Shown: positions 1-64,000 of the stretch, piece by piece
How the letters are laid out: each line of letters opens with the position of its first letter
How positions within the stretch are numbered: position 1 is the first letter of the stretch
NCBI RefSeq assembly: GCF_018130785.1
Contig: NZ_JAFCJT010000002.1
Span: forward strand, 496,001-560,000
Origin: Bradyrhizobium liaoningense
Lineage (GTDB): Bacteria; Pseudomonadota; Alphaproteobacteria; Rhizobiales; Xanthobacteraceae
Reading direction: 5' to 3'
DNA length: 64,000 nt
Translations under genes and position numbers: made by a program
Notes under the pieces: generated by a model
Seen by the model: the letters and a program-made list of their open reading frames with translations, nothing else
The model's database searches: none
Told to the model about the DNA's origin: nothing

Positions 1-40
1 ACGCTACAGAAGCGCAAATTGTCGCCACAGGGAGTTCATC

Positions 41-1018
41 ATGGACGCATCGTCCAGCACGGGTGCAGTGCACCAGCCCGGCCGCGGCCGGATCTACTCT
101 TCGATCGTCGAGGCTTTTGGCGACACGCCGATCGTGCGCTTGCGGCGGCTGCCGGGCATGCACAGCGTGAACGCGACGATTTTGGCAAAACTTGAATATT
201 TCAATCCCGCCGCGAGCGTGAAGGATCGCATCGGCGCGGCCATGATCATCGCGATGGAGAAGGCCGGCATCGTCAAGCCTGACACCGTGCTGATCGAGCC
301 GACCTCCGGCAACACCGGCATCGCGCTCGCCTTCGTCGCGGCCTCGCGCGGCTACCGGCTCAAGCTGGTGATGCCGGAATCGATGTCGATCGAGCGGCGC
401 AAGATGCTGGCCTTTCTCGGCGCAGAGCTGGTGCTGACGCCGGCGGCACAGGGCATGAAGGGCGCGATCGCGACCGCCGAGGAGCTCCTGAAGACGACGC
501 CGAACTCGGTCATGCCGCAGCAGTTCAAGAACCTCGCCAATCCCGAGGTGCACCGTCGCACCACCGCGGAGGAGATCTGGAATGACACCGCCGGCAACAT
601 CGATTACTTCGTCGCCGGCGTCGGCACCGGCGGCACCATCACCGGCGTCGGCCAGGTGCTGAAGCCGCGTAAAGCTTCGCTACGTGTTGTTGCGGTCGAG
701 CCGGAGGAGAGCCCGGTGTTATCGGGCGGCCAGCACACGCCGCACAAGATCCAGGGCATCGGCGCGGGCTTCGTGCCTGACATCCTCGATCGCTCCGTGA
801 TCGACGAGATCGTGAAGATCAACTCGACGACCGCGATCGAGACGTCACGGGCGCTGGCGCGGCACGAGGGCATTCCCGGCGGCATCTCCTCGGGCGCGGC
901 GATCGCGGCGGCGCTCCAGATCGGCAAGCGGCCGGAAGCTGCGGGAAAAACCGTTCTGGCAGTGGTGCCGTCCTTCTCCGAGCGGTATCTTTCGACGGCT
1001 CTGTTTGAGGGAATCTAG
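41..1018 (+). CDS. cysK: Cysteine synthase (O-acetylserine sulfhydrylase) family
   Basis: PLP-dependent beta-synthase, 325 aa, expected to make L-cysteine from O-acetylserine and sulfide in the cytoplasm. The PLP lysine lies in ASVKDR (Lys61), the phosphate loop is TSGNTG (88-93), a glycine loop GTGGT lies near 195-199, and the SSGAA segment near the C-terminus belongs to the cofactor site. The length is normal for CysK/CysM, and the first ~17 residues are a non-conserved extension. The ATG at 41 follows a GGGAG Shine-Dalgarno. The next gene starts 4 nt after the stop, so they are probably co-transcribed. CysK, CysM and cystathionine beta-synthase-like enzymes share these motifs, so substrate choice is inferred. 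The promoter is outside the window. Confidence 0.88.
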
Positions 1019-1021
1019 GAC

Positions 1022-1264
1022 ATGGCGGATCAACCACCGAGGCGGCCGCGCACGCTTGGCGATGCGAGGACGGAGGCAGAGGCGGCGTTCAAGAAGGTGA
1101 CCGCCAAGGTCGCCGCGCCGCCGCCGAAGCCGAACGTGGCGCCGGGGATCAAGGAGCAGGTCACGCTGCGCATCGATCAGGACGTGCTGGAGTTCTTCCA
1201 GGAGGGCGGCCCCGGCTGGCAGGACCGCATCAACGAAGCGCTGCGCAAGGCGGCGGGGAAGTAG
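1022..1264 (+). CDS. BrnA-like antitoxin-type small protein (orphan)
   Basis: 80 aa, with a basic Pro/Ala-rich N-terminal half. The C-terminal ~35 residues (VTLRIDQDVLEFF, then GWQDRINEALR) match the ribbon-helix-helix region of the BrnA/DUF4415 antitoxin family. Such proteins normally pair with a BrnT ribonuclease toxin, but no BrnT-like gene is visible on either side. It follows cysK almost without a gap. It may be an orphan DNA-binding regulator. Family assignment is by motif reading only. Confidence 0.65.
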   Translation: MADQPPRRPRTLGDARTEAEAAFKKVTAKVAAPPPKPNVAPGIKEQVTLRIDQDVLEFFQEGGPGWQDRINEALRKAAGK

Positions 1265-1310
1265 GCGCCAGCTGCCAGATCGGGGGCCGAAAGCCGGCGC
1301 GCCCGCGAAT

Positions 1311-2063
1311 TCAGAGGACCTGCGACAGAAACCGCTGCGTTCGCTCGTCCTTGGCCGCCGTAAACAATGTTTCCGGCGGCCCGTGCTCGACGATCACACC
1401 GCGATCGGTGAAGTAGACGTGGTCGGCGACTTCACGGGCGAAGTTCATTTCATGGGTGACGAGGAGGCATGTCATCCCATCCTCGGCAAGCTCCCGGATG
1501 GTGACCAGGACCTCCTTGACCGTTTCCGGATCGAGGGCGGCGGTCACTTCGTCGAACAGCATGATGTCCGGCCGCATCGCCAGCGAGCGGGCGATGGCCA
1601 CGCGCTGCTGCTGTCCGCCGGAGAGTTCGCCGGGATAGGTGTCCTCCTTCCCCGCGAGCCGCACCTTGGCGAGCAGCGCCCGGGCACGCGCTTCGACCTC
1701 GGCGCGTTTCTGACCGAGAACGTGGATCGGCGCCATCATCACGTTCTGGAGCGCGGTCTTGTGCGGGAAAAGGTTGTATTGCTGAAACACCATCCCGACC
1801 TTGCGGCGAAGCGCCAGCTTGTCGAGCCTGGGATCGGAAACCTCGATGCCTTCGATCTGAATGCTGCCGGACGAGATCGGCTGGAGCGCATTGATGCAGC
1901 GGATCAGCGTGGATTTCCCTGATCCGGACGGGCCGATGATACAGATCACCTCGCCCTTCCTGACCGACAGGCTGATGCCCTTCAGAACCTCGAGAGCTCC
2001 GAACGACTTTCTGACATCGACGCATTGGACGATGGGCTGATCCGGAGTCCAGCTCGTGGCCAT
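1311..2063 (-). CDS. Polar amino-acid ABC transporter, ATP-binding protein
   Basis: 250 aa ATPase of the GlnQ/HisP type that drives uptake through the two adjacent permeases. Visible motifs are Walker A GPSGSGKST (44-52), Q-loop FQQYNLFP, signature LSGGQQQR, Walker B IMLFDE and switch histidine VTHE. The reading frame stays open far upstream through the permease gene, but homology starts at MATSW, so the ATG at 2063 is chosen; it lies 11 nt after the stop of the upstream permease. It is the last gene of a minus-strand unit running from the oxidase at 5814. Confidence 0.92.
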   Translation of the reverse strand: MATSWTPDQPIVQCVDVRKSFGALEVLKGISLSVRKGEVICIIGPSGSGKSTLIRCINALQPISSGSIQIEGIEVSDPRLDKLALRRKVGMVFQQYNLFPHKTALQNVMMAPIHVLGQKRAEVEARARALLAKVRLAGKEDTYPGELSGGQQQRVAIARSLAMRPDIMLFDEVTAALDPETVKEVLVTIRELAEDGMTCLLVTHEMNFAREVADHVYFTDRGVIVEHGPPETLFTAAKDERTQRFLSQVL

Positions 2064-2074
2064 GCTCTGTTTCC

Positions 2075-2917
2075 TCAGCGTACGCGGAACCGGCGCTCGA
2101 GACGGGCGGTCCAGAGGTTGATCGGATAACAGTAGAGAAAGAAACAAAGCAGCGCGAAACCGTAGAGCGGCGCGAACAGCTCCGGCCTGCCGCCTTCGGC
2201 GGCATGCACCTGCGCCGTCAGGGTGAGCATTTCCGAAACTCCCACGATCGATGCGAGCACCGTCGACATCGCGACGATCGCATAGATGTTCATCCAGGGC
2301 GGCAGCATGCGCTTGATGCATTGTGGCAGCATGATCAGCCACATGGTCTGGCGCCGCGTGAATGACAGCGATTCCGCCGCTTCCCACTGCGTCGACGGAA
2401 TGGAGCGGACGGCACCGCGCACGACTTCGGCGACATTCGCCATGACGGGCAGGGCGAAGCCCACCGTCGCCTTGATCCAGTCGGGCAAGGGGATGGTCGT
2501 CTTGAACAGGGTGACCTGGAAAGGCACCAGGAACATCACGAAGAACAGCAGCACCAGCCAGGGCGCGTTGCGGAAGAATTGCGTGACGAGCCAACTGACA
2601 GCGGCGAGCAGCCGGGACTCCGACAAAAGGGTCAGGCCCAGGCCAAGCCCGGCGATGGTCCCCAGCAACATCGCCAGCAGGGAGATCAGGATGTTGAAGG
2701 CGAACCCGCGCAGCAACAGCGGTGACCACTTCACGATAACTTGCAGCGGGGACAACATCGCGGGTCCGGCCTGCGCCCACGCGGTGGATGCGGCCATCAT
2801 GGCGCAGAAACACAGGATCGCAGCGGACAGCGGGCTGATCCGAACGGACATCCGGGGCGGCGCGGGGCGATACGGCAGAAGGACGGCAAGCTTGTGCCCG
2901 GACCCGGTGGTCTTCAT
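2075..2917 (-). CDS. Amino-acid ABC transporter permease (second subunit)
   Basis: 280 aa inner-membrane permease of the HisM/GlnP family. After an unusually long N-terminal part with its own hydrophobic stretch (ILCFCAMMAASTAWAQA) comes the typical core: FRNAPWLVLLFF, then the EAAESL coupling loop that contacts the ATPase. The ATG at 2917 overlaps the stop of the upstream permease (ATGA), indicating translational coupling. An internal start (MSVRISPL) is possible. The partner is the permease at 2914-3669. Confidence 0.88.
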   Translation of the reverse strand: MKTTGSGHKLAVLLPYRPAPPRMSVRISPLSAAILCFCAMMAASTAWAQAGPAMLSPLQVIVKWSPLLLRGFAFNILISLLAMLLGTIAGLGLGLTLLSESRLLAAVSWLVTQFFRNAPWLVLLFFVMFLVPFQVTLFKTTIPLPDWIKATVGFALPVMANVAEVVRGAVRSIPSTQWEAAESLSFTRRQTMWLIMLPQCIKRMLPPWMNIYAIVAMSTVLASIVGVSEMLTLTAQVHAAEGGRPELFAPLYGFALLCFFLYCYPINLWTARLERRFRVR

Positions 2918-3669
2918 CGCGCATATCCGGGGATGCGCATCGCCCGTTCCCAGCGATGCATCAGCCAGACGAGGACCCCGACAAGGATGCCGTAGGTCGC
3001 GAGCAACACGACCATCATCTCGAAAACGTTCTGCGATTCCGACCAGATCTGCTTGACCGCATACAACGTTTCGGGAACGGCGATCGCGTAGGCGAGGGTG
3101 GTCGTCTTGAGCAGGTTGACGAGGTTGTTGTTCAGCGCGGGAAGGCAGACGCGAATTGCCAGCGGAAGGACGATGTGGATGTAAGCCTTGAGGCGCGTAT
3201 ATCCGAGCGCCTCCGCGGCTTCCAGCGTCGTCCTCGGCACCGCCTCGATGCCGGAGCGGAAGATTTCCACGTTGAAGGCGCCCGCGAACAGCGACAGCGA
3301 AATGATGGCCCACTGCACGTTGCTCAGCAGTGGCACGCGCATGCCGGCCGCCTCGACGGCCGGCAGCATGGTGCCGAGGCCGAAATAGAAAAAGAAGAGC
3401 TGGACCAGCGGGGGCGTGTTGCGGAACACCACCACGAAGGCATTGACGGGCAGCCGCAACAACATCGACGGACTTCCCTGCAGCAAGGCGCCCACCGCAC
3501 CGATGATCAGGCTCAGCAGGATGGTCGTGACACTCAGAAGCAGCGTCATCTTGAGGCCACCGAAATAGCGGTCCCAATCGTACGCATCGTAGAACACGGA
3601 GAAATTCAGCCCCGTCGTCTCGTAGAGGTGCTGAAACCAGTCGCCGATTGCCTGCATGTTGCGCGACAC
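2914..3669 (-). CDS. Amino-acid ABC transporter permease (first subunit)
   Basis: 251 aa permease of the HisQ/HisM family with about five membrane spans. It contains the family hallmark FRNTPPLVQLFFFYFG and the EAAEALGYTR cytoplasmic loop that docks on the ATPase. It overlaps the second permease by 4 nt and follows the binding-protein gene by 86 nt. The substrate is probably an amino acid or N-methylated amino acid, judged from the oxidase gene upstream; this is inference. Confidence 0.9.
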   Translation of the reverse strand: MSRNMQAIGDWFQHLYETTGLNFSVFYDAYDWDRYFGGLKMTLLLSVTTILLSLIIGAVGALLQGSPSMLLRLPVNAFVVVFRNTPPLVQLFFFYFGLGTMLPAVEAAGMRVPLLSNVQWAIISLSLFAGAFNVEIFRSGIEAVPRTTLEAAEALGYTRLKAYIHIVLPLAIRVCLPALNNNLVNLLKTTTLAYAIAVPETLYAVKQIWSESQNVFEMMVVLLATYGILVGVLVWLMHRWERAMRIPGYAR

Positions 3670-3755
3670 CGAAGTCTTGAGGCGATGCCTCGTATCAGTG
3701 CATTGGTTCGACCTGTTCAGAGCGCAGGACCGTTCTGGCGCTCCGCCTCACGTGC

Positions 3756-4568
3756 TCATTTGTCCTTGAATTGCTCGTGCATGGAGAGAGAATATTCGGT
3801 CGGCGTAATGCCCCACTTCTTTTCCGCCGCCACGATGAAGCCGGTCTTCATCCAGTCCTTTGTCGTATCTTCGAGCAGCTTCTGAAGACTGGTGTTTTCG
3901 AGCGCGACGGCGATCATCCATGGCGATGGCAGAACGCCTTTGAGCGGGAGGTCATAATCCGTCTTCCACTCGTCCTCGAGCAGCTTGCCTTGCAGGAAGG
4001 TCTGATCGTAGACATAGCCGATGCAGTTGCCCTGCTTCATGGCGAACAGAGGCTTCTCCGAGCCGTCGAACGCAACGATTTCGGGGCCGTAGGATTTGGC
4101 GACGTCCTTGTTGTACCAGGCCCCCGACGTGGCGCAGACGGGTTTTCCCTTGAGGTCGGCCCAGTCCTTGATGCCGGACTTCTTGTTGAGGAGGATGTTC
4201 ACATAGTCCGAGTAGTACAACGGTTCGATGGCTTGAACCACGCGACGGCGTTCCGGCCTGTCCGACATGGTCGCGATCAGCAGGTCAACCTTTCCCTGCT
4301 GAAGAAATTCGATTCTGTTGGAGGCCGCGACCGGAACGAGTTCGAGTTTGACTCCGAGGCGCTTGGCAATGTCTGCGGCGAGATCCGGCTCGATGCCGAC
4401 CACGTTGCCCGTGGGATCGCGGAAGCCGAAGGGCTTGTAGTCAGCCTTGACGCCGACATTCAACGTGCCGCGCTGCTTGATGGCATCGACACCATCGGCG
4501 GCTTGGGCACTGCCGAGCATCAGGAGCAACGCAGCACCTGTCATCATGGAACGGACAATGTCTCTCAT
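3756..4568 (-). CDS. Periplasmic amino-acid-binding protein of the ABC transporter
   Basis: 270 aa solute-binding protein (SBP_bac_3 family). Residues 1-23 form a signal peptide ending AQA. The mature start (IKQRGTLNVGVKADYKPFG) and the GIEPDLAADIAKRLGV segment are typical of polar amino-acid receptors, as is MSDRPERRR (the TxxRxxxxxF region that holds the ligand carboxylate). It delivers substrate to the permeases at 2075-3669. It lies 76 nt downstream of the oxidase gene, so the five genes probably form one transcript. Confidence 0.9.
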   Translation of the reverse strand: MRDIVRSMMTGAALLLMLGSAQAADGVDAIKQRGTLNVGVKADYKPFGFRDPTGNVVGIEPDLAADIAKRLGVKLELVPVAASNRIEFLQQGKVDLLIATMSDRPERRRVVQAIEPLYYSDYVNILLNKKSGIKDWADLKGKPVCATSGAWYNKDVAKSYGPEIVAFDGSEKPLFAMKQGNCIGYVYDQTFLQGKLLEDEWKTDYDLPLKGVLPSPWMIAVALENTSLQKLLEDTTKDWMKTGFIVAAEKKWGITPTEYSLSMHEQFKDK

Positions 4569-4644
4569 CGGATGACGCCTCCAGGATTGTAATCACGATG
4601 CGCGCTGCGCGCGCTTTCTCAAGATACAAGGCTCGTGCCAAACG

Positions 4645-5814
4645 TCACGAAAATCGAGAGATGGAGAATGGGCTGAGGTCGATCGCGCTTCGACCGTCGG
4701 TCACCATCCCGGCCACGACATTGCCGATACCTGCCGAGTGCTTGAAGCCGTGGCCCGAGCACGCCGAGACGACGCAAATCCTGTCCTGGTCGGGATGGCG
4801 GTCGATGATGAAGCCCCGATCGGGCGTCACCGTGTAGATGCAGGCGGCCGCCTGCGCGACGCGCGGTGTGGCGCCGGCGAGCCGCCCCTTGACGTGCTTC
4901 CGGTACATTTCAGCCGATTCCGCGGGATCGACGGTGCGGTCGATGGTGTCGGCCGTCGTGCTGGTCTCGTACTGCTCGGTCGCGACCTTGAGGCGATGAT
5001 CGCCGGGCAGGGGCGGGAAGCCGTAGAGGTAGTCGACATCCGTCGCGCCATGCATCCAGATGAATACTGGGGCGTTGGCGCGATACGCGCTGGTATCGTC
5101 GAGCTCGTACCAATGCAGCACCTGCCGCTTCACCGTGAGCACGCGGTCAAACGGCGCGCCAAGCAGGTGGGCATTCCAGCCGCCGGCCGACACCACCACC
5201 TGGTCCGCCTCGAATGTGCCTGAGGACGTTTCCACCCGAACGGCGGAGCCTTTCTGCACGATCGAGAGAACTTCGACTCCCGTGCGTATCGTTGCTCCGA
5301 GCTGCTCCGCGCGCGTCAGTTGTGCCTTGATGCAGCGCTCCGGAAAAACGTACCCTCCGCCGGGCTCGTAATATGCCTTCTCGTTGCCCTGGAGATTCAG
5401 GAACTGCGGGAAACGATAGGCCACCTCTCGCCCGTCGATCACTTCATGAGCGATGCCGAAGTCACGCGCCGCCCCGATCGAGCGCGCGACGAAATCCGGC
5501 TTGCCGTGGTGCGACGTCTCGCCGACACCGGGCGCCATGACGACGAGGCCGCATGGGTTCAGCAGCTCGGCAGATGTCTCGGCTTCGAGCTCACGCCAGA
5601 TCCGGTGGGTATCGAGCACCAGGGGCACGTAATCGCGGCCTTCACCGACCGCCTGCCGGGTGATGCGGGTTTCGCCGTGGCTGGATCCCATCGTATGGGG
5701 CGGTTCAAATCGATCGAGACCGACCGCCTTCACCCCTCGCTTGGCAAGTTGATAGAGAGCCGCGCTGCCCATGGCACCGAGGCCGATCACCAGAATATCC
5801 GCTTTCTCGCTCAT
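4645..5814 (-). CDS. FAD-dependent amine oxidase, monomeric sarcosine / N-methyl amino acid oxidase type
   Basis: 389 aa, the normal size for MSOX/SolA enzymes, which oxidise N-methyl amino acids to the amino acid, formaldehyde and peroxide. The N-terminal Rossmann motif is GLGAMGS (11-17). The SSHGETRI segment and the C-terminal SACSGHGFKHS, whose cysteine carries the covalent flavin in this family, are both present. It heads the minus-strand unit with the ABC transporter and is divergent from the LysR gene at 5941, which suggests inducible uptake and oxidation of one substrate. Exact substrate (sarcosine, N-methyltryptophan, pipecolate or other) cannot be read from sequence. Confidence 0.85.
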   Translation of the reverse strand: MSEKADILVIGLGAMGSAALYQLAKRGVKAVGLDRFEPPHTMGSSHGETRITRQAVGEGRDYVPLVLDTHRIWRELEAETSAELLNPCGLVVMAPGVGETSHHGKPDFVARSIGAARDFGIAHEVIDGREVAYRFPQFLNLQGNEKAYYEPGGGYVFPERCIKAQLTRAEQLGATIRTGVEVLSIVQKGSAVRVETSSGTFEADQVVVSAGGWNAHLLGAPFDRVLTVKRQVLHWYELDDTSAYRANAPVFIWMHGATDVDYLYGFPPLPGDHRLKVATEQYETSTTADTIDRTVDPAESAEMYRKHVKGRLAGATPRVAQAAACIYTVTPDRGFIIDRHPDQDRICVVSACSGHGFKHSAGIGNVVAGMVTDGRSAIDLSPFSISRFS

Positions 5815-5885
5815 GGATCGGGGGCTGCTTAATTGTTAGGACAGCGCGAATTCTGCTTTTAAATGTGGCTCTGCTACAAGGATAA

Positions 5886-5919
5886 TTCATGGAATGAAGC
5901 GAATTTGCATATTCATATG
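5886..5919. promoter_or_regulatory. Candidate LysR operator region with two inverted repeats
   Basis: The 126-nt divergent gap between the oxidase and LysR genes holds two short palindromes: TTCAT-GGA-ATGAA (5886-5898) and CATAT-TC-ATATG (5908-5919). They lie 22-55 nt upstream of the LysR start. LysR proteins usually bind such AT-rich dyads in divergent promoters, so these are operator candidates. This is inference from position and symmetry. Confidence 0.4.
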
Positions 5920-5940
5920 ACTTTTGCTTAAGTTGCCGAC

Positions 5941-6900
5941 ATGCAATCACCTGTTCCCGATCTGCGAAGCTTGCAGATAGTCGCTGCCGTTGCGGACTCC
6001 GGCAGCATGATGGAGGCGTCCCGCCAATTCGGGATGACGCAATCCGCGGTATCTCAGGCGGTGCGGCGTGCCGAAGCCGCGGTCGGCGTCGCCTTCTTCA
6101 ACCGGAGCCGCAGGCCGCTGACGCCGACGCGGGCAGGGCGCATCCTCGCAGACCGCGTTCTCGATCTGAATCGCGACTTCGACGTGCTTCTCAGCACGCT
6201 CCGGGCTGCGGCGGAACAGTCTGCGCGTATTGATCTCAGGCTCGGGCTCGTCGATTCCTACGCGGGCACGGTCGGCGCGCATCTCGTCAAGGAGCTCATG
6301 ACGGGCTCGATTGCGCTAAGCTTGTCTGCATGGTCGGGTCTTGCTCACTCCCATGCGGAGGCCCTGGTTCGTCGCATGATCGACGCGGCGATCACCTGCG
6401 ATGCGATGGACGACCTGTATGATGTCGAGCGCTTCCCGTTCTACCGCGAGCCATACCTGCTCGTGGTGCCACGCGGACTGGAGGCCGAATTCGCCGATCT
6501 CGATTTGCGCGAGATTCTCGCCCGGCATCGTCTGGTCCGGCATAGCGAACGCTCGTACGTCGGGGCTCAGGTCGAGCGCCATCTGAGCCGCTTGGGCATT
6601 CGGCCGCCACGGGCTTTCGAGTTTGACACCTCGGACAGCCTGGTGGCCATGGTCGCGACCGGCATGGGCGTGGCGATCACCACGCCGCTGTGTCTGTTGC
6701 AGGGGCTTGCACACGCGCCCCAGGTCAGCGCTCTCCCGTTGCCGGGCCCTGGATTCTTTCGCGAGCTGCTTCTGGTGACCCGCCGTGGAGATCTCTCATC
6801 CTTGGCGCCGCGCATCGCCGAGATGGCCCGAATGAGCATTACGACGCAAGCGATGCCGCGCGTCCGGACGCTCGTGCCCTGGTTCACCCAGGATTATTAG
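5941..6900 (+). CDS. LysR-family transcriptional regulator
   Basis: 319 aa. The N-terminal winged helix-turn-helix (about 5-65) reads SLQIVAAVADSGSMMEASRQ followed by MTQSAVSQAVRR and FNRSRRPLTPTRAG, classic for LysR. The remainder is the periplasmic-binding-fold effector domain. It is divergent from the oxidase-ABC transporter unit and is its most likely regulator, probably activating in the presence of the transported substrate. A strong bidirectional terminator follows its stop codon. Confidence 0.9.
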   Translation: MQSPVPDLRSLQIVAAVADSGSMMEASRQFGMTQSAVSQAVRRAEAAVGVAFFNRSRRPLTPTRAGRILADRVLDLNRDFDVLLSTLRAAAEQSARIDLRLGLVDSYAGTVGAHLVKELMTGSIALSLSAWSGLAHSHAEALVRRMIDAAITCDAMDDLYDVERFPFYREPYLLVVPRGLEAEFADLDLREILARHRLVRHSERSYVGAQVERHLSRLGIRPPRAFEFDTSDSLVAMVATGMGVAITTPLCLLQGLAHAPQVSALPLPGPGFFRELLLVTRRGDLSSLAPRIAEMARMSITTQAMPRVRTLVPWFTQDY

Positions 6901-6905
6901 CAAGA

Positions 6906-6931
6906 AAAAGCCCGGCGAGAGCCGGGCTTTT
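6906..6931. terminator. Bidirectional intrinsic terminator
   Basis: Stem AAGCCCGGC / GCCGGGCTT with GAGA loop, flanked by A-rich and T-rich runs on both sides, between the convergent LysR and caspase-like genes. It can serve both strands. Confidence 0.85.
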
Positions 6932-6953
6932 GTGTTTGCGATCTGGTCTCGCC

Positions 6954-8381
6954 TCAGCGGCGGAACATGCCGCCCATCATGCCGCCGACGACACCGCCAA
7001 CGAAGGCCGCGCCGGCCGCATCGCCCGGGTTGCTGCGCTGCTGGGGAGCCGGCGCGCTGCTCGGAGCCGGAGCGCTGGCACGTCGGGCCGCCTTCTGGCT
7101 GCTATCGCTTGCGGTCGGCGGAGTGGCCACGACCTCGGAGAGCAGGGCCTTATGCTGGTGTTTATTGAGATAGCCGGACGACGGATAGCCGCGCGCGGCC
7201 TGCCAGCGCTTGATCACCGTTCGGGTCTCGTCGCTGAACGCCCCGGTCTGCTTGGTATCGAAGCCGAGCCCGGTGAGGCGGCGCTGCACGTCGCGACGTC
7301 CGTTCTTGTCGAGGCCGATCTGGTCCTCGGTGAGCTGAGTGGCCTCGTCGGTGAAAGTCGCAGGATCAACGCCGGCGTTGAGCGTACGAGTAGCGGTCGA
7401 GGGGCCGCTCTTGATCGCCGCGAGGCGCGCCAGCGCCAGCGCCTTGAACTGACCGTTGGGATAGGCGGTGAGGTAGGCGTTGAGCTCTTCCGGTTTGTTC
7501 GACTCCTTCACCGAGCGCCAGTATTCGAGCTCGACGCCATCGGAGCTGCCGGCGGTCGCCGCCGGCACGCTGCCAGCCGCCGTCGGCGCCGCGTTGGCAA
7601 CCTGCGTCGTCGGTGCCTGGTTGAGATAGACCGCGCCGATCAGGTTGGTGTGGCCCCAGGGAAGCTGGCCCTTGTGGGTTTCTTCGTTGACCTGGGCGCG
7701 CACCGACGTCATCGCCTGCTGGATCTCGACGCCGGGCTTGGTGATGTTGTCGATCAGCGCGCGGGTGAACGGGCTGTTGTTGCCCTCCTGGCCGTCGAGC
7801 GCGGTCTGGCCCGGGCCGGTGGCGAACGCGATCAGCGTGCCTTCGCCCGACTTCATCTCGGCAAGACCACTCTGCACGTTGACGCTGCGGGTCGCCGAGT
7901 TCGACTTGATCTTGGCGGCGAACGGATTGTCGCGGCAAGCATCGAGGAAGACGAGCTTGACCTTGGCGTCGCCCATGGTCTGCTCGAGCGTCAGGTCGAT
8001 ATTGATGGCTGCCCCCAACTTGACATCCATCTCAGACTTGATGTCGGCGTCAACAGGCAGGAGGTAGTTGCTGCCGCTGACCGCGATGCCGTGGCCGGCG
8101 TAATAGAACACTGCGACATCGGAGCCTTGCGCCTTGCGGCCGAAGTCCAGGAGCTTCTCTGTCATCTGGTCGCGGGTGAGGTTGGATCCTTCGATCACCT
8201 CGAAGCCGACATTGCGCAGGGTCGCCGCCATCGCCTTGGCGTCGATCGGCGGGTTCGGCAATTGCGCGACGTTCTTGTAGGAGCCGTTGCCGACGACGAA
8301 GGCGACACGGCGGTCGGCCTTCGCGGCACTGACCGACAGTGCCACGCACATCAGCGAGGCGAGCAAGGTGAGAATGCGCAT
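6954..8381 (-). CDS. Secreted caspase-like (peptidase C14) protein with peptidoglycan-binding-like domain
   Basis: 475 aa. A signal peptide (1-22, ending AKA) precedes a caspase/metacaspase p20-like domain (24-250): RVAFVVGNGSY, catalytic histidine in YYAGHG (His97), catalytic cysteine in FLDACRDNPF (Cys149). A linker rich in Ala/Pro/Thr follows, then a segment resembling a TPR/SPOR-type repeat (LNAYLTAYPNGQF) and a peptidoglycan-binding-like helical domain (RRDVQRRLTGLGF, RWQAARGY). The C-terminus is Gly/Met-rich (GGVVGGMMGGMFRR). The frame is open to 8483, but the signal peptide begins at the ATG at 8381. Both catalytic residues are intact, so proteolytic activity outside the cytoplasm is plausible; the substrate is unknown. 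Confidence 0.82.
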   Translation of the reverse strand: MRILTLLASLMCVALSVSAAKADRRVAFVVGNGSYKNVAQLPNPPIDAKAMAATLRNVGFEVIEGSNLTRDQMTEKLLDFGRKAQGSDVAVFYYAGHGIAVSGSNYLLPVDADIKSEMDVKLGAAINIDLTLEQTMGDAKVKLVFLDACRDNPFAAKIKSNSATRSVNVQSGLAEMKSGEGTLIAFATGPGQTALDGQEGNNSPFTRALIDNITKPGVEIQQAMTSVRAQVNEETHKGQLPWGHTNLIGAVYLNQAPTTQVANAAPTAAGSVPAATAGSSDGVELEYWRSVKESNKPEELNAYLTAYPNGQFKALALARLAAIKSGPSTATRTLNAGVDPATFTDEATQLTEDQIGLDKNGRRDVQRRLTGLGFDTKQTGAFSDETRTVIKRWQAARGYPSSGYLNKHQHKALLSEVVATPPTASDSSQKAARRASAPAPSSAPAPQQRSNPGDAAGAAFVGGVVGGMMGGMFRR

Positions 8382-8585
8382 CTGAAATCCCCCAACAGAA
8401 TCGAATTGCAGGCAGCAACAAATTGGCAACGAACCTACACGAAGCGCCCGACTTCGCACCACCAAAACGGCGGTACGTCGCAATCAACCCGCTGCTGTGT
8501 GGCCGAATGTGCACGATGGAATACCCCTCCAACGTGATCCAAATCACACGGCCACTTCGTTTTGTCGCGCGAGGCGGCGCGAGGT

Positions 8586-9461
8586 TCACTGCGCGCGGGC
8601 CGTAACCTGCGGTGCCGGCTTCAAATTCAGCAGATTGCCGCACAGGATCAGCGCCGCGCCGAGCACGGTCCAGGCGTCGAGCCGCTCCGAATACAGCAGC
8701 CAGCCGACAGTTGCCGTGAGGGGAACCCGCAAGAAGTCCATCGGCACCACGATGGTTGCGTCCGCGTAGCGGAGCGCGCTGGCCAGGCAGTAGTGCGAGA
8801 ATGTGCCGCAGACCCCGATGACGAAGAGCCACCCCCAGAGGGCGGCTGACGGCCAGGTCCAGACATAGAGCGTCGGCAGCAGGCCCACGACCATCTGCAC
8901 CATGATCATCCAGAACAGGATCGACAATGCGCTCTCGGTCCGGGTCAGCGATTTCGCCAATATCATGGAAATGCTGAAGCCGATCGCGGCCCCCAGCGCG
9001 ATCAGCTGACCCGGATTGATCTCGCCGGTAGCGGGCCGCACGATCATGACGACGCCGATGATCCCGAGCACGATGGCCGCGATCTTCCAGGCGGTCATGC
9101 GCTCCGCGAGGAAGGTTGCGGCGAGCAGCGCGGTCCAGATCGGCATGGTGAACTCGATCGCGACGACCTGGCCGATCCCGATCAGCGTCAGTGCATAGAA
9201 CCAGCCGAGCTGTGCGAAATAATGGACCCCGTTGCGTGCGAGGTGCTGGGGCAGGCGTTTGGTCGCGACCGCCTTGAAACCGCCGGTCCGGTAGATGATT
9301 GGCAGGAGCAGCGTGAACCCGATCACTGAGCGCACTTCCATGATCTGGAAGACGTTCAACTCGCGCGTGGTCTCGCGCCCGGCAACCGCCATGACCAGCA
9401 TCAGCGCCAGCCAGCCGGCCATCCACAGGGCTGCCATCGTTTTGGACGGTGTCGTGTTCAT
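8586..9461 (-). CDS. DMT-superfamily (EamA) transporter
   Basis: 291 aa with about ten hydrophobic segments in two EamA repeats; the IEFTMPIWTALLAATFLAER and VVPMDFLRVPLTA segments are typical of the first and second repeat. The family exports metabolites or takes up small solutes across the inner membrane; substrate unknown. The ATG at 9461 (MNTTPSK) is preferred because the extra residues up to 9524 are Ser/Pro-rich and not membrane-like, but neither start has a good Shine-Dalgarno. Confidence 0.82.
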   Translation of the reverse strand: MNTTPSKTMAALWMAGWLALMLVMAVAGRETTRELNVFQIMEVRSVIGFTLLLPIIYRTGGFKAVATKRLPQHLARNGVHYFAQLGWFYALTLIGIGQVVAIEFTMPIWTALLAATFLAERMTAWKIAAIVLGIIGVVMIVRPATGEINPGQLIALGAAIGFSISMILAKSLTRTESALSILFWMIMVQMVVGLLPTLYVWTWPSAALWGWLFVIGVCGTFSHYCLASALRYADATIVVPMDFLRVPLTATVGWLLYSERLDAWTVLGAALILCGNLLNLKPAPQVTARAQ

Positions 9462-9604
9462 CGGGGGGCGGGAGATCGAACCTGAGGGGACGGCCGGTAT
9501 CAGCGACATCGTCGCCGTTTGCAACGGTCAAATCTGCGGATGCAGCGATGCAGGGCGGCGTGCTAAGGCATCATTGAACAACAAGAAAAGGGAGATCTTC
9601 GCTC

Positions 9605-10003
9605 ATGCAAATCTTGCAGCCGGCCGAATGGAAAAAACCGCGCGGCTTCTCACATGGTGTGGTGGCAGAGGGGCCGGGTCGCTGGGTGGTGCTGGCCGGG
9701 CAGACCGGCGGTGACGAGACCGGCAATTACGCTCCCGACATGGCGGCGCAGGTTGCAACCGCGTTGAAGCGGATCATCAAGCTCCTGGGCGAAGCCGGAG
9801 CCGGCCCCGAGCACATCGTCCGCCTGACCTGGTACCTGACCAGCCGCAGCGAATACGAGGCCGCCGGCGCCGGCATCGGCGCGGCCTGGAAGGAGACGCT
9901 GGGGCGCAATTTCCCGCCCTCGACGCTGCTCTACATCGGTGGTCTCGTGGACGAGCGGGCCAAGGTCGAGATCGAGGTGACTGCGTTCGTGCCGAACGCA
10001 TAA
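9605..10003 (+). CDS. RidA/YjgF/YER057c family protein, non-canonical
   Basis: 132 aa, the usual family size. The fold is recognisable from WVVLAGQTG, IVRLTWYLTSRSEY and AKVEIEVTAFVP. RidA deaminates 2-aminoacrylate and related enamines. The arginine that binds the substrate carboxylate in true RidA (normally just before the STVxV strand) is absent here (FPPSTLLYIGG), so this is better placed in a Rid-like subfamily without proven deaminase activity. Start ATG at 9605 lies after an AGGGAG Shine-Dalgarno. Confidence 0.82.
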   Translation: MQILQPAEWKKPRGFSHGVVAEGPGRWVVLAGQTGGDETGNYAPDMAAQVATALKRIIKLLGEAGAGPEHIVRLTWYLTSRSEYEAAGAGIGAAWKETLGRNFPPSTLLYIGGLVDERAKVEIEVTAFVPNA

Positions 10004-10030
10004 AAAAAGCCCCGGCGAGATCGCCGGGGC
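10004..10030. terminator. Bidirectional intrinsic terminator
   Basis: Stem GCCCCGGC / GCCGGGGC (10009-10030) between convergent genes, with seven A residues before it (a T-tract for the minus strand) and GTTTGT after it. It is best suited to ending the minus-strand transcript of the two secreted-protein genes. Confidence 0.82.
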
Positions 10031-10053
10031 GTTTGTCTTGAACGGGGTCCGCC

Positions 10054-10599
10054 TTAGCGCGACAGCGAGATGTTGGCGCCGCGGAACTGGCTGTCCGCGC
10101 GCATCGTGACGTTCTGCTTGTTGCCGGACGTCTTCAGCGAGATGTTGGCGTTGAAGCCGGCGGTTGAGGCGACCAGTTCGTAGTTTCCGCCAGCGCCGCG
10201 GCCCTGGAGGGAGCCGCTGATGTTGCGGCTGGCCTCGGACCAGCTGCCGGCGATGGCGCTACCTTCAGCCTTGACGTTGGCGCCGAGATTGAACTTGTAG
10301 GCGTCGCTTGCGCAGGTCAGCGACATCTCCATCGTCGGTCCGATCGGGGCGTATCTCGCCCGGCACCGGATCCGCTCGGTCGAGCCGTCGTCCAGCGTGA
10401 CGGTGCCTGCACCGCTCCAACTCCCCGCCAGCGAGGCGAACGGGCCGGCCTGGGCCTTGCTCTCAGAGTTGGCGATCCCCGCCGCAAACAAAACGGCGGC
10501 CGCGATCAGCAGCCGCCGGGTTAGGACGCTGGTCCCGAATTGCTTATTGGCGCGATGCTTCCCACCGCCCGCTGCACGGTATGCCTGCAGATGCTCCAT
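10054..10599 (-). CDS. Secreted protein of unknown function
   Basis: 181 aa from the chosen ATG (MEHLQAY). A TRRLLIAAAV...SKAQA segment looks like a Sec or possibly Tat signal sequence, placed ~30 residues in, so the true start may be a later non-ATG codon. The mature part has SLAGSWSGAGTVTLDDGSTERIRCRA and repeated glycine/serine-rich beta-like segments, probably a small beta-barrel. It overlaps the 3' end of the upstream secreted-protein gene by 56 nt in another frame and probably shares its transcript. No function recognised. Confidence 0.65.
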   Translation of the reverse strand: MEHLQAYRAAGGGKHRANKQFGTSVLTRRLLIAAAVLFAAGIANSESKAQAGPFASLAGSWSGAGTVTLDDGSTERIRCRARYAPIGPTMEMSLTCASDAYKFNLGANVKAEGSAIAGSWSEASRNISGSLQGRGAGGNYELVASTAGFNANISLKTSGNKQNVTMRADSQFRGANISLSR

Positions 10600-10888
10600 T
10601 CCACTTCCCCGATCCGGCGTTGCCGCTGAGTTGACCGTTGGCATATGCACCATTGATCGAAACTTTCACAAGTCCCCCGCTGCCGATGGTGCCGGAAACG
10701 TTAGCGCCGGGCGCGGTAATCTTGCCGTCGGCAACCGTCAGCATGGAGCTTGCGGTCGGCTCGCAGGAACCGCTCTTCGTTACGATGGTAACGTGCCAGT
10801 TGCCGTCATAGGGGGTCTGGGCGAAGGCGGGAGCGGCGAGGGTGATAACCGAAACGGCACAGAATGCCGCAATGCGACCAAAACGCAT
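10544..10888 (-). CDS. Small secreted protein of unknown function
   Basis: 114 aa with a clear signal peptide (1-23, ending AFAQ). The mature part starts TPYDGNWHVTIVTKSG and contains two cysteines (SCEP, IPCSG) that could form a disulfide, plus glycine-rich strands. Its GxW and basal-strand pattern resembles that of its downstream neighbour, suggesting a related beta-rich fold. A good Shine-Dalgarno (AAGGACGG) precedes the ATG at 10888. Periplasmic or extracellular; function unknown. Confidence 0.75.
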   Translation of the reverse strand: MRFGRIAAFCAVSVITLAAPAFAQTPYDGNWHVTIVTKSGSCEPTASSMLTVADGKITAPGANVSGTIGSGGLVKVSINGAYANGQLSGNAGSGKWNGASAGIPCSGRWEASRQ

Positions 10889-11084
10889 GAATTCCGTCCT
10901 TGAATCTGTCTGATATGCTGACGCTTATTCGGGCCAAATGTGACGGAAATTTGATGCGTTGCCAAAGCGAAAATTGTTCCTGTTGAAACAATGGTTTATT
11001 TGTGTTTCCGGCCCCAATTTTCGAAGCAGAATCAACGCAGCTTCACGTTAAGGGTAAACGTCAGGAGAGGACTCGGGAAACGAC

Positions 11085-11672
11085 TCAGGAAAGGCTTGGC
11101 GCCGAGGTCGCGAACTGCTCGTCCTGAACCTTGGAGGGCAGCGCCTTGTGGACCTTCACGTAGTCGATCACGTCGGCCAGCAGTTTGAGGCCGAGCGGAG
11201 CGAGTGCGCGCTCCCAGAGCTCGCGAGCCGTCTCGCCCTTCTTGACGAAGCACCAGTCCTGGGCGGCGATGGCGCCGGCGTCCATGCGGTCGGCAAGCTG
11301 ATAGATCGTGCCGCCGGCGATCGGATCGCCTTCCTTGATGGTCCATTCCACGGCGGCTTTGCCGCGATGACGCGGCAGCAGCGAGGGATGATAGCCGATC
11401 CCGCCGAACTTCGCCGCGGCCAGGGCGTCCTTGCCGATCCGGGCGTGGCTGTGGGCGGTGATGATCAGGTCGGTGTCGGGGCCGATTTCGGAGGCGACCA
11501 CCAGCTTCGGATTGGCCTGGACCGCCACCTCGATGCCGCCCGCCTTGGCGGCCGCAGCGAGGCGATCCTCGGCATCAGCCACGACGACCCGCACAATCGA
11601 GACGCCGTGCTCCCGGAGCATGTTCAGGGTGGTCACGCCGAAATGGCGGGAGCCGACGAGGGTAATGCGCAT
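11085..11672 (-). CDS. Formyltransferase-fold protein (stand-alone catalytic domain)
   Basis: 195 aa with the N-terminal formyltransferase fold (MRITLVGSRHFG, then AHSHARIG, HPSLLPRHRG and MDAGAIAAQ). In methionyl-tRNA and GAR formyltransferases the active site is Asn-x-His plus Asp. Here the His (GYHPSLLP) and the Asp (MDAG) are kept but the Asn position two before the His is Gly. There is no C-terminal tRNA-binding domain. It is therefore probably not a housekeeping Fmt or PurN; it may formylate a sugar nucleotide or another small amine, or be inactive. Confidence 0.7.
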   Translation of the reverse strand: MRITLVGSRHFGVTTLNMLREHGVSIVRVVVADAEDRLAAAAKAGGIEVAVQANPKLVVASEIGPDTDLIITAHSHARIGKDALAAAKFGGIGYHPSLLPRHRGKAAVEWTIKEGDPIAGGTIYQLADRMDAGAIAAQDWCFVKKGETARELWERALAPLGLKLLADVIDYVKVHKALPSKVQDEQFATSAPSLS

Positions 11673-11848
11673 GGGTGTCCGATCCGTCTCGCAACTGCGT
11701 CATCCCCCCGATAACACGTCGGTGCGCCCTGTCACCATCTGCGGGCGGTTTGTGCCGGTTATCAACAATGCGCCGGGCGCGGGGCGAGACGAACCCGTGA
11801 TCGCGCAGCCGGCTGTTCCGGTGCTGCCATGCGCGCATTGCACTGAGC

Positions 11849-12092
11849 GTGGCCACTCCCGGGCGCGCCGGCGGGCCGTACCCGGCGGTCCCGCCCGAGG
11901 TCGGGGTGGCGCCCTTCATCGGTCCGACGTGGGATGCCTGTCGTTGCGCCGAGGGACCGGTCTATAATTTCTACCACGGTGCCTATTACGGCGCGGAGCC
12001 GCCCGCGCTCGATCGCGCACGCCTACCGGCCGTACTACCGCTACAGCGCCTGTCGCAGGCTGCCGCGCAAATATTTTTGCGTCACGGACTAG
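11849..12092 (+). pseudogene. Frameshifted small secreted-type protein
   Basis: The upstream frame reads PYPAVPPEVGVAPFIGP, WDACRCAEGPVYNFYHGAYYG and then loses character. One frame over, the sequence continues as AYRPYYRYSACRRL and RKYFCVTD before a TAG at 12090-12092. Both halves have the Tyr/Arg/Cys-rich composition of small rhizobial secreted proteins. No start with a signal peptide is available in the first frame either (a stop at 11798-11800, then only GTG at 11849), so the 5' end is also damaged. This is a decayed gene or a sequencing indel near 11995-12020. Confidence 0.5.
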
Positions 12093-12243
12093 CGTTGCTG
12101 CGCGGCCACGATCGACGGCAAATGATGTACTCGTCGGTTCCTCTGTTTCATTTTGAGCAGAAGGAGCCTCCTGTTGCCGTTAGAATACACGAACCGGGGC
12201 TGGCCAAATTTCATTCCGAACCCGTTTTCGAACCCGGCTTTTG

Positions 12244-12274
12244 GCCGCTGGCGCGTGATCGCCAGCGGCTTTTT
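12244..12274 (+). terminator. Orphan intrinsic terminator
   Basis: Perfect 10-bp stem GCCGCTGGCG / CGCCAGCGGC, 6-nt loop, then TTTTT. No intact gene ends just upstream; the frameshifted remnant ends at 12092. It could close a transcript of that remnant or of a small RNA. Confidence 0.75.
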
Positions 12275-12381
12275 CATGCCGGCCATCGCGAAATCATCAA
12301 ACGGTAACGCGTTCTCAATCTGCCTGTCGTATCGACGAATCCGTCGCGGATTTGTATTGCGTACCGCGACACCAAAAATGT

Positions 12382-12415
12382 CCCGCCGGCGTGGGTGCGC
12401 CGCGCGGGCTTTTTT
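12382..12415 (+). terminator. Orphan intrinsic terminator
   Basis: Stem CCCGC-CGGCG / CGCCG-(C)-GCGGG with one bulge, followed by CTTTTTT. It lies 15 nt before the ATG of the small gene at 12431, with no gene upstream, so it could end a small RNA or a leader transcript. Confidence 0.65.
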
Positions 12416-12430
12416 GCCGGGACCGATTTC

Positions 12431-12664
12431 ATGCCGAGCGCAATTGAGCAGATCGTCGACGCCTATGTGCGACTGAAGAACCGCCGCGGCCTCGACGAGC
12501 TGATGATGCACAGGCAGCGGCTCGCGGTCGACCTGAAGAGCAGGTCCGGCTACGATTTCAGCCTGCCGATCGGCAAGATCGATGAGGAGATCGCGATCAT
12601 CGAGGAGGGGCTCAGCCGGCTGAAGGCCGAGTCCGCGGATTCCCTCGGGACGCGTCCGATCTGA
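12431..12664 (+). CDS. Small conserved-type protein, unknown function
   Basis: 77 aa, charged and predicted helical (MPSAIEQIVDAYVRL, RRGLDELMMHRQRLAVDL, IDEEIAIIEEGLSRL). No signal peptide or membrane segment, so cytoplasmic. The frame opens earlier at a GTG (12395), but that lies inside the terminator hairpin, so the ATG at 12431 is chosen. No family recognised. Confidence 0.6.
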   Translation: MPSAIEQIVDAYVRLKNRRGLDELMMHRQRLAVDLKSRSGYDFSLPIGKIDEEIAIIEEGLSRLKAESADSLGTRPI

Positions 12665-12669
12665 CGCGC

Positions 12670-12972
12670 TCAGTCGCGCCGGCCGCCGTCGATGACGGTA
12701 AACAGCGGCCGTGCCGGGGTCGGCTCCACCAGCAGCTCCTCCACCAGCGCGGTTGCCGCATCGACATATTTGCGCGTCGGCTTGTCGAGCTCACGTTTTG
12801 CCTCGTCGTCGAGCGCGACCTTTGCCGCCTCGACCAGCTTGCGCATGCGCGCTGCATGGTCGTCGCCGGCCGTCAGCGTCGCGCGCGCCAGCGAGCGCAG
12901 CACGAACAGCTCGCCTTCGAGGCGGAGCAGACGGTCGTTGAGCCTGGTGAGGACGGCGTTGAGGTCGGCCAT
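12670..12972 (-). CDS. Small helical/coiled-coil protein, unknown function
   Basis: 100 aa. The N-terminal part (LNAVLTRLNDRLLRLEGELFVLRSL) has heptad-like leucines consistent with a coiled coil; the middle is Ala/Lys/Glu-rich, ending LFTVIDGGRRD. Start ATG at 12972 is preferred over the ATG at 12999 because homologous-looking sequence begins MADLN. Convergent with the small gene ending at 12664, 5 nt away. Function unknown. Confidence 0.6.
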   Translation of the reverse strand: MADLNAVLTRLNDRLLRLEGELFVLRSLARATLTAGDDHAARMRKLVEAAKVALDDEAKRELDKPTRKYVDAATALVEELLVEPTPARPLFTVIDGGRRD

Positions 12973-13179
12973 AGCTGCTGTTCGTCGCGGAGGATCCATC
13001 CTGATCTAGCGGCGATCGGTGAACGGAATCCAAACGCCATTGGCGCAATTGGGTTGATCTCTGGCGTCTCCTGGCAGCAGCGATGCCGTCTATGTGAGAC
13101 ATCGTGACGTTGCGATGCATCGTCCCGGCGTGGTTCCCGCACCACATGGCAGCCCGGGTGGACTTCTGGAGTACGTACG

Positions 13180-13392
13180 ATGCGGTCTGTCCTGGCTTTG
13201 GTCCTCTTGATTGCAACATGCGCCGCGGCGGCTGCCGCGCCGGCGCATCATGCCCGCCCGCGCCATCACGTCGCTGTCCCTCTGCCCGAGGACGCGCCGG
13301 TGCCGCCCGGCTGGTACAAATTTCCCGGGCAGCCGCCGATTCCGCCGTCAGAGAACAGGAATCTCGATCCCTCCAATTTCGGCGGCGGTTGA
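13180..13392 (+). CDS. Small secreted Pro/His-rich protein
   Basis: 70 aa. Signal peptide 1-20 (MRSVLALVLLIATCAAAAAA), then a His/Arg/Pro-rich stretch and PPGWYKFPGQPPIPPSENR. The N-terminus closely resembles the small secreted protein at 20476 (both start MRSVLA and have a basic HH/HHPR stretch after the cleavage site), so the two are probably distant paralogues. Function unknown. Confidence 0.7.
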   Translation: MRSVLALVLLIATCAAAAAAPAHHARPRHHVAVPLPEDAPVPPGWYKFPGQPPIPPSENRNLDPSNFGGG

Positions 13393-13398
13393 TCGAAG

Positions 13399-15444
13399 CT
13401 ACGCCGCGGTTCGGGCGAGATAGTCGCGGGCGAAGGCGAGATACCAGTCGAGGCAGGCGGGATTGGCCATCGCCTCCTTGTTGATGACCTTCTCGACAGG
13501 CTGGCCGAGCAAGAGCTTCTTGATGGGCAGCTCCTGCTTCTTTCCGGAGAGCGTGCGCGGGATCTCGGCGACGGCGAAGATCTCGTTCGGCAGGAAGCGG
13601 CGTGACAGGCCGGCCTCGATCGCCTTGTTGATCCTGGCCTGCATCGTGGCGTCGAGCGCTGTGCCCTCGCGCAGCACCACGAACAGCGGCATGTAGCTGT
13701 CGCGGCCGAGATATTCGAGGTCGACGACGAGGCTGTCGAGCACCTCCGGCAGCGCTTCGATCGCGGAATAGAGCTCGCTGGTGCCCATGCGCAGGCCGTG
13801 CCGGTTGATGGTCGCATCGCTGCGGCCATAGATGACGCAGGAGCCGTCCGGATTGACCTTGAGCCAGTCGCCGTGCCGCCACACCGGCCCGCGGCCGCTG
13901 CCGTCGAAATTGTCCGGATAGGTCTCGAAATAGCTGGAGCGATAGCGCACGTCGCCCTTGTCGTTCCAGAAGTAGAGCGGCATCGACGGCATCGGTTCGG
14001 TGCAGACGAGTTCGCCGACCTCGTCGATGACGGCGCGGCCCTGTTCGCTGAAGGCTTCGACCGCCGCACCGAGCAGGCGGCACTGCATCGCGCCGGGCGT
14101 CTGCGGCAATTCGCGGTTGCCGCCGATGAAGGCACCGGCGAAATCGGTGCCGCCGGAAATGTTCGCCCACCAAATATCGGCCTGCGCCTTGCTGCCGTTG
14201 GTCTTCGACAGCGCGGCGAACCGTTCGTTGAACCAGGCTTGCGTGTCGGCGCTGAGCGGCGAGCCGGTCGAGCCGAGGCAGCGCAGCCGCGAAAGGTCGC
14301 CGGCCGCAGTGAGATCGACCTCGGCCTTGGCGCAGTTGGCGAAGAACGCCGCGCCCGCGCCGAAGAAGGTCGCTTTCGACTGCGCCACGAACCGCCACAG
14401 CGTGGTCCAGTCCGGCTTGTCCCTGGCGCCGCCGGGACTGCCGTCGAAGATGCAGCAGGTGGTACCGCTGAGCAGGCCGCCGACCTGCGAATTCCACATG
14501 ATCCAACCGGTCGAGCTGTACCAGTGATAGCGCTCGCCGAACGAGTTCTCGTGGTAGGAGCAGCCGAGGTCGTTGTGCAGGCCCAGCAGCGCCAGCACCA
14601 CGATGACGATGCCGCCATGGCCGTGCACGATTGGCTTCGGCAGGCCGGTGGTGCCGCTGGAATAGACGATCCAGAGCGGATGATCGAACGGCAGCCAGGC
14701 CGGCTCGAACGCGTCGATCGCGGCGCCTGTCCTTGCGACGATGCCGGCGAGCAAAGCGTCCGGCGTTGCGGGTGCGGCCTCGCTGTGCAGGATGACGTGC
14801 TCGACCGTCGGCAGCGATCGCCGCAGCTCCGCGACGACGTCTTTGCGGTCGTGCCGGCGGCCGGCATAGGTGACGGCGTCGCAGGCGATCAGCACTTTCG
14901 GCTCGATCTGCTTGAAGCGGTCAATCACGGCGGGCGCGGCCATGTCAGGCGCGCAGACGCTCCAGACCGCGCCAATGCTGGCGCTCGCCAGAAATGCGAT
15001 GATGGTTTCGGGGATGTTGGGCAGGTAGGCAGCGATCCGGTCGCCGGGCTTGATGCCCCTGTCCTTCAGATGCAGCGCCAGCGCCGCCGCCTTGCGCCGC
15101 AGCTCCGGCCAGCTCGTTTCGCTGAGCTTGCCGTCCTCGCCTGCACTGATGATCGCGGACAGGCCGGCGGCATCGGCGGCCTCGACATGCCGGAACACCT
15201 GCCGCGCATAGTTCACCTGCGCGCCGGGAAACCACACCGCGCCCGGCATCTTGCGCTCAGTCATCACGGCTGCAAACGGCGTCGGCGATTGCAGATCGTA
15301 ATAGTCCCAGATGCTGCGCCAGAAGCCGTCGAGATCGCGCACCGACCACTGCCGCATCTCCTCATAGTCCGCGAAGGAGAGGCCACGCTGCGCGGCGAGC
15401 CAGTTGCGGTAGAGGGCGATCTGGGGAACGAAGGGTGCGGTCAT
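13399..15444 (-). CDS. aacS: Acetoacetyl-CoA synthetase (acetoacetate-CoA ligase)
   Basis: 681 aa ANL-superfamily enzyme that activates acetoacetate to acetoacetyl-CoA, linking ketone bodies and polyhydroxybutyrate turnover to central metabolism. The phosphate loop is VYSSGTTGLPKPI, the substrate motif YHWYSSTGWIMWN is typical of acetyl- and acetoacetyl-CoA synthetases, the hinge region is HGDWLKVNPDG, and a lysine near the C-terminus lies in TLSGKKQELPIKK. The length and the N-terminal FADYEEMRQWSV segment fit AacS rather than Acs. ATG at 15444 is the first in frame. Confidence 0.88.
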   Translation of the reverse strand: MTAPFVPQIALYRNWLAAQRGLSFADYEEMRQWSVRDLDGFWRSIWDYYDLQSPTPFAAVMTERKMPGAVWFPGAQVNYARQVFRHVEAADAAGLSAIISAGEDGKLSETSWPELRRKAAALALHLKDRGIKPGDRIAAYLPNIPETIIAFLASASIGAVWSVCAPDMAAPAVIDRFKQIEPKVLIACDAVTYAGRRHDRKDVVAELRRSLPTVEHVILHSEAAPATPDALLAGIVARTGAAIDAFEPAWLPFDHPLWIVYSSGTTGLPKPIVHGHGGIVIVVLALLGLHNDLGCSYHENSFGERYHWYSSTGWIMWNSQVGGLLSGTTCCIFDGSPGGARDKPDWTTLWRFVAQSKATFFGAGAAFFANCAKAEVDLTAAGDLSRLRCLGSTGSPLSADTQAWFNERFAALSKTNGSKAQADIWWANISGGTDFAGAFIGGNRELPQTPGAMQCRLLGAAVEAFSEQGRAVIDEVGELVCTEPMPSMPLYFWNDKGDVRYRSSYFETYPDNFDGSGRGPVWRHGDWLKVNPDGSCVIYGRSDATINRHGLRMGTSELYSAIEALPEVLDSLVVDLEYLGRDSYMPLFVVLREGTALDATMQARINKAIEAGLSRRFLPNEIFAVAEIPRTLSGKKQELPIKKLLLGQPVEKVINKEAMANPACLDWYLAFARDYLARTAA

Positions 15445-15807
15445 TGCATGTCGGCTTCAGTTGCGGAGAGGGGGAGTTTATCCGGTGTCTCGGCGCAGCA
15501 GAAGCGTCAGTTCCTCATCCCTGCGTCACGGCAAAGCGCTCGCCGCCGATCCCGGCCCGATGCCGCGCGGCCGGCGCTGAAGCTGGCGTTCAAACGCCCT
15601 CAAAGTAAAAGCTGAAAAACAACCCCATGCACAGTAGCGGGGGTATTGAATGCATTCGTCATTTTCAGTTGGTGCCAAGCAGGTCTTTTTCGGACTTGTC
15701 CAACGCGAACGGCCTACCGATATCTCGACGGCGCGACGCATCGCCTCGTCCGGATTTGACACGTCGGGCAAAACACTGGCAGAGTGGCATCATCGGAAAT
15801 TCGTAAC
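15445..15807. other. Intergenic stretch without a recognised gene
   Basis: No reading frame here looks like a protein. It holds an isolated TTGACA at 15756-15761 that could be a -35 element for a short transcript ending at the terminator at 15808-15839; no convincing -10 is visible. Confidence 0.5.
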
Positions 15808-15839
15808 ACCCGCGCGGGGAAACCTGCCGCGGGTTTTTT
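15808..15839 (+). terminator. Orphan intrinsic terminator, ACCCGCG stem
   Basis: Stem ACCCGCG / CGCGGGT followed by six T residues, with no gene ending upstream on the plus strand. The outer stem is identical to that of the hairpin at 48921-48953, while the loops differ. Confidence 0.7.
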
Positions 15840-15996
15840 ATACCGTAGCAGTTGCCATGATCAAAGGATCGCTATTTCCGCCGCAGCGGTAGGGCTGACA
15901 ATCGCATTGGGAGTTTTGCGTGAAGTGTCTTGCCCGACGACGGGCAAGGTGTCACCGCGAGCTCCGTCGATGCATTATGCGTCGTTGCTTCAGCAT

Positions 15997-16083
15997 CGTC
16001 ATTGCGAGCGCAGCGAAGCAATCCAGAATCTTTCCGCGGAGAAGCTCTGGATTGCTTCGTCGCAAGAGCTCCTCGCAATGACG
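15997..16083. repeat. Palindromic REP-like element, copy 1
   Basis: 87-bp imperfect inverted repeat with ends CGTCATTGCGAG / CTCGCAATGACG. Its left arm matches that of the perfect element at 41596-41675; its right arm has diverged around GTCGCAAGAGCTC. Probably a dispersed, non-coding repeat of this genome. Confidence 0.85.
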
Positions 16084-16163
16084 GCGAGAGTGGCGATGGG
16101 GTTTCGTAGCCCGGATGGAGCGAGGCACAATCCGGGCAACGGCAGTGAGAACCTTGCCTCGGC

Positions 16164-16391
16164 CTACCAACCCACTCCCGCCCATCGTCTCCCGAACACC
16201 GGCGGCTTTGTCTTCACTGCCGACCAGCCGAAGAAGTGGTGCTTCCCAGACCAGGTGTGCACCACGCCGCTGCAGATGCTGCATTTGAAGCTGCCGGTGT
16301 GGGCTTCGCTGTGCGCTTCCCGCGTCGCGGTGTAGTTCATGCTGCAACCCGCGCAGGTGAATTCTTCGGTCGTCCAGATGCTGTTGGCCAT
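16164..16391 (-). CDS. Small zinc-ribbon-like protein
   Basis: 75 aa with two CxxC knuckles (Cys13/Cys16 and Cys37/Cys40, spacing 20 residues), the arrangement of a small zinc ribbon. Sequence between them is polar (YTATREAHSEAHTGSFK), and the C-terminal tail is aromatic. Cytoplasmic, perhaps nucleic-acid or protein binding. Another small CxxC/CxxC protein lies at 19077; they are not obviously homologous outside the cysteines. Confidence 0.7.
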   Translation of the reverse strand: MANSIWTTEEFTCAGCSMNYTATREAHSEAHTGSFKCSICSGVVHTWSGKHHFFGWSAVKTKPPVFGRRWAGVGW

Positions 16392-16577
16392 TGCACGTCA
16401 GTGTTCTTGGATGCGTTGTGGGAAGGGTAGGTGCGTGCCTTTGCAGCCGCGTAAATCGGCGCGTGGAAATCTGGTTAATGGTCGTTAGCCAAACCCCGCG
16501 TGCAAGCGTGCAGCAGCGCCGGTCAGCCCAAATCGCCGCCGGCAGCACTTCCAGCGGCCCCAGTCGTGCCGGAAGGA

Positions 16578-16799
16578 TCAGCCGTCGGTCCGGCCACCCC
16601 GCATGTCGCGGTCGATGCGCATCTGCACGCGCCTGATGGCCAGGAGCGGCAACCTGCCTTGCACGCGCCCAGAGACGACCCTGTCGCCGAAGGCATAGGC
16701 GTAGCGCCAATAGCCCGGCGCGGCGTTCCGCTTGAGCGAGAAACGGACGCCGCGATGAATCCCCTCATGTCGATCTGGCTCTCTGGGGCGGCGCTGCAT
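16578..16799 (-). CDS. Small conserved-type protein, unknown function
   Basis: 73 aa from ATG 16799. The core GVRFSLKR, PGYWRYAYAFGDRVVSGRVQ and LAIRRVQMRIDRDMR has the pattern of a family of short rhizobial proteins (an RGxxFSL...W.W.F.IG..V..G......A.RR.Q..ID motif) that I recognise but cannot name. Cytoplasmic. Reading continues upstream to 16946, but those residues are low-complexity. The gene is divergent from the AI-2E permease. Confidence 0.55.
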   Translation of the reverse strand: MQRRPREPDRHEGIHRGVRFSLKRNAAPGYWRYAYAFGDRVVSGRVQGRLPLLAIRRVQMRIDRDMRGGRTDG

Positions 16800-16968
16800 C
16801 GTCTCGGAATGCGCCTTGGGCCGAAGCGTTCCTAATTCCAGCGCCGGGGCGTCCTGGCGGGGAGGGGCCGCCGACCCGGTCGTCTTGACGCCGGATGCGC
16901 GGCTGGCAATAACGCTGGGCCGCGCAAGTGCCGGAACCCGCGTCAATGCCGCAAGGAAAGGCGTGCCC

Positions 16969-18048
16969 GTGAAAAGTCTCCGTCAGCTCCTGACGGGAGA
17001 GGACATCATCCAGCTCCTGATCCGGGTCGGCCTGCTTGGCCTGCTGATCATCTGGACCTTCCTGATCATCCGCCCGTTCGTGCCGATCCTGGCCTGGAGC
17101 GCCGTGCTCGCGGTCGCGTTCTATCCGGCCTTCAGCTGGGTCGCCAAGATCCTCGGCGGCCGCCCGAAGACCGCGGCCGCGATCCTCACCCTGATCACGC
17201 TCGGCATCGTCATCGGCCCGGCGACCTGGCTCGGCCTCAGCGCGGTGGACGGTGCGCGCGAGCTGGCGAAGCAGCTCGGCACCGGCGACCTCGCGCTGCA
17301 GTCGGCGCCGGAGCAGCTCAAGTCGTGGCCGGTGGTCGGCCCTTGGCTCTTTGATCTCTGGGATCAGGCCTACAACAACATACGTGCGGTGCTGCGCGAG
17401 GTCGCGCCCTATCTCCAGCCGCTGGCCGGACCCTTGTTGTCGCTTGCGGGCGATGCGAGCCTCGGCACGCTCCAGTTTCTGGTCTCGGTGTTCGTCGCCG
17501 GCTTCCTGTTTCCGCATGGGCCGCGGCTGGTTGCGGCCGGCCGCGGCTTCCTGTTCCGCATCGTGCCCGAGCAGAGCGAACATTTCCTGGAGCTTGCGGG
17601 CGCCACCATCCGCGCCGTGGCGCAAGGCGTGATCGGCGTCGCGATCGTGCAGGCGCTGCTTGCCGGCATCGGCTTCAAGCTCGCCGCCGTGCCGAGCGCG
17701 GGCCTGCTCGCCTTCATCGTCCTGCTGCTCTCGATCGTTCAGATCGGCGCCTTCCTCGTGCTGCTGCCGGTGATCATCTGGATCTGGACCGCCAAGGACG
17801 TCACCACAGCGCTGGCGCTCACCGTGTTTCTCGTCCTCGTCGGCTTCATCGACACGATGTTGAAGCCGCTGGTGATGGGGCGCGGCCTCACCACGCCCAC
17901 CATCGTGATCTTCGTCGGCGTGATCGGCGGCACGCTCGCCCACGGCATCGTCGGCCTGTTCATCGGGCCGATCATCCTGTCGGTGGCCTGGGAGATGATG
18001 ATGGCCTGGATCAGGACCGAGGACCGCGCGGCGGCGGGCGAAAGCTGA
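16969..18048 (+). CDS. AI-2E family (PerM-type) membrane transporter
   Basis: 359 aa inner-membrane protein with about eight spans. Typical features are the N-terminal double helix (LLIRVGLLGLLIIWTFLIIRPFVPILAWSA in two parts), the LWDQAYNN amphipathic region, and the C-terminal GRGLTTPTIVIFVGVIGG and HGIVGLFIGP segments that define the family. Members include TqsA and putative sodium/proton exchangers; substrate here unknown. The GTG at 16969 is chosen because AAGGAAAGG lies 7-12 nt upstream; the open frame to a TTG at 16816 is low-complexity. Confidence 0.85.
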   Translation: MKSLRQLLTGEDIIQLLIRVGLLGLLIIWTFLIIRPFVPILAWSAVLAVAFYPAFSWVAKILGGRPKTAAAILTLITLGIVIGPATWLGLSAVDGARELAKQLGTGDLALQSAPEQLKSWPVVGPWLFDLWDQAYNNIRAVLREVAPYLQPLAGPLLSLAGDASLGTLQFLVSVFVAGFLFPHGPRLVAAGRGFLFRIVPEQSEHFLELAGATIRAVAQGVIGVAIVQALLAGIGFKLAAVPSAGLLAFIVLLLSIVQIGAFLVLLPVIIWIWTAKDVTTALALTVFLVLVGFIDTMLKPLVMGRGLTTPTIVIFVGVIGGTLAHGIVGLFIGPIILSVAWEMMMAWIRTEDRAAAGES

Positions 18049-18144
18049 ACTTCCCGGACGGGCTGTGGTCAAGGCGCCCGCGAACTTGTCTATTCAACTA
18101 GACAAGTTACGATGGGGCGATTCTGTTTTCGATCTACGGCAGCA

Positions 18145-18537
18145 ATGGCGAAGTCTTCCAAGCTGGTTGCCGCAAGGCGCGGCAAGGTTTTGTTGGTCAG
18201 ACGGCGATCGGACGGCCTGTGGATGTTCCCGGGCGGACGAAAGCGCGCGCGCGAGTCCGACAAGGACTGCCTGCGGCGGGAGATCAAGGAGGAGTTGCCC
18301 AAGCTGAAGCTCGGCAGGATCAGCCTCTGGAAGGAAGTGAAGGCCAGGAATAAGCGCTCCGGTCGCAAGATGAGCGACGCGATCTTCATCGCCAAAGGCG
18401 CCAAGGGGAGGCTCGCGATCGGCGACAAGAAGGAGCTCGACCGCGCCGCCTGGCAGAAGCCGCGCGGCATCCGCCTGACGCCGACCTCGCGCTACATCCG
18501 CGATCGGCTGTTTCCGAGGAAGCCGCCGCGCCGGTGA
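18145..18537 (+). CDS. Nudix hydrolase
   Basis: 130 aa. The Nudix box is present as G(x5)E(x7)REIKEEL (residues 31-51); the glycine usually found right after the EE pair is replaced, giving EELPKL. Nudix enzymes cleave nucleoside diphosphate derivatives; the substrate cannot be predicted. The C-terminus is basic (RLFPRKPPRR). MAKSSK at 18145 is preferred as start because the preceding 11 residues are unlike the family. Cytoplasmic. Confidence 0.8.
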   Translation: MAKSSKLVAARRGKVLLVRRRSDGLWMFPGGRKRARESDKDCLRREIKEELPKLKLGRISLWKEVKARNKRSGRKMSDAIFIAKGAKGRLAIGDKKELDRAAWQKPRGIRLTPTSRYIRDRLFPRKPPRR

Positions 18538-18683
18538 GGAGGACGGCCGCGTCTTCGCGGCGCGGGTGCGACAAATCGCTCGCTGGTCCGCAGCGCGACG
18601 GTGACCGTCGCTGGGCTGCTCCAACGTTCATGTGGCATTCAGTGCGACCCGGCCATCGTTCTGCTGTCAGAAGGAAACTCACC

Positions 18684-19052
18684 ATGTTGATAGCCACGAT
18701 CGCCACGATCCTTGCTCTTCACGCTGGCGCACCGGTGCCGGCCGCAACTGTCGAGCGTCCGCTCGAGGTGCAGTATCGCGGCGTGCCGCGGCATCCGCCG
18801 CCGTGTGGCGACCATTGGGACCTGAGCGCCCGCGATGGCATGTGCTATCCCAACGGCTATCTGCGCCACGAAGACATGGCGGCGTTTCAGGGGTACTATC
18901 AGGGGCAGCGGCCATACTATGGGGCCCGTCGGCGTCCGGTACCGTGCGGCCACGGCGCCGATCTCGATATCCGCGACAGTCTTTGCTATCCGAACGGGAC
19001 GGTCCCACTGCAATTCCAGGATCGGCCAGAGAATTATTATCGCCGGTACTGA
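18684..19052 (+). CDS. Small secreted protein with duplicated Cys-containing repeat
   Basis: 122 aa. A signal peptide (1-21) follows an AGAAGGAAA Shine-Dalgarno. The mature protein carries two copies of a CG-x3-DL-x2-RD-x2-CYPNG unit (CGDHWDL...RDGMCYPNG and CGHGADL...RDSLCYPNG), each with two cysteines that could form a disulfide loop. They are separated by a Tyr/Gln-rich linker (YYQGQRPYYGARR). Exported; function unknown. Confidence 0.72.
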   Translation: MLIATIATILALHAGAPVPAATVERPLEVQYRGVPRHPPPCGDHWDLSARDGMCYPNGYLRHEDMAAFQGYYQGQRPYYGARRRPVPCGHGADLDIRDSLCYPNGTVPLQFQDRPENYYRRY

Positions 19053-19076
19053 GGCTGAGGAATTTCGCTACGGGCT

Positions 19077-19361
19077 TTAGTCTGATCGGCCCTGCGGGCG
19101 CGCTCTTCCAGTGAACGACCGTGAAGGTCCCGCGGCCGTTTCCGGGGCCGATATCCTCGCCGCTTCGGCCTCGTGCAACTGCTTGCGGACCTTGCGCGCA
19201 TCGCGCATCGCGCGTTTGACAAAGGGGTGTTGGGAGTCCTCGGCGAAGAACAACACCACCTCGCAACTCGGACATTGCCTGGAATAGCCGTCCTGCAATC
19301 GCCCGGCGCGATCGCGAAACACACCCTTGCACCGCGTGCACTGAATCTGGACCGAGCTCAT
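19077..19361 (-). CDS. Small zinc-ribbon protein
   Basis: 94 aa. CxxC at 8-11 (CTRC) and 30-33 (CPSC), spacing 18, make an N-terminal zinc ribbon; then VVLFFAEDSQ and a basic helical tail (MRDARKVRKQLHEAEAARI). Resembles small rhizobial zinc-ribbon proteins of unknown role, probably cytoplasmic. Its stop lies 24 nt from the convergent secreted-protein gene. Confidence 0.72.
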   Translation of the reverse strand: MSSVQIQCTRCKGVFRDRAGRLQDGYSRQCPSCEVVLFFAEDSQHPFVKRAMRDARKVRKQLHEAEAARISAPETAAGPSRSFTGRARPQGRSD

Positions 19362-19574
19362 GCGCGGACAACAATGATCATTGGAAATGGATCACCACGT
19401 GAGCCCAAAGATCTGAAGAAAGTCTGAATGGTCAGGTGGGTTGACCGTTGGGTTTTGACGTGCCCGGTGCAACTTGCGCGAGCATGCAGCAGCGCTCGCG
19501 GAACGCGCGACCGGACATGATCGGCCCACCGCATCAGGCGGCAGGCGCAGGTGTCAGCGTTGATTGATCCGCCG

Positions 19575-19814
19575 CTACTGCTTGGCGGCCAGCGCCGCCA
19601 GGCAATGATTCAGAAAGTCGGTGCGATCCCTCAGCAGCACCTTGTCGAGATCCGCCTTGAGCGCGCATTCGCGCTGCCGGATCTGCTCGGCCCGGCGCTT
19701 CTCGGCCGCCTCGCGATATTCGGGAGCAACCTTGTTGGGATCGACGAGCGCCTGCGCGCGGGCGGGGGCGGTTGCAAGGAGCGCGATGGCAGCGATCAAA
19801 ATGATTGTTCTCAA
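19575..19814 (-). CDS. Small periplasmic protein, unknown function
   Basis: 79 aa from a TTG at 19814. A signal peptide (RTIILIAAIALLATAPARAQA) is followed by a charged helical region (EYREAAEKRRAEQIRQRECALKAD) with two cysteines (QREC, NHCLAAL). The TTG is preferred because AGAGG lies 5 nt upstream and the signal peptide then starts directly; ATGs at 19838 and 19865 would add residues that break it. An 8-bp inverted repeat (ATGAGCCT / AGGCTCAT, 19815-19838) overlaps the Shine-Dalgarno and could mask it. Confidence 0.6.
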   Translation of the reverse strand: MRTIILIAAIALLATAPARAQALVDPNKVAPEYREAAEKRRAEQIRQRECALKADLDKVLLRDRTDFLNHCLAALAAKQ

Positions 19815-20012
19815 ATGAGCCTCTCGAAAAAGGCTCATGCTAGCGCGCGGTTTGTCGGCGCTCAAACGGCAAATGCGGCACGCGCTGCCGACGATCCGAA
19901 TCCGCGGCTCTCAAGCGTGACGTCTGTCACAGCCTGTCTGATCGATCGTAGCACTCTGCCGAAAGCAAGGAGGGTGAGATGGGGGACGTCATGACGTCCC
20001 TGCTTACGGTTG

Positions 20013-20255
20013 TCACTTCGACGCGTGGCTGATCTTGTGCCCGAGATGGCCGGTGTCGTGATCGCGGCGCAACTGGCTCAACGATGTCTCGTTGAGCTGA
20101 GACAGGACCTCACTGAGCTCAGTCGCATCCGGATAACCGGCCGCAAACCCTTTTCCATAGATCTTGCGCAGGGTACCAACCAGCGTGTTGCCGTGCTTCT
20201 TGCTGATCGCGCCATCCTTGTCCCGGTGGCGACCGTCCAGGCCCGGTTCCTTCAT
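20013..20255 (-). CDS. Small conserved-type basic protein, unknown function
   Basis: 80 aa from the ATG at 20255 (MKEPGLDGRHRDKDG). The core SKKHGNTLVGTLRKIYG, GFAAGYP, LSEVLSQLNETSLSQLRRDH and the HKISHASK end are what I recognise as a short protein common in Bradyrhizobium genomes. No signal peptide. Function unknown. The frame is open to 20306 but the conserved part starts at MKEPG. Confidence 0.72.
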   Translation of the reverse strand: MKEPGLDGRHRDKDGAISKKHGNTLVGTLRKIYGKGFAAGYPDATELSEVLSQLNETSLSQLRRDHDTGHLGHKISHASK

Positions 20256-20475
20256 GTGCTTCTCCCCGTGCGGCGTCTTAGGCGCCTGAAGCGAGCGTGC
20301 TCCCAAACGAGTTGATTGGCAACGGTGCGGCGCGCGGGGTTGAGGGCTGGTCGTGCCGCTGCAAGCGCGTTGCCTTCACGCTTGCCTCTCTTGGCTGTGA
20401 AGCCGCGTCAGATTGCGGCGGAACGGTTGGCGCATCACATCAGCCCCGGGCATTTGCTCGATTGGAACCGATACG

Positions 20476-20697
20476 ATGCGCTCTGTTCTGGCCGTTGGTC
20501 TATTGATCGTCCTGTGCACTGCCGCAAACGCTGCAACCGCGCATCGCTCCCGCATACATCATCCGCGCTATCCCGCGGTTGATCGTTCCGGCGCGGACGT
20601 AAATCCTCGGGCGCGCTTCGCGGTCCCCGGCTGGAGCGATGAAGCAACGCAGCGATGGCTGAATAGTGCTTCGTCCAATGTTGGCCGCGGCGGATAG
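20476..20697 (+). CDS. Small secreted protein, paralogue-like of the one at 13180
   Basis: 73 aa. Signal peptide 1-20 (MRSVLAVGLLIVLCTAANAA), then HRSRIHHPRYPAVDRSG and a C-terminus WSDEATQRWLNSAS. The signal region and basic His segment resemble the gene at 13180; the C-terminal halves differ. Exported; function unknown. Confidence 0.7.
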   Translation: MRSVLAVGLLIVLCTAANAATAHRSRIHHPRYPAVDRSGADVNPRARFAVPGWSDEATQRWLNSASSNVGRGG

Positions 20698-20778
20698 CGG
20701 ATCGGTTGCGTTGTCGGCGGGCACTGCCACCATCCGGAGAGGCCGTCAGACGCGGATATGCAAAAACCGGCGAAATAG

Positions 20779-20794
20779 TGTGAACCAGTTCACA
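20779..20794. promoter_or_regulatory. 16-bp perfect palindrome, operator-like
   Basis: TGTGAAC-CA-GTTCACA, a 7-bp inverted repeat with 2-bp spacer, in a gap with no protein gene. It precedes the orphan terminator at 20852-20889 by about 60 nt, so it could be a regulator site for a short transcript. Confidence 0.5.
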
Positions 20795-20851
20795 GTTGCT
20801 GTTCGAGACCGCTGCTATGAAGGCTTCATTGCTTTACCGATTGATATTTTG

Positions 20852-20889
20852 AAAACGCCCCAGCGCTCCCTACCGGGCGCTGGGGTTTT
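20852..20889. terminator. Orphan intrinsic terminator
   Basis: Stem CCCCAGCGC / GCGCTGGGG flanked by AAAA and TTTT, so it could work on both strands. No gene ends immediately upstream on the plus strand (the last stop is at 20697). On the minus strand it lies 85 nt after the small gene ending at 20974 and could be its terminator. Confidence 0.75.
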
Positions 20890-20973
20890 CATTTCGATCA
20901 GCGCAACGCCCAGAGTTCGCAAAGTGCGATCTGACGAGCGGGCTGAGTTTTCTGGGGAGTGAATGCGGCGCGG

Positions 20974-21144
20974 CTAAGCGGCCTGCTCTTCAAACGAAGT
21001 GTGTACGCGCCCAGTCGGATCAACGATCTGAACGTCCCAGCACCCGTCTTCGACAAGCTCTCTGGCCTTCTTGAGGGCGGCCGTGAGTGACAGCCGCTTG
21101 AGGCTGACGATGCCTGCCGTGTCGAAACCGCTGATTTCAAACAT
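20974..21144 (-). CDS. Small protein, unknown function
   Basis: 56 aa (MFEISGFDTAGIVSLKRLSLTA, then KKARELVEDGCWDVQIVDPTG). A GGGAGGAA Shine-Dalgarno directly precedes the ATG at 21144, which decides the start over the open frame to 21246. The pattern of an N-terminal strand, a helix with ALKKARELV and a strand WDVQIVDPTGR resembles short rhizobial proteins of unknown role. Cytoplasmic. Confidence 0.65.
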   Translation of the reverse strand: MFEISGFDTAGIVSLKRLSLTAALKKARELVEDGCWDVQIVDPTGRVHTSFEEQAA

Positions 21145-21424
21145 GCCGTTCCTCCCGTTTCCCTGAATCTTACACCATTTGAGGGCGTTGTCTCCCGGCT
21201 TCGTCGCGCTTCGAAGCAGGCTGCCCCATGACCAGTTCCATCGCATAAACCCCGTACTCGACCGGGGTGCCCCGGCCTGCCAGGCGGCTACATCGCTAAC
21301 GTGGAATTAAGCAGAAAAGCCTACAATTTTAGGCAGTTGTGTAGATGGGTGCTGCGTAGAGGAGCTGTCGCGAGGACGTTCCGGCGACGGCTTCCCTTTG
21401 CTCGCTCATTTGAGGTCAATCCAC

Positions 21425-22087
21425 ATGACCACGACATCGGAAGCGCAAGGCCTCGTCGAACAATTCGATCCCGCAGCCCTCGCGCTCGCAGCTGCGGCAC
21501 CTGAACCCGCAGCCCCGGAAGCTCCAGCACCGACCAAGCGGTCCGGCCGGAAATCGGTCCTGGCGCTGTCGGTGTGTGCCCTGGCCATCAACGGCGCGGC
21601 GGCCATCTATACATTGCCGTCTGATTTTCCGTCGCCGAATGTCGGTGGTCTGGCGGACCTGTTTCCGCGTCGGGAAGCTTCCGCGCCAAAACCGGATCCG
21701 GTTGTCGCTGCCTTGAAGGATATTCAGTCGGCCCAGCAGCAACACACGGCTTCGCTGCAGGAGAACAATTACTCATTGCAGCAAAATGCCGCTCTGCTGC
21801 AGCAGGATTCGATGGTGCTCCTTTCTCTGCGGCAGAGCATCACGGACGAACGGGTCGATGTGAAGAAGATATCTTCGCAGCTCTCCACGCTCATTGCGAA
21901 GGTCGACTCGCTGCAAAACGCAATGATGTCGGACGTCACATCCTCCATTCGAAGAGCGAATGCTCGCTATGGACTGTCCGCAGCGATGCGCAAGCGGATG
22001 GCTCGGCAGTCGAAATCCGTGGGGCCTGTTTCGGTTGGAGGAGCGCCGCTGAGTGTGCCGGCTACAGTGTCGGCCCCGGAAAGCTGA
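21425..22087 (+). CDS. Single-span membrane protein with coiled coil, unknown function
   Basis: 220 aa. An Ala/Pro-rich cytoplasmic N-terminus (1-45) leads to one membrane segment (about 46-63, SVLALSVCALAINGAAAIY). The rest, probably periplasmic, contains a Gln/Asn-rich coiled-coil-like stretch (QSAQQQHTASLQENNYSLQQ, then NAALLQQDS) and SSQLSTLIAKVDSLQNAM. Small type-II-like membrane proteins of this build are common in rhizobia; the role is not known. The ATG at 21425 follows TGAGG. Confidence 0.7.
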   Translation: MTTTSEAQGLVEQFDPAALALAAAAPEPAAPEAPAPTKRSGRKSVLALSVCALAINGAAAIYTLPSDFPSPNVGGLADLFPRREASAPKPDPVVAALKDIQSAQQQHTASLQENNYSLQQNAALLQQDSMVLLSLRQSITDERVDVKKISSQLSTLIAKVDSLQNAMMSDVTSSIRRANARYGLSAAMRKRMARQSKSVGPVSVGGAPLSVPATVSAPES

Positions 22088-22240
22088 CGGCACGTCGTTG
22101 TGGCCGCAGCGATGGTCCGCGCAATAGATCAGGACGGCCCGGATGCCCATCTCGCCGAAGCCGATCTCCTGGGGTCGCATGCCGCCGTGAAAGCGGCGGC
22201 GGGCGCGCTCGGCAAATTATCGATTCCCGGTAGTTCGGGA
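22088..22240 (-). pseudogene. Decayed copy of the zinc-knuckle protein gene at 23947-24273
   Basis: On the minus strand the sequence reads GEMGIRAVLIYCADHRCGHND, nearly the EMGVHGVLVYCADYRCSHS segment of the intact gene, then diverges. Upstream DNA also matches (GCGCAATAGA, CATGCCGC, GCAAATTATC shared), but about 45 bp that encode part of the N-terminus are missing. The second cysteine pair is lost. It is a truncated paralogue remnant. Confidence 0.6.
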
Positions 22241-22291
22241 CCGCGCCGGGTTGCTGCGGGCCGTGGGTGTGGAAAACGAGGGCCCACAAAC

Positions 22292-22331
22292 AACAACGTC
22301 GCCCGCTTGCAATAAGGCGGGCGACGTTGTT
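22292..22331. repeat. Perfect 15-bp stem-loop
   Basis: AACAACGTCGCCCGC / GCGGGCGACGTTGTT with a 10-nt loop (22307-22316). A very stable hairpin without a clear T-run on the plus strand; on the minus strand it is followed by GTTGTTTG, a weak T-tract. Possibly a terminator for minus-strand transcripts or a structural RNA element. Confidence 0.7.
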
Positions 22332-22689
22332 CCAGCCCCGGGAGGGTGATGCAAAATCCCGGATCACGGCAGTCTGCCTGCTCCAATCGGAACTGTCTGT
22401 TCGGTAGCCGACATTCGCGGGGCTTGGGAGAAGCGACCTAGCGCTGCCTTCCCGTAGGGTAGCCAGGCTGCCGGCGAGAACCGGCCCATCGCCAAATGCG
22501 CGCGTCGGACGATGGGCCGTTCCGGGTGGATGGCACAATCCCAGAGTGGCCGGGTATCGCGCCACAGACCACTATCTCAATCACTCGATTGGAGAGTCGT
22601 TCCCATCAGGGCGAGGGCCGCCGACTGAGCCGCTAAAATGTCGGCGCTCGGCAGCGTCGTGACCCTGCCATGAATGCTACGCAAGGGTC
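22332..22689. other. Intergenic stretch without a recognised gene
   Basis: No convincing coding frame. It contains one inverted repeat, CGGCCCATCG / CGATGGGCCG (22482-22519, 18-nt loop), with no T-run. Otherwise nothing recognised. Confidence 0.5.
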
Positions 22690-22848
22690 TTAGTTGCTGG
22701 GCCTCGCTCGCCAGCCGGTTTCCTGATGCGGAATCGTTGCGGTGATATCGACATCTCTGCCGGCGGATTGACGCCAAGCTGCCACCCCAAAACACAGGGT
22801 CAACGTCACAGCCGTCACCAACAACAGCACTGATAAAAACTGGCTCAA
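22690..22848 (-). CDS. Possible small single-span membrane protein
   Basis: 52 aa from a TTG at 22848: LSQFLSVLLLVTAVTLTLCFGVAAW is one membrane helix, followed by a hydrophilic tail RQSAGRDVDITATIPHQETG. The hydrophobic helix plus soluble tail is protein-like, but the start is a non-ATG without a strong Shine-Dalgarno and the frame continues upstream with random-looking sequence. Could be spurious. Confidence 0.35.
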   Translation of the reverse strand: MSQFLSVLLLVTAVTLTLCFGVAAWRQSAGRDVDITATIPHQETGWRARPSN

Positions 22849-23242
22849 ACCCGCACTCCCGCAACCGAAATATTGGATGAGCGAGCACAGGGAGGCGATT
22901 CGGAAAATGCAGCCGGACTGACCTAGGGAGCGTTTTCCCCAAGGTTGTAAACCGGCGGGCCAACACTCCATAGCCTTTGCCCCTCCGCGCATCAGGAGCT
23001 TGCTCCGCACGCACCAGTCTTCTGCGCTTGGCGCGTCGAGGCCGGGCAGTCGCGGCCGGCCCGGCAAGCCTCCGGGTCAAGCTGGCTAGCCTTTGAAGCT
23101 GTCACATTACTTTGACAGACAGGTGCCAGTTTGGCGGGCGCTGGGATTTCAGAGCCCAGACCGGAATACGCGGCGAACGCTGCCAAGCGAACATATTCCG
23201 CTTGTGCAGCGTTCAGCATCTTCTCAATTTCGGGAGTTCGGC

Positions 23243-23440
23243 GTGTTTGATGCTGAAATGACTGCGCTGCTCAGGGCAGTGCTCGATGAAGTTTGCGAAA
23301 ATATTCCCGTAAGCGAGACGGGCGCCAGAGCGTACGTTGCTTCGAAGCTGCTCGATGCCGCGGCACATGGCCAGATCTCAACCGACGCGTTGAAAGCGGC
23401 GGGGCGCAAGGCCCTGAACCCACCAACGATGTGGCGCTGA
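23243..23440 (+). CDS. Small conserved-type helical protein, unknown function
   Basis: 65 aa starting at GTG 23243, 7 nt after GGGAG. The sequence FDAEMTALLRAVLDEVCENIP, RAYVASKLLDAAAHG and the NPPTMWR end match a short rhizobial family that I recognise but that has no assigned function. Cytoplasmic, all-helical. Tail-to-tail with the 48-aa gene at 23455. Confidence 0.65.
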   Translation: MFDAEMTALLRAVLDEVCENIPVSETGARAYVASKLLDAAAHGQISTDALKAAGRKALNPPTMWR

Positions 23441-23454
23441 TTATCCGTTCCACA

Positions 23455-23601
23455 TCACTCGATCACATCGTATTCGAAGGCGACGCCCTCCGGGTCGTTC
23501 TCCTCGAACCATCGTTCCGCGGCGTCCACCGTTGCGAAAATCTTGATGTGCTCGATGTCGCCCACCTGCCTGGCCGTATTGACGTACACGAAGACGGTCA
23601 T
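23455..23601 (-). CDS. 48-aa conserved-type protein, unknown function
   Basis: MTVFVYVNTARQVGD, IKIFATVDAAERWFEENDPEG and AFEYDVIE: a compact alpha/beta mini-protein of a kind seen in many rhizobia. Its ATG overlaps the stop of the upstream gene (ATGA), so translation is coupled; together with the genes at 23598 and 23947 it forms a three-gene unit. No function known. Confidence 0.7.
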   Translation of the reverse strand: MTVFVYVNTARQVGDIEHIKIFATVDAAERWFEENDPEGVAFEYDVIE

Positions 23602-23960
23602 TGATCCCTCTTCAGCTTGCGCCGGCCCCAATGCGGTTCTTTTCCCTTGGGGTTAAACTCCGGGACGTAGTGGCGGTTCACAGCGCGCATGACTCCGATC
23701 CGCGCAATCACCGTCGGGCCGCCACCTTCCGCCACCAGGATCAAGGCTTCCATCGCCGCTTGCCATGCCGGCGCGGCGTGCCCTTTCTTCGGCAGCGTGG
23801 CGATGAACTCGCCGGCGTCGAGCAGCCGATGGAACCTGTAACCAATGTAGGGAAGCGAACAGTGCTGATAGCCGATTCTTCCTAGGCTTACGAGGCTTTG
23901 CCTTCCCAAAGGTCCAAGCACCTCCAACGGCCCCGGCCTCCATACCTCAAAAGCCCCCAT
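23598..23960 (-). CDS. Conserved-type protein, unknown function
   Basis: 120 aa. The central segment YRFHRLLDAGEFIATLPKKGHAAPAWQAAMEALILVAEGGGPTVIARIGVMRAV (in parts) looks like a small globular protein, with a basic C-terminal tail (KGKEPHWGRRKLKRDQ). The gene starts inside the 3' end of the upstream zinc-knuckle gene (14-nt overlap) and ends in a 4-nt overlap with the 48-aa gene. The true start could be a later codon because the first ~30 residues are unusual. Function unknown. Confidence 0.65.
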   Translation of the reverse strand: MGAFEVWRPGPLEVLGPLGRQSLVSLGRIGYQHCSLPYIGYRFHRLLDAGEFIATLPKKGHAAPAWQAAMEALILVAEGGGPTVIARIGVMRAVNRHYVPEFNPKGKEPHWGRRKLKRDQ

Positions 23961-24273
23961 GGCCGGGGCCGTCTTTAAGTGGCGACCGATAGCCCATGCC
24001 GCCGATAGGCCTCTTTGCGTTCCAATTGAAGTCCGGCCGGACGTCCGCGCCGCGCCGGCCGCACGATTGGCAAATGAAACGTGGCTCGAGGTCGGACAGG
24101 CGCAGATCGTCTGGCCAGCAATCGGCGTTCAGGGTCACGCTGTGGCTGCATCGGTAATCAGCGCAATAGACCAGGACGCCGTGCACGCCCATTTCGCGCA
24201 TCTCAGCCAGGGTGATCTTGACCGGCCGGCCGTCGGCGCGAGTAGGCGTGTGGCGTCTGGCAGGGCGAGGCAT
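23947..24273 (-). CDS. Small Cys-knuckle (zinc-binding-like) protein
   Basis: 108 aa. Cysteines at 37 and 42 (YCADYRCSHS) and at 68 and 71 (ICQSCGRRGADVRPDF) form a likely zinc site. The N-terminal RPVKITLAEMREMG and the WPDDLRLSDLEPRF linker are typical of a short protein found repeatedly in rhizobial genomes. It heads a three-gene overlapping unit running to 23455. A truncated copy lies at 22088-22240. Cytoplasmic, function unknown, perhaps nucleic-acid binding. Confidence 0.75.
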   Translation of the reverse strand: MPRPARRHTPTRADGRPVKITLAEMREMGVHGVLVYCADYRCSHSVTLNADCWPDDLRLSDLEPRFICQSCGRRGADVRPDFNWNAKRPIGGMGYRSPLKDGPGHGGF

Positions 24274-24848
24274 GCCGCGATCAAAGCGGCATCGGTAAGC
24301 CCTCGCAAATTATCAATCCCTTGGGCTCCGGAACGCGCGTGAGCCACTGCGCATCGTGGGTGTGGACAACACCGACGCTCGACGACTGGCGCCGATCACG
24401 AGTCTGATGCCTGTGGCATGGGGCAGCAGCAGCAAGACATCGACGATCTCACGCGCATGGAGTGCATCTGCCTGGATCTGGCAGAGGAGGCGGTCATGCA
24501 TTGATCGAGATTCGATTTCTCGTGTGGGCGTCAAATCCCCTGAAATATAGGCGAAAACAGCTGAAACCCGTCGATGTTTGGGCGAAGCTCGAGAACCAGC
24601 ATTTGAGGTTCGCCGTGTTTCATTCGGCCGAGATGCTGACGAGCCTGGAGAAGGAGTACGACGCCCGTTGGAACAGCAGTTGCGGGGGTCCTGAAAAAGT
24701 GAGCGAACGGTTCTAATCGATCAGGATTGCCGATAAGGTCTAACCGCGACCGGCGACACCAATTGTAATCTCAGTCAACTCCCCGCCGGCTCACAAGGTG
24801 GCCGGTTTCTCTTGCGTGGCAGGCTAGCCATCATCCGCCGACTAGCCG
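24274..24848. other. Intergenic stretch, no certain gene
   Basis: Homology with the remnant at 22 kb continues for the first ~100 nt (promoter side of the zinc-knuckle gene). A 28-codon plus-strand frame (24418-24504, reading DIDDLTRMECICLDLAEEA) is protein-like but too short to call. A weak hairpin CCGGC / GCCGG followed by TTTCTCTT (24786-24813) may be a terminator. Nothing else recognised. Confidence 0.45.
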
Positions 24849-25121
24849 TTAGTTCGCTAGTTGAGCGCGCGCCTGTTTGACATTGCGTGAGACGACGCGA
24901 TCGTAGGCCGATAAAGCGGCATCGGTCGCCAACTCAACCATTTCTCGATAAGCAGCGTCGTTTGTTTGAGTGAAGCTTTCGCGGATTGCTCTGGCAAGCT
25001 GTTCGTCTGATACGGCGCCCCCCGCGGCCTCTCGTCCGGTGAGTCGGCTATACAGATTCAAGCGATACACGTCGGCGGCGATTTGCCAGGCCCAATCCTC
25101 CAGTCTCAGTTGTTGAACCAC
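24849..25121 (-). CDS. Small helical protein, unknown function
   Basis: 90 aa, all-helical and charged (LRLEDWAWQIAADVYRLNLYSR, DEQLARAIRESFTQTNDAAYREMV, ELATDAALSAYDRVVSR). No signal peptide or membrane helix. ATG at 25121. No family or neighbour gives a clue to function. Confidence 0.65.
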   Translation of the reverse strand: MVQQLRLEDWAWQIAADVYRLNLYSRLTGREAAGGAVSDEQLARAIRESFTQTNDAAYREMVELATDAALSAYDRVVSRNVKQARAQLAN

Positions 25122-25295
25122 CTGGCCGACCCCTTGCGCTCGCGCAGAAAAAATTGGGGTAGTCGACGCTGGGCATGGAAAAAACTAACTCAGGTTAGAA
25201 AAAAATCTGCCCTACAAATTCAGGTGGAAGCGGCGGCTCGAGGTGCTACAGACCCGGGCCCGTCGGTTCACGCTGGCGGCCCACTTTAGAATTCG

Positions 25296-25586
25296 CTAGT
25301 TGGGGGTGTTGCCGCTCTTGGCCTTGGACGACTGTTTCACTACCGGTTTGGCCGGCGTGGCCGGCTTCTTCGCTTCGCCGCCGCGGGCAGTTCCCCACGG
25401 ATCGACTGCCTTCTGGTCGGGAACATTGCCGAGGGAGCGTTGATAGGCGCGCTCGGCCCGAATGTCGTTCGCCTTCTCGACCTCGGTCTTGGCCTTGGCC
25501 TCTTCGCCGTACATTGGAACATGGTCCTGAGCCAATGCGGTCTGTGCGATCAGGGCGAACATGACAGCGGCGGCGATTTTGCGCAT
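25296..25586 (-). CDS. Small secreted Lys/Ala-rich protein
   Basis: 96 aa. Signal peptide 1-19 (MRKIAAAVMFALIAQTALA), then a charged region (EEAKAKTEVEKANDIRAERAYQRSLG) and a Lys/Pro/Ser-rich C-terminus (KPATPAKPVVKQSSKAKSG). The signal peptide fixes the start at 25586, after GGGAGTTTCTCG. Periplasmic; function unknown. Confidence 0.72.
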   Translation of the reverse strand: MRKIAAAVMFALIAQTALAQDHVPMYGEEAKAKTEVEKANDIRAERAYQRSLGNVPDQKAVDPWGTARGGEAKKPATPAKPVVKQSSKAKSGNTPN

Positions 25587-25965
25587 CGAGAAACTCCCGG
25601 TTCTGCAATCAGCATAACATCGTGCCGATTGCGGCATCAATGTATCGGAATGGCGTCCGGTCACGGCTGATGACGCATCGCCGCCGGTTGAAGCGGTAAC
25701 GACCATGGCCCGCCGCCTAGGAGAGCAGGAAAAAGGGCTGATACCATCATTGGTCCCGCTTCAGTTTGCGCCGGTAGAGTCAGGGGCGCTAGCCATCGGA
25801 CGGGGAGGGCGTGCTGCCGCTTGAGCGCGCCGGCCTATTGTCGATCGCGAGCAACTACTGAGCCGCCATCCTCGACGCTCAGATCGGCAATCGATTTGCC
25901 AACACAGTGCCCACAGGGGGCTTTTTTGGTCGGCGGTCGATTTGGCGTAGGCTATTGATCTGGCT
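25587..25965. other. Intergenic stretch, no gene seen
   Basis: No coding frame recognised. A weak hairpin GCCC-ACAG-GGGGC followed by TTTTTT lies at 25908-25927 on the plus strand. The tRNA begins at 25966. Confidence 0.45.
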
Positions 25966-26041
25966 TGGTGAGCGCGCTGGGGCTCGAACCCAGGACCCCG
26001 TGATTAAAAGTCACGTGCTCTACCGGCTGAGCTACGCGCTC
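25966..26041 (-). tRNA. tRNA-Lys (TTT anticodon)
   Basis: 76 nt on the minus strand. Acceptor stem GAGCGCG / CGCGCTC, D-stem GCTC with AGCCGGTAGA loop, anticodon arm CGTGA-CTTTTAA-TCACG (anticodon TTT), T-arm CTGGG-TTCGAGC-CCCAG, discriminator A and a genomically encoded CCA. Confidence 0.96.
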
Positions 26042-26369
26042 CCATGGCCGCTGATGGCTTTCAAGATCGATCGCCATCGTCTTCGGTCATTTCGAGAAGC
26101 ATGTCTTGCCGCCACGCTCAACTGGCGTCGCGGGGAAAAACCGGCTGTTTCCGGATCATGCTTTCGGCCCGCGCTGTGTAGGGGGATGGGGCGCGGAGGT
26201 CAATAGCGCGGGTGGCGGCCAAAACTCTTGGCAGGCGCGGGGATTTGCTCGCGGTTTCCACCGCTTAGGCCGGAATTTTCAACCCGATTGGTGGCCGCTA
26301 TCCACGCCGAACAGCGCCGGTGGCTTGCCGGCGCGGAGGTTTCACCCGCGCCGGGACCCGTCCGGCCCG
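26042..26369. other. Intergenic stretch between tRNA-Lys and ndvB
   Basis: Upstream of the tRNA on the minus strand, so it should hold its promoter and the 3' end of the ndvB transcript. I see no coding frame and no strong terminator. Confidence 0.45.
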
Positions 26370-29039
26370 TCAGTTCGCCTCGCGCCGGACCTCGTTCGGC
26401 ACCGGTTGTGGCGTGCCGGCGGGGGTCGGCAGCGCGACGGGGCGCAGGCCGATCAGCTCGGCGGTGCGGATCGCGCTGTCGCGCCAGAACTGGAACGAGT
26501 TGATGCGGCTGAGCTCGAGGATGGCGATCGCGACGGCGGCCAGGAACGGCAGGCTCTGCAGCACCAGGACGCCCGCGAAGATGTAGATCTCGGTGATCTG
26601 CCGATAGCTGTTGGAGGCGATCAGGACGCCGGCGCCGATCACCAGCAGGGTGCCGATCACGGCCTCCCAGAATGCCTGGAACTCGATCGACATCCGGGAC
26701 AGGCCGCCCTTGGAGGTGCGCGCGAATGCAATGTGCTCGGTGATGAGGCCCTGCGCGACCGCGCGCGACACCGTCCACTGCACGCTCATCGCCGCGATCA
26801 TCGCGCCCAGCATCTGGCCGGGCTTGATGGCGACGCGGGCGCGGTACATCGACAGGAAGTGGGCGAGCGAGACGATGAAGGCGCCGATGATCGGCAGCGT
26901 CAAGATCTTGTCGGGGATGGCGATGTCGGCGAAGGCGACGATCGGCACCCAGACGAGGTTGAGCAGCGCCACGACCACGCCGAGACTTTCCGCGCCCAGC
27001 CAGTTCAGCCAGCCGAGGCCGTATTCGCGCTTCTGGTCGGGCGTCAGCCGGCTGCGGCCGGGCAGGAAGTGCCGCCAGTGCTTCTTCACGATCTGGAGGC
27101 CGCCATAGGCCCAGCGGTGCCGCTGCTTCTTGAAGGCTTCGTAGGTGTCGGGGAGCAGGCCCTGGCCGTAGCGGTGATTGGTGTAGTGGGTGGTCCAGCC
27201 GAGCTCCTGGATCGCAAGGCCGAGATCCGAGTCCTCGCAGATCGTGTCGGATGACCAGCCGCCGGCCATGTCCATCGCGGCGCGGCGGATCAGGCACATC
27301 GTGCCGTGCACGATGATGGCGTTGGTCTCGTTGCGCTGGACCATGCCGATGTCGAAGAAGCCGGCATATTCGCCGTTCATGATGTAGTGCATGATCGACA
27401 GGTCGCCGTCGCGATGCTCCTGCGGCGCCTGCACGAGGCCGACACGCGGGTCGGCGAAAGCAGGCACGAGGTCCTTCAGCCAGTCGGGATCGACGACATA
27501 GTCGGCATCGAGGATGCCGATGATCTCGGCATCGACGGCGGTGCGGTCCATCGCAATCCGCAGCGCGCCGGCCTTGAAGCCCTGCACCTTCTCGGCGTTG
27601 ATGAACTTGAAGCGTTCACCGAGCGCGCGGCAATGGTCCTGGATCGGCTGCCAGAACGCGGGATCGGGTGTGTTGTTGATGATGACGACGCATTCGTAGT
27701 TCGGATAGTTCAGCCGCGACAGCGCATCGAGCGTCTGCTTCAGCATCTCGACCGGCTCGAAATAGGCGGGGATGTGGATCGAGACCTTCGGGTAGTAATT
27801 CTCGGGAACGTTCTCGACCGGCTTGCCCTTGGAGAGCAGCCGCTGCGGCGGCCGGCCCAGAGCCACCGCCGCGATCTCGTCGACGCGCGCCATCGCGATG
27901 AGGACAAGGGGAACAAGCAGGATCATGCCGAGCGTGAGCGCGAAGGCCGAGCCGAAGATGAAATAGTGCCCGTTCCAGAATGCGAACACGGTCGCGGCCC
28001 AGGCGCCGACGCCGTTGGCGGTCGCCGACAGCAGAAACGCCTGCTTGGCGGTCGGCTGCTCCAGCCGGAGGATCGGCAGCGACAGGAGGATGCCGACCAG
28101 CAGCGCTATTCCCATCAGCTTCCAATAGTCAGGGTTTTCCACCGGGCCGGTCCAGGCGAATTTCGGCTCGCGGCTGGCGTTGAGGATGCCCCAGTACGGG
28201 CCGACGCCGCCTTCGAAGAATTTCCAGGGCTGATCGATGGCTTCGACGATGTTGTATTCCATGCCGATGGCTTCGGCGCGGCTGACGAAGTTGCGCAAGG
28301 TCAGCGCCTGCTGGAACGGACCGGGGTCGGCATTGCGCAAATTGTAGCCCTGGCTCGGCCAGCCGAACTCGGCGATCACGATGCGCTTGCCGGGGAACAG
28401 GTTACGCAACAGGTTGTAGCGGTCGACGGCTTGGTCGACCGCCTGGTCCGAGCGGAAGTTTTCCCAGTAGGGCAGCACGTGGGCGGCGATGAAGTCGACG
28501 TTGGAGGCAAGGTCGGGATTGTCGCGCCAGATGTTCCAGATCTCGCCGGTCGTGACGGGCACGCGGACCGAGCCCTTGACCTTCTTGATCATGTCGATGA
28601 GGTCTTCGACCTTCTGCTCACCGCGGTAGATCACCTCGTTGCCGACCACGACGCCGACGACATTGCTGTTCTTGCGGGCGAGCTCGATGGCGGCCTTGAT
28701 CTCGCGCTCGTTGCGGTCCTTGTCCTTGTCGATCCAGGCCCCGACGGTGACCTTGAGGCCAAACTCGGCCGCGATCGGCGGCACCAGCTCGACGCCGCCG
28801 GTCGACGAATAGAGACGGATCGCGCGCGTCATCGTCGACAACGTCTTCAGGTCGGCGCGGATTTTCTCGACGGTCGGGATGTTGTCGATGTCGGGGTGGG
28901 CCGCGCCTTCGAACGGGGCGTAGGAGACGCTGGGCAGCAGGCCTTTGAAGTCGGGCGCGGGTTCCTTGTCGCGCAGGACTCCCCAGATCCCGGCATGGAG
29001 CACGGACACGAGCAACAGAACGGCGGCGACAACGCGCAT
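26370..29039 (-). CDS. ndvB: Cyclic beta-1,3/1,6-glucan synthesis glycosyltransferase with GH17 domain
   Basis: 889 aa inner-membrane enzyme. After an N-terminal membrane anchor (1-20) comes a GH17-like domain (about 35-310) with both acidic residues in place: VVGNEV and IAEFGWPSQG. Two membrane helices follow, then a GT2 glycosyltransferase domain (about 430-680): VSIHIPAYFEP, the DADYV metal motif, TICEDSDLG and KKQRHRWAYGG (QxxRW). Four to six C-terminal membrane spans form the export channel. In Bradyrhizobium NdvB (about 100 kDa) makes the beta-1,3 backbone from UDP-glucose; cyclic glucans act in hypo-osmotic adaptation and nodulation. Size and neighbours fit. It is downstream of ndvD on the same strand. 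Confidence 0.88.
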   Translation of the reverse strand: MRVVAAVLLLVSVLHAGIWGVLRDKEPAPDFKGLLPSVSYAPFEGAAHPDIDNIPTVEKIRADLKTLSTMTRAIRLYSSTGGVELVPPIAAEFGLKVTVGAWIDKDKDRNEREIKAAIELARKNSNVVGVVVGNEVIYRGEQKVEDLIDMIKKVKGSVRVPVTTGEIWNIWRDNPDLASNVDFIAAHVLPYWENFRSDQAVDQAVDRYNLLRNLFPGKRIVIAEFGWPSQGYNLRNADPGPFQQALTLRNFVSRAEAIGMEYNIVEAIDQPWKFFEGGVGPYWGILNASREPKFAWTGPVENPDYWKLMGIALLVGILLSLPILRLEQPTAKQAFLLSATANGVGAWAATVFAFWNGHYFIFGSAFALTLGMILLVPLVLIAMARVDEIAAVALGRPPQRLLSKGKPVENVPENYYPKVSIHIPAYFEPVEMLKQTLDALSRLNYPNYECVVIINNTPDPAFWQPIQDHCRALGERFKFINAEKVQGFKAGALRIAMDRTAVDAEIIGILDADYVVDPDWLKDLVPAFADPRVGLVQAPQEHRDGDLSIMHYIMNGEYAGFFDIGMVQRNETNAIIVHGTMCLIRRAAMDMAGGWSSDTICEDSDLGLAIQELGWTTHYTNHRYGQGLLPDTYEAFKKQRHRWAYGGLQIVKKHWRHFLPGRSRLTPDQKREYGLGWLNWLGAESLGVVVALLNLVWVPIVAFADIAIPDKILTLPIIGAFIVSLAHFLSMYRARVAIKPGQMLGAMIAAMSVQWTVSRAVAQGLITEHIAFARTSKGGLSRMSIEFQAFWEAVIGTLLVIGAGVLIASNSYRQITEIYIFAGVLVLQSLPFLAAVAIAILELSRINSFQFWRDSAIRTAELIGLRPVALPTPAGTPQPVPNEVRREAN

Positions 29040-29143
29040 CGCGGCTAAACCAAAAGGGGCTGAGGTGGCAGGGAAGCGGATCCGACCCCGAGATCCGACC
29101 GAGTCCGCGGCAAATGGAGCATACCTCCGCCGCGCGGTTTCAC

Positions 29144-29183
29144 AACTGTCATGGCCTCATGACCGTATGAGGGCATGACAGTT
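29144..29183. repeat. 40-bp interrupted palindrome in the ndvD-ndvB gap
   Basis: Arms AACTGTCATG-g-CCTCAT and ATGAGG-g-CATGACAGTT around GACCGT: 16 paired positions with one G-G mismatch. It lies 105-144 nt upstream of ndvB and 71 nt after ndvD on the minus strand, with no T-run. It could be an operator, an mRNA-processing hairpin or an attenuation element. Confidence 0.75.
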
Positions 29184-29253
29184 TCGAAATGTGCGGCAGT
29201 GCCAACCGCTTCTATTGCCGATCGTTCCTGAACGGTGGCTGAAACGATCGCGG

Positions 29254-29847
29254 CTATTTCGGGGGCGCCGGTGTCGGGCTTGCCGCAGGCGAGGGGCTCG
29301 CGGCCGGCTGCGGCTGCGCGTTGGCGGCGGCCGGCGCCGCCGGCTGGGAGGCGCTGGCTGCCGCCTGCTGCGGCTGGGATGCCGGGTTGATCCAGCAGGC
29401 GTGCACACGGCTGTCCAGGGTCTCTGCGACCTTGGGATCGATCTGGCCGCCAAAGCGGGTCAGGCAGCGGAAAGCGGCCTGGATGTGGCCGCCGGGGCAG
29501 CCGAAGCGGTCGTAGAGGTCGAGATGGCGGAATGCGGTATCGAGGTCGTCGCGCCACATCAGCCGCACCACGCGCCGGCCGAGCCAGACGCATTCGGGGT
29601 TGCCGGCCGGGCCGTTGATGACCTGGGCGGCTTCGGCGAACTCGTCGGTGCGGCGCTGGTTCTGGGCGGCGTCCTTGGCGGCGGCATCGGCGGGCTGGGC
29701 GGCTGCCTTGCCCTGGTCCGGGGCGGGCGTGCCGCTCTGGGCGGAGGCGCCACCGAGACCGACCATGACGACCAGGGAGGAGACGGCCAAGGTGGCGGCG
29801 AACTGCCGCAGGACCGCATTTCGTAACTCGAACACCCGTTGCCGCAT
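29254..29847 (-). CDS. ndvD: Beta-1,3/1,6-glucan biosynthesis accessory protein
   Basis: 197 aa. A signal or anchor sequence (about 15-36, FAATLAVSSLVVMVGLGGASA) is followed by an Ala/Gln/Asp linker, a conserved-looking core with four cysteines (GNPECVWLGRRVVRLMWRDD, YDRFGCPGGHIQAAFRCLTRFGG, DSRVHACWINP) and an Ala/Pro/Gln-rich tail. A gene between ndvB and ndvC named ndvD, with one membrane segment and essential for glucan synthesis, is described in Bradyrhizobium japonicum; position and topology match, though this product is somewhat smaller than the size I recall. Good Shine-Dalgarno (GGGGAA) before ATG 29847. Divergent from ndvC. Confidence 0.72.
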   Translation of the reverse strand: MRQRVFELRNAVLRQFAATLAVSSLVVMVGLGGASAQSGTPAPDQGKAAAQPADAAAKDAAQNQRRTDEFAEAAQVINGPAGNPECVWLGRRVVRLMWRDDLDTAFRHLDLYDRFGCPGGHIQAAFRCLTRFGGQIDPKVAETLDSRVHACWINPASQPQQAAASASQPAAPAAANAQPQPAASPSPAASPTPAPPK

Positions 29848-30068
29848 AAATTCCCCAATATATCAGCTGACGCCCGCGTCAGGACCTCGCGGACCCGCCG
29901 GTGATGGCGTCCAAATGGGTCTCCAATGCGGCGGCAAAGTCCTCCCGAGTCCATGACCTGAATTTCAAATTTTGTCCAGCAAAGTCACGATCCTAGGCCT
30001 CTGTCGAACGGCCGCAGGTAAATTCCGCGGGATAGGGAGGTATCGATCCCGGACACACCCCTTGGCAG

Positions 30069-31733
30069 ATGGCGCGTGAGCAGGTAATCGACGGCACCTC
30101 GCGGAGGACGGAACCGATTTCTCTTCGTACGCCACTGGCGCTTCTGCTCGTTTCACTGGGTGCGATTGCTGCCGTGTGGTGGTGGCTGGCCACGCCGATC
30201 ACGCTCGCGCGCGCGCCTATCGATCCCAGCGACAAAGTTCAATGCGTCTCCTATGCGCCGTTCCGCGGCGAGCAGTCGCCGCTGAACGCATGGACCCATA
30301 TCGAGGCCGACCAGATCGAGCAGGACCTGCGCCAGCTCAAGGAGATCACCGACTGCGTCCGCACCTATTCGATGGAGAACGGGCTCGACCAGGTGCCGGC
30401 GATCGCCGCCAAGGTCGGCGGGCTGAAGGTGCTCCAGGGCATCTGGCTCTCCAGCAACCGCACCAAGAATTTTGAGCAGGCCGCGCTCGCCGTCCGCCTC
30501 TCCAAGGATTTTCCCGGCATCATCACCAGCATCATCGTCGGCAACGAGGTGCTGCTGCGCGGCGAGATGACGACCGCGGACCTCGTGTCCATCATCCGCT
30601 CGGTGAAGGCGCAGGTCAGCGTCCCCGTCACCTATGCCGACGTCTGGGAGTTCTGGCTCAGGAATCGCGAGGTCTATGACGCCGTCGACTTCGTCACGAT
30701 CCACATCCTGCCTTATTGGGAGGATGTTCCGGTGAAGGCGAAGTTCGCGGCGAGCCATGTCGAGGCGATCCGCGAGCGCATGGCGGTGGCCTTCCCCGGC
30801 AAGGAGATCCTGATCGGCGAAACCGGCTGGCCCAGCGAAGGGCGCATGCGCGAGGGCGCGCTGCCGTCGCGCACCAACCAGGCGCGCGTCGTCTCGGAAA
30901 TCCTGAGCCTCGCGAAAGCGAACAAGTTTCGCGTCAATCTGATCGAGTCCTATGACCAGCCCTGGAAGCGCAAGCTGGAAGGCACCGTCGGCGGCTATTG
31001 GGGCCTGTATGACTCGGTGCGCCGGAACCTGAAATATCCGCCGGGCCAGCCGATCAGCAATTTCCCGTACTGGAAATGGTACATGGGCACGGGCATGGGC
31101 CTTTGCGTGCTGGTGTTCGCGGTCGCCGGCCTGACGCTGCGCAGGCGGCCATGGACGCCGCGCTTCTCGGCCTGGCTCGGCGTCGCGATCTCGGCGACGT
31201 CAGCCGGCGTCCTGCTCGGGATCGGCGTCGACAAGATGTATTATGAGAGCTACGGCATCGGCGGCTGGCTGCACTGGGGTGCGCTGCTGCTCGCCGGCAT
31301 CCTGTCGCCGATCTTCTGCGCGCAGGCGATGGTGATCGGCCGCAGCCTTCCGACCTTTCTCGATCTCTTGGGTCCGCGCGAGGGCCGGAAATGGTCGAAG
31401 CTCACCGCCGTGCTCGGCCTGACGCTGGCGGTGACCGCGGTGATCGCGGCGCAGACCGCGCTCGCCTTCGTGTTCGACTCGCGCTACCACGATTTCCCCT
31501 ACGCCTCGCTGACCATGGCGGTGGTGCCGTTCGCGGTGCTGACGCTGAACCGGCCGCAGATCGGCCAGCGTCCGATTGCGGAATCGGTATTTGCGGGCCT
31601 GCTCACGCTGGCGGCCGCCTATGTGCTGTTCAACGAGGGCCGCGAGAACTGGCAGTCGCTGTGGACCTGCGCGATCTATCTGCTGTTCGCGTTCACGCTG
31701 TGGCGGGCGCGGGCCGAGCAAATCCAAGGATGA
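30069..31733 (+). CDS. ndvC: Beta-glucan synthesis protein with GH17 domain and membrane region
   Basis: 554 aa (about 62 kDa, the size reported for Bradyrhizobium NdvC). An N-terminal membrane helix (about 22-44) precedes a GH17-like domain (about 55-325) with IVGNEVLLRGE and IGETGWPSEG carrying the two acidic residues, and YDQPWKRKLEG. Eight or so membrane spans follow. It is homologous to the GH17 part of NdvB at the other side of the locus. NdvC is thought to introduce beta-1,6 linkages or transfer glucosyl chains. Divergent from ndvD; its 3' end overlaps the convergent gene at 31693 by 41 nt. Confidence 0.83.
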   Translation: MAREQVIDGTSRRTEPISLRTPLALLLVSLGAIAAVWWWLATPITLARAPIDPSDKVQCVSYAPFRGEQSPLNAWTHIEADQIEQDLRQLKEITDCVRTYSMENGLDQVPAIAAKVGGLKVLQGIWLSSNRTKNFEQAALAVRLSKDFPGIITSIIVGNEVLLRGEMTTADLVSIIRSVKAQVSVPVTYADVWEFWLRNREVYDAVDFVTIHILPYWEDVPVKAKFAASHVEAIRERMAVAFPGKEILIGETGWPSEGRMREGALPSRTNQARVVSEILSLAKANKFRVNLIESYDQPWKRKLEGTVGGYWGLYDSVRRNLKYPPGQPISNFPYWKWYMGTGMGLCVLVFAVAGLTLRRRPWTPRFSAWLGVAISATSAGVLLGIGVDKMYYESYGIGGWLHWGALLLAGILSPIFCAQAMVIGRSLPTFLDLLGPREGRKWSKLTAVLGLTLAVTAVIAAQTALAFVFDSRYHDFPYASLTMAVVPFAVLTLNRPQIGQRPIAESVFAGLLTLAAAYVLFNEGRENWQSLWTCAIYLLFAFTLWRARAEQIQG

Positions 31734-32073
31734 ACAGGCCGATCGCAAGGCCCGACAGCACGACATTGTAGAGCACGATGCCGAGGCCGGCGGCGACGAT
31801 GCCGACGGTCAGCAGCACGATCGACGGCCGCATCAGGTTCAGCGTCGCAACCACCAGCGCGACGATGCCGAACACCGAATTCTTGAACAGCACCGTCGCG
31901 ACCGAGCGCGCCTTGCAGATCAGCGTCTGCAGGCCGGCATCACAGGCGAGGCCGACGGTCGAGTTCTCGATGCCGAGATAACGCAGATAGATCGCATAGC
32001 CGACGGACATGAAGCCGACGACGATCAGGAACTGCACCTGGTAGGGCGTGAGGCGGAAGGGCTTTTTTGTCAT
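31693..32073 (-). CDS. Small integral membrane protein, unknown function
   Basis: 126 aa with three or four membrane helices (YQVQFLIVVGFMSVGYAIY, FKNSVFGIVALVVATLN, SIVLLTVGIVAAGLGIVLYNVVLSG in parts) and a short loop with two cysteines (ACDAGLQTLICKARS). Its 3' end overlaps that of ndvC on the other strand. Proximity suggests but does not show a link with glucan export. ATG at 32073. Confidence 0.75.
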   Translation of the reverse strand: MTKKPFRLTPYQVQFLIVVGFMSVGYAIYLRYLGIENSTVGLACDAGLQTLICKARSVATVLFKNSVFGIVALVVATLNLMRPSIVLLTVGIVAAGLGIVLYNVVLSGLAIGLFILGFARPAPATA

Positions 32074-32256
32074 GGGCGCAATATGGTCGGGATGAAGGGA
32101 GGGGGCAACAGGGGAGGCGGATATTTCTGATCGCTTGCGCCGTTCGACGATTCATTGCGCGACGGCCATCAACGCCCCACGCTGATTAGAGGGCGCAGTG
32201 AGCCCAGGGGGCGCGCAACAAGGATCGGCGGGGAATGATCTAACTCGTACTCGTTC

Positions 32257-33639
32257 CTACCGCCTGAAGAACGACGACAGCGTCGATCCCGCAGAGGCCG
32301 TCTCCGGTTTCGCCTGTGCGGCCGGCGGCGGAGCCGCGGGGGCAGGCGCGGGCTCTTCGCGCTTCGACGAGCGTTTTGAGGAGTAGCTGCGGCGGTGCTT
32401 CTCCGGCTTGGCGGCCGGCGCGGGCGCAGGCGTCGTCTCGGCTTGCGGCGCCGCGTCCTGGTTCTTTTCGGAGTTCTTCTCCTGAACTCGGTCCTGAGTC
32501 TTCTCTTGCCCCTTCTCTTGCCCCTTCTCCTGGCCGCCGCGCATCGACAGCCGCTGGCCGTCGAACACGGTGGTCTCGCAATGGCGGTCGTTTTCGCCAA
32601 GGCCGGCGCAGAGCTTTGCGGCGGCTGCGGCATTGATCAGGGGGCCGGCGCCCAGGCGGAGCTGCATGCCGAGGCCGGTATTGCCTTCCTTGATCATGAT
32701 GATCGGCCGCAATGCCGCGATCTCCGGATTGGACTTGCTCAGGCTGCGCCAGAGCGCGCGCAGGCCATCGATCGAGTTGGCGCCGCCGAGGTCGATGGCG
32801 AAGCGCGTCTGCTGGACTGCGATTGCAGGGGCCTCGCTCTCGGCCGCCTCCGGCGGCTTGGCTGGCGCCGCGGCGACCTCGGTCGGGGCGGGTGCCTGTT
32901 CGGGCTTCTTCTCGGCGGCCTTCTCGGTTGCCTCGGGCTGCATCAGTTTCGATGCGGCGGGATCGGGTGGCGCCATGATCGACTTGGAGGGCACCAGCGG
33001 AGGCGTCGGCAGTGCCGACGTTGTCAGCGGCGAATGCGACACCAGCGAGGCCGCGGCAGCGGTCTGCGGCGGCGGGATCAACTGGTCCTTTGCAGCCTCC
33101 TTCAGGGCGTCTTTTGCAGGCTCATTCGCCTGTTCCTTCGCGGCAGCCACGCGCGGCTTGTCACTTGAGGAAGCCGGCGTCGAGGCGACCGGCGCGACGC
33201 TCGGGGCGGCGGGCTGGGCGTCAGGTGCCGGCACGTCCTGCGGCTTCGCGCTCTGCCTGGCGATGGCGCCGGTGACGGAATCCATCCCTTGCTCGAGCAC
33301 GGTGACGCGCGAATAGAGCCGGTCACGATCGGTGTTCAGCGTCTCGATGGCGGAGGCGAGGCGGCGGGCCTCGTTCTGGCTCTCCTTCGTCAGCATCTGG
33401 AGCCGGTCGGCCTGGCGCGACAGATCGGCCGACGCAACCTGGTCACGGCGCCAGCCGAGCTGGGCCTGATTGGCCATCACGGCCAGCACGACGGCGCCGA
33501 CGGCGGTCACCCCCCACGAGCCCAGCCGCCACATCATGCGGCGGTCGACCGCGCTTTCCTCGGCCAAAAGTCCGGAGAACAGCCCGCCGGTCTCCTTGGT
33601 CCCGAAGGCATCCGCCAGTGGGTCGGAATCCTTTGCCAT
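32257..33639 (-). CDS. Membrane-anchored Pro/Ala-rich protein, unknown function
   Basis: 460 aa. One membrane helix (about 40-58, GSWGVTAVGAVVLAVMANQ) follows a short cytoplasmic N-terminus. A coiled-coil-like segment follows (about 70-120, SRQADRLQMLTKESQNEARRL). Then come a long Ala/Pro/Lys linker, a folded module (about 275-375) resembling a sporulation-related repeat or similar peptidoglycan-associated fold (RFAIDLGGANSIDGLRALW, IIMIKEGNTGLGMQLRLGAG, AAKLCAGL) and a tandem GQEK repeat before a basic tail. Probably periplasmic and envelope-associated; the SPOR-like reading is tentative. Confidence 0.7.
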   Translation of the reverse strand: MAKDSDPLADAFGTKETGGLFSGLLAEESAVDRRMMWRLGSWGVTAVGAVVLAVMANQAQLGWRRDQVASADLSRQADRLQMLTKESQNEARRLASAIETLNTDRDRLYSRVTVLEQGMDSVTGAIARQSAKPQDVPAPDAQPAAPSVAPVASTPASSSDKPRVAAAKEQANEPAKDALKEAAKDQLIPPPQTAAAASLVSHSPLTTSALPTPPLVPSKSIMAPPDPAASKLMQPEATEKAAEKKPEQAPAPTEVAAAPAKPPEAAESEAPAIAVQQTRFAIDLGGANSIDGLRALWRSLSKSNPEIAALRPIIMIKEGNTGLGMQLRLGAGPLINAAAAAKLCAGLGENDRHCETTVFDGQRLSMRGGQEKGQEKGQEKTQDRVQEKNSEKNQDAAPQAETTPAPAPAAKPEKHRRSYSSKRSSKREEPAPAPAAPPPAAQAKPETASAGSTLSSFFRR

Positions 33640-33810
33640 GAACGTTAAGTGCCCAGCCCCGAACAGCTTCCCCGAATCAACCGGGAAACATTAACAGGAA
33701 ATCCCAGTCGCACTTGAATTCCGGGCGTTCGCGGGGGTAGCAAGGCGTCAGCTCATGACGGCATCGGCCTGCCGCCGCCCGTTGATTCGGCCGTATTTGA
33801 CAGGATTTCG

Positions 33811-35166
33811 ATGACCGCTCGTTCCAGCCTCACGATCGTGCTCGCCGCCGGCGAAGGCACGCGCATGCGATCGAACCTGCCGAAAGTGCTGCATCCGGTC
33901 GCGCACCAGAGCCTGCTCGCGCACGTGCTCGCCGCCACACCGAACGGAACCGGCACCTCGCTCGCCGTCGTGATTGGCCCCGACCACCAGGCGGTCGCGG
34001 ACGAGGCGAAGCGCATCCGTCCCGATGCGCTCACCTTCGTGCAGGCGGAACGGCTCGGCACCGCGCATGCGGTGCTGGCGGCGCGCGAGGCGATTGCGCG
34101 GGGCGCGGACGATCTGCTGATTGCCTTCGGCGACACGCCGCTGATCTCGGCCGAGACCTTTGCGCGGCTGCGCGCGCCGCTCGCGAAGGGCGCGGCGATC
34201 GCCGCGCTCGGCTTTCGCGCCGCCGATCCCACCGGCTATGGCCGCTTCATCGTCGAGGGCGGCCGTCTGGTCGCGATCCGCGAGCAGGCCGATGCCAGCG
34301 CGGAAGAGCGCGAGATCGATCTGTGCAATGCCGGCCTGATGGCGATCGACGGGCGCCGTGCACTCGCGATCCTCGACAAAGTCGGCAATGCGAATTCCAA
34401 GGGCGAATATTATCTGACCGACGCGGTCGGCGTCGTTCGTGAACAGGGATGGGAGGCCGTCGTGATCGAGACCAGCGAGGACGAGGTGCGCGGCATCAAC
34501 ACCAAGGCGCAGCTCGCGGAGGCCGAAAGCGTGATGCAGGCGCGCTTGCGGAAAGCGGCGATGGAAGCCGGCGTCACCCTGATCGCGCCCGAGACCGTTT
34601 ATCTGTCCGCCGACACGGTGTTCGGCAATGACGTCACCATCGAGCCGTTTGTGGTGATCGGTCCGGGCGTGTCGATCGCCGACGGCACGGTGATCCATTC
34701 CTTCTCGCATATCGTGCAGACCACGCTCGGCAAGAACGTCTCGATAGGCCCCTATGCGCGGTTGCGACCCGGCACCTCGCTCGGCGACGGCGCGCGCATC
34801 GGCAATTTCGTGGAAACCAAGGCCGCGACGCTGGAGGCCGGCGTCAAGGTCAACCATCTCTCGTACATTGGCGATACCACTATCGGCGCCAATTCCAACA
34901 TCGGCGCCGGCACGATCACCTGCAACTACGACGGCTTCAAGAAGCACAAGACGATCATCGGGCAGGGTGCCTTCGTGGGCACCAACTCCTCTCTCGTCGC
35001 GCCCGTGAAGATCGGGAACGGCGCCTATATCGGCTCGGGCTCAGTGATCACGCGCGATGTGCCCGACGACGCCATGGCGCTGGAGCGCAACCAGCAGACC
35101 ATCCGGGAAGGTGGCGCGGCGCGCTATCGCGAGATGAAGACGGGCGGCAAGAAGCCGGAGAAATGA
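33811..35166 (+). CDS. glmU: Bifunctional UDP-GlcNAc pyrophosphorylase / GlcN-1-P acetyltransferase
   Basis: 451 aa, normal length. The N-terminal uridylyltransferase domain starts [22 protein letters not shown], with FGDTPLIS for nucleotide binding. The C-terminal left-handed beta-helix acetyltransferase has [13 protein letters not shown] (catalytic His), [18 protein letters not shown] and [10 protein letters not shown]. It makes UDP-GlcNAc, the precursor of peptidoglycan and lipopolysaccharide, from the glucosamine phosphate supplied via glmS just downstream. The ATG at 33811 is consistent with family starts. Confidence 0.96.
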
Positions 35167-35213
35167 GCGGCCGCGCGCCGATCCCCGATCGGTGTTGTTT
35201 AGGCTGCGCGCTC

Positions 35214-35399
35214 ATGGACGACGACTTCGTCGACGATACGATCATATTCCTCGTCAAGCGGGTCATCATGCCGCCGGGACGATGGGTGTTGGAACAGTTC
35301 GGTGAGCGCCGCCCAAGCGAGATGGCTTCGCTGTTCACGGGACTGGGGTTCTGGGCGTTCGTCGTTTTCCTCGTGTTCGCCCTGGTTCTGGGGTGGTGA
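35214..35399 (+). CDS. Small single-span membrane protein
   Basis: 61 aa from ATG 35214 (MDDDFVDDTIIFLVKRV), with an amphipathic N-terminus and one C-terminal membrane helix (LGFWAFVVFLVFALVLGW). A start at 35163, overlapping the glmU stop as ATGA, is possible and would indicate coupling, but adds residues unlike the rest. Lies between glmU and glmS; role unknown. Confidence 0.6.
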   Translation: MDDDFVDDTIIFLVKRVIMPPGRWVLEQFGERRPSEMASLFTGLGFWAFVVFLVFALVLGW

Positions 35400-35406
35400 G
35401 GCTTCG

Positions 35407-35625
35407 CTATTCGTCGTCGGAGAATTCCGAGAAGATAGCGCGCGTCAGGCGCCAGCCGCGCGGCTTCGCGCGTTTCGCAGGTTCTCCGGCGGTGTGCTTG
35501 ACGAAAACCGGCTTGTTTTCCTTGCCGCGCTGGGGCGGCGGCCAATGTGCAAGGTGCGTGCCCGTGGTCTCGCTGGGGTGCACAGATATCGATGACAGAC
35601 CTTTGCGGCCGGACGAGCTCTTCAT
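35407..35625 (-). CDS. Small basic protein, unknown function
   Basis: 72 aa, hydrophilic and basic (MKSSSGRKGLSSISVHPSE, WPPPQRGKENKPVFVKHTAGE, PRGWRLTRAIFSEFSDDE). No signal or membrane segment. It is on the strand opposite to glmU and glmS and fills their gap. A longer plus-strand frame overlaps but is less protein-like. Confidence 0.55.
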   Translation of the reverse strand: MKSSSGRKGLSSISVHPSETTGTHLAHWPPPQRGKENKPVFVKHTAGEPAKRAKPRGWRLTRAIFSEFSDDE

Positions 35626-35845
35626 GGCCTTACTCTCCTGGCCGGGAATCGTTGGTCAAACTTATTGACAACAAGTTAATTCGCGCGGTTTAAGGCCGGC
35701 CAATTCGACGCAGTCGAAATCGGAAGCGAACCGGCGCTGTCTCAATCAGCAATAATTATTGAGTATCTGGTTCCTTAGGAACTTCGCTAAGAACCGAGCG
35801 CGTCGTTTAGGCGATTTTTCGACGGTTTGGGGGATATTGGTCCGC

Positions 35846-37672
<1,827 letters not shown>

Positions 37673-37761
37673 GCAGAAGGGATATCGGTCGGTCGCTTCG
37701 TGGTCTTCCAAAACCTGCTAGAAGACCCTAGCTTGTGTGCTGCGACCGACCTGGAACCCGA

Positions 37762-38538
37762 ATGACCCCCCGCGACGACGCGCCTGCGCCCATTGATCCC
37801 CTTCCGGAACCGCATACCGGCCTGATCGGCCGCTTCCGCAATTATTTCCTCACCGGCCTCGTCGTGACGGGGCCAATTGCCATCACGCTGTATCTGGTCT
37901 GGTGGTTCGTCACCTGGGTCGACGGCGTGGTGCGGCCGTTCGTGCCGCTGGCCTATCGGCCGGAAACCTACCTGCCTTACGTCATCCCCGGATGGGGACT
38001 GATTGTCGCATTTTTCACGCTGACCTTGGTCGGCTTCCTCGCGGCCAATCTGATCGGCCGGACGCTGGTCGATGTCGGCGAGACCTTCCTCGGCCGCATT
38101 CCGGCGGTGCGCGCCATCTACCGCGGCCTGAAGCAGGTGTTCGAGACGCTGTTCTCGGGCAAGGGCTCGAGCTTCCGGAAAGTCGGCCTGGTCGAGTTTC
38201 CGTCGCCGGGCATGTGGTCGATCGTGCTGATCTCGCAGTCGCCGAATGAAGAGGTCGCGCGCAGCCTGCCGGGGCAGGAGGAGCACGTCTCGGTGTTCCT
38301 GCCGTGCTCGCCGAACCCGACCACGGGCTTCTTCTTCTACGTGCCCAAGAGCAAGATCGTCGAAGTCGACATGAGCACCGAGGACGCCGCAACGCTGATC
38401 ATGTCGGCCGGCGTGGTGCAGCCGGGCTCGGCGCCCGACCCGAAGAAGGCTGCGGCGCTCGCGGGCATGGCGAACGCCGCGCGCATTGCCAACGCGTCGG
38501 CGCTGCCGCCGCAGCCGCAGCCTGCGAAGGTAGAGTAG
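37762..38538 (+). CDS. DUF502 family membrane protein
   Basis: 258 aa. Two N-terminal membrane helices (YFLTGLVVTGPIAITLYLVWW and GLIVAFFTLTLVGFLAANLIG) are followed by IPAVRAIYRGLKQV and a soluble domain with FFYVPKSKIVEVDMSTEDAATLIMS, matching the DUF502 family of bacteria and plants. Function unknown. It follows glmS by 89 nt on the same strand and may be co-transcribed. ATG at 37762. Confidence 0.85.
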   Translation: MTPRDDAPAPIDPLPEPHTGLIGRFRNYFLTGLVVTGPIAITLYLVWWFVTWVDGVVRPFVPLAYRPETYLPYVIPGWGLIVAFFTLTLVGFLAANLIGRTLVDVGETFLGRIPAVRAIYRGLKQVFETLFSGKGSSFRKVGLVEFPSPGMWSIVLISQSPNEEVARSLPGQEEHVSVFLPCSPNPTTGFFFYVPKSKIVEVDMSTEDAATLIMSAGVVQPGSAPDPKKAAALAGMANAARIANASALPPQPQPAKVE

Positions 38539-38641
38539 GGCCATTCCTCCGCGGGATGGCCGTCGGTCACGCGCGCGTTCGCATCCTCTGCTATTCTCCG
38601 GCTGATCTGAGCGTCTCGCTCGGAAATTCGACCTGGAGTGC

Positions 38642-39502
38642 ATGATGACCAAGACCATTGCGATCCTCGCGCCCGGCGCCATGGGCAGCGCGGTGGCCCG
38701 CCGCCTCGGCGAGAACGGCGCACGCGTGCTGACGTCGTTGAAGGGGCGCAGCGAGGCGACGCGCAAACGCGCGACGGATGCCGGCATGATCGGCGCCGAG
38801 GACGACGCGATCGCCGCGGCCGACATCATCCTTTCGATCGTGCCGCCGGGCGAAGCGGTCGCGCTGGCTGAGCGGCTGGCGGCGCTGATCGTCAGGCGCG
38901 AGAAGAAGCCCGTCGTTGTCGACTGCAACGCGGTCAATGTCGATACCGTGCAAAGAATCGAGGAGATCATCGGCTCGGCGCAGGCGCCCTTCGTCGATGG
39001 CGGCATCATCGGTTTCCCGCCGCAGCCCGGCAGCAAGAGCCCGGCCTTCTACATCTCCGGCGAGCACGCCAAGGACCTCGCGGTGCTGAAGGATCTCGGA
39101 CTCGACCTGCGGATTGTCGAGGGACCCGTCGGCGCAGCCTCCGCGCTGAAGATGTCCTATGCCGGCATCGTCAAGGGCCTGGCCGGCATCGGCTCGGCCA
39201 TGGTGGTCGCGGCAACGAAAGCGGGGGCGGCCGATGCGCTGCGTGACGAACTCGCGCTGAGCCAGCCCGCGGTCCTGGCCCGGCTCGAAGTCGCGCTCCC
39301 GGACATGATCCCGAAGGCCTATCGCTGGGTCGCGGAGATGCGGGAGATCTCAGGCTTCCTCGGGCCCGATCATCCGGCGAGCCAGATCTACGAAGGCTTT
39401 GCGCGCTGGTTCGAGCACCTCGCCGCGGATGCGAATGGCGAAGCGGCGGATGCGGCACTGCTGAAGGCGTTCGCTGCGCGTGTCGCGCACAAGAAGGCCT
39501 GA
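38642..39502 (+). CDS. NAD(P)-dependent oxidoreductase, 6-phosphogluconate dehydrogenase-like (DUF1932)
   Basis: 286 aa. An N-terminal Rossmann domain (ILAPGAMGSAVARRLGENGARV) resembles beta-hydroxyacid dehydrogenases, and the C-terminal all-helical domain (LKMSYAGIVKGLAGIGSAMV) fits DUF1932-type members. The usual catalytic lysine region is ALKMSYAG. The substrate is unknown; a hydroxy acid or sugar-acid is typical. ATG at 38642 follows a GGAGTG element. Downstream is a convergent kinase-like gene. Confidence 0.82.
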   Translation: MMTKTIAILAPGAMGSAVARRLGENGARVLTSLKGRSEATRKRATDAGMIGAEDDAIAAADIILSIVPPGEAVALAERLAALIVRREKKPVVVDCNAVNVDTVQRIEEIIGSAQAPFVDGGIIGFPPQPGSKSPAFYISGEHAKDLAVLKDLGLDLRIVEGPVGAASALKMSYAGIVKGLAGIGSAMVVAATKAGAADALRDELALSQPAVLARLEVALPDMIPKAYRWVAEMREISGFLGPDHPASQIYEGFARWFEHLAADANGEAADAALLKAFAARVAHKKA

Positions 39503-39529
39503 CCGTCCAGCCTGAGTCACGGCAATGGA

Positions 39530-40051
39530 TCACTCGCCGTGCACTGAAACCGACTCCAGAAAACCCTGGATGTCCCGGTCGCGTCTCAGCCGCACGACCG
39601 GGACGTCAGGGCCATATTGAAGGCGTTCGGCCTCGATGACGGGCACGCGCTCGGTGTCGTAGCGCCACGCCTCCTTCATCAGTTTCCAGTCGAACTGTTC
39701 CGGACATCCCTTGGGCAGATCGGGGCGCGTCGTGTCGCGATCGAACGCGGAGCGCCAGAGAATGCGCCACTGGCAGACCCAGCGCGGTCGGTCGATGACG
39801 ACCAGGGTGTCGGCACGCGCAAGCGTGAGGTCGAAGGCCAGCCCCGAGAAGCTGCCGTCGATGACCCATTCCTCGCCGGCGATCGCGTCCGCGACGCGTG
39901 TCCGAAAGCTCGGCTTATCGGAAGGCTTCCAGCCGGGCCGCCAATAGAGCACGTCGAGATGCACCACCGGCAGCCCAAGCTTCCGCCCGAGATTTCGGGA
40001 GAGGTTTGTCTTTCCGCTTCCTTGAGAACCTACGACGATGATCCGGCGCAT
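39530..40051 (-). CDS. P-loop nucleotide kinase-like protein (FlaR / topology-modulation type)
   Basis: 173 aa. Walker A is GSQGSGKTN; VHLDVLYWRPGW, EEWVIDGSF and VVIDRPRW are characteristic of adenylate-kinase-like P-loop proteins often annotated as topology modulation or FlaR-like. Predicted to phosphorylate a nucleotide or small molecule, but no substrate is established. The ATG at 40051 (MRRIIVVG) is chosen because the P-loop strand starts there. Confidence 0.78.
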   Translation of the reverse strand: MRRIIVVGSQGSGKTNLSRNLGRKLGLPVVHLDVLYWRPGWKPSDKPSFRTRVADAIAGEEWVIDGSFSGLAFDLTLARADTLVVIDRPRWVCQWRILWRSAFDRDTTRPDLPKGCPEQFDWKLMKEAWRYDTERVPVIEAERLQYGPDVPVVRLRRDRDIQGFLESVSVHGE

Positions 40052-40226
40052 GGGCGCAAGGTTCCACAAAGTCGGTCGCGGGGAAAGAGCGTGCCTTCCG
40101 GGCGCGCTTTATTACCCGGCATGTAATTGAGCCAATTCGCAGCCCGTCTACTTTGCCGATTGTCCACCCGCGCGAAGCCTTCTGGCCCCCTGTGGAGTGC
40201 GCGTGTCACAGCATGAGGAGAGAGAG

Positions 40227-40616
40227 ATGCAAGTCGTGTTTACGAAGAAGGCGCCGCCACAATGGCTGCTCGATATGTGGAAGGAGATCGACGACAAGAC
40301 CTTCGGGCGAGGTTTCGACTGTTTTGCGGGGGATGCCGTCTGCAATCTCGGCGTCGCCGACTGGAAGGGGCGCGAGGAGATCCGCGCCAATCTGAAGGCC
40401 TTCATCGACACCGGATTCACCGCGCTGCATCACGTCACCGAATATTGGGATGCCGGCTCCCTGAAGGTGTTTCGCGGTGTCGTCGACATGACACCCGATG
40501 ATCCCTCGATGACGACGGTGCATCCGACGATGACGCACTTTTTCTACATGGACGAGACCGACGACACCAAGGTGCGGCACTGGGTCGGCGCCGTGGGGCC
40601 GGTCACCTTCGGTTGA
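40227..40616 (+). CDS. SnoaL-like / NTF2-fold protein
   Basis: 129 aa. Sequence FGRGFDCFAGDAVCNLGVADWKGREEIRANLKAF matches the alpha-beta barrel pattern of SnoaL-like polyketide cyclases and ketosteroid-isomerase-like proteins, with an acidic VVDMTPDDPS loop. Small-molecule binding or isomerisation is likely but unproved. ATG at 40227 lies after GAGGAGAGAG. It is 96 nt upstream of the XRE regulator on the same strand. Confidence 0.7.
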   Translation: MQVVFTKKAPPQWLLDMWKEIDDKTFGRGFDCFAGDAVCNLGVADWKGREEIRANLKAFIDTGFTALHHVTEYWDAGSLKVFRGVVDMTPDDPSMTTVHPTMTHFFYMDETDDTKVRHWVGAVGPVTFG

Positions 40617-40712
40617 TCGCTCGGAATCAGCCTGCCATTGGCGGCGGCGCCTCGGGTAAACCGGCGCTGCCGCCGATGTGCGTTGACGATATCGACCGGA
40701 GGGATCGATCGA

Positions 40713-41543
40713 ATGAAAGCTGTTGCCAGCGACATCAAGACAGCCGTCAGATCCGCGGGTGCTCTGCTGCGTCAATGGCGGGATATTCGCGGCAAGACGC
40801 AGCTCGATCTGTCCTTCGACGCGGGCGTCTCGCAGAAGCACATCAGCTTCGTTGAGAGCGGCCGCAGCATTCCGAGCCGGCAAATGCTGCTCGATCTCGC
40901 GCAGGCCCTCGACGTTCCCTTGCGCGAGAGAAACGAGCTGCTGCTCGCCGCCGGCTACGCGCCGTCATATGCCGATTCGGCGCTCGACACGCCGGCCATG
41001 ACGAGCATCAACCGTGCGCTTGGCCGGATGCTGCGCCAGCACGAGCCGTTTCCGGCCATCGTGATGGACCGGTACTGGAACGTGCTGATGACCAACGAGG
41101 CCGCGCCGCGTCTGTTCAATTGCTTCATCGACATGTCCTCGCGACCGACTCCCCGGAATTTGCTGCACCTGATGTTCGATCCGGCCGGCATGCGTCCCTA
41201 CATCGCGAACTGGCCGCAGACCGCCCGCGGATTGCTTGCACGGGTGTATCGCGAGGCGGTCGGGCACATCGTGGATATCAGGACGAAGGCGCTGCTGGAG
41301 GAGCTGTCGCAATACCCGGGCGTGAAGCCTGAATGGCGCGCGCCGTCGGCCTCCGATGCGATGCCGATGATCCCGGTCACCTTCGTCAAGGACGGCGCGA
41401 CGCTGGACTATTTTTCCCTGATCACGACCGTGGGAACGCCGCAGACGGTGACGGCAGAAGAGCTGCGGCTCGAGTGCATGTTCCCCGCCAACGATGCGAC
41501 CGAAGCCGAGCACGCCAGGTTTTTGCGCGCGCATGCGGGGTGA
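40713..41543 (+). CDS. XRE-family regulator with MmyB-like ligand-binding domain
   Basis: 276 aa. N-terminal helix-turn-helix (about 14-72): LLRQWRDIRGKTQLDLSFDAGVSQKHISFVESGRSIPS. The rest is the MmyB-like domain (MDRYWNVLMTNEAAPRLF, LLHLMFDPAGMRPYIANW, LRLECMFPANDATE), which in related proteins binds fatty-acid-like ligands. Function as a transcriptional regulator, probably of the adjacent SnoaL-like gene or its own unit, is inferred. ATG at 40713 with GGAGG upstream. Confidence 0.85.
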   Translation: MKAVASDIKTAVRSAGALLRQWRDIRGKTQLDLSFDAGVSQKHISFVESGRSIPSRQMLLDLAQALDVPLRERNELLLAAGYAPSYADSALDTPAMTSINRALGRMLRQHEPFPAIVMDRYWNVLMTNEAAPRLFNCFIDMSSRPTPRNLLHLMFDPAGMRPYIANWPQTARGLLARVYREAVGHIVDIRTKALLEELSQYPGVKPEWRAPSASDAMPMIPVTFVKDGATLDYFSLITTVGTPQTVTAEELRLECMFPANDATEAEHARFLRAHAG

Positions 41544-41595
41544 GGGGAGTTGCCGCAACCCCGTCTGATCGACGCGTACCAAGCTCCACCCACAT

Positions 41596-41675
41596 CGTCA
41601 TTGCGAGCGCAGCGAAGCAATCCGGCGTCTTTCCGCTGAGGGATTCTGGATTGCTTCGCTGCGCTCGCAATGACG
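41596..41675. repeat. Palindromic REP-like element, copy 2 (perfect)
   Basis: 80 bp with perfect 28-bp arms; outer ends CGTCATTGCGAGCGCAGCG and CGCTGCGCTCGCAATGACG, loop about 24 nt. Same family as 15997-16083. It lies between an XRE regulator and panE. Confidence 0.92.
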
Positions 41676-41737
41676 AGGAGGAGACGGCGCGAGCGCCATC
41701 TGTTACTGTTTCTGCTGAAGCAGCAATGGGAGTCGGA

Positions 41738-42667
41738 ATGAGAGTGCTGGTGATCGGCGCGGGCGCGCTTGGCGGCTATTACGGAGCGCGCATGGCCCGA
41801 GCCGGGCGCGACGTGACTTTTCTGGTGCGCGAGAAGCGGGCCGAGCAATTGCGCCGGGCCGGATTGCAGGTCGTGAGCCCGCATGGCGACTTTGCGGTGC
41901 AGCCGAAGATCCTGCTGGCGAATGATCTGAAGGAGACGTTCGACGTCGTGCTCGTCGGCGTGAAATCCTATTCGCTCGACGACGCGATGAGCCAGTTTGC
42001 CCCGGCCGTTGGCACCGATACGATGATCCTGCCGATCCTGAACGGATTGAAGCATATCGACGCCCTGACCTCGAGGTTCGGCGCCGCCCGCGTCCTCGGC
42101 GGCCTGGCGAACGTCAGTGCCGGGCTCGACGCCGATGGCCGTGTCGTTCAGTTCATGGCCAATCAGACGATTGTCTTCGGTGAGCTCGATGGAGCGTTGA
42201 GTGAGCGTGCGCTCGCGCTGGAAACACTGCTCCACGTCCCTGGTATCGACGTGCGCGCCAGCGAAGCGATCATGCAGGACATGTGGGAAAAGTTCGTTCA
42301 GCTCAGCACGCTCGCCGGCATCACCTGCCTGATGCGCGCGAGTATCGGCGACATCCTGGCCGTGCCGAACGGCGAGCAGTCTATTTTCCGCTTGTTCGCG
42401 GAATGCTGCGCCATTGCGACGGCTTCCGGATTTGAGCCGCGCGCGCCGTTCATCGAATTCGACCGAAGACTGTTCACGACCCCGGACTCGCCGCTCAAGG
42501 CGTCGATGCTGCGCGACATCGAGCGCGGCTCGATCACCGAGGCGGAGCATATTCTCGGCGATATGGCCAATCGCGCCCGTGCACTTGATATCGATGCGCC
42601 GCTGCTTAATCTGGCTCGCGCGCATGTGGCGGCCTACGAAATCGGGCGGCAAAGAGCAGTAGGCTAG
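41738..42667 (+). CDS. panE: 2-dehydropantoate 2-reductase family
   Basis: 309 aa. The ApbA/PanE fold begins MRVLVIGAGALGGYYGARMARAG (GxGxxG). The catalytic lysine is in VLVGVKSY, the conserved ILPILNGLKH and the C-terminal catalytic-domain motif MWEKFVQLSTLAG are present, and NVSAG is typical. It reduces ketopantoate to pantoate for coenzyme A, or a related 2-oxo acid. Two ATGs (41726, 41738) are available; GGGAG favours 41738. It overlaps recG tail-to-tail by 4 nt. Confidence 0.85.
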   Translation: MRVLVIGAGALGGYYGARMARAGRDVTFLVREKRAEQLRRAGLQVVSPHGDFAVQPKILLANDLKETFDVVLVGVKSYSLDDAMSQFAPAVGTDTMILPILNGLKHIDALTSRFGAARVLGGLANVSAGLDADGRVVQFMANQTIVFGELDGALSERALALETLLHVPGIDVRASEAIMQDMWEKFVQLSTLAGITCLMRASIGDILAVPNGEQSIFRLFAECCAIATASGFEPRAPFIEFDRRLFTTPDSPLKASMLRDIERGSITEAEHILGDMANRARALDIDAPLLNLARAHVAAYEIGRQRAVG

Positions 42668-44772
42668 CCCGCCCCGATCAGCGGGATCGCCTCGTCCCGC
42701 TCGTAGAGATACAGCAGGCAGCGTAGCGCCTCGCCACGCTCGCCCTTCAACTTCGGGTCGTCCTTGAGGATGCGTAGCGCCTCGTCACGAGCCTGCGTGA
42801 TGAGCTGGCCGTGGACCTCCGAGCGCGCGATGCGATAGCCGGGCAGGCCGCTCTGGCGCACGCCGAGCACGTCGCCTTCGCCCCGCAGCTTCAGATCTTC
42901 CTCGGCGATGCGAAAACCGTCGGTGGTCTCGCGGATGACCTTCAGCCGCGCCTTCGACATCTCGCCGAGCGGCTCGCTGTAGAGCAAGAGGCAGGTCGAG
43001 GCTTCCGAGCCGCGCCCGATGCGGCCGCGCAGCTGGTGCAACTGGGCCAGTCCAAAACGTTCGGCGTTCTCGATCACCATGATGGTCGCGGCCGGCACGT
43101 CGACGCCGACTTCGACCACGGTGGTCGCAACCAGAAGGCCGATCTCGTGGGCGGCGAACTGGCCCATCACGCGGTCCTTCTCGGTGCCCTTCATCTGGCC
43201 GTGGACGAGGCCGACGCGGTCGCCGAAACGCTTTTGCAGGCTTTCGAACCGTTTTGTCGCATTGGTCAGGTGCTCGGTACCCTCGGCCTCGGATTCCTCG
43301 ACCAGCGGGCAGATCCAGTAGACCAGCTTGCCCGCCTGCAACGCGCGGCCGATGCTATCAGTGACCTCGTCGAGGCGGCTCATCGAGATGGTGCGGGTCT
43401 CGATCGGCTGACGGCCGGCGGGCTTTTCGCGCAACTCGGAGATGTCCATGTCGCCGAAATAAGTCAGCACCAGCGTGCGCGGGATCGGCGTCGCACTCAG
43501 CACCAGCACGTCGACGGCCTCGCCCTTCGAGGTCAGCGCCAGGCGTTCGCGCACGCCGAAACGATGCTGCTCGTCGACGACGGCCAGGGCGAGATCGTTG
43601 AAGATCACGTCGTCCTGGATCAGCGCGTGGGTGCCGACGAGGAGATTGATTTCGCCGGCTTCAAGTTGCGCCAACAGCTCGCGTCGCTCCTTGCCCTTTT
43701 CCCGGCCGGTAAGGATGGCCACCCGCAGCCCTGCGCGCTCCGCGAGCGGGGCGATGGTCTTGATGTGCTGCCGCGCCAGGATTTCCGTCGGCGCCATCAG
43801 CGCGGCCTGCTTGCCGACCTCAGTGACGGCAGCGGCCGCCAGCAGCGCCACCACGGTCTTGCCGGAGCCGACGTCGCCCTGGAGCAGGCGCAGCATGCGC
43901 ACCGGTTGTTGCAGATCGTTGGCGATTGCCGCGGCGGCGTCGCGCTGGGAAATCGTCAATGCATAGGGCAGCGCGTCGATGATCCTGTTGCGCAAGTGAC
44001 CGTCGCCGGCGTTGCGGACGCCGGCCGGGCGGCGCAATTGCGCGCGGATCAAGGCCAACGCGAGCTGTCCGGCCAAAAGCTCGTCGAAGGCGAGGCGCGA
44101 CCAGAACGGCTTTTCCGGCAGGATGTCCGTGAGCTCGACCGGCTGATGGACGCGGGTGAGCGCCTCACCGATCGGCGGAAAATTGCAGCGGCGCATCACC
44201 TCCGGGCTGATCCATTCCGGCAAGGCCGGCAGCTTCTGCAGCGCCTGCGCCACCGCGCGGCGGAGCGAGCCGAGCGCCAGGCCGGTGGTCAGCGGATAGA
44301 CCGGATCGATGCCGGAGAGTTTTGCGATCGCCTCCTCGTCAAGCACGCGGTCGGGATGCACGATCTGCGGGATGCCGTCGTACGTCTGGAGGGTGCCCGA
44401 GACGAAGCGCTTCTCGCCGACAGGCAGCAGCTTTTCGACATAGCCGGGCTTGGCGTGGAAGAAGGTCAGCACGACATCGCCGGTTTCGTCACTGGCGTAG
44501 ACCAGATACGGCGCGCGGGCGTTGCGTGGCGGAGGCGGGCGATGGCGATCGACGGTGACCTCCAGCGTCACCATGGTTCCCTGGACGGCGTCGCGGATCT
44601 TTGGCCGCGCGCGGCGGTCGATGACCTGGCTCGGCAAATGCAGCAACAGGTCCACCAGCCGCGGCGTCTCATTGCGACTGAGCAGATACTGCAGCAGCTT
44701 GTCCTGCTTCGGACCGACGCCGGGCAGGCTGGTCACGGGAGCAAACAGGGGATTGAGCAGGCTGGGGCGCAT
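42664..44772 (-). CDS. recG: ATP-dependent DNA helicase RecG
   Basis: 702 aa, normal length. It remodels stalled forks and Holliday junctions. An N-terminal wedge/OB domain precedes the helicase core: Walker A LLQGDVGSGKT, the DEQH box VVDEQHRFGV, SATPIPRT, and the C-terminal helicase lobe VATTVVEVGVDVP and QLRGRIGRGSE. The start at 44772 has the usual MRPSLLNPLF beginning. Another fork/transcription-linked helicase, mfd, lies just downstream on the other strand. Confidence 0.95.
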   Translation of the reverse strand: MRPSLLNPLFAPVTSLPGVGPKQDKLLQYLLSRNETPRLVDLLLHLPSQVIDRRARPKIRDAVQGTMVTLEVTVDRHRPPPPRNARAPYLVYASDETGDVVLTFFHAKPGYVEKLLPVGEKRFVSGTLQTYDGIPQIVHPDRVLDEEAIAKLSGIDPVYPLTTGLALGSLRRAVAQALQKLPALPEWISPEVMRRCNFPPIGEALTRVHQPVELTDILPEKPFWSRLAFDELLAGQLALALIRAQLRRPAGVRNAGDGHLRNRIIDALPYALTISQRDAAAAIANDLQQPVRMLRLLQGDVGSGKTVVALLAAAAVTEVGKQAALMAPTEILARQHIKTIAPLAERAGLRVAILTGREKGKERRELLAQLEAGEINLLVGTHALIQDDVIFNDLALAVVDEQHRFGVRERLALTSKGEAVDVLVLSATPIPRTLVLTYFGDMDISELREKPAGRQPIETRTISMSRLDEVTDSIGRALQAGKLVYWICPLVEESEAEGTEHLTNATKRFESLQKRFGDRVGLVHGQMKGTEKDRVMGQFAAHEIGLLVATTVVEVGVDVPAATIMVIENAERFGLAQLHQLRGRIGRGSEASTCLLLYSEPLGEMSKARLKVIRETTDGFRIAEEDLKLRGEGDVLGVRQSGLPGYRIARSEVHGQLITQARDEALRILKDDPKLKGERGEALRCLLYLYERDEAIPLIGAG

Positions 44773-44798
44773 TTTTGGAATCTAAGGTTGTTCCTCGC

Positions 44799-44838
44799 CG
44801 TCATGCCCGGCTTTGTGCCGGGCATCCACGTCTTTTTT
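44799..44838. repeat. Short REP-like inverted repeat (CGTCATGCCCGG family)
   Basis: CGTCATGCCCGG...CCGGGCATCCACG, then TCTTTTTT. It is related to the element at 61411-61496, whose right part has the same CGTGGATGCCCGGG/CCCGGGCATGACG core. It lies in the divergent recG-sdhE gap. The T-run could also make it a terminator-like structure on the plus strand. Confidence 0.75.
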
Positions 44839-44956
44839 CGCGCCGCTCGCCGGGCAGCGGGCCATGCCAAATCGAGGGCTGACAGGGGCGGTCCGAGTGG
44901 CTATATCACCCCGGCCCGGCACGTCCGGGCTTTCTGCGTTTGACTGGATTTGAGAC

Positions 44957-45247
44957 ATGACGGGGACGACACGATCGAGCAACGGGCTGGACGATCGCCG
45001 CAAGCGGCTCTTGTTCCGCTGCTGGCACCGCGGCACGCGCGAGATGGACCTGATCCTCGGCCGTTTCGCGGATGCCGAGATCGGTAATCTGACCGACGCG
45101 GAGCTGACCGAGCTCGAGACCCTGCTCGAGGTCAACGATCCCGATCTCTATGCCGCCATCACCGGTGACAAGGTGCTGCCAGCCGATGTCACCGGCGCGC
45201 TGTTTGCCCGCATCAAGGCGTTTCCGATCGCGGACCGCGACGCATGA
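44957..45247 (+). CDS. sdhE: Succinate dehydrogenase assembly factor (FAD insertion)
   Basis: 96 aa of the SdhE/SdhAF2 (DUF339) family, a chaperone for covalent flavinylation of the SdhA subunit. The motif RRKRLLFRCWHRGTREMDLILGRFAD contains the R-G-x-x-E-x-D signature; C-terminal helices DAELTELETLLEVNDPDLYAAITG are typical. It overlaps mfd by 4 nt (ATGA), so translation is probably coupled. Confidence 0.92.
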   Translation: MTGTTRSSNGLDDRRKRLLFRCWHRGTREMDLILGRFADAEIGNLTDAELTELETLLEVNDPDLYAAITGDKVLPADVTGALFARIKAFPIADRDA

Positions 45248-48200
45248 AGCAGGGGATGAAATCTCCGGCCGAGCTCCTGACGCCCGGCCGTGCGCTGACG
45301 CTTGCCAACGTCGCTGAAGGCGCCGAAGGCCTGGTCGTCTCCGACCTGGCGCGGGCCATCGCGGCGCGGCCGAAGAAACCGGCCGTCAGCCTGGCCGTGG
45401 TCTGCCGCGACGGTGCGCGGATGCAGCAGCTCGAGCGCGCGCTGCAATTCTTCGCGCCCGATCTTCCGGTGCTGACCTTTCCGGCCTGGGACTGCCAGCC
45501 CTACGACCGCGTCTCGCCGCATGGCGGCATCCTGGCGCAGCGCCTGACCACGCTGGCGCGGCTTGCCTCGCTCACCGGCAGCGACAAGCCGCTGATCGTG
45601 CTGACCACGGTCAACGCGGTCGTGCAGCGCGTGCCCTCGCGCGATCTGGTCGCGGCGCAGGCGCTGTCGGTCGCCCCCGGCAACGTGGTGCCGATGGACA
45701 CCATCGTCGCCTGGCTCGAGCACAACGGCTACAACCGCTCCTCGACCGTGCGGGAGCCCGGCGAATATGCCGTGCGTGGCGGCATCCTGGACCTGTTTCC
45801 GGCCGGCCTGGAGCAGCCGGTCCGTTTCGATTTCTTCGGCGACAGCCTGGAATCGATCCGCACCTTCGACGCCGAAACCCAGCGCACGCTGCTCGACATG
45901 CGCTCGCTGGACCTCGTTCCGATCTCGGAATTCCAGCTCGTCACCGACACCATCCGTCGCTTCCGCATGGGCTATGTCGCCGAGTTCGGCGCGCCCGAGC
46001 GCGACGATGCACTGTATGAGGCCGTCAGCGAAGGCCGCCGCCATCCCGGCATGGAACACTGGCTGCCGCTGTTCCAGGACCGGATGGACACGCTGTTCGA
46101 CTATCTGCAAGGCGCAGCCATTGCGATCGAGCCGCAGGCCGAGGACGCCGTCCGCGAGCGCTTCAAGCAGATCCTGGACTACTATCAGGCCCGCCGCGAC
46201 GCGATGGAGCATCCGGGCGGCGGTGCCATCTACAAGCCGCTGCCGCCTGACAGGCTCTATCTCACCGACGAGGAATGGACCAGGCGCGAAAGCGAGATGT
46301 CGCTGGTGCGGCTGACGCAGTTCTCGGTTCCGGCCGATGGTGCGACAATCGTCGATGCCGGCGCCCGCAAGGGCCGCGACTTCGCACCCGAACGCAACGA
46401 CACCACCGTCAACGTGTTCGAGTCCGTCGTCAGCCACGTGATGGCGCTGCACGCCCAGCGCAAGAAGGTGGTGATCGCGCTGTGGAGCGAAGGCTCGCGC
46501 GACCGCATGACCTCGATGCTGCGCGACCACAAGCTGACGCATACGACCAGCGTCAATAGCTGGCGGACAGTGCAGGCGACCCCGCGCAACGAGACCATGC
46601 TCGCTGTGCTCGGCCTGGAAAGCGGTTTCGAGACCGACGAGATCGCGCTGATCAGCGAGCAGGACATCCTTGGCGACCGCCTGGTCCGGCCGCGCAAGGC
46701 CAGCCGCAAGCTCGACAATTTCATCTCGGAGGTGACGAGCCTTGCCGCGGGAGACATCGTCGTCCACGTCGATCACGGAATCGGCCGCTTCATCGGCCTG
46801 CAGACCCTCGACGTCGCCGGCGCGCCGCACGACTGTCTCGAGCTGCATTATGCGGCCGAGACAAAGCTGTTCCTGCCGGTCGAGAACATCGAGCTGCTGT
46901 CGCGCTATGGCTCCGACCAGACCACGGTCGAGCTCGATCGCCTCGGTGGCGGCGGCTGGCAGACCCGCAAGGCGAAACTGAAGAACCGCATCCGCGAGAT
47001 CGCGGGCGAATTGATCAAGATCGCGGCCGCGCGCCATTTGCACGAGGCGCCAAAGCTGCCGGTGCAACCAGGCCTTTACGACGAGTTCTGTGCGCGCTTC
47101 CCCTATGACGAGACCGAGGACCAGCTCGGTGCCATCGAATCCACGCTGAAGGACCTCGAACTCGGCCGTCCCATGGACCGGCTGATCTGCGGCGACGTCG
47201 GCTTCGGCAAGACCGAGGTGGCGTTGCGTGCGGCCTTTGCCGTCGCGCTCGAAGGCAAGCAGGTCGCTGTCGTGGTGCCGACCACGCTCTTGGCTCGCCA
47301 GCACGCAAGAACCTTCACCGAGCGTTTCAAGGGCTTTCCGGTGAACGTGGCGCAGGCGTCGCGCCTGATCGCGACCAAGGAGCTGAACCTGGTCAAGAAG
47401 GGCATTGCGGACGGTTCGGTCGACATCGTCGTCGGCACCCATGCACTGCTTGGCAAGGCCATCAAATTCCGCGATCTCGGTCTCGTCATCGTCGACGAGG
47501 AGCAGCATTTTGGCGTCACTCACAAGGAGCGGCTGAAGGCACTTCGTTCCGAGGTGCACGTGCTGACGCTCTCGGCGACGCCGATCCCGCGCACGCTCCA
47601 GCTCGCGCTGACCGGCGTCCGCGAGCTCTCGATCATCGCATCGCCCCCGGTCGACCGTCTCGCGGTGCGCACCTTCGTCGCCCCGCATGATCCGCTGATG
47701 ATCCGCGAGGCGCTCTTGCGCGAGCGCTATCGCGGCGGCCAGGCGTTCTATGTCGTGCCGCGCATCGACGACCTCGCCGAGGTCAAGGACTTCCTCGACA
47801 AGAACGTGCCGGAGATGAAGGTCGCGGTCGCGCACGGCCAGATGCCGCCCGCCGTGATCGAGGACATCATGACCGCGTTCTACGATGGCAAGTTCGACAT
47901 CCTGCTGTCGACCACCATCGTGGAATCCGGCCTCGACATCCCCAATGCCAACACGCTGATCGTGCATCGCGCCGACATGTTCGGTCTCGCCCAGCTCTAT
48001 CAGCTCCGTGGCCGTGTCGGCCGCTCCAAGCTGCGGGCCTATGCGCTGTTCACGCTGCCGGCGCAGCAGAAAATCACGGCGCAGGCCGAGCGCCGGCTCA
48101 CCGTGCTGCAATCGCTGGAGACCCTGGGCGCGGGCTTCCAGCTCGCCTCGCACGACCTCGACATCCGCGGCGCCGGCAACCTGCTCGGCGAGGAGCAGTC

Positions 48201-48762
48201 CGGCCACATCAAGGAGGTCGGCTTCGAGCTCTACCAGTCGATGCTGGAGGAGGCGATCGTCAACCTCAAGGCCGGCGTGTCCGAGCCCGCCGCCGATCGA
48301 TGGTCGCCCTCGATCACCATCGGCATGCCCGTTCTGATTCCGGAAGACTATGTCGGCGATCTCTCGGTGCGGTTGTCGCTGTACCGGCGTCTGGCCGATC
48401 TCGACACCGAGGAGGAGATCGAGAACTTTGGCGCGGAGATGCGCGACCGTTTCGGCGTGCTGCCGGACGAGGTGCGCTATCTGTTCAAGGTCGCCGCGAT
48501 CAAGGCGTTCTGCCGCAAGGCCAATGTCGGGAAGATCGACGCCGGCCCGAAGGGCGCTGTCATTGCCTTCCGCGATAATTCGTTCGCCTATCCCGACCGC
48601 CTGGTGTCGTTCATCCGCAGCTATGGCCAGGCCGCCAAGGTGCGGCCCGACATGAAGGTGGTGTTCCTGCAGGACTGGGAGACGCCGGAAGAGCGTCTCG
48701 CCGGCACCACGGAGATCATGCGGCAGCTGGCACAGCTCGCGCAGAGCAAGAAGGCGGCGTAA
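45244..48762 (+). CDS. mfd: Transcription-repair coupling factor
   Basis: 1172 aa, normal length. Releases stalled RNA polymerase and recruits UvrA. The UvrB-homology module is in the first ~350 residues (PGEYAVRGGILDLFPAG), followed by the CarD-like polymerase-interacting domain (GDIVVHVDHGIGRFIGLQ). The translocase core has Walker A CGDVGFGKTEVAL, DEEQHFGV and TTIVESGLDIPNANTLIVHRAD, and the C-terminal TRCF domain is present. Coupled to sdhE by a 4-nt overlap. Confidence 0.96.
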   Translation: MKQGMKSPAELLTPGRALTLANVAEGAEGLVVSDLARAIAARPKKPAVSLAVVCRDGARMQQLERALQFFAPDLPVLTFPAWDCQPYDRVSPHGGILAQRLTTLARLASLTGSDKPLIVLTTVNAVVQRVPSRDLVAAQALSVAPGNVVPMDTIVAWLEHNGYNRSSTVREPGEYAVRGGILDLFPAGLEQPVRFDFFGDSLESIRTFDAETQRTLLDMRSLDLVPISEFQLVTDTIRRFRMGYVAEFGAPERDDALYEAVSEGRRHPGMEHWLPLFQDRMDTLFDYLQGAAIAIEPQAEDAVRERFKQILDYYQARRDAMEHPGGGAIYKPLPPDRLYLTDEEWTRRESEMSLVRLTQFSVPADGATIVDAGARKGRDFAPERNDTTVNVFESVVSHVMALHAQRKKVVIALWSEGSRDRMTSMLRDHKLTHTTSVNSWRTVQATPRNETMLAVLGLESGFETDEIALISEQDILGDRLVRPRKASRKLDNFISEVTSLAAGDIVVHVDHGIGRFIGLQTLDVAGAPHDCLELHYAAETKLFLPVENIELLSRYGSDQTTVELDRLGGGGWQTRKAKLKNRIREIAGELIKIAAARHLHEAPKLPVQPGLYDEFCARFPYDETEDQLGAIESTLKDLELGRPMDRLICGDVGFGKTEVALRAAFAVALEGKQVAVVVPTTLLARQHARTFTERFKGFPVNVAQASRLIATKELNLVKKGIADGSVDIVVGTHALLGKAIKFRDLGLVIVDEEQHFGVTHKERLKALRSEVHVLTLSATPIPRTLQLALTGVRELSIIASPPVDRLAVRTFVAPHDPLMIREALLRERYRGGQAFYVVPRIDDLAEVKDFLDKNVPEMKVAVAHGQMPPAVIEDIMTAFYDGKFDILLSTTIVESGLDIPNANTLIVHRADMFGLAQLYQLRGRVGRSKLRAYALFTLPAQQKITAQAERRLTVLQSLETLGAGFQLASHDLDIRGAGNLLGEEQSGHIKEVGFELYQSMLEEAIVNLKAGVSEPAADRWSPSITIGMPVLIPEDYVGDLSVRLSLYRRLADLDTEEEIENFGAEMRDRFGVLPDEVRYLFKVAAIKAFCRKANVGKIDAGPKGAVIAFRDNSFAYPDRLVSFIRSYGQAAKVRPDMKVVFLQDWETPEERLAGTTEIMRQLAQLAQSKKAA

Positions 48763-48920
48763 TTGTTCCGAGCGCCGCTGGAGCGGTACTTGGATACAAA
48801 ACAGCGGCATATGGCCACTTGCGGAATGATCGAACGACAGCCATGTTCGATTCGTCGAGTTCGGCCGACGATTTGGCCTCGCCGCTGATTGCGTGCCCGA
48901 CTGATGACCTGATTCGTGTG

Positions 48921-48953
48921 ACCCGCGACTGGTTTACCGGCCGCGGGTTTTTT
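48921..48953 (+). terminator. Intrinsic terminator inside the 5' open frame of the desaturase
   Basis: Stem ACCCGCG / CGCGGGT with an inner TGG/CCG region and six T residues. The outer stem is identical to that of 15808-15839. It lies 52 nt before the proposed TTG start of the desaturase gene, within a frame open from 48819, so it argues against starts upstream of it. Confidence 0.68.
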
Positions 48954-49004
48954 GTACCGCAACGCGGGGCTAGCCCGCCCATTGAAACTGCTGAGGTTGC
49001 GAGC

Positions 49005-50195
49005 TTGTCTATCGATATCGATTCAGGTCAGGAACACGATGATGAACACGACGACGTCATGTATCCGCAGGTCCTGCCGTTTGTATTAGTCCACGCGGGA
49101 TGCGTCGCGGCGATCTGGTCGGGCGTCTCGTGGCAAGCCGTTGCCATTTGCGCGGTTCTGTACTGGTTGCGCATGTTTGCGATCACCGCCGGGTATCACC
49201 GGTATTTCTCGCACCGGGCTTACGCGACGAGCCGGGTGTTTCAGTTCATCCTGGCCTTCCTTGCCCAGAGCAGCGCTCAGAAAAGCGTCCTCTGGTGGGC
49301 TGCCAAACATCGCCATCATCACCTTCACTCGGATACGGCGAAGGATGTGCATTCGCCCCGGCACAAGGGCTTCCTCTACAGTCATGTCGGCTGGATATTC
49401 TACCGGCAGCACGATGCAACCGACCTGGTGAAGGTATCGGATCTCGCGTCGTATCCCGAGTTGATGTGGCTGCACAAACTGGAGCTTCTGCCGGCATTCG
49501 TGCTCGCGGGCCTCTGCTTCCTCATTGCGGGGTGGTCAGGACTCGTGGTCGGCTTCCTCTGGAGCACCGTGCTGGTGTATCACGGCACGTTCTGCATCAA
49601 CTCCCTCGCACATGTTCACGGCCGCAGGCGGTATGTGACCGGTGACGATTCCCGCAACAACTGGCTGCTCGCTCTCGTCACGATGGGTGAGGGATGGCAC
49701 AACAATCACCACGCCTATCAGGCCAGCGCTCGGCAGGGCTTCCGCTGGTATGAGGTCGATCTGACCTATTATATCCTGGTGGTCCTGTCCTGGCTCGGGA
49801 TCGTCCGGGATCTCAAGATGCCGCCGAAGCAAGTTCTGCGCAACGAACATCGGTTGGGATCACGCGTGGTCAAGCAGGCGGCCGAGCAGCTCGCGGCCCG
49901 CTTCAATCCTGAACACATCGCGTCGGCGATCAGGACGTCGATCCATGAGACCGAATTGTCGGTGCGGGATGCGATCCACCTGTTGCAGCACCGTGCCGAT
50001 CTGCGGCTGGCCAGCATGCCGACGCGCGACCAGTTGCTGGCCGAGGCGCAGCGCATGTTCGCCAAGACCATATCGCTGGACGACATTGTCGACCGGGCCT
50101 ACGAGCTCCTGCATGACTCCGTCGGATTTCTTCTGGCGGCGCCTGCTCCCGCTCTGGCGACCAGCGCTCAGCCAGGGACGAATGGTGGCGCTTAG
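49005..50195 (+). CDS. Acyl-CoA / fatty acid delta-9-type desaturase
   Basis: 396 aa membrane di-iron enzyme that introduces a double bond into fatty acyl chains. The three His boxes are present: HRYFSH, HRHHHLH and HNNHHAY. Four membrane segments surround them. The frame is open from 48819, but a terminator hairpin at 48921-48953 lies in that stretch. A TTG at 49005, 8 nt after GAGG, opens directly into LSIDIDSGQEHDDE and is the preferred start; an ATG at 49060 (MYPQVL) is an alternative. The C-terminal extension beyond the His boxes (about 110 residues) is longer than usual and helical. Confidence 0.82.
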   Translation: MSIDIDSGQEHDDEHDDVMYPQVLPFVLVHAGCVAAIWSGVSWQAVAICAVLYWLRMFAITAGYHRYFSHRAYATSRVFQFILAFLAQSSAQKSVLWWAAKHRHHHLHSDTAKDVHSPRHKGFLYSHVGWIFYRQHDATDLVKVSDLASYPELMWLHKLELLPAFVLAGLCFLIAGWSGLVVGFLWSTVLVYHGTFCINSLAHVHGRRRYVTGDDSRNNWLLALVTMGEGWHNNHHAYQASARQGFRWYEVDLTYYILVVLSWLGIVRDLKMPPKQVLRNEHRLGSRVVKQAAEQLAARFNPEHIASAIRTSIHETELSVRDAIHLLQHRADLRLASMPTRDQLLAEAQRMFAKTISLDDIVDRAYELLHDSVGFLLAAPAPALATSAQPGTNGGA

Positions 50196-50202
50196 CGCGC
50201 TA

Positions 50203-50293
50203 CCGTAGGGTGGGCAAAGCGGAGCGTGCCCACGCGTTTCGTCTTTGTTGAAAATGGTGGGCACGGCGCTGCGCGCCTTTGCCCACCCTACGG
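50203..50293. repeat. Long nested inverted repeat between convergent genes
   Basis: 91 bp; outer arms CCGTAGGGTGGGCAAAG / CTTTGCCCACCCTACGG are a perfect 17-bp match, with an inner GTGCCCAC / GTGGGCAC pair. It begins 8 nt after the desaturase stop. Different family from the other REP-like repeats here; it may also end transcription in both directions. Confidence 0.88.
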
Positions 50294-50307
50294 CAGCGAG
50301 GTTGTGG

Positions 50308-51531
50308 CTACGACGCCGCGCGCGACGCGTCGGCTGAGAGACGCCCGAGCAGTGACCGCGCCGTATCCGACGGCGACAGCGAGTCCACGCTGACGACGGG
50401 ATCGCTGCGCATCTCGTGCTTGCCGTTGGAGGTGTGCCGCATCACCGCCGACAGGCGGCGGGCGATCATGTGGGCGGTGCGGAAGTCGGTCTCCGCGAAT
50501 ACGACGATGACAGAGCCGTCCTTCTGCGCCGCGCCAAAATCCATCTGCCGCATCAGGCGGCTCAGGATCCGTGCGGCGTCGAGCTGGGCGCGGGAATTGC
50601 CGGGCTCGAAGGCGAAGCGCGCCACGGAGAGGCCGCCGCCGCGGGCGAGAGTCTGCTCGACCGCCTTGGCGAAATCGCGGGCAAAAGCTTCCACCGTGAG
50701 CAGGCCGCTGCGCGGATCGAGCCAGCCGCCGGCATCGATCGAGCGCAGCGTGCGGCTCAGTTGCGCTTCCATCGCGTGCTGGCGGATCAACGGCAGCGCG
50801 TTGGCGGCGACCTTCGCCGGCTCGCCCGGGATCAGCTCGAGATTGGGCAGGTCGTAAGTCTGCGCGAGCTGGTGCGCGGTGACGACCACGGGCAGGCTGC
50901 GGAATCGGGTGTCTTCGGCGAGCACCGTGAGGAAGGCGTCAGTGACGCGCGCGGTGAAACCTTCGGCGAGCACGACGCCATCGATATCGCGGGTGTTGAG
51001 ATGCTTGGCCGCGGCCTCGATCGAGAGCGCGCCGACGACCCCGACGCGTTCGCCGAGTGCAACGGAGAGCACAGGATAGGCTGCGCCGCGGCCGATCAGG
51101 AGCACGGTTGCATCGCGTGCCGGATCACTCTCCGGCAACCCGACTTTCGCCTCCGGCAGCCGGCGCAGAACCGTCGCATGGAGGGTACGTACGCGCAGCG
51201 CGGCGCGGAGCCGCGCGACGAGGCGGTCGGAGTTACCGCCCCGCGAGGAGAACGGCAGGGCGTTCTGCGGCAGCGTGCCCGCAGCATCGAGTGCCACGAA
51301 AGGCAGGTAGGGCGATTGGTCCGCGATCTTCCTGGCGAGCGTCGCCAGATGTGGTTCGTGCCCGACATGCATCGCGGCGAGGACCGCGGCCGGCTGCACC
51401 TGCTCGACCGCGCGCGCCGCGCTGGCCCAGTCGGCGTCGACGACGGGAAAGAGACGGCCCTCGTCCAGTGCCGCAATGAAGGGCGGCCGCTGGGCATTGG
51501 ACACAAACAGGATCGGGCCCGCCTGGGACAT
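50308..51531 (-). CDS. PleD-like protein with degenerate receiver and GGDEF domains
   Basis: 407 aa. Two receiver-like modules (about 1-115 and 140-245: VLLIGRGAAYPVLSVAL..., LPVVVTAHQ) lack the expected phosphoacceptor Asp pattern. A GGDEF-like domain follows (about 270-375): WLDPRSGLLTVEAF resembles the usual DPLTGLxNR start, but the GGDEF motif is replaced by AQKDGSVIVVFAETD. The REC-REC-GGDEF order matches PleD, but diguanylate cyclase activity is unlikely. It is the last gene of a probable unit with the ANL-like and YejA-like genes. A regulatory or scaffold role is inferred. Confidence 0.65.
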   Translation of the reverse strand: MSQAGPILFVSNAQRPPFIAALDEGRLFPVVDADWASAARAVEQVQPAAVLAAMHVGHEPHLATLARKIADQSPYLPFVALDAAGTLPQNALPFSSRGGNSDRLVARLRAALRVRTLHATVLRRLPEAKVGLPESDPARDATVLLIGRGAAYPVLSVALGERVGVVGALSIEAAAKHLNTRDIDGVVLAEGFTARVTDAFLTVLAEDTRFRSLPVVVTAHQLAQTYDLPNLELIPGEPAKVAANALPLIRQHAMEAQLSRTLRSIDAGGWLDPRSGLLTVEAFARDFAKAVEQTLARGGGLSVARFAFEPGNSRAQLDAARILSRLMRQMDFGAAQKDGSVIVVFAETDFRTAHMIARRLSAVMRHTSNGKHEMRSDPVVSVDSLSPSDTARSLLGRLSADASRAAS

Positions 51532-51615
51532 CGCAAACTCTGATCACGCAACAGATGCTGCGCAATCTAGTCCGGTCGCCTTAATGCAGCGTCAATGGAT
51601 GGGGCGAAACTGCGC

Positions 51616-53118
51616 TTAAACCGGCCCGGAGCGGTCGCGAAAAGCCTCGACCATCAGGGGGTTAAGCCCAAGTTCATTGAGCGCTTCGCGGGCGCGGGCA
51701 TTGTCTTGCGCCCGTCCCGCCAGCCGGTGACCCGAGAGCCGGTCGGGCAGCGCGGTGAGCAGGGCGCCCTGGCCGAGCCGGCGCGCCCATTCCTGGAGGT
51801 CGTTGGACAGGAAGCGGTAGCCGCCGACGGCCATGATGCCGGAGGGCGGCGCGGTGATGCAGATCGCGCCGCTCGGACGGTCGAGCCGCGCGGCATAGCC
51901 GGTGTCGACATAATCGCGCGGCGGCTGCGCCGTCAGGGTGTCGCCGACCGGCTGCGGCGGCGCGTAGGCCGCGATCGGCACCATTGCTCCGCGCAGGCCG
52001 AGCGTGCCCTTGGGGGTCAGCAGGATCTCGCCGGCGATAGAGGAGCCGGCCTGCTCGCGCGGGGCGCCGTGCGGTCCGGGCATCACGGGCACCGGCATGC
52101 CGTCCTCGCCGCGGCGGGCGCCGAACAGCCCGGCCTCGCCGAACAGATAGACGTCGGTCAGCGGTGCATGCGGCGCGATCCAGGCATCGCTCGCCGCCAC
52201 CTGCTCGGGCGCGCGCCAGAGGCCGATGACGTTGCGCAAGCTCGGCATCCGCGCCGCGAGATCGGAATCGCCGAGCCGCAGCGCGAGCTGCGCGGGGGCG
52301 ATCAGCACCTCGCATTCGTGCTCGTTGATCTGCTGTTCCAGCACATCGTTCTCGAAGGGATGATGCAGCGCCAGCGCGCCGCCGCAGAGCAGCCACACCG
52401 CGAGCGAGGAGGCGAGGCCCGCGAACGACATCGGCGTGAACGCCGCCATCACGGTCGCGCCCTGCTTGATGTCCGCCTCAAGCGACATCGCGAGCCCGCC
52501 GGCGATCAGGCTAAAATGCGGCCGCGGCACCGGGCGGAAGCCTTCCGCGGTGACGTCGAAGGAGATCATCGCCGCCTTGCGGCCGTCCTGGATCACGGCG
52601 CGCGTTGTGCCGGGCGGGCGGGCCAGCACGTCGTCGAGCGAGGCCATGCCCTCGGGCAGGTCGGCGCCGAAACCGCAGACGTACCGGATCGAGAAGGCCT
52701 CTGCGGCGGCATGCATCGCGAGGTCGGAATAGCTGACGCCGTCGACCTTGCTCATGGTGACGATGGCGCGCGCCGCGGTGCGGTTCAGCGCGGCGGTCAG
52801 TTCCGCATGGCGCCAGAGCAGCGGCAGCACGGCGACGACAAGCCCGGCGCGATGCGCGGCGAGCACTGTCAGCACGAACTCGACCGTAGCAGGCAGCTGG
52901 ATCGCGATGACGGAATTGGCCGGCAGGCCCGATTCGACGAAATGCGCCGACAGGGCCTCGATGGCGGTGTCGGCCTCGGCGTAGGTCATCCGCCGCGGCT
53001 GGTGGCCGGTCACGCGGGCCTTGTTGAGGGGATCGAGCAGAGCGGGCGCGTGCGGTTGCCGCATCAGCGTGCGCTGAAACAGCGTGTCGAGCGTCGGCGA
53101 TACGGCTGGCTGATTCAC
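51616..53118 (-). CDS. Degenerate adenylate-forming (ANL superfamily) enzyme
   Basis: 500 aa with acyl-CoA synthetase-like layout (N-terminal RRMTYAEADTAIEALSAHFVE and VVAVLPLLWRHAEL as in fatty-acyl ligases). The phosphate loop normally reading TSGTTGxPK is replaced by SFDVTAEGFRPVPR; the YGxTE motif is LFGEAGL; the TGD motif is TGYAARL; and no catalytic lysine motif is seen at the C-terminus. It is therefore probably unable to adenylate. It starts 4 nt after the YejA-like gene stops and precedes the PleD-like gene. Non-catalytic acyl or CoA binding is a possible role. Confidence 0.7.
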   Translation of the reverse strand: MNQPAVSPTLDTLFQRTLMRQPHAPALLDPLNKARVTGHQPRRMTYAEADTAIEALSAHFVESGLPANSVIAIQLPATVEFVLTVLAAHRAGLVVAVLPLLWRHAELTAALNRTAARAIVTMSKVDGVSYSDLAMHAAAEAFSIRYVCGFGADLPEGMASLDDVLARPPGTTRAVIQDGRKAAMISFDVTAEGFRPVPRPHFSLIAGGLAMSLEADIKQGATVMAAFTPMSFAGLASSLAVWLLCGGALALHHPFENDVLEQQINEHECEVLIAPAQLALRLGDSDLAARMPSLRNVIGLWRAPEQVAASDAWIAPHAPLTDVYLFGEAGLFGARRGEDGMPVPVMPGPHGAPREQAGSSIAGEILLTPKGTLGLRGAMVPIAAYAPPQPVGDTLTAQPPRDYVDTGYAARLDRPSGAICITAPPSGIMAVGGYRFLSNDLQEWARRLGQGALLTALPDRLSGHRLAGRAQDNARAREALNELGLNPLMVEAFRDRSGPV

Positions 53119-53122
53119 GGCG

Positions 53123-54973
53123 TCACTTCGCTTGCGGCTGTCCCTTCGACCACCAGGTCTCCGGCAGGTAGCCGGACAGCGCGGTGGCCTTTGGCCGTTC
53201 TATCCGATTCCAGCGTGCGATCCATTGCTCGGATACGTTAAACAGGGGGATTGTATAGAAACCGGAGATCAAGGCGCGGTCGAGCGCCCGCACCGCCGAG
53301 ACGAAGGCCGTATGATCACGGGCCTCGAGGAGAGCGTCGATCATGGCATCGACGGCGGGATCTTTGGCCCCCATGTAGTTGCGCGTGCCCGGATTGTCTG
53401 CGGCCGCGCTGCCCCAATAGAAATACTGCTCGTTGCCGGGCGACAGCGACTGGTCCCAACGGTTCTGGATCATGTCGAACTCGTAAGCGAGCCGGCGCTG
53501 GTCGAACTGCACGGGATCGACCGCGCGAACGGTCGGCTCGATGCCGGCGCGCTTGAGGTCGCGCTGGAACGCGAGCGCGATGCGCTCCTGGTCGCGGGTC
53601 GTCACCAGCATCTCGAAGGTGAAGGGGGCTTTTGTCGCGCGGTTACGCAGCACGGTGCCGTCGAGATCGTAGCCGGCGTCCGACAGGAGCTTGAGTGCCG
53701 CGCGCAGCTTCGTCCGGTCGCGCCCCGAGCCATCAGTTACGGGCAGGCGGTAGCCGTCCATGACGTCGGGCGGAATCTGCGCGGCAAAGGGTTTCAGCAG
53801 CTCGCGCTCGCGCGCATCCGCGGGCCGGCCATAAGCCGACAGGTCGGAGCCGGCGAAATACCCGGCAACGCGCGAATAGAGTCCGAAGAAGTAGTTGCGG
53901 TTGATGAGCTCGAAATCGAGCAGCAGCGTCAGTGCCCGGCGCACGCGGATGTCGGCGAAGATCGGGCGGCGCGTGTTGAACACCAGGAATTCCGAAGGCT
54001 GCGGCACGCCGGGCTTGACGGTGTCGCGGATCACTTCGCCGCTCTTGGCAGCCGGAAAGTCGTAACCATCGTGCCAGCGCAGCGGCTCGTGCTCGACGCG
54101 GAAATCATAGAGGCCGCGCTTGAAGGCCTCGAACTGGCCGTTGGCCTCGCGAAAATAGTCGAGCCTGATCTCGTCGAAATTGTAGAGCCCGCGATTGATC
54201 GGCAGATCGCGCCCCCAATAATCGGGATTGCGCGTGAGCGTGACGCTGGCGCCGGGTTTCACCGCGGCGACGCGATAGGGGCCCGAGCCGACCGGGCCGG
54301 TCAGCGTCGTCTCCTCGAAGGTCGCGACATCCACTGCATGCTTCGGCAGGATCGGCATCAGGCCGAGGATCAGCGGCAATTCCCGGTCCTTGGCGCCGGC
54401 CAGATCGAAGCGGACGGTGAGAGGATCGGGCGCCTCGGCCTTGGCGACCTTGGCGTAATACTGCCGATGGTTGGGGCGGCCGTGATCGCGCAGCAACTGC
54501 CAGGAGAACAGCACGTCCTCTGCCAGTACCGGCTTGCCGTCGGAGAATCGGGCGCGGGGATCGAGGCGGAACGTGACAAAGCTCCGCTCGTCATCGGTCT
54601 CGACCGATCTGGCGAGCAGGCCGTAGAGCGTGAACGGCTCGTCATTGCCGCGCGCGAGCAGGCTCTCGACCACGTAGTTCCGCACCGGCTGCACGGCCAA
54701 TCCCTTGACGATGAAGGGATTGAGGCTGTCGAAGGTGCCGAGAATGCCCCAGGTCAGCCGGCCGCCCTTGGGGGCATCAGGGTTGGCGTAGGGCATGTGG
54801 GTGAAATCGGCCGGCATCGCCGGTTTGCCGTGCATCGCGATGGCATGGGCTTCCTCGGCTCCCGCGCCGCTTGCGGAGAGCGCCAAGGCGAGGACGAAGG
54901 CGAGAAAACAGAGGCGGGTGCCAAGGCCCTCAAGAAGGCCCTCGAGAAGGCGCTGGAACATGAACATCGGCAC
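53123..54973 (-). CDS. Periplasmic oligopeptide-binding protein, YejA type
   Basis: 616 aa extracytoplasmic solute-binding protein (SBP_bac_5). A signal peptide (up to about residue 39, ALSASGAGAEEAHA) is followed by PKGGRLTWGILGTFDSLNPF, typical of the YejA subgroup that binds peptides or microcin-like compounds. FSDGKPVLAEDVLFSWQ and VRRALTLLLDFELINRNYFFG are standard. No permease or ATPase gene is adjacent. The downstream ANL-like gene begins 4 nt after its stop, so the two are co-transcribed. The start is uncertain; several ATGs are close together (MPMFMF). Confidence 0.85.
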   Translation of the reverse strand: MPMFMFQRLLEGLLEGLGTRLCFLAFVLALALSASGAGAEEAHAIAMHGKPAMPADFTHMPYANPDAPKGGRLTWGILGTFDSLNPFIVKGLAVQPVRNYVVESLLARGNDEPFTLYGLLARSVETDDERSFVTFRLDPRARFSDGKPVLAEDVLFSWQLLRDHGRPNHRQYYAKVAKAEAPDPLTVRFDLAGAKDRELPLILGLMPILPKHAVDVATFEETTLTGPVGSGPYRVAAVKPGASVTLTRNPDYWGRDLPINRGLYNFDEIRLDYFREANGQFEAFKRGLYDFRVEHEPLRWHDGYDFPAAKSGEVIRDTVKPGVPQPSEFLVFNTRRPIFADIRVRRALTLLLDFELINRNYFFGLYSRVAGYFAGSDLSAYGRPADARERELLKPFAAQIPPDVMDGYRLPVTDGSGRDRTKLRAALKLLSDAGYDLDGTVLRNRATKAPFTFEMLVTTRDQERIALAFQRDLKRAGIEPTVRAVDPVQFDQRRLAYEFDMIQNRWDQSLSPGNEQYFYWGSAAADNPGTRNYMGAKDPAVDAMIDALLEARDHTAFVSAVRALDRALISGFYTIPLFNVSEQWIARWNRIERPKATALSGYLPETWWSKGQPQAK

Positions 54974-55239
54974 ACGTTGATTCGAGGACCGGCGGGCCTG
55001 AATCCTATCACAAGGAATTTCACGGAGCGCAGGCCCAAGAGCGGTTCAAGCCGTGGCCAAAGACGCTTGTCGGCATTGATCTTTTCGTCGACCACGTTAA
55101 GAAGGCGGGCAATCGCGCAAGAGCGTCGAGCCCGTCACTTATCCGCCTCAATTGACGGGGAGAGAGCCGCGCCCAACGCGGCTAGGTTCGTCGCTTCGGA
55201 GCGGTTCGGGCACTTCCCGTTCAGAAAGGGTTTTCCGCA

Positions 55240-56061
55240 ATGAATTTCCGTTACTTGGCCGCGTCCGTACGGCCGCGCGGGCGACTTCTCGCCTTGTTGA
55301 CGGCGACGGCGTTGGCCGTTCCGTTTGCCGCCGAGGCCCAGACCCCGGCGCCGGCCCCCGGCGCACCCGCCGCGCCCAAGGCGGCACCGAAAGCCGCTCC
55401 CAAGGCTGCCCCCAAGGCTCCGGCGCCGGCTGCCCAGGCTCCCGCCCAGCCGGCTCCCGCGCAGGGCGCTCCGGCGCAGCAGGGCGCGGCCCAACCGGCT
55501 GATCAGCAGATCCAGCTGATCTACGCTCCCTGGACCAAGTTCTGCCTCAAGGGGCAGGACGCGAACGCCAAGCAGGTCTGCTTCACCGGCAAGGACGGCC
55601 GCATCGAGTCGGGCCAGCCGGTCATCGCGGCCGTGATCATCGAGCCGGAAGGCGAGCCCAAGAAGATCCTGCGCGTGACGCTGCCGCTCGGCATGCAGCT
55701 CGTGCACGGCACCCGCATCATCGTGGACAACAATCCGCCGTTGCAGAGTCCCTATGTGATCTGCTTCCAGAACGGCTGCATGTCGGACTACGAAGCCACG
55801 CCCGAGCTCATCGGCAACATGAAGAAGGGGCAGAACCTCGTTGTCCAGGCGATCAATGCCAACGGCGCGCCCCTGACGCTGCCGCTGCCGCTCGCCGGCG
55901 AATTCCAGAAGGCCTATGACGGTCCGCCGACCGATCCGAAGGTGTTCGAGGAAACCCAGAAGAAGCTCCAGGAAGAGCTTCAGAAGAAGGCCGACGAGCA
56001 GCGCAAGAAGCTCGAGCAGCAAGGCACGCCTCCCGGCGCCGCTCCGGCCGGCCAGAAGTAA
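55240..56061 (+). CDS. Invasion-associated locus B (IalB) family protein
   Basis: 273 aa periplasmic protein. Signal peptide 1-33 (ATALAVPFAAEAQ), a low-complexity Ala/Pro/Lys region with KAAP repeats (about 38-85), then the IalB domain (YAPWTKFCLKGQD, VCFTGKDGR, VICFQNGCMSDYEA), with cysteines typical of the family, and a charged coiled-coil tail (QKKLQEELQKKADEQRKK). IalB helps host-cell entry in Bartonella; in soil alphaproteobacteria its role is unclear. ATG at 55240 follows GAAAGG. Confidence 0.86.
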   Translation: MNFRYLAASVRPRGRLLALLTATALAVPFAAEAQTPAPAPGAPAAPKAAPKAAPKAAPKAPAPAAQAPAQPAPAQGAPAQQGAAQPADQQIQLIYAPWTKFCLKGQDANAKQVCFTGKDGRIESGQPVIAAVIIEPEGEPKKILRVTLPLGMQLVHGTRIIVDNNPPLQSPYVICFQNGCMSDYEATPELIGNMKKGQNLVVQAINANGAPLTLPLPLAGEFQKAYDGPPTDPKVFEETQKKLQEELQKKADEQRKKLEQQGTPPGAAPAGQK

Positions 56062-56085
56062 ATCGGGACTCAAATCCGGGACATG

Positions 56086-56115
56086 AAAAAGGCGCTCGGT
56101 TCGAGCGCCTTTTTT
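56086..56115. terminator. Bidirectional intrinsic terminator
   Basis: Stem AAGGCGCTCG / CGAGCGCCTT with GTT loop and T-runs on both strands, between the convergent IalB-family and hspQ genes. Confidence 0.88.
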
Positions 56116-56154
56116 GCGGGCCGCATGATGCGGCAAAACTCAGTTCAAGCTGGC

Positions 56155-56487
56155 TCAGTTCAGCGACGGATTGCGCGGGCGGTAGCCGCCGGTTTTGTCC
56201 TTGATGAAGATCTCGGCAACTTGCGAATGGCGGATCGGCTCGCCGGAATCGTCCGGCACCAGATTCTGCTCGGAGACATAGGCGACGTATTCCGATTCTG
56301 CGTTCTCCGCGAGCAGGTGGTAGAACGGCTGATCCTTGTGAGGCCGCACCTCCTCGGGGATCGACAGCCACCACTCCTCGGTGTTGTTGAATTCCGGATC
56401 GATGTCGAAGATCACGCCGCGGAACGAGAAGATCCGGTGGCGCACGACCTGTCCGATCTGGAATTTGGCGGTCCGGGCTTTAATCAT
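56155..56487 (-). CDS. hspQ: Heat-shock protein HspQ (DNA-binding/protease-adaptor)
   Basis: 110 aa matching HspQ: KFQIGQVVRHRIFSFRGVIFDIDPEFNN, RPHKDQPFYHLLAE and YVAYVSEQNLVPDDSGEPIRHS. In E. coli HspQ is heat-induced, binds DnaA and acts as a specificity factor for Lon. Cytoplasmic. Convergent with the IalB gene. ATG at 56487; no sigma-32-like promoter was identified with confidence. Confidence 0.93.
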   Translation of the reverse strand: MIKARTAKFQIGQVVRHRIFSFRGVIFDIDPEFNNTEEWWLSIPEEVRPHKDQPFYHLLAENAESEYVAYVSEQNLVPDDSGEPIRHSQVAEIFIKDKTGGYRPRNPSLN

Positions 56488-56593
56488 TCCTCGTCGATAG
56501 ACCAGGATTGTGGCCGATGCTAGTGCCCTGATCTGTAATTAACCTTCGGCTAAGGGGCAGATAGCCCCCAAATCCTCAGAAAACACTTCATCA

Positions 56594-57547
56594 ATGGTCG
56601 ATATCCTCAATCTGGCGCTACCTTATTTCGGCTTGATCTTCGTCGGATTCGCCTGCGGCAAAGCCAAATCGCTGCCGGAATCGGGCCTCGCCTGGATGAA
56701 CTTCTTCCTGCTCTACGTGTCGCTGCCGGCGCTGCTGTTTGCGATCATGTCGAAGACGCCGTTTGCGGAATTGAACAACCCGCCGTTTCTGGTGGCAACC
56801 ACGCTGTCCACGGTTGCGGCATTCACCCTGGCGCTGGTGGTCGGCAAGGTTTTGGGACGGCTGACGCTGCGCGAGGCGACGCTTGCGGGCCTCTCCGGCG
56901 GCTATGGCAATATCGGCTACATGGGGCCGGGGCTGGCGCTCGCCGTGCTTGGACCGAAGGCCTCGGCGCCGACCGCGCTGATCTTCTGCTGCGACAGCAT
57001 CTTCCTGTTCACGATCGTGCCGCTGCTGATCGAGCTCTCCGACCGCGACCATCCCTCGCTGGTCCATGCCTTCGGTGTCGTGCTGAAGCAGATCGTTCTC
57101 AACCCGCTGATCATGTCGGCCTGTTTTGGCGCGGCCGTGGCGGCGCTTCATATCGAACTGCCGGTCGCACTCGACCGCACCATCACGTTCCTTCAGAACG
57201 CAGCCGCACCGACCGCGCTGTTCGTGCTCGGCGTGACCGTGGCGCTCCGCCCGTTCAACCGTGTGCCGTGGGAAGTGCCAGGCGTGATCGCGGTGAAGCT
57301 ATTGATCCACCCGCTCGCCGCGTTCGGCCTGATGCTGGCGTTCGGTCCGTTCGCGCAGCCCTGGGCCGCGACCGCCGTGCTGATGGCCTCGCTGCCGCCG
57401 GCGCTCAATGTGTTCGTGATCGCCCGGCAGAACGACGCCTGGATCGAATCCGCTTCCGTCGCGGTGCTGCTCGGCACCTTCGCATCCGTGGTCACGCTGA
57501 CCAGCGTGATGTGGGCGATCCAGACCGGCCGGCTGGCGTTTCCGTAA
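56594..57547 (+). CDS. AEC-family transporter (auxin efflux carrier type)
   Basis: 317 aa with ten membrane helices in two halves, the AEC family layout: an N-terminal ALPYFGLIFVGFACGKAK, the ATLAGLSGGYGNIGYMGPGL segment around the family's Asn motif, and the C-terminal ATAVLMASLPPALNVFVIARQ. Members export organic acids or malonate-like solutes; substrate unknown. ATG at 56594. Its stop is 6 nt from the convergent UbiH gene. Confidence 0.83.
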   Translation: MVDILNLALPYFGLIFVGFACGKAKSLPESGLAWMNFFLLYVSLPALLFAIMSKTPFAELNNPPFLVATTLSTVAAFTLALVVGKVLGRLTLREATLAGLSGGYGNIGYMGPGLALAVLGPKASAPTALIFCCDSIFLFTIVPLLIELSDRDHPSLVHAFGVVLKQIVLNPLIMSACFGAAVAALHIELPVALDRTITFLQNAAAPTALFVLGVTVALRPFNRVPWEVPGVIAVKLLIHPLAAFGLMLAFGPFAQPWAATAVLMASLPPALNVFVIARQNDAWIESASVAVLLGTFASVVTLTSVMWAIQTGRLAFP

Positions 57548-57553
57548 GCGGGC

Positions 57554-58738
57554 CTACCGCCGCCACGTCGGGGTCAGGCCCTCGCGCATGGCGAAGCGCC
57601 TGAGCGGGCCGATGGCGCCGAGCAGGTGCATGCCGACCGCGCGCACCGGCTGGAGCGGCAGAAAGTCGTTGAGCAGGGAGCGGTTGGCGATGTCGATCGC
57701 AAACGTGCGGCTCAAAATATCCGGACGCCGCGCGCGGTCGTAGCGTTTGAGCAGGTCGGGTGCGCCGGGATCCTGGCCCGCAGCGATGGCTTCGCCCGCG
57801 AGCCTGGCGATGTCAGCGGCATCGCGCAGGCCGAGGTTGAGGCCCTGGGCGCCGATCGGTGGAACCACATGGGCGGCCTCGCCGACCAGCGCGATGCGGT
57901 CGCGGCCGAAGGATTTTGGACGCTCGATCGCAAGCGGGAAAAGGTTGCGGCCCGGCTCGACCGTCATGCGTCCCAAAATGGAATGCGACTGCCTTTCGAT
58001 CGCTGCGGACAGCTCCGCGTCGCTCAAGCCGCGAAGCCGCTCAGCTTCCGCAGGCGCCGCGACCCAGACGATGCTGGAGCGGTCGCCGGGCAGGGGCACG
58101 AACACGCAAGGGCCATGCGGCGTGTGGAACTCGGTCGAGACGTTGCGATGCGGGCGCGCGTGGCCGACATTGAAGGTCAGCGCCGTCTGCGTCAGGTCGC
58201 GCCGCGTCACCGCGATGCCGGCGGCCTCCCGGCACAGCGAGTGGCGGCCGTCGGCGCCGACCACGAGCCGGGCCGAGAAGAATTGAGCGGACGCCGTGCG
58301 GATCGCGACGTCGTCGGCTTCGATGACGACGCTTTCGGCCTCGTCATCGCAACGGACGAGGTTGGACAACTCGGCCGCGCGTTCTTCCAGCGCCAGCATC
58401 AGCGAGCGGTTGTCGATGTTGTAGCCGAAGGCGTCGAGCGCGATTTCGTGACAGGAGAACCGGACCTCCGGCGCGCGGAACAGCCGGCCGGTGTCGTCGA
58501 CGAGGCGCATGATTTCGAGCGCGGCCGCCTTGTCCTTGCAGCGCGGCCAGACGTCGAGGCTCTCCAGGAGCTCGACGGAGGCGCCGAGCAGGGCGGTGGT
58601 GCGGTTGTCGGCATAGGGCACGCGCCGCGCCACCAGCGCGGTCCGCGCGCCGGCCTGCGCCAGTGCAATCGCCGCCACCAGTCCCGCCGGTCCGCCGCCG
58701 ATCACGGCCGCGTCAAAAAGTGTCGATGCGTCTGTCAT
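57554..58738 (-). CDS. UbiH/UbiF-family FAD-dependent hydroxylase
   Basis: 394 aa. The N-terminal FAD-binding motif is AVIGGGPAGLVAAIALAQAG, and the second FAD motif is ALVGEAAHVVPPIGAQGLNLGLRDA (the GD motif has Glu instead of Asp). VVGADGRHSLCREAA is the DG motif. Such proteins hydroxylate the ubiquinone ring. MTDAST at 58738 is chosen as start; the ATG at 58762 adds a cysteine/arginine-rich stretch. Which ring position is modified cannot be deduced. Confidence 0.82.
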   Translation of the reverse strand: MTDASTLFDAAVIGGGPAGLVAAIALAQAGARTALVARRVPYADNRTTALLGASVELLESLDVWPRCKDKAAALEIMRLVDDTGRLFRAPEVRFSCHEIALDAFGYNIDNRSLMLALEERAAELSNLVRCDDEAESVVIEADDVAIRTASAQFFSARLVVGADGRHSLCREAAGIAVTRRDLTQTALTFNVGHARPHRNVSTEFHTPHGPCVFVPLPGDRSSIVWVAAPAEAERLRGLSDAELSAAIERQSHSILGRMTVEPGRNLFPLAIERPKSFGRDRIALVGEAAHVVPPIGAQGLNLGLRDAADIARLAGEAIAAGQDPGAPDLLKRYDRARRPDILSRTFAIDIANRSLLNDFLPLQPVRAVGMHLLGAIGPLRRFAMREGLTPTWRR

Positions 58739-58867
58739 GGAACGACATTTGACACGCCCCACGGCAAATTCAAGCCCACCTATTTTTCCCTGATTTTATC
58801 GCGAATTGTGCGACCGCGCGCCGCAATGGCGGATGTGCAAACCGGTCTCATTCTGATAGCAGAAGCC

Positions 58868-59605
58868 ATGGATACTCAGTTGGATACCCAGCAGGATTCC
58901 CTGAAGCCGAGACCGGCGATCCGCGCCGCGGCCTTCTCGGTGCACATCTTCACCGCATTCGGCGCGGCCATCGCGCTCTTGGCCATGCTGGAGGCCGTGC
59001 GCGAGCATTGGGCGGCGATGTTTCAGTGGCTGGGCGTCGCCCTGATCATCGATGCGATCGACGGGCCGATCGCCCGCCGGCTCAACGTCAAGGACGTACA
59101 GCCGAACTGGTCGGGAGACGTGCTCGATCTCGTGGTCGACTTCGTCACCTATGTCTTCGTGCCGGCCTATGCGATCGTGGCGAGCGGGCTGTTGCTGCCG
59201 GTGGCCGCACCGCTGCTCGGCATCGCCATCATCGTCACCAGCGCACTATATTTCGCCGATCTGCGTATGAAGGCGGACGACAATCATTTCCGCGGCTTTC
59301 CGGCGCTGTGGAATGCGGCGGCATTCTACCTGTTCCTGCTGCACTGGCCGCCGCTGGCATCGACGCTCCTGGTCGCTGCGCTTGTCGTGCTGACTTTCGT
59401 GCCGTTCCACGTGCTGCATCCGGTCCGGGTCGTGCGGCTGCGCTGGCTGACGATGTCGCTGATCGCGATCTGGGCCGTGCTGGGCCTCTACGTGCTGGAG
59501 ATGGATTTTCGCGTCGGCGCGGGCGTGACCATCGTGCTCTGCGCCATCGCGCTCTGGATCAGCTTCAGCGACGCATTGATCCGCTTGGCAAGATCCTTCG
59601 CATGA
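58868..59605 (+). CDS. pcs: Phosphatidylcholine synthase
   Basis: 245 aa integral membrane enzyme of the CDP-alcohol phosphatidyltransferase family. The active-site motif DG-x2-AR-x13-G-x3-D-x3-D is visible (DAIDGPIARRL, then SGDVLDLVVD). N-terminal AAFSVHIFTAFGAA and the FADLRMKADDNHFRGFPA segment are characteristic of Pcs, which condenses choline with CDP-diacylglycerol. Phosphatidylcholine is needed by Bradyrhizobium for normal symbiosis. It overlaps terC by 4 nt. Confidence 0.88.
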   Translation: MDTQLDTQQDSLKPRPAIRAAAFSVHIFTAFGAAIALLAMLEAVREHWAAMFQWLGVALIIDAIDGPIARRLNVKDVQPNWSGDVLDLVVDFVTYVFVPAYAIVASGLLLPVAAPLLGIAIIVTSALYFADLRMKADDNHFRGFPALWNAAAFYLFLLHWPPLASTLLVAALVVLTFVPFHVLHPVRVVRLRWLTMSLIAIWAVLGLYVLEMDFRVGAGVTIVLCAIALWISFSDALIRLARSFA

Positions 59606-60336
59606 TGCACCTCCTCACTAGTCCTGAAGCTTGGGCCGCACTGCTCACCTTGACCGCGCTCGAGATCGTGCTCGGCATCGACAACGTCATCTTCCTGTCG
59701 GTGATCGTGTCGCGCATCCCCGAGAAGCAGGCCCACCGCGCCCGCCAGATCGGGCTCGCGCTGGCGCTGATCTTCCGCATCATCCTGCTCAGCCTGCTGG
59801 TCTGGCTGATCGGCCTGACCGCGCCGGTGTTTTCGTTTTCGGGTTACGGCTTCTCCTGGCGCGATCTCATCCTGATCGGCGGTGGGCTGTTCCTGATCGC
59901 CAAGGCGACGCACGAGATCCACGCCGAGGTCGAAGCCGATGAGGCCGAAGGGGGCCGCGAATCCGGTGGCAACGCGTTCTTTTTGGTGATCGTCCAGATC
60001 ATCATCATCGACATCGTGTTCTCGCTGGACTCGATCATCACCGCGATCGGCATGGCGCAGGACATCGAGATCATGATCGCGGCCGTCGTAATCGCCTGCC
60101 TGATCATGTACATTTCGTCCGGGCCGGTGTCGCGATTCGTCGCGGAGCATCCGACCACCAAGATGCTGGCGCTGGCTTTCCTTGTGCTGATCGGTGTCGC
60201 GCTGGTCGCGGACGGATTCCAATTCCACATTCCGCGCGGCTACATCTATTTCGCAATTGCGTTCTCGGCGGCGGTGGAATTCTTCAACGTGCTGGCGAAG
60301 CGTAACCGCCGGAAAGCCCGCAAGCCGTCCATCTAG
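59602..60336 (+). CDS. TerC-family membrane protein
   Basis: 244 aa with seven or so membrane helices. The family motifs EIVLGIDNVIFLSVI and DIVFSLDSIITAIGM carry the conserved Asp residues within membrane segments; the C-terminal half ends FLVLIGVALVADGF and FAIAFSAAVEFFNV. TerC proteins are proposed to act in manganese efflux or metalation of exported proteins. ATGA overlap with pcs indicates translational coupling. ATG at 59602. Confidence 0.9.
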   Translation: MMHLLTSPEAWAALLTLTALEIVLGIDNVIFLSVIVSRIPEKQAHRARQIGLALALIFRIILLSLLVWLIGLTAPVFSFSGYGFSWRDLILIGGGLFLIAKATHEIHAEVEADEAEGGRESGGNAFFLVIVQIIIIDIVFSLDSIITAIGMAQDIEIMIAAVVIACLIMYISSGPVSRFVAEHPTTKMLALAFLVLIGVALVADGFQFHIPRGYIYFAIAFSAAVEFFNVLAKRNRRKARKPSI

Positions 60337-60417
60337 TCGTTCCAATCTGGGTCGAGTTGACAAGGCGGGCGCGATGTCTTTCGCTCATCCGCGAGAAGCC
60401 CGAGAGGAGGTCAGGTG

Positions 60418-61392
60418 ATGACCAAAGCCGTCCGTGTGCACAAGGTCGGAGGCCCCGAAGCCCTGGTCTATGAGAGCGTCGAGGTCCCGGCGCCTGCTAC
60501 CGGCGAGGTGCGCATCCGCCAGCATGCGGTCGGGCTGAACTTCATCGACGTCTACTATCGCACCGGCCTCTACAAGGCGCCGGGGCTGCCCTTCATCGCC
60601 GGCAACGAGGCGTCGGGCGAGGTCGTCGCGGTCGGGCCCGGCGTGACGCATTTCCATCCTGGCGACCGCGTGGCCTACTACCACAATCTCGGCGCCTATA
60701 CCGGCGAGCGCAACATCCCCTGGGAGAAACTGGTCAAGCTGCCCGACCACATCACGCACGAGCAGGGCGCCGTGCTGATGCTGAAGGGGCTGACGGTCTG
60801 GTATCTCCTGCACAAGACCTTCAAGGTCGAGCCGCATCATCGCGTGCTGGTCCATGCCGCGGCCGGCGGCATCGGCCTCCTGGCCTGCCAATGGGCGAGG
60901 GCGCTCGGGGCCCATGTCATCGGCACGGTCGGCTCGCGCGAGAAGGCCGAGCTTGCGGAAGCCAATGGCTGTGACCACGTCATCCTCTACAACGAAGAAG
61001 ATTTCGTTGCGCGCGTGAAGCAGATCAGCCGCAACGAGGGCTGCGACGTCGTCTATGACGGCGTCGGCAAGGCGACATTCCCGGGCTCGCTGTCGTGCCT
61101 GAAGCCGCGCGGCATGTTCGTCTCGTTCGGCAATGCATCAGGTCCCGTGCCGCCGTTCTCGATCGCCGAGCTCAACAATCACGGCTCGCTGTTTGCGACC
61201 CGGCCGAAGCTGAACGACTATGTCGGCACCCGCAAGGAACTGCTGGAAGGCGCGGACACGCTGTTTTCCGCCGTCATCAACGGCAAGCTGCACGTGCCGA
61301 TCAACCACGCCTACGCGCTGAAGGATGCCGCGAAGGCGCATATCGACCTCGAAAGCCGCAAGACCACGGGCGCGTCGATCCTGAAGCCGTAG
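60418..61392 (+). CDS. Quinone oxidoreductase (NADPH, zeta-crystallin-like MDR)
   Basis: 324 aa medium-chain dehydrogenase/reductase without zinc. GLNFIDVYYRTGLYKAPGLPFIAGNEASG is the typical Qor N-terminal region, the NADPH-binding loop is HAAAGGIGLLACQWARALGA, and the C-terminal LKDAAKAHIDLESRKTTG is diagnostic. Reduces quinones by one or two electrons. A very good Shine-Dalgarno (GAGAGGAGG) precedes; the ATG at 60418 is preferred over the GTG at 60415. Confidence 0.9.
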   Translation: MTKAVRVHKVGGPEALVYESVEVPAPATGEVRIRQHAVGLNFIDVYYRTGLYKAPGLPFIAGNEASGEVVAVGPGVTHFHPGDRVAYYHNLGAYTGERNIPWEKLVKLPDHITHEQGAVLMLKGLTVWYLLHKTFKVEPHHRVLVHAAAGGIGLLACQWARALGAHVIGTVGSREKAELAEANGCDHVILYNEEDFVARVKQISRNEGCDVVYDGVGKATFPGSLSCLKPRGMFVSFGNASGPVPPFSIAELNNHGSLFATRPKLNDYVGTRKELLEGADTLFSAVINGKLHVPINHAYALKDAAKAHIDLESRKTTGASILKP

Positions 61393-61410
61393 ATCGTGCT
61401 TCGAGAAAGC

Positions 61411-61496
61411 CGTCATGGCCGGGCTTGACCCGGCCATTCACGCCTTGACGCGCGGAACGAAGAACGTGGATGCCCGGGACAAGCCCGGGCATGACG
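61411..61496. repeat. REP-like inverted repeat
   Basis: Outer CGTCATGGCCGGGCTTG...CAAGCCCGGGCATGACG with an inner CGTGGATGCCCGGG unit; 86 bp, between the convergent qor-like and argD genes. The right half matches the 44799-44838 element. Can also serve as a bidirectional transcription end. Confidence 0.85.
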
Positions 61497-61510
61497 GAAA
61501 GTGGGAAGCT

Positions 61511-62701
61511 CTACGCTACCCGCCTTGCCGCGCCCGCCTTCGTCAGGATCGTATCGAGACAATCGATCATCTCGGCGATCTCGGCCCGCGTGACGTTCAG
61601 CGCCGGCATGAAGCGCAGCGTGTCGAGCTGCGGCGCGTTCAGCAGCACGCCGGCCGCGAACGCCTGGGCGACGATGCCCGGTGCGATCGGAAGCTTGAGA
61701 TCGAGCGCGAGCAGGAGCCCGCGTCCCCGCACGCCGCCGAGACCGTGCCGGGCCGAGACCTTCTGCAACTCGCTTTCGAGCAGCAGGCCGGTCTCGGTCA
61801 CCGCCTTCAGGAAGTCGGGCTTGCCGACCTCCGCGAGCACTGCAAGCCCCGCCGCGCACATGATCGGGTTGCCGTTGAAGGTGCCGCCCTGATCGCCGTG
61901 CTCGAAGCAGGAGGCGCGTTCGGTCGCGAGCAGGGCCGCGAGCGGCACGCCGCCGCCGATGCCCTTGCCGAGCGTCATGATGTCGGGCGCGATCCCGGTG
62001 TGCTCGTAGTGGAAGAGCTTTCCGGTCCGGCCCATGCCGGTCTGGATCTCGTCGAAGATCAGGAGCAGGCCGTGTGCCTCGGTGAGCGCGCGCAGTTCCT
62101 GCAAGAACCGATCGGTCGCGGGCCATACGCCGGACTCGCCCTGGATCGGCTCCAGCATCACCGCGACCGTGTTGTCGTTGATCAGCTTTTCGACCGAGGC
62201 GATGTCGTTCAGCTTCGCTTTCTTGAAGCCGGCAACCTTCGGCTCGAACAGCGGCTCGAACGCCTTCTTGCCCGAGGCGGACATCGTCGCCAGCGTCCGG
62301 CCGTGGAAACCGCCTTCGAAGCTGATGATCTCAAACGCGCCGCCCTTGTGGAGGCTGCCATATTTGCGCGCGAGCTTGATCGCACCCTCGTTGGCCTCCG
62401 CGCCCGAGTTGGCGAAGAACGCTTGGTCGAACGCGCTGCTTGTGACCAGCGCCTGCGCCAGTTTCAGGCTCGGCTCGTTGTAGAAGGCCGGGCTCGGCGT
62501 CAGCAGCCGCTTGGCTTGCGCGGTCAGCGCGTCGGCGATCCCAGGCGGGGAGTGGCCGAGGCAGTTGACGGCCCAGCCTTGCACGAAATCGAGATAGCGC
62601 TTGCGGCTGTCGTCCCAGAGGTAGGAGCCGGCGCCGCGGACGAACACGGCCTTGGGCCGTGCGGTGATGTCCATCAGCGCGTCGTACGGATGCGTCGTCA
62701 T
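61511..62701 (-). CDS. argD: Acetylornithine transaminase family aminotransferase
   Basis: 396 aa class-III PLP aminotransferase. Family features are [72 protein letters not shown] and the Schiff-base lysine in [13 protein letters not shown]. The C-terminal [14 protein letters not shown] is diagnostic of ArgD-type enzymes, which convert N-acetylglutamate semialdehyde to N-acetylornithine in arginine synthesis. ATG 62701 follows AGAGGAG. A 30-codon Arg-rich leader ORF and an attenuator-like terminator lie upstream. No argF neighbour is visible. Confidence 0.87.
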
Positions 62702-62747
62702 GTCGAACTCCTCTGGGGGCGGGTGAAAAAGGCATGCGAAAAGCAGA

Positions 62748-62774
62748 AAGGCCGCACCTTGCGGGTGCGGCCTT
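62748..62774 (-). terminator. Intrinsic terminator between the leader ORF and argD (attenuator 3:4 hairpin)
   Basis: On the minus strand: AAGGCCGCACC / GGTGCGGCCTT, 5-nt loop, then TCTGCTTTT. The stem is perfect over 11 bp. It lies 27 nt after the leader stop codon and 46 nt before the argD ATG, so read-through is required for argD transcription from the upstream promoter. The 5' arm can alternatively pair with the leader (see attenuator entry). Confidence 0.88.
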
Positions 62775-62801
62775 CTCGAAAACTCGGCTGAACTCAGTGG
62801 T

Positions 62802-62894
62802 TCAGCGGCGTCGTCGGACATGGCGCACCCTCTCATCGTCGCGGAAGCGACGACGGAGCATTTCGGTGCGCAGGTGGGTCCGAGCCTTGATCAT
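62802..62894 (-). CDS. Putative arginine-rich leader peptide of argD
   Basis: 30 codons, [20 protein letters not shown] then [10 protein letters not shown] and TGA. Twelve of 30 residues are Arg, including RRR at 14-16 and RRRR at 27-30. The ATG is only 8 nt downstream of the proposed -10 element, so it lies at or next to the transcript 5' end, as in the described trp leader of Sinorhizobium. It would act by ribosome stalling, not as a protein. Too short to judge by homology. Confidence 0.68.
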
Positions 62895-62902
62895 GGGGCG
62901 CG

Positions 62903-62932
62903 TCCCTACTGCCGAAGGGCAGGGCTTGTCAA
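62903..62932 (-). promoter_or_regulatory. Promoter of the leader-argD transcript
   Basis: On the minus strand: TTGACA (62932-62927), 18-nt spacer, TAGGGA (62908-62903). The -35 is a perfect match to sigma-70 consensus, the -10 is weak. The expected start point is at 62894-62897, at or next to the A of the leader ATG, so a leaderless leader mRNA is predicted. Confidence 0.6.
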
Positions 62933-62951
62933 CCCCATGCTCGGGCAGCGT

Positions 62952-63155
62952 TCACCCCTCAACGACCGCGCGAGCGTCGCGTTCACGAGCATCGAGCGAT
63001 GGTCCCTGGCCGGCACTGTAGGACGGCCTCGCCTCAAGGATCGGCGCCTCCACCCCGACGGCCATCAGCGTTGTGACGATGATCGTCAGGGCAACGTACA
63101 CGATCAAACCTGCGGGGGTCTCGGCTGCGCCGAGGCGGTCGAGCGCTGCCAGCAC
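62952..63155 (-). CDS. Possible small single-span membrane protein
   Basis: 67 aa from a GTG at 63155. A membrane helix (AGLIVYVALTIIVTTLMAVGV) lies between a short amphipathic start and a hydrophilic tail. It ends just upstream of the argD leader promoter, on the same strand. The opposite frame is also open, and no good Shine-Dalgarno precedes the GTG, so the call is tentative. Confidence 0.4.
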   Translation of the reverse strand: MLAALDRLGAAETPAGLIVYVALTIIVTTLMAVGVEAPILEARPSYSAGQGPSLDARERDARAVVEG

Positions 63156-63453
63156 GGGCAGCTTCTGCTGTCCGAGACTGCCTTATCCTGAGGGGCGAGA
63201 TCGATCGCGGTCGCGATCGGTAGCCGCCCGCTCCGGGTCGCCCTTGCGGCGATAAAGCTTCGCAGTGCGTAGCTTGCTCAGCGAGTTCATCGCGCCAATC
63301 GGCCCCCGTAATCGTGGTTGTATGTCATTTGATTCCGGTACAGAAACCAACGAGCCTCTAGCGCGTTTGTGATCGCAGGACGCAAATTGGTTCGAACCGA
63401 ACGTATCCCGACTCAGACCAAGAAGACGGGACCAACCAGATAGTTTAAACGCC
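63156..63453. other. Intergenic stretch, no gene seen
   Basis: No coding frame recognised on either strand. It contains the divergent upstream regions of the small membrane-protein candidate and of the partial gene at the right edge. Confidence 0.4.
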
Positions 63454-64000
63454 TTGTCCGATACGCCTTATCCGATCGACCTCGACAGCATTCGCGGCGC
63501 GTTTCCGCCGGGCATCGAGGCGCCCTCCCTGCTGGTCGACTTTGCCGGTTGGCTGAACGGGCGCCCCTGGGGCAGCGTCGGCTGCTTCTCCCTGCAAGGC
63601 CAGTTCTCCGATTCCGCGCCGATCGTCGACGGCAGCCCGTTGCGCGACAGGTTTTCACTGTTCATGCGGCTGCCGGATGGCTCGGCCGTCGGCGGCTGGT
63701 ATGGCGCGGGCCTGGACCGGGACAATCCGCCGATCGTGGGTCTGGGCTCCGAGGGCGACTACGAGCTGCTGGCGCCGAGCCTCGACGGGTTGCTGGCGAA
63801 GCTGACGTGGCAGCAATTCGACAAGCCGTGGAGCGACCTGCTGCCGCATGACGAGGTCGAGTGCCAGACGGACGCGCTCGCGCGATGGCTTGCCGGACAG
63901 CCGGCCGGCGACAAGGCGGCATGCGACGACGGCGCGCCTGAGCTGCCCGATTTCCGCGGCTTCGTGGAAAAATGGAGCCGCGATCGCGAGGACTATTGGG
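63454..64000 (+). CDS. Partial gene, possible SMI1/KNR4-like protein (runs off the right edge)
   Basis: At least 182 codons without a stop. The translation begins SDTPYPIDLDSIRGAF from a TTG at 63454 and continues with LLVDFAGWLNGRPWGSVGCF, FMRLPDGSAVGGWYGAG and LGSEGDYELLAPSLDGLLAKL. The last segment resembles the end of SMI1/KNR4 (SUKH) domains, which are found in immunity and regulatory proteins; I give this only as a possibility. The TTG lacks a strong Shine-Dalgarno and the frame is open further upstream, so the start is uncertain. The 3' end is missing. Confidence 0.6.
   Translation, partial: MSDTPYPIDLDSIRGAFPPGIEAPSLLVDFAGWLNGRPWGSVGCFSLQGQFSDSAPIVDGSPLRDRFSLFMRLPDGSAVGGWYGAGLDRDNPPIVGLGSEGDYELLAPSLDGLLAKLTWQQFDKPWSDLLPHDEVECQTDALARWLAGQPAGDKAACDDGAPELPDFRGFVEKWSRDREDYW

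Follow-up and report, generated by a model that had tools for sequence, protein, structure and literature searches.

Here we report a leader upstream of argD, in a 64-kb stretch of DNA (the window), that comparative and folding data mark as very probably a ribosome-mediated transcription attenuator which senses charged tRNA-Arg and controls argD. Its Arg-rich open reading frame (ORF) and RNA off-switch probably let argD be read only at arginine shortage; we infer both this direction of response and the sensing of charged tRNA-Arg rather than free arginine. Ribosome-mediated attenuation itself is known, and what is new is the amino acid specificity (arginine), here combined with a composite antiterminator and a predicted 5′ UTR of almost no length. 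A trp-type arginine attenuator, if true, would fill a gap in the amino acids sensed by leader translation, and do so beyond one genus. The same reading would give a function to an orphan Rfam sRNA. The near-absent 5′ UTR in leaders of different families would also offer material for studying how leaderless translation keeps pace with RNA polymerase.

The predicted leader and its parts

The features of the locus are as follows:

62927..62932, minus strand: -35 element TTGACA (direct reading; TTGAC-to-ATG spacing conserved)
62903..62908, minus strand: -10 position TAGGGA (direct reading; weak match, 18-nt spacer from TTGACA)
62802..62894, minus strand: leader peptide ORF, 30 codons with 12 Arg (ATG at 62894, 8 nt after the -10)
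62865..62871, minus strand: segment 1, GCGCACC (MFE structure)
62847..62855, minus strand: control codons 14-16, Arg-Arg-Arg, CGT CGT CGC (direct reading)
62824..62830, minus strand: segment 2, GGGTGCG, pairing with the terminator 5′ arm (folding and per-sequence comparison)
62805..62816, minus strand: second Arg cluster, codons 27-30, within the antiterminator stem (reading and folding)
62787..62806, minus strand: hairpin GCTGAAC...GTTCAGC including the leader stop codon (MFE)
62763..62830, minus strand: whole antiterminator (MFE with the ribosome held at RRR)
62747..62775, minus strand: intrinsic terminator, 12-bp stem and T-rich tail (terminator scan, fold and alignment)
61511..62701, minus strand: argD, acetylornithine transaminase of the PRK03715 (NF002985) type, 396 aa (NF002985, Pfam Aminotran_3)

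Direct reading of the minus strand confirmed the TTGACA, the 30-codon ORF with its 12 Arg, the terminator and argD on which the original prediction was built, and its pairings (GCGCACC/GGTGCGC, GGGTGCG/CGCACCC and the terminator stem) are complementary as claimed. The transcript is predicted to start 0-3 nt before the leader ATG. At related loci the -10 takes the forms TATGGC, TATTGC and TACGGA, and a generic promoter scan reported no site anywhere in 62000-64000. In the MFE structure of the full-length RNA, a protector hairpin spans the ORF, built from segment 1, CGGAC (62882-62878) and the RRR codons. The antiterminator is composed, in order, of segment 2, CCGACGAC, the stop-codon hairpin GCTGAAC/GTTCAGC, GTTTTCGAGAAGG and CGCACCC, and the core of this hairpin (GCTGA..TCAGC) is visible in most rows of our leader alignment, A1. 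The leader RNA folds at -76.9 kcal/mol compared with -51.8 for shuffled sequence (z = -6.4; 0 of 200 shuffles as low), and a search of both strands of the window for an ATG-initiated ORF, 12-45 codons long and containing RRR, that has a terminator no more than 90 nt downstream gave a single case, the argD leader. A Shine-Dalgarno-like AGAGGAG lies upstream of the argD start at 62701, and the ArgD of the window scores 645.9 bits against NF002985 (cut-off 568). At the locus no Rfam family exceeded its threshold (the best, Thr_leader, reached 18.3 bits against a gathering score of 55), the T-box covariance model gave no match up to E = 5, and the leader peptide had no match in NCBIfam and Pfam up to E = 1.

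We propose that transcription would begin at or 1-3 nt before the leader AUG, and that a ribosome would load without a Shine-Dalgarno site and then follow RNA polymerase. When Arg-tRNA is scarce, the ribosome would wait at the Arg-Arg-Arg codons, and segment 2, together with the final part of the ORF and the conserved bases behind its stop codon, would fold with the terminator 5′ arm into the long antiterminator, allowing argD to be transcribed. When Arg-tRNA is plentiful, the ribosome would cover segment 2 and the ORF end, blocking the antiterminator, the protector hairpin would form behind it, and the terminator would end the RNA near 62747.

Conservation of the leader in Bradyrhizobium and its family

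In all 25 genomes of our first same-genus sample, the argD ortholog is preceded by a homologous leader ORF, and such an ORF is found at 119 of 129 loci from the genus and family, the other ten being nine loci without argD and one cut by a contig end. RRR is present in 110 of the 119 leaders, a count that includes one leader (L126) assigned the wrong frame, and Arg accounts for 37% of leader residues. Among the 248 genomes of the family sample, an argD ortholog (E ≤ 1e-100) was found in 27, of which 17 belong to the same genus and ten to six other genera (g26, g36, g42, g53, g59 and g61), and 26 of these 27 orthologs have the leader in common. In the exception (L085), whose ArgD is 64% identical, the leader differs, reading MQYASTNARRRRRARRFSAGAWDMRTR, and is followed by a terminator of its own. 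A family search with the leader peptide of 30 aa was uninformative, with 97 of 248 genomes at E ≤ 1 and mostly weak Arg-rich matches, and family conservation rests in its place on the argD search and a covariance model. This model, R1, was built from 47 leaders (A1) and matches 259 of 265 genus genomes at E ≤ 0.01, three of them weakly (0.001-0.004), and 256 at E ≤ 1e-15; four of the six genomes without a match are less than 90% complete. In the family sample R1 matches 27 of 246 genomes at E ≤ 1e-6, namely 26 of the 27 with an argD ortholog and one weak match (G043, E 2.8e-7) without an ortholog, and by these matches the leader tracks the window-type argD.

A scan of named genomes, with a first gap of 8-16 nt compared with 6 in the window leader, gave 20 stretches, which do not amount to a census; 18 of them hold argD and the leader, and two (L170, L182) are without argD. 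Named Bradyrhizobium rows lie among the same-genus rows of the argD tree, which identifies the genus as Bradyrhizobium. The distance from TTGAC to ATG is 35-38 nt at 50 of 50 related loci, where for three rows, in which an in-frame ATG further upstream gave 21, 25 and 21 nt, the homologous ATG was taken as reference. The Arg codons, the start position, the terminator and the 2:3 pairing, for which the original prediction had proposed a check in relatives, are kept both in the genus and in other genera.

The leader may also be translated, judging from the behaviour of its reading frame. Of 102 distinct leaders that could be parsed, 101 have a whole number of codons (28-31) between the ATG and the homologous TGA, the sole exception being a parse of 71 codons and two further leaders being unparsed, whereas the spacer from the TGA to the terminator varies irrespective of frame, with 26, 32 and 44 leaders in the three frame classes. 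Two leaders (L125, L135) were left out of these length-frame counts and of the entropy and tree analyses, and were included in the arm-pair comparison below. Mean entropy by codon position is flat (0.55, 0.60 and 0.63), so codon positions alone are no proof of translation; third positions are also constrained by RNA pairings. The Arg codon after the valine of VRR (codon 26 in 29-codon leaders; 62805-62816 in the window) is CGA in 52 of 52 distinct leaders, which is probably due to the CGACGA pairing in the antiterminator.

Pairing segments and the moving ribosome

In several lineages, a change in segment 2 is matched by changes in both arms of the terminator. Among the 119 leaders, segment 2 and the 5′ arm occur in 38 distinct combinations, and the cognate duplexes average -14.63 kcal/mol compared with -13.81 when the arms are permuted (0 of 5000 permutations as low), a control in which relatedness remains. 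Segments were taken per sequence, since L001-type leaders shift segment 2 by one base in A1, where four rows with 28-codon leaders (L015, L016, L018 and L072) are in addition misaligned around a three-base gap. For example, the arm GCGCCC is found with segment GGGC and 3′ arm GCGC in three leaders (L020, L023 and L024), the arm CGCAACCC with segment GGGTTGCG and 3′ arm GTTGCG in L135, and the arm CGCAACCGA with segment TCGGTTGCG in L138. Set against the consensus arm, 11 of 15 unusual arm pairs are more stable, two are equal and two less stable (L172, L141), and the arm type changes at least six times on the argD tree (106 rows). The terminator stem is kept in A1, and the RNAalifold consensus has two of 11 terminator pairs changed on both sides, and none in the protector helix. 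The compensatory changes that were anticipated in all four segments are present in segment 2 and the terminator arms, whereas the 1:2 helix is nearly invariant, so that covariation neither supports nor refutes the pairing of segments 1 and 2.

To model the switch we folded each nascent leader through the terminator 5′ arm with 28 nt blocked by the ribosome. When the ribosome stands where the Arg run begins, an average of 9.0 pairs is expected between the arm and the downstream coding region (at least five in 49 of 49), compared with 1.7 when it stands at the stop (at least five in 7 of 49) and 5.2 with no ribosome (28 of 49). As the free nascent RNA is antiterminated in 28 of 49 at equilibrium, the model requires earlier formation of the protector hairpin. 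A codon-by-codon scan of 47 distinct leaders, with A-site offsets counted from the first Arg of the run, gave at least five pairs in 47 of 47 at offsets -7 to +2, in 46 leaders at +3, and in none of the 47 at +7 to +16. On the upstream side the proportion declines, reaching 24 of 45 at -12. In these models, the Arg run sits just before the point where a moving ribosome would destroy the antiterminator, and the proposal that a stall at RRR frees this structure while a ribosome further on blocks it is borne out in silico (47 of 47 against 0 of 47). Stalls upstream of RRR also free the antiterminator, which counts against the attenuator reading and means that folding alone does not single out RRR. 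The run-minus-stop difference averages 7.19 in the real leaders and 2.99 after synonymous recoding, with 143 of 940 recodings reaching the real difference and, in six of the 47 leaders, more than half of them doing so.

The antiterminator that emerges is one long hairpin, in which GGGTGCG pairs with CGCACCC, the last Arg codons pair with GTTTTCGAGAAGG, and GCTGAAC/GTTCAGC with the stop codon forms the tip; such a fold explains why the bases that follow the stop codon are conserved. The 7-bp helix between segments 2 and 3 that had been put forward as the antiterminator is present, but the structure is longer and extends over the final Arg codons, the hairpin at the stop codon and the conserved GTTTTCGAGAAGG.

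Distant argD loci, BcKCsr7 and other readings

Distant argD relatives have unrelated predicted leaders of the same plan, an RRR ORF followed by a terminator, at 16 of 45 loci. The 45 divergent PRK03715-type loci comprise L085, L088, 19 loci drawn from a sample of the phylum (matches in 26 of 299 genomes, seven of these from the own genus) and 24 from one further order (34 of 220 genomes matched, from which 30 loci were taken, 24 new and six already in the set, and four genomes were left out); plasmid records held no relative at E ≤ 1e-110. Under a strict test, which asks for an RRR-containing ORF of 12-45 codons that opens with ATG and has a terminator in the next 90 nt, the 16 passing loci come from eight families as labelled by the search tool, while dinucleotide shuffles of the same regions pass in 1 of 1800 and contain an RRR ORF alone in 68 of 1800. 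Runs of three of any other residue score at most 1 of 45 each, none of five loci with an alpha-type argD passes, and a scan of the 45 loci in full on both strands found 17 passing ORFs in the 16 loci, all upstream of argD. The Bradyrhizobium group itself passes at only 24 of 49 loci, because its terminator tail is less T-rich, with an RRR ORF at 48 of 49; DDD also scores 11 there. Six of the 29 distant loci that fail look by eye like weaker or looser versions. At three loci (L153, L160 and L166) a strong terminator, GGGTCACAGACAATGTCTGTGACCC, stands before argD, the upstream ORFs hold only RR, and no clear Arg-run leader was seen upstream of the gene. Just downstream of argD at L192 (2777-2953) lies a Mn2+ riboswitch (yybP-ykoY, RF00080, 106.2 bits), and at L156 (1408-1504, plus strand) a sub-threshold match to the Rfam Trp_leader (29.9 bits, E 0.048) adjoins the argD 3′ end.

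Promoters were compared in 22 leaders, the 16 strict ones and six chosen by eye (L088, L157, L163, L190, L194 and L207). The best promoter-like match, searched 3-12 nt from the ATG, lies 6-8 nt before it in 20 leaders, a spacing favoured by the choice, for some leaders, of an in-frame or overlapping ATG beside the promoter-like site. This match reaches at least nine of 12 consensus bases in 15 of the 22, compared with 0.9% of single-base shuffles, and one of the 22 leaders has a Shine-Dalgarno-like site. The mean fraction of the arm that is paired at the 16 loci is 0.62 with the ribosome at RRR, 0.47 at the stop and 0.50 with shuffled spacers, and four of the 16 reach at most 1 of 40 shuffles in the antiterminator test, one of them (L198) being the same at run and stop; this modelling weakly suggests antiterminators at the distant loci. 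The original prediction spoke of alphaproteobacteria; the predicted system extends beyond that class and beyond the leader sequence of the window.

One of the distant leaders coincides with a catalogued RNA. At L161, a match of 92.6 bits to RF02884 (BcKCsr7, Burkholderia sRNA 7; gathering 59) begins 13 nt ahead of the leader ATG and runs through to the terminator end, about 70 nt before argD, and the BcKCsr7 consensus encodes MNRFLSALRRRRSPLLTDAAGSSRTRA (starting MNRFLSALRRRRSPLL). Like the window leader, this consensus has an ATG, an RRRR leader peptide and a terminator, and it stands directly before argD at L161; unlike the window leader, it is filed as an sRNA gene, and its model has no match in the window's genome, in 14 control genomes or at the other 17 of the 18 loci given to it. 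From this correspondence we infer that BcKCsr7 is the terminated argD leader, and the terminated RNA has probably already been seen under that name. More tentatively, and with rather more doubt than confidence, we consider an old and widespread arginine attenuator of PRK03715-type argD in parts of the alpha- and betaproteobacteria, whose near-leaderless Arg-run peptide would often be rewritten while the codon run, the start at the transcript end and the terminator are kept, and whose terminated RNA or peptide (BcKCsr7) might possibly also act in trans.

Known models such as the fungal arginine attenuator peptide and the ornithine-sensing SpeFL leader raise the alternative of arginine-dependent nascent-chain arrest, in which free arginine would stall the ribosome on the Arg-rich peptide in the exit tunnel and thereby set the RNA structure. 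The conservation of the residues NRT, DD and VRR in the Bradyrhizobium group would fit such a peptide, and a polybasic nascent chain can slow ribosomes. However, many of the conserved codons are fixed at the third position (ACC, CGC, GTC, CGA), which the RNA pairings fit better, and the leaders of the distant loci share little beyond their Arg runs. A stall at RRR at high arginine would moreover antiterminate, the wrong sense for a biosynthetic gene, and we regard arrest of this kind as improbable.

We give slightly less credence still to the idea that the terminated leader is chiefly a trans-acting sRNA or small protein, comparable to rnTrpL/peTrpL of Sinorhizobium, with control of argD a minor role. 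The filing of BcKCsr7 as an sRNA speaks for it, as does the trans activity of the S. meliloti trp leader peptide (PMC7298713), and a function in trans is compatible with attenuation, but genomes with R1 are nearly the same set as those with the window-type argD, and it is the terminator-pairing segments that are conserved. The least plausible reading, to which we attach very little weight, is a constitutive terminator beside a chance Arg-rich ORF, Arg codons being common in GC-rich DNA. CGC-rich DNA easily gives Arg runs, the leader residues are 37% Arg, and RRR ORFs alone arise in 68 of 1800 shuffles; against this, the R1 leader is found in 256 of 265 genomes with length changes that stay in frame, and the combination of RRR and terminator lies only upstream of argD and appears in 1 of 1800 shuffles.

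Attenuation by a ribosome waiting at Arg codons, the reading we prefer, has well-known counterparts. Leader-peptide attenuators have been described in Proteobacteria for trp, his, leu, ilv, thr and phe, and the S. meliloti trp leader starts at its own AUG. The argD leader shares with these systems a short ORF with runs of the regulated amino acid, a terminator and an alternative antiterminator, and differs in its amino acid, arginine, in an antiterminator that includes the leader stop and last codons, and in a predicted 5′ UTR that is generally close to absent, both in alphaproteobacteria and in other Proteobacteria. In the textbook picture, ArgR-type repressors govern arginine biosynthesis in bacteria, with T-boxes in this role in Firmicutes. 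T-box leaders are described before arginine genes in that phylum (PMC1262725); both they and the argD leader would read tRNA-Arg charging and control termination or initiation of an arginine gene, but T-boxes bind tRNA directly, whereas the argD leader is a putatively translated leader without an Rfam T-box match. In the Salmonella speF leader, as described in PMC6386406, pausing at consecutive Arg codons of the short upstream ORF orf34 refolds the mRNA at low arginine, which resembles the argD leader; orf34 has two Arg codons and controls an ornithine decarboxylase via Rho, RNase G and translation, unlike the intrinsic terminator before an arginine biosynthesis gene found here. For Pseudomonas carA, a gene that serves both arginine and pyrimidine synthesis, a leader peptide and attenuation have likewise been proposed, but the account in PMC4997734 ascribes the attenuation to pyrimidines, with arginine acting transcriptionally, unlike the arginine sensing proposed for argD. 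Our search of the open-access literature (subscription papers such as the Vitreschak 2004 comparative study being outside its scope) turned up no report of transcription attenuation by an arginine leader peptide ahead of a gene for arginine biosynthesis, and neither "argD" nor "arginine" occurs in the main text of a large survey of premature terminators (PMC2965389). Leaderless mRNAs are reported to be common in B. japonicum, with 320 mapped starts 0-10 nt before the start codon and 192 exactly there (PMC4842269).

The window-type argD is patchy in the family (27 of 248 genomes) and 66-68% identical to that of some members of a distant order (loci L188-L211), which suggests horizontal transfer, perhaps together with the leader. 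The window's genome contains a second argD-like gene, 45% identical and located on a different contig near an HslO-like reading frame, which we take for part of the usual argD-argF-hslO group (argF being presumed) and count against the attenuator reading. No leader ORF was seen upstream of this second argD (L086). The region at about 3800-3880 on the minus strand (G000:C27) holds a promoter-like TTGACA..TAAGAT, directly followed by a terminator-like hairpin, GTGCCGCCCTTAAAAGGCGGCAC / TTTCGTTTT, at the predicted transcript start.
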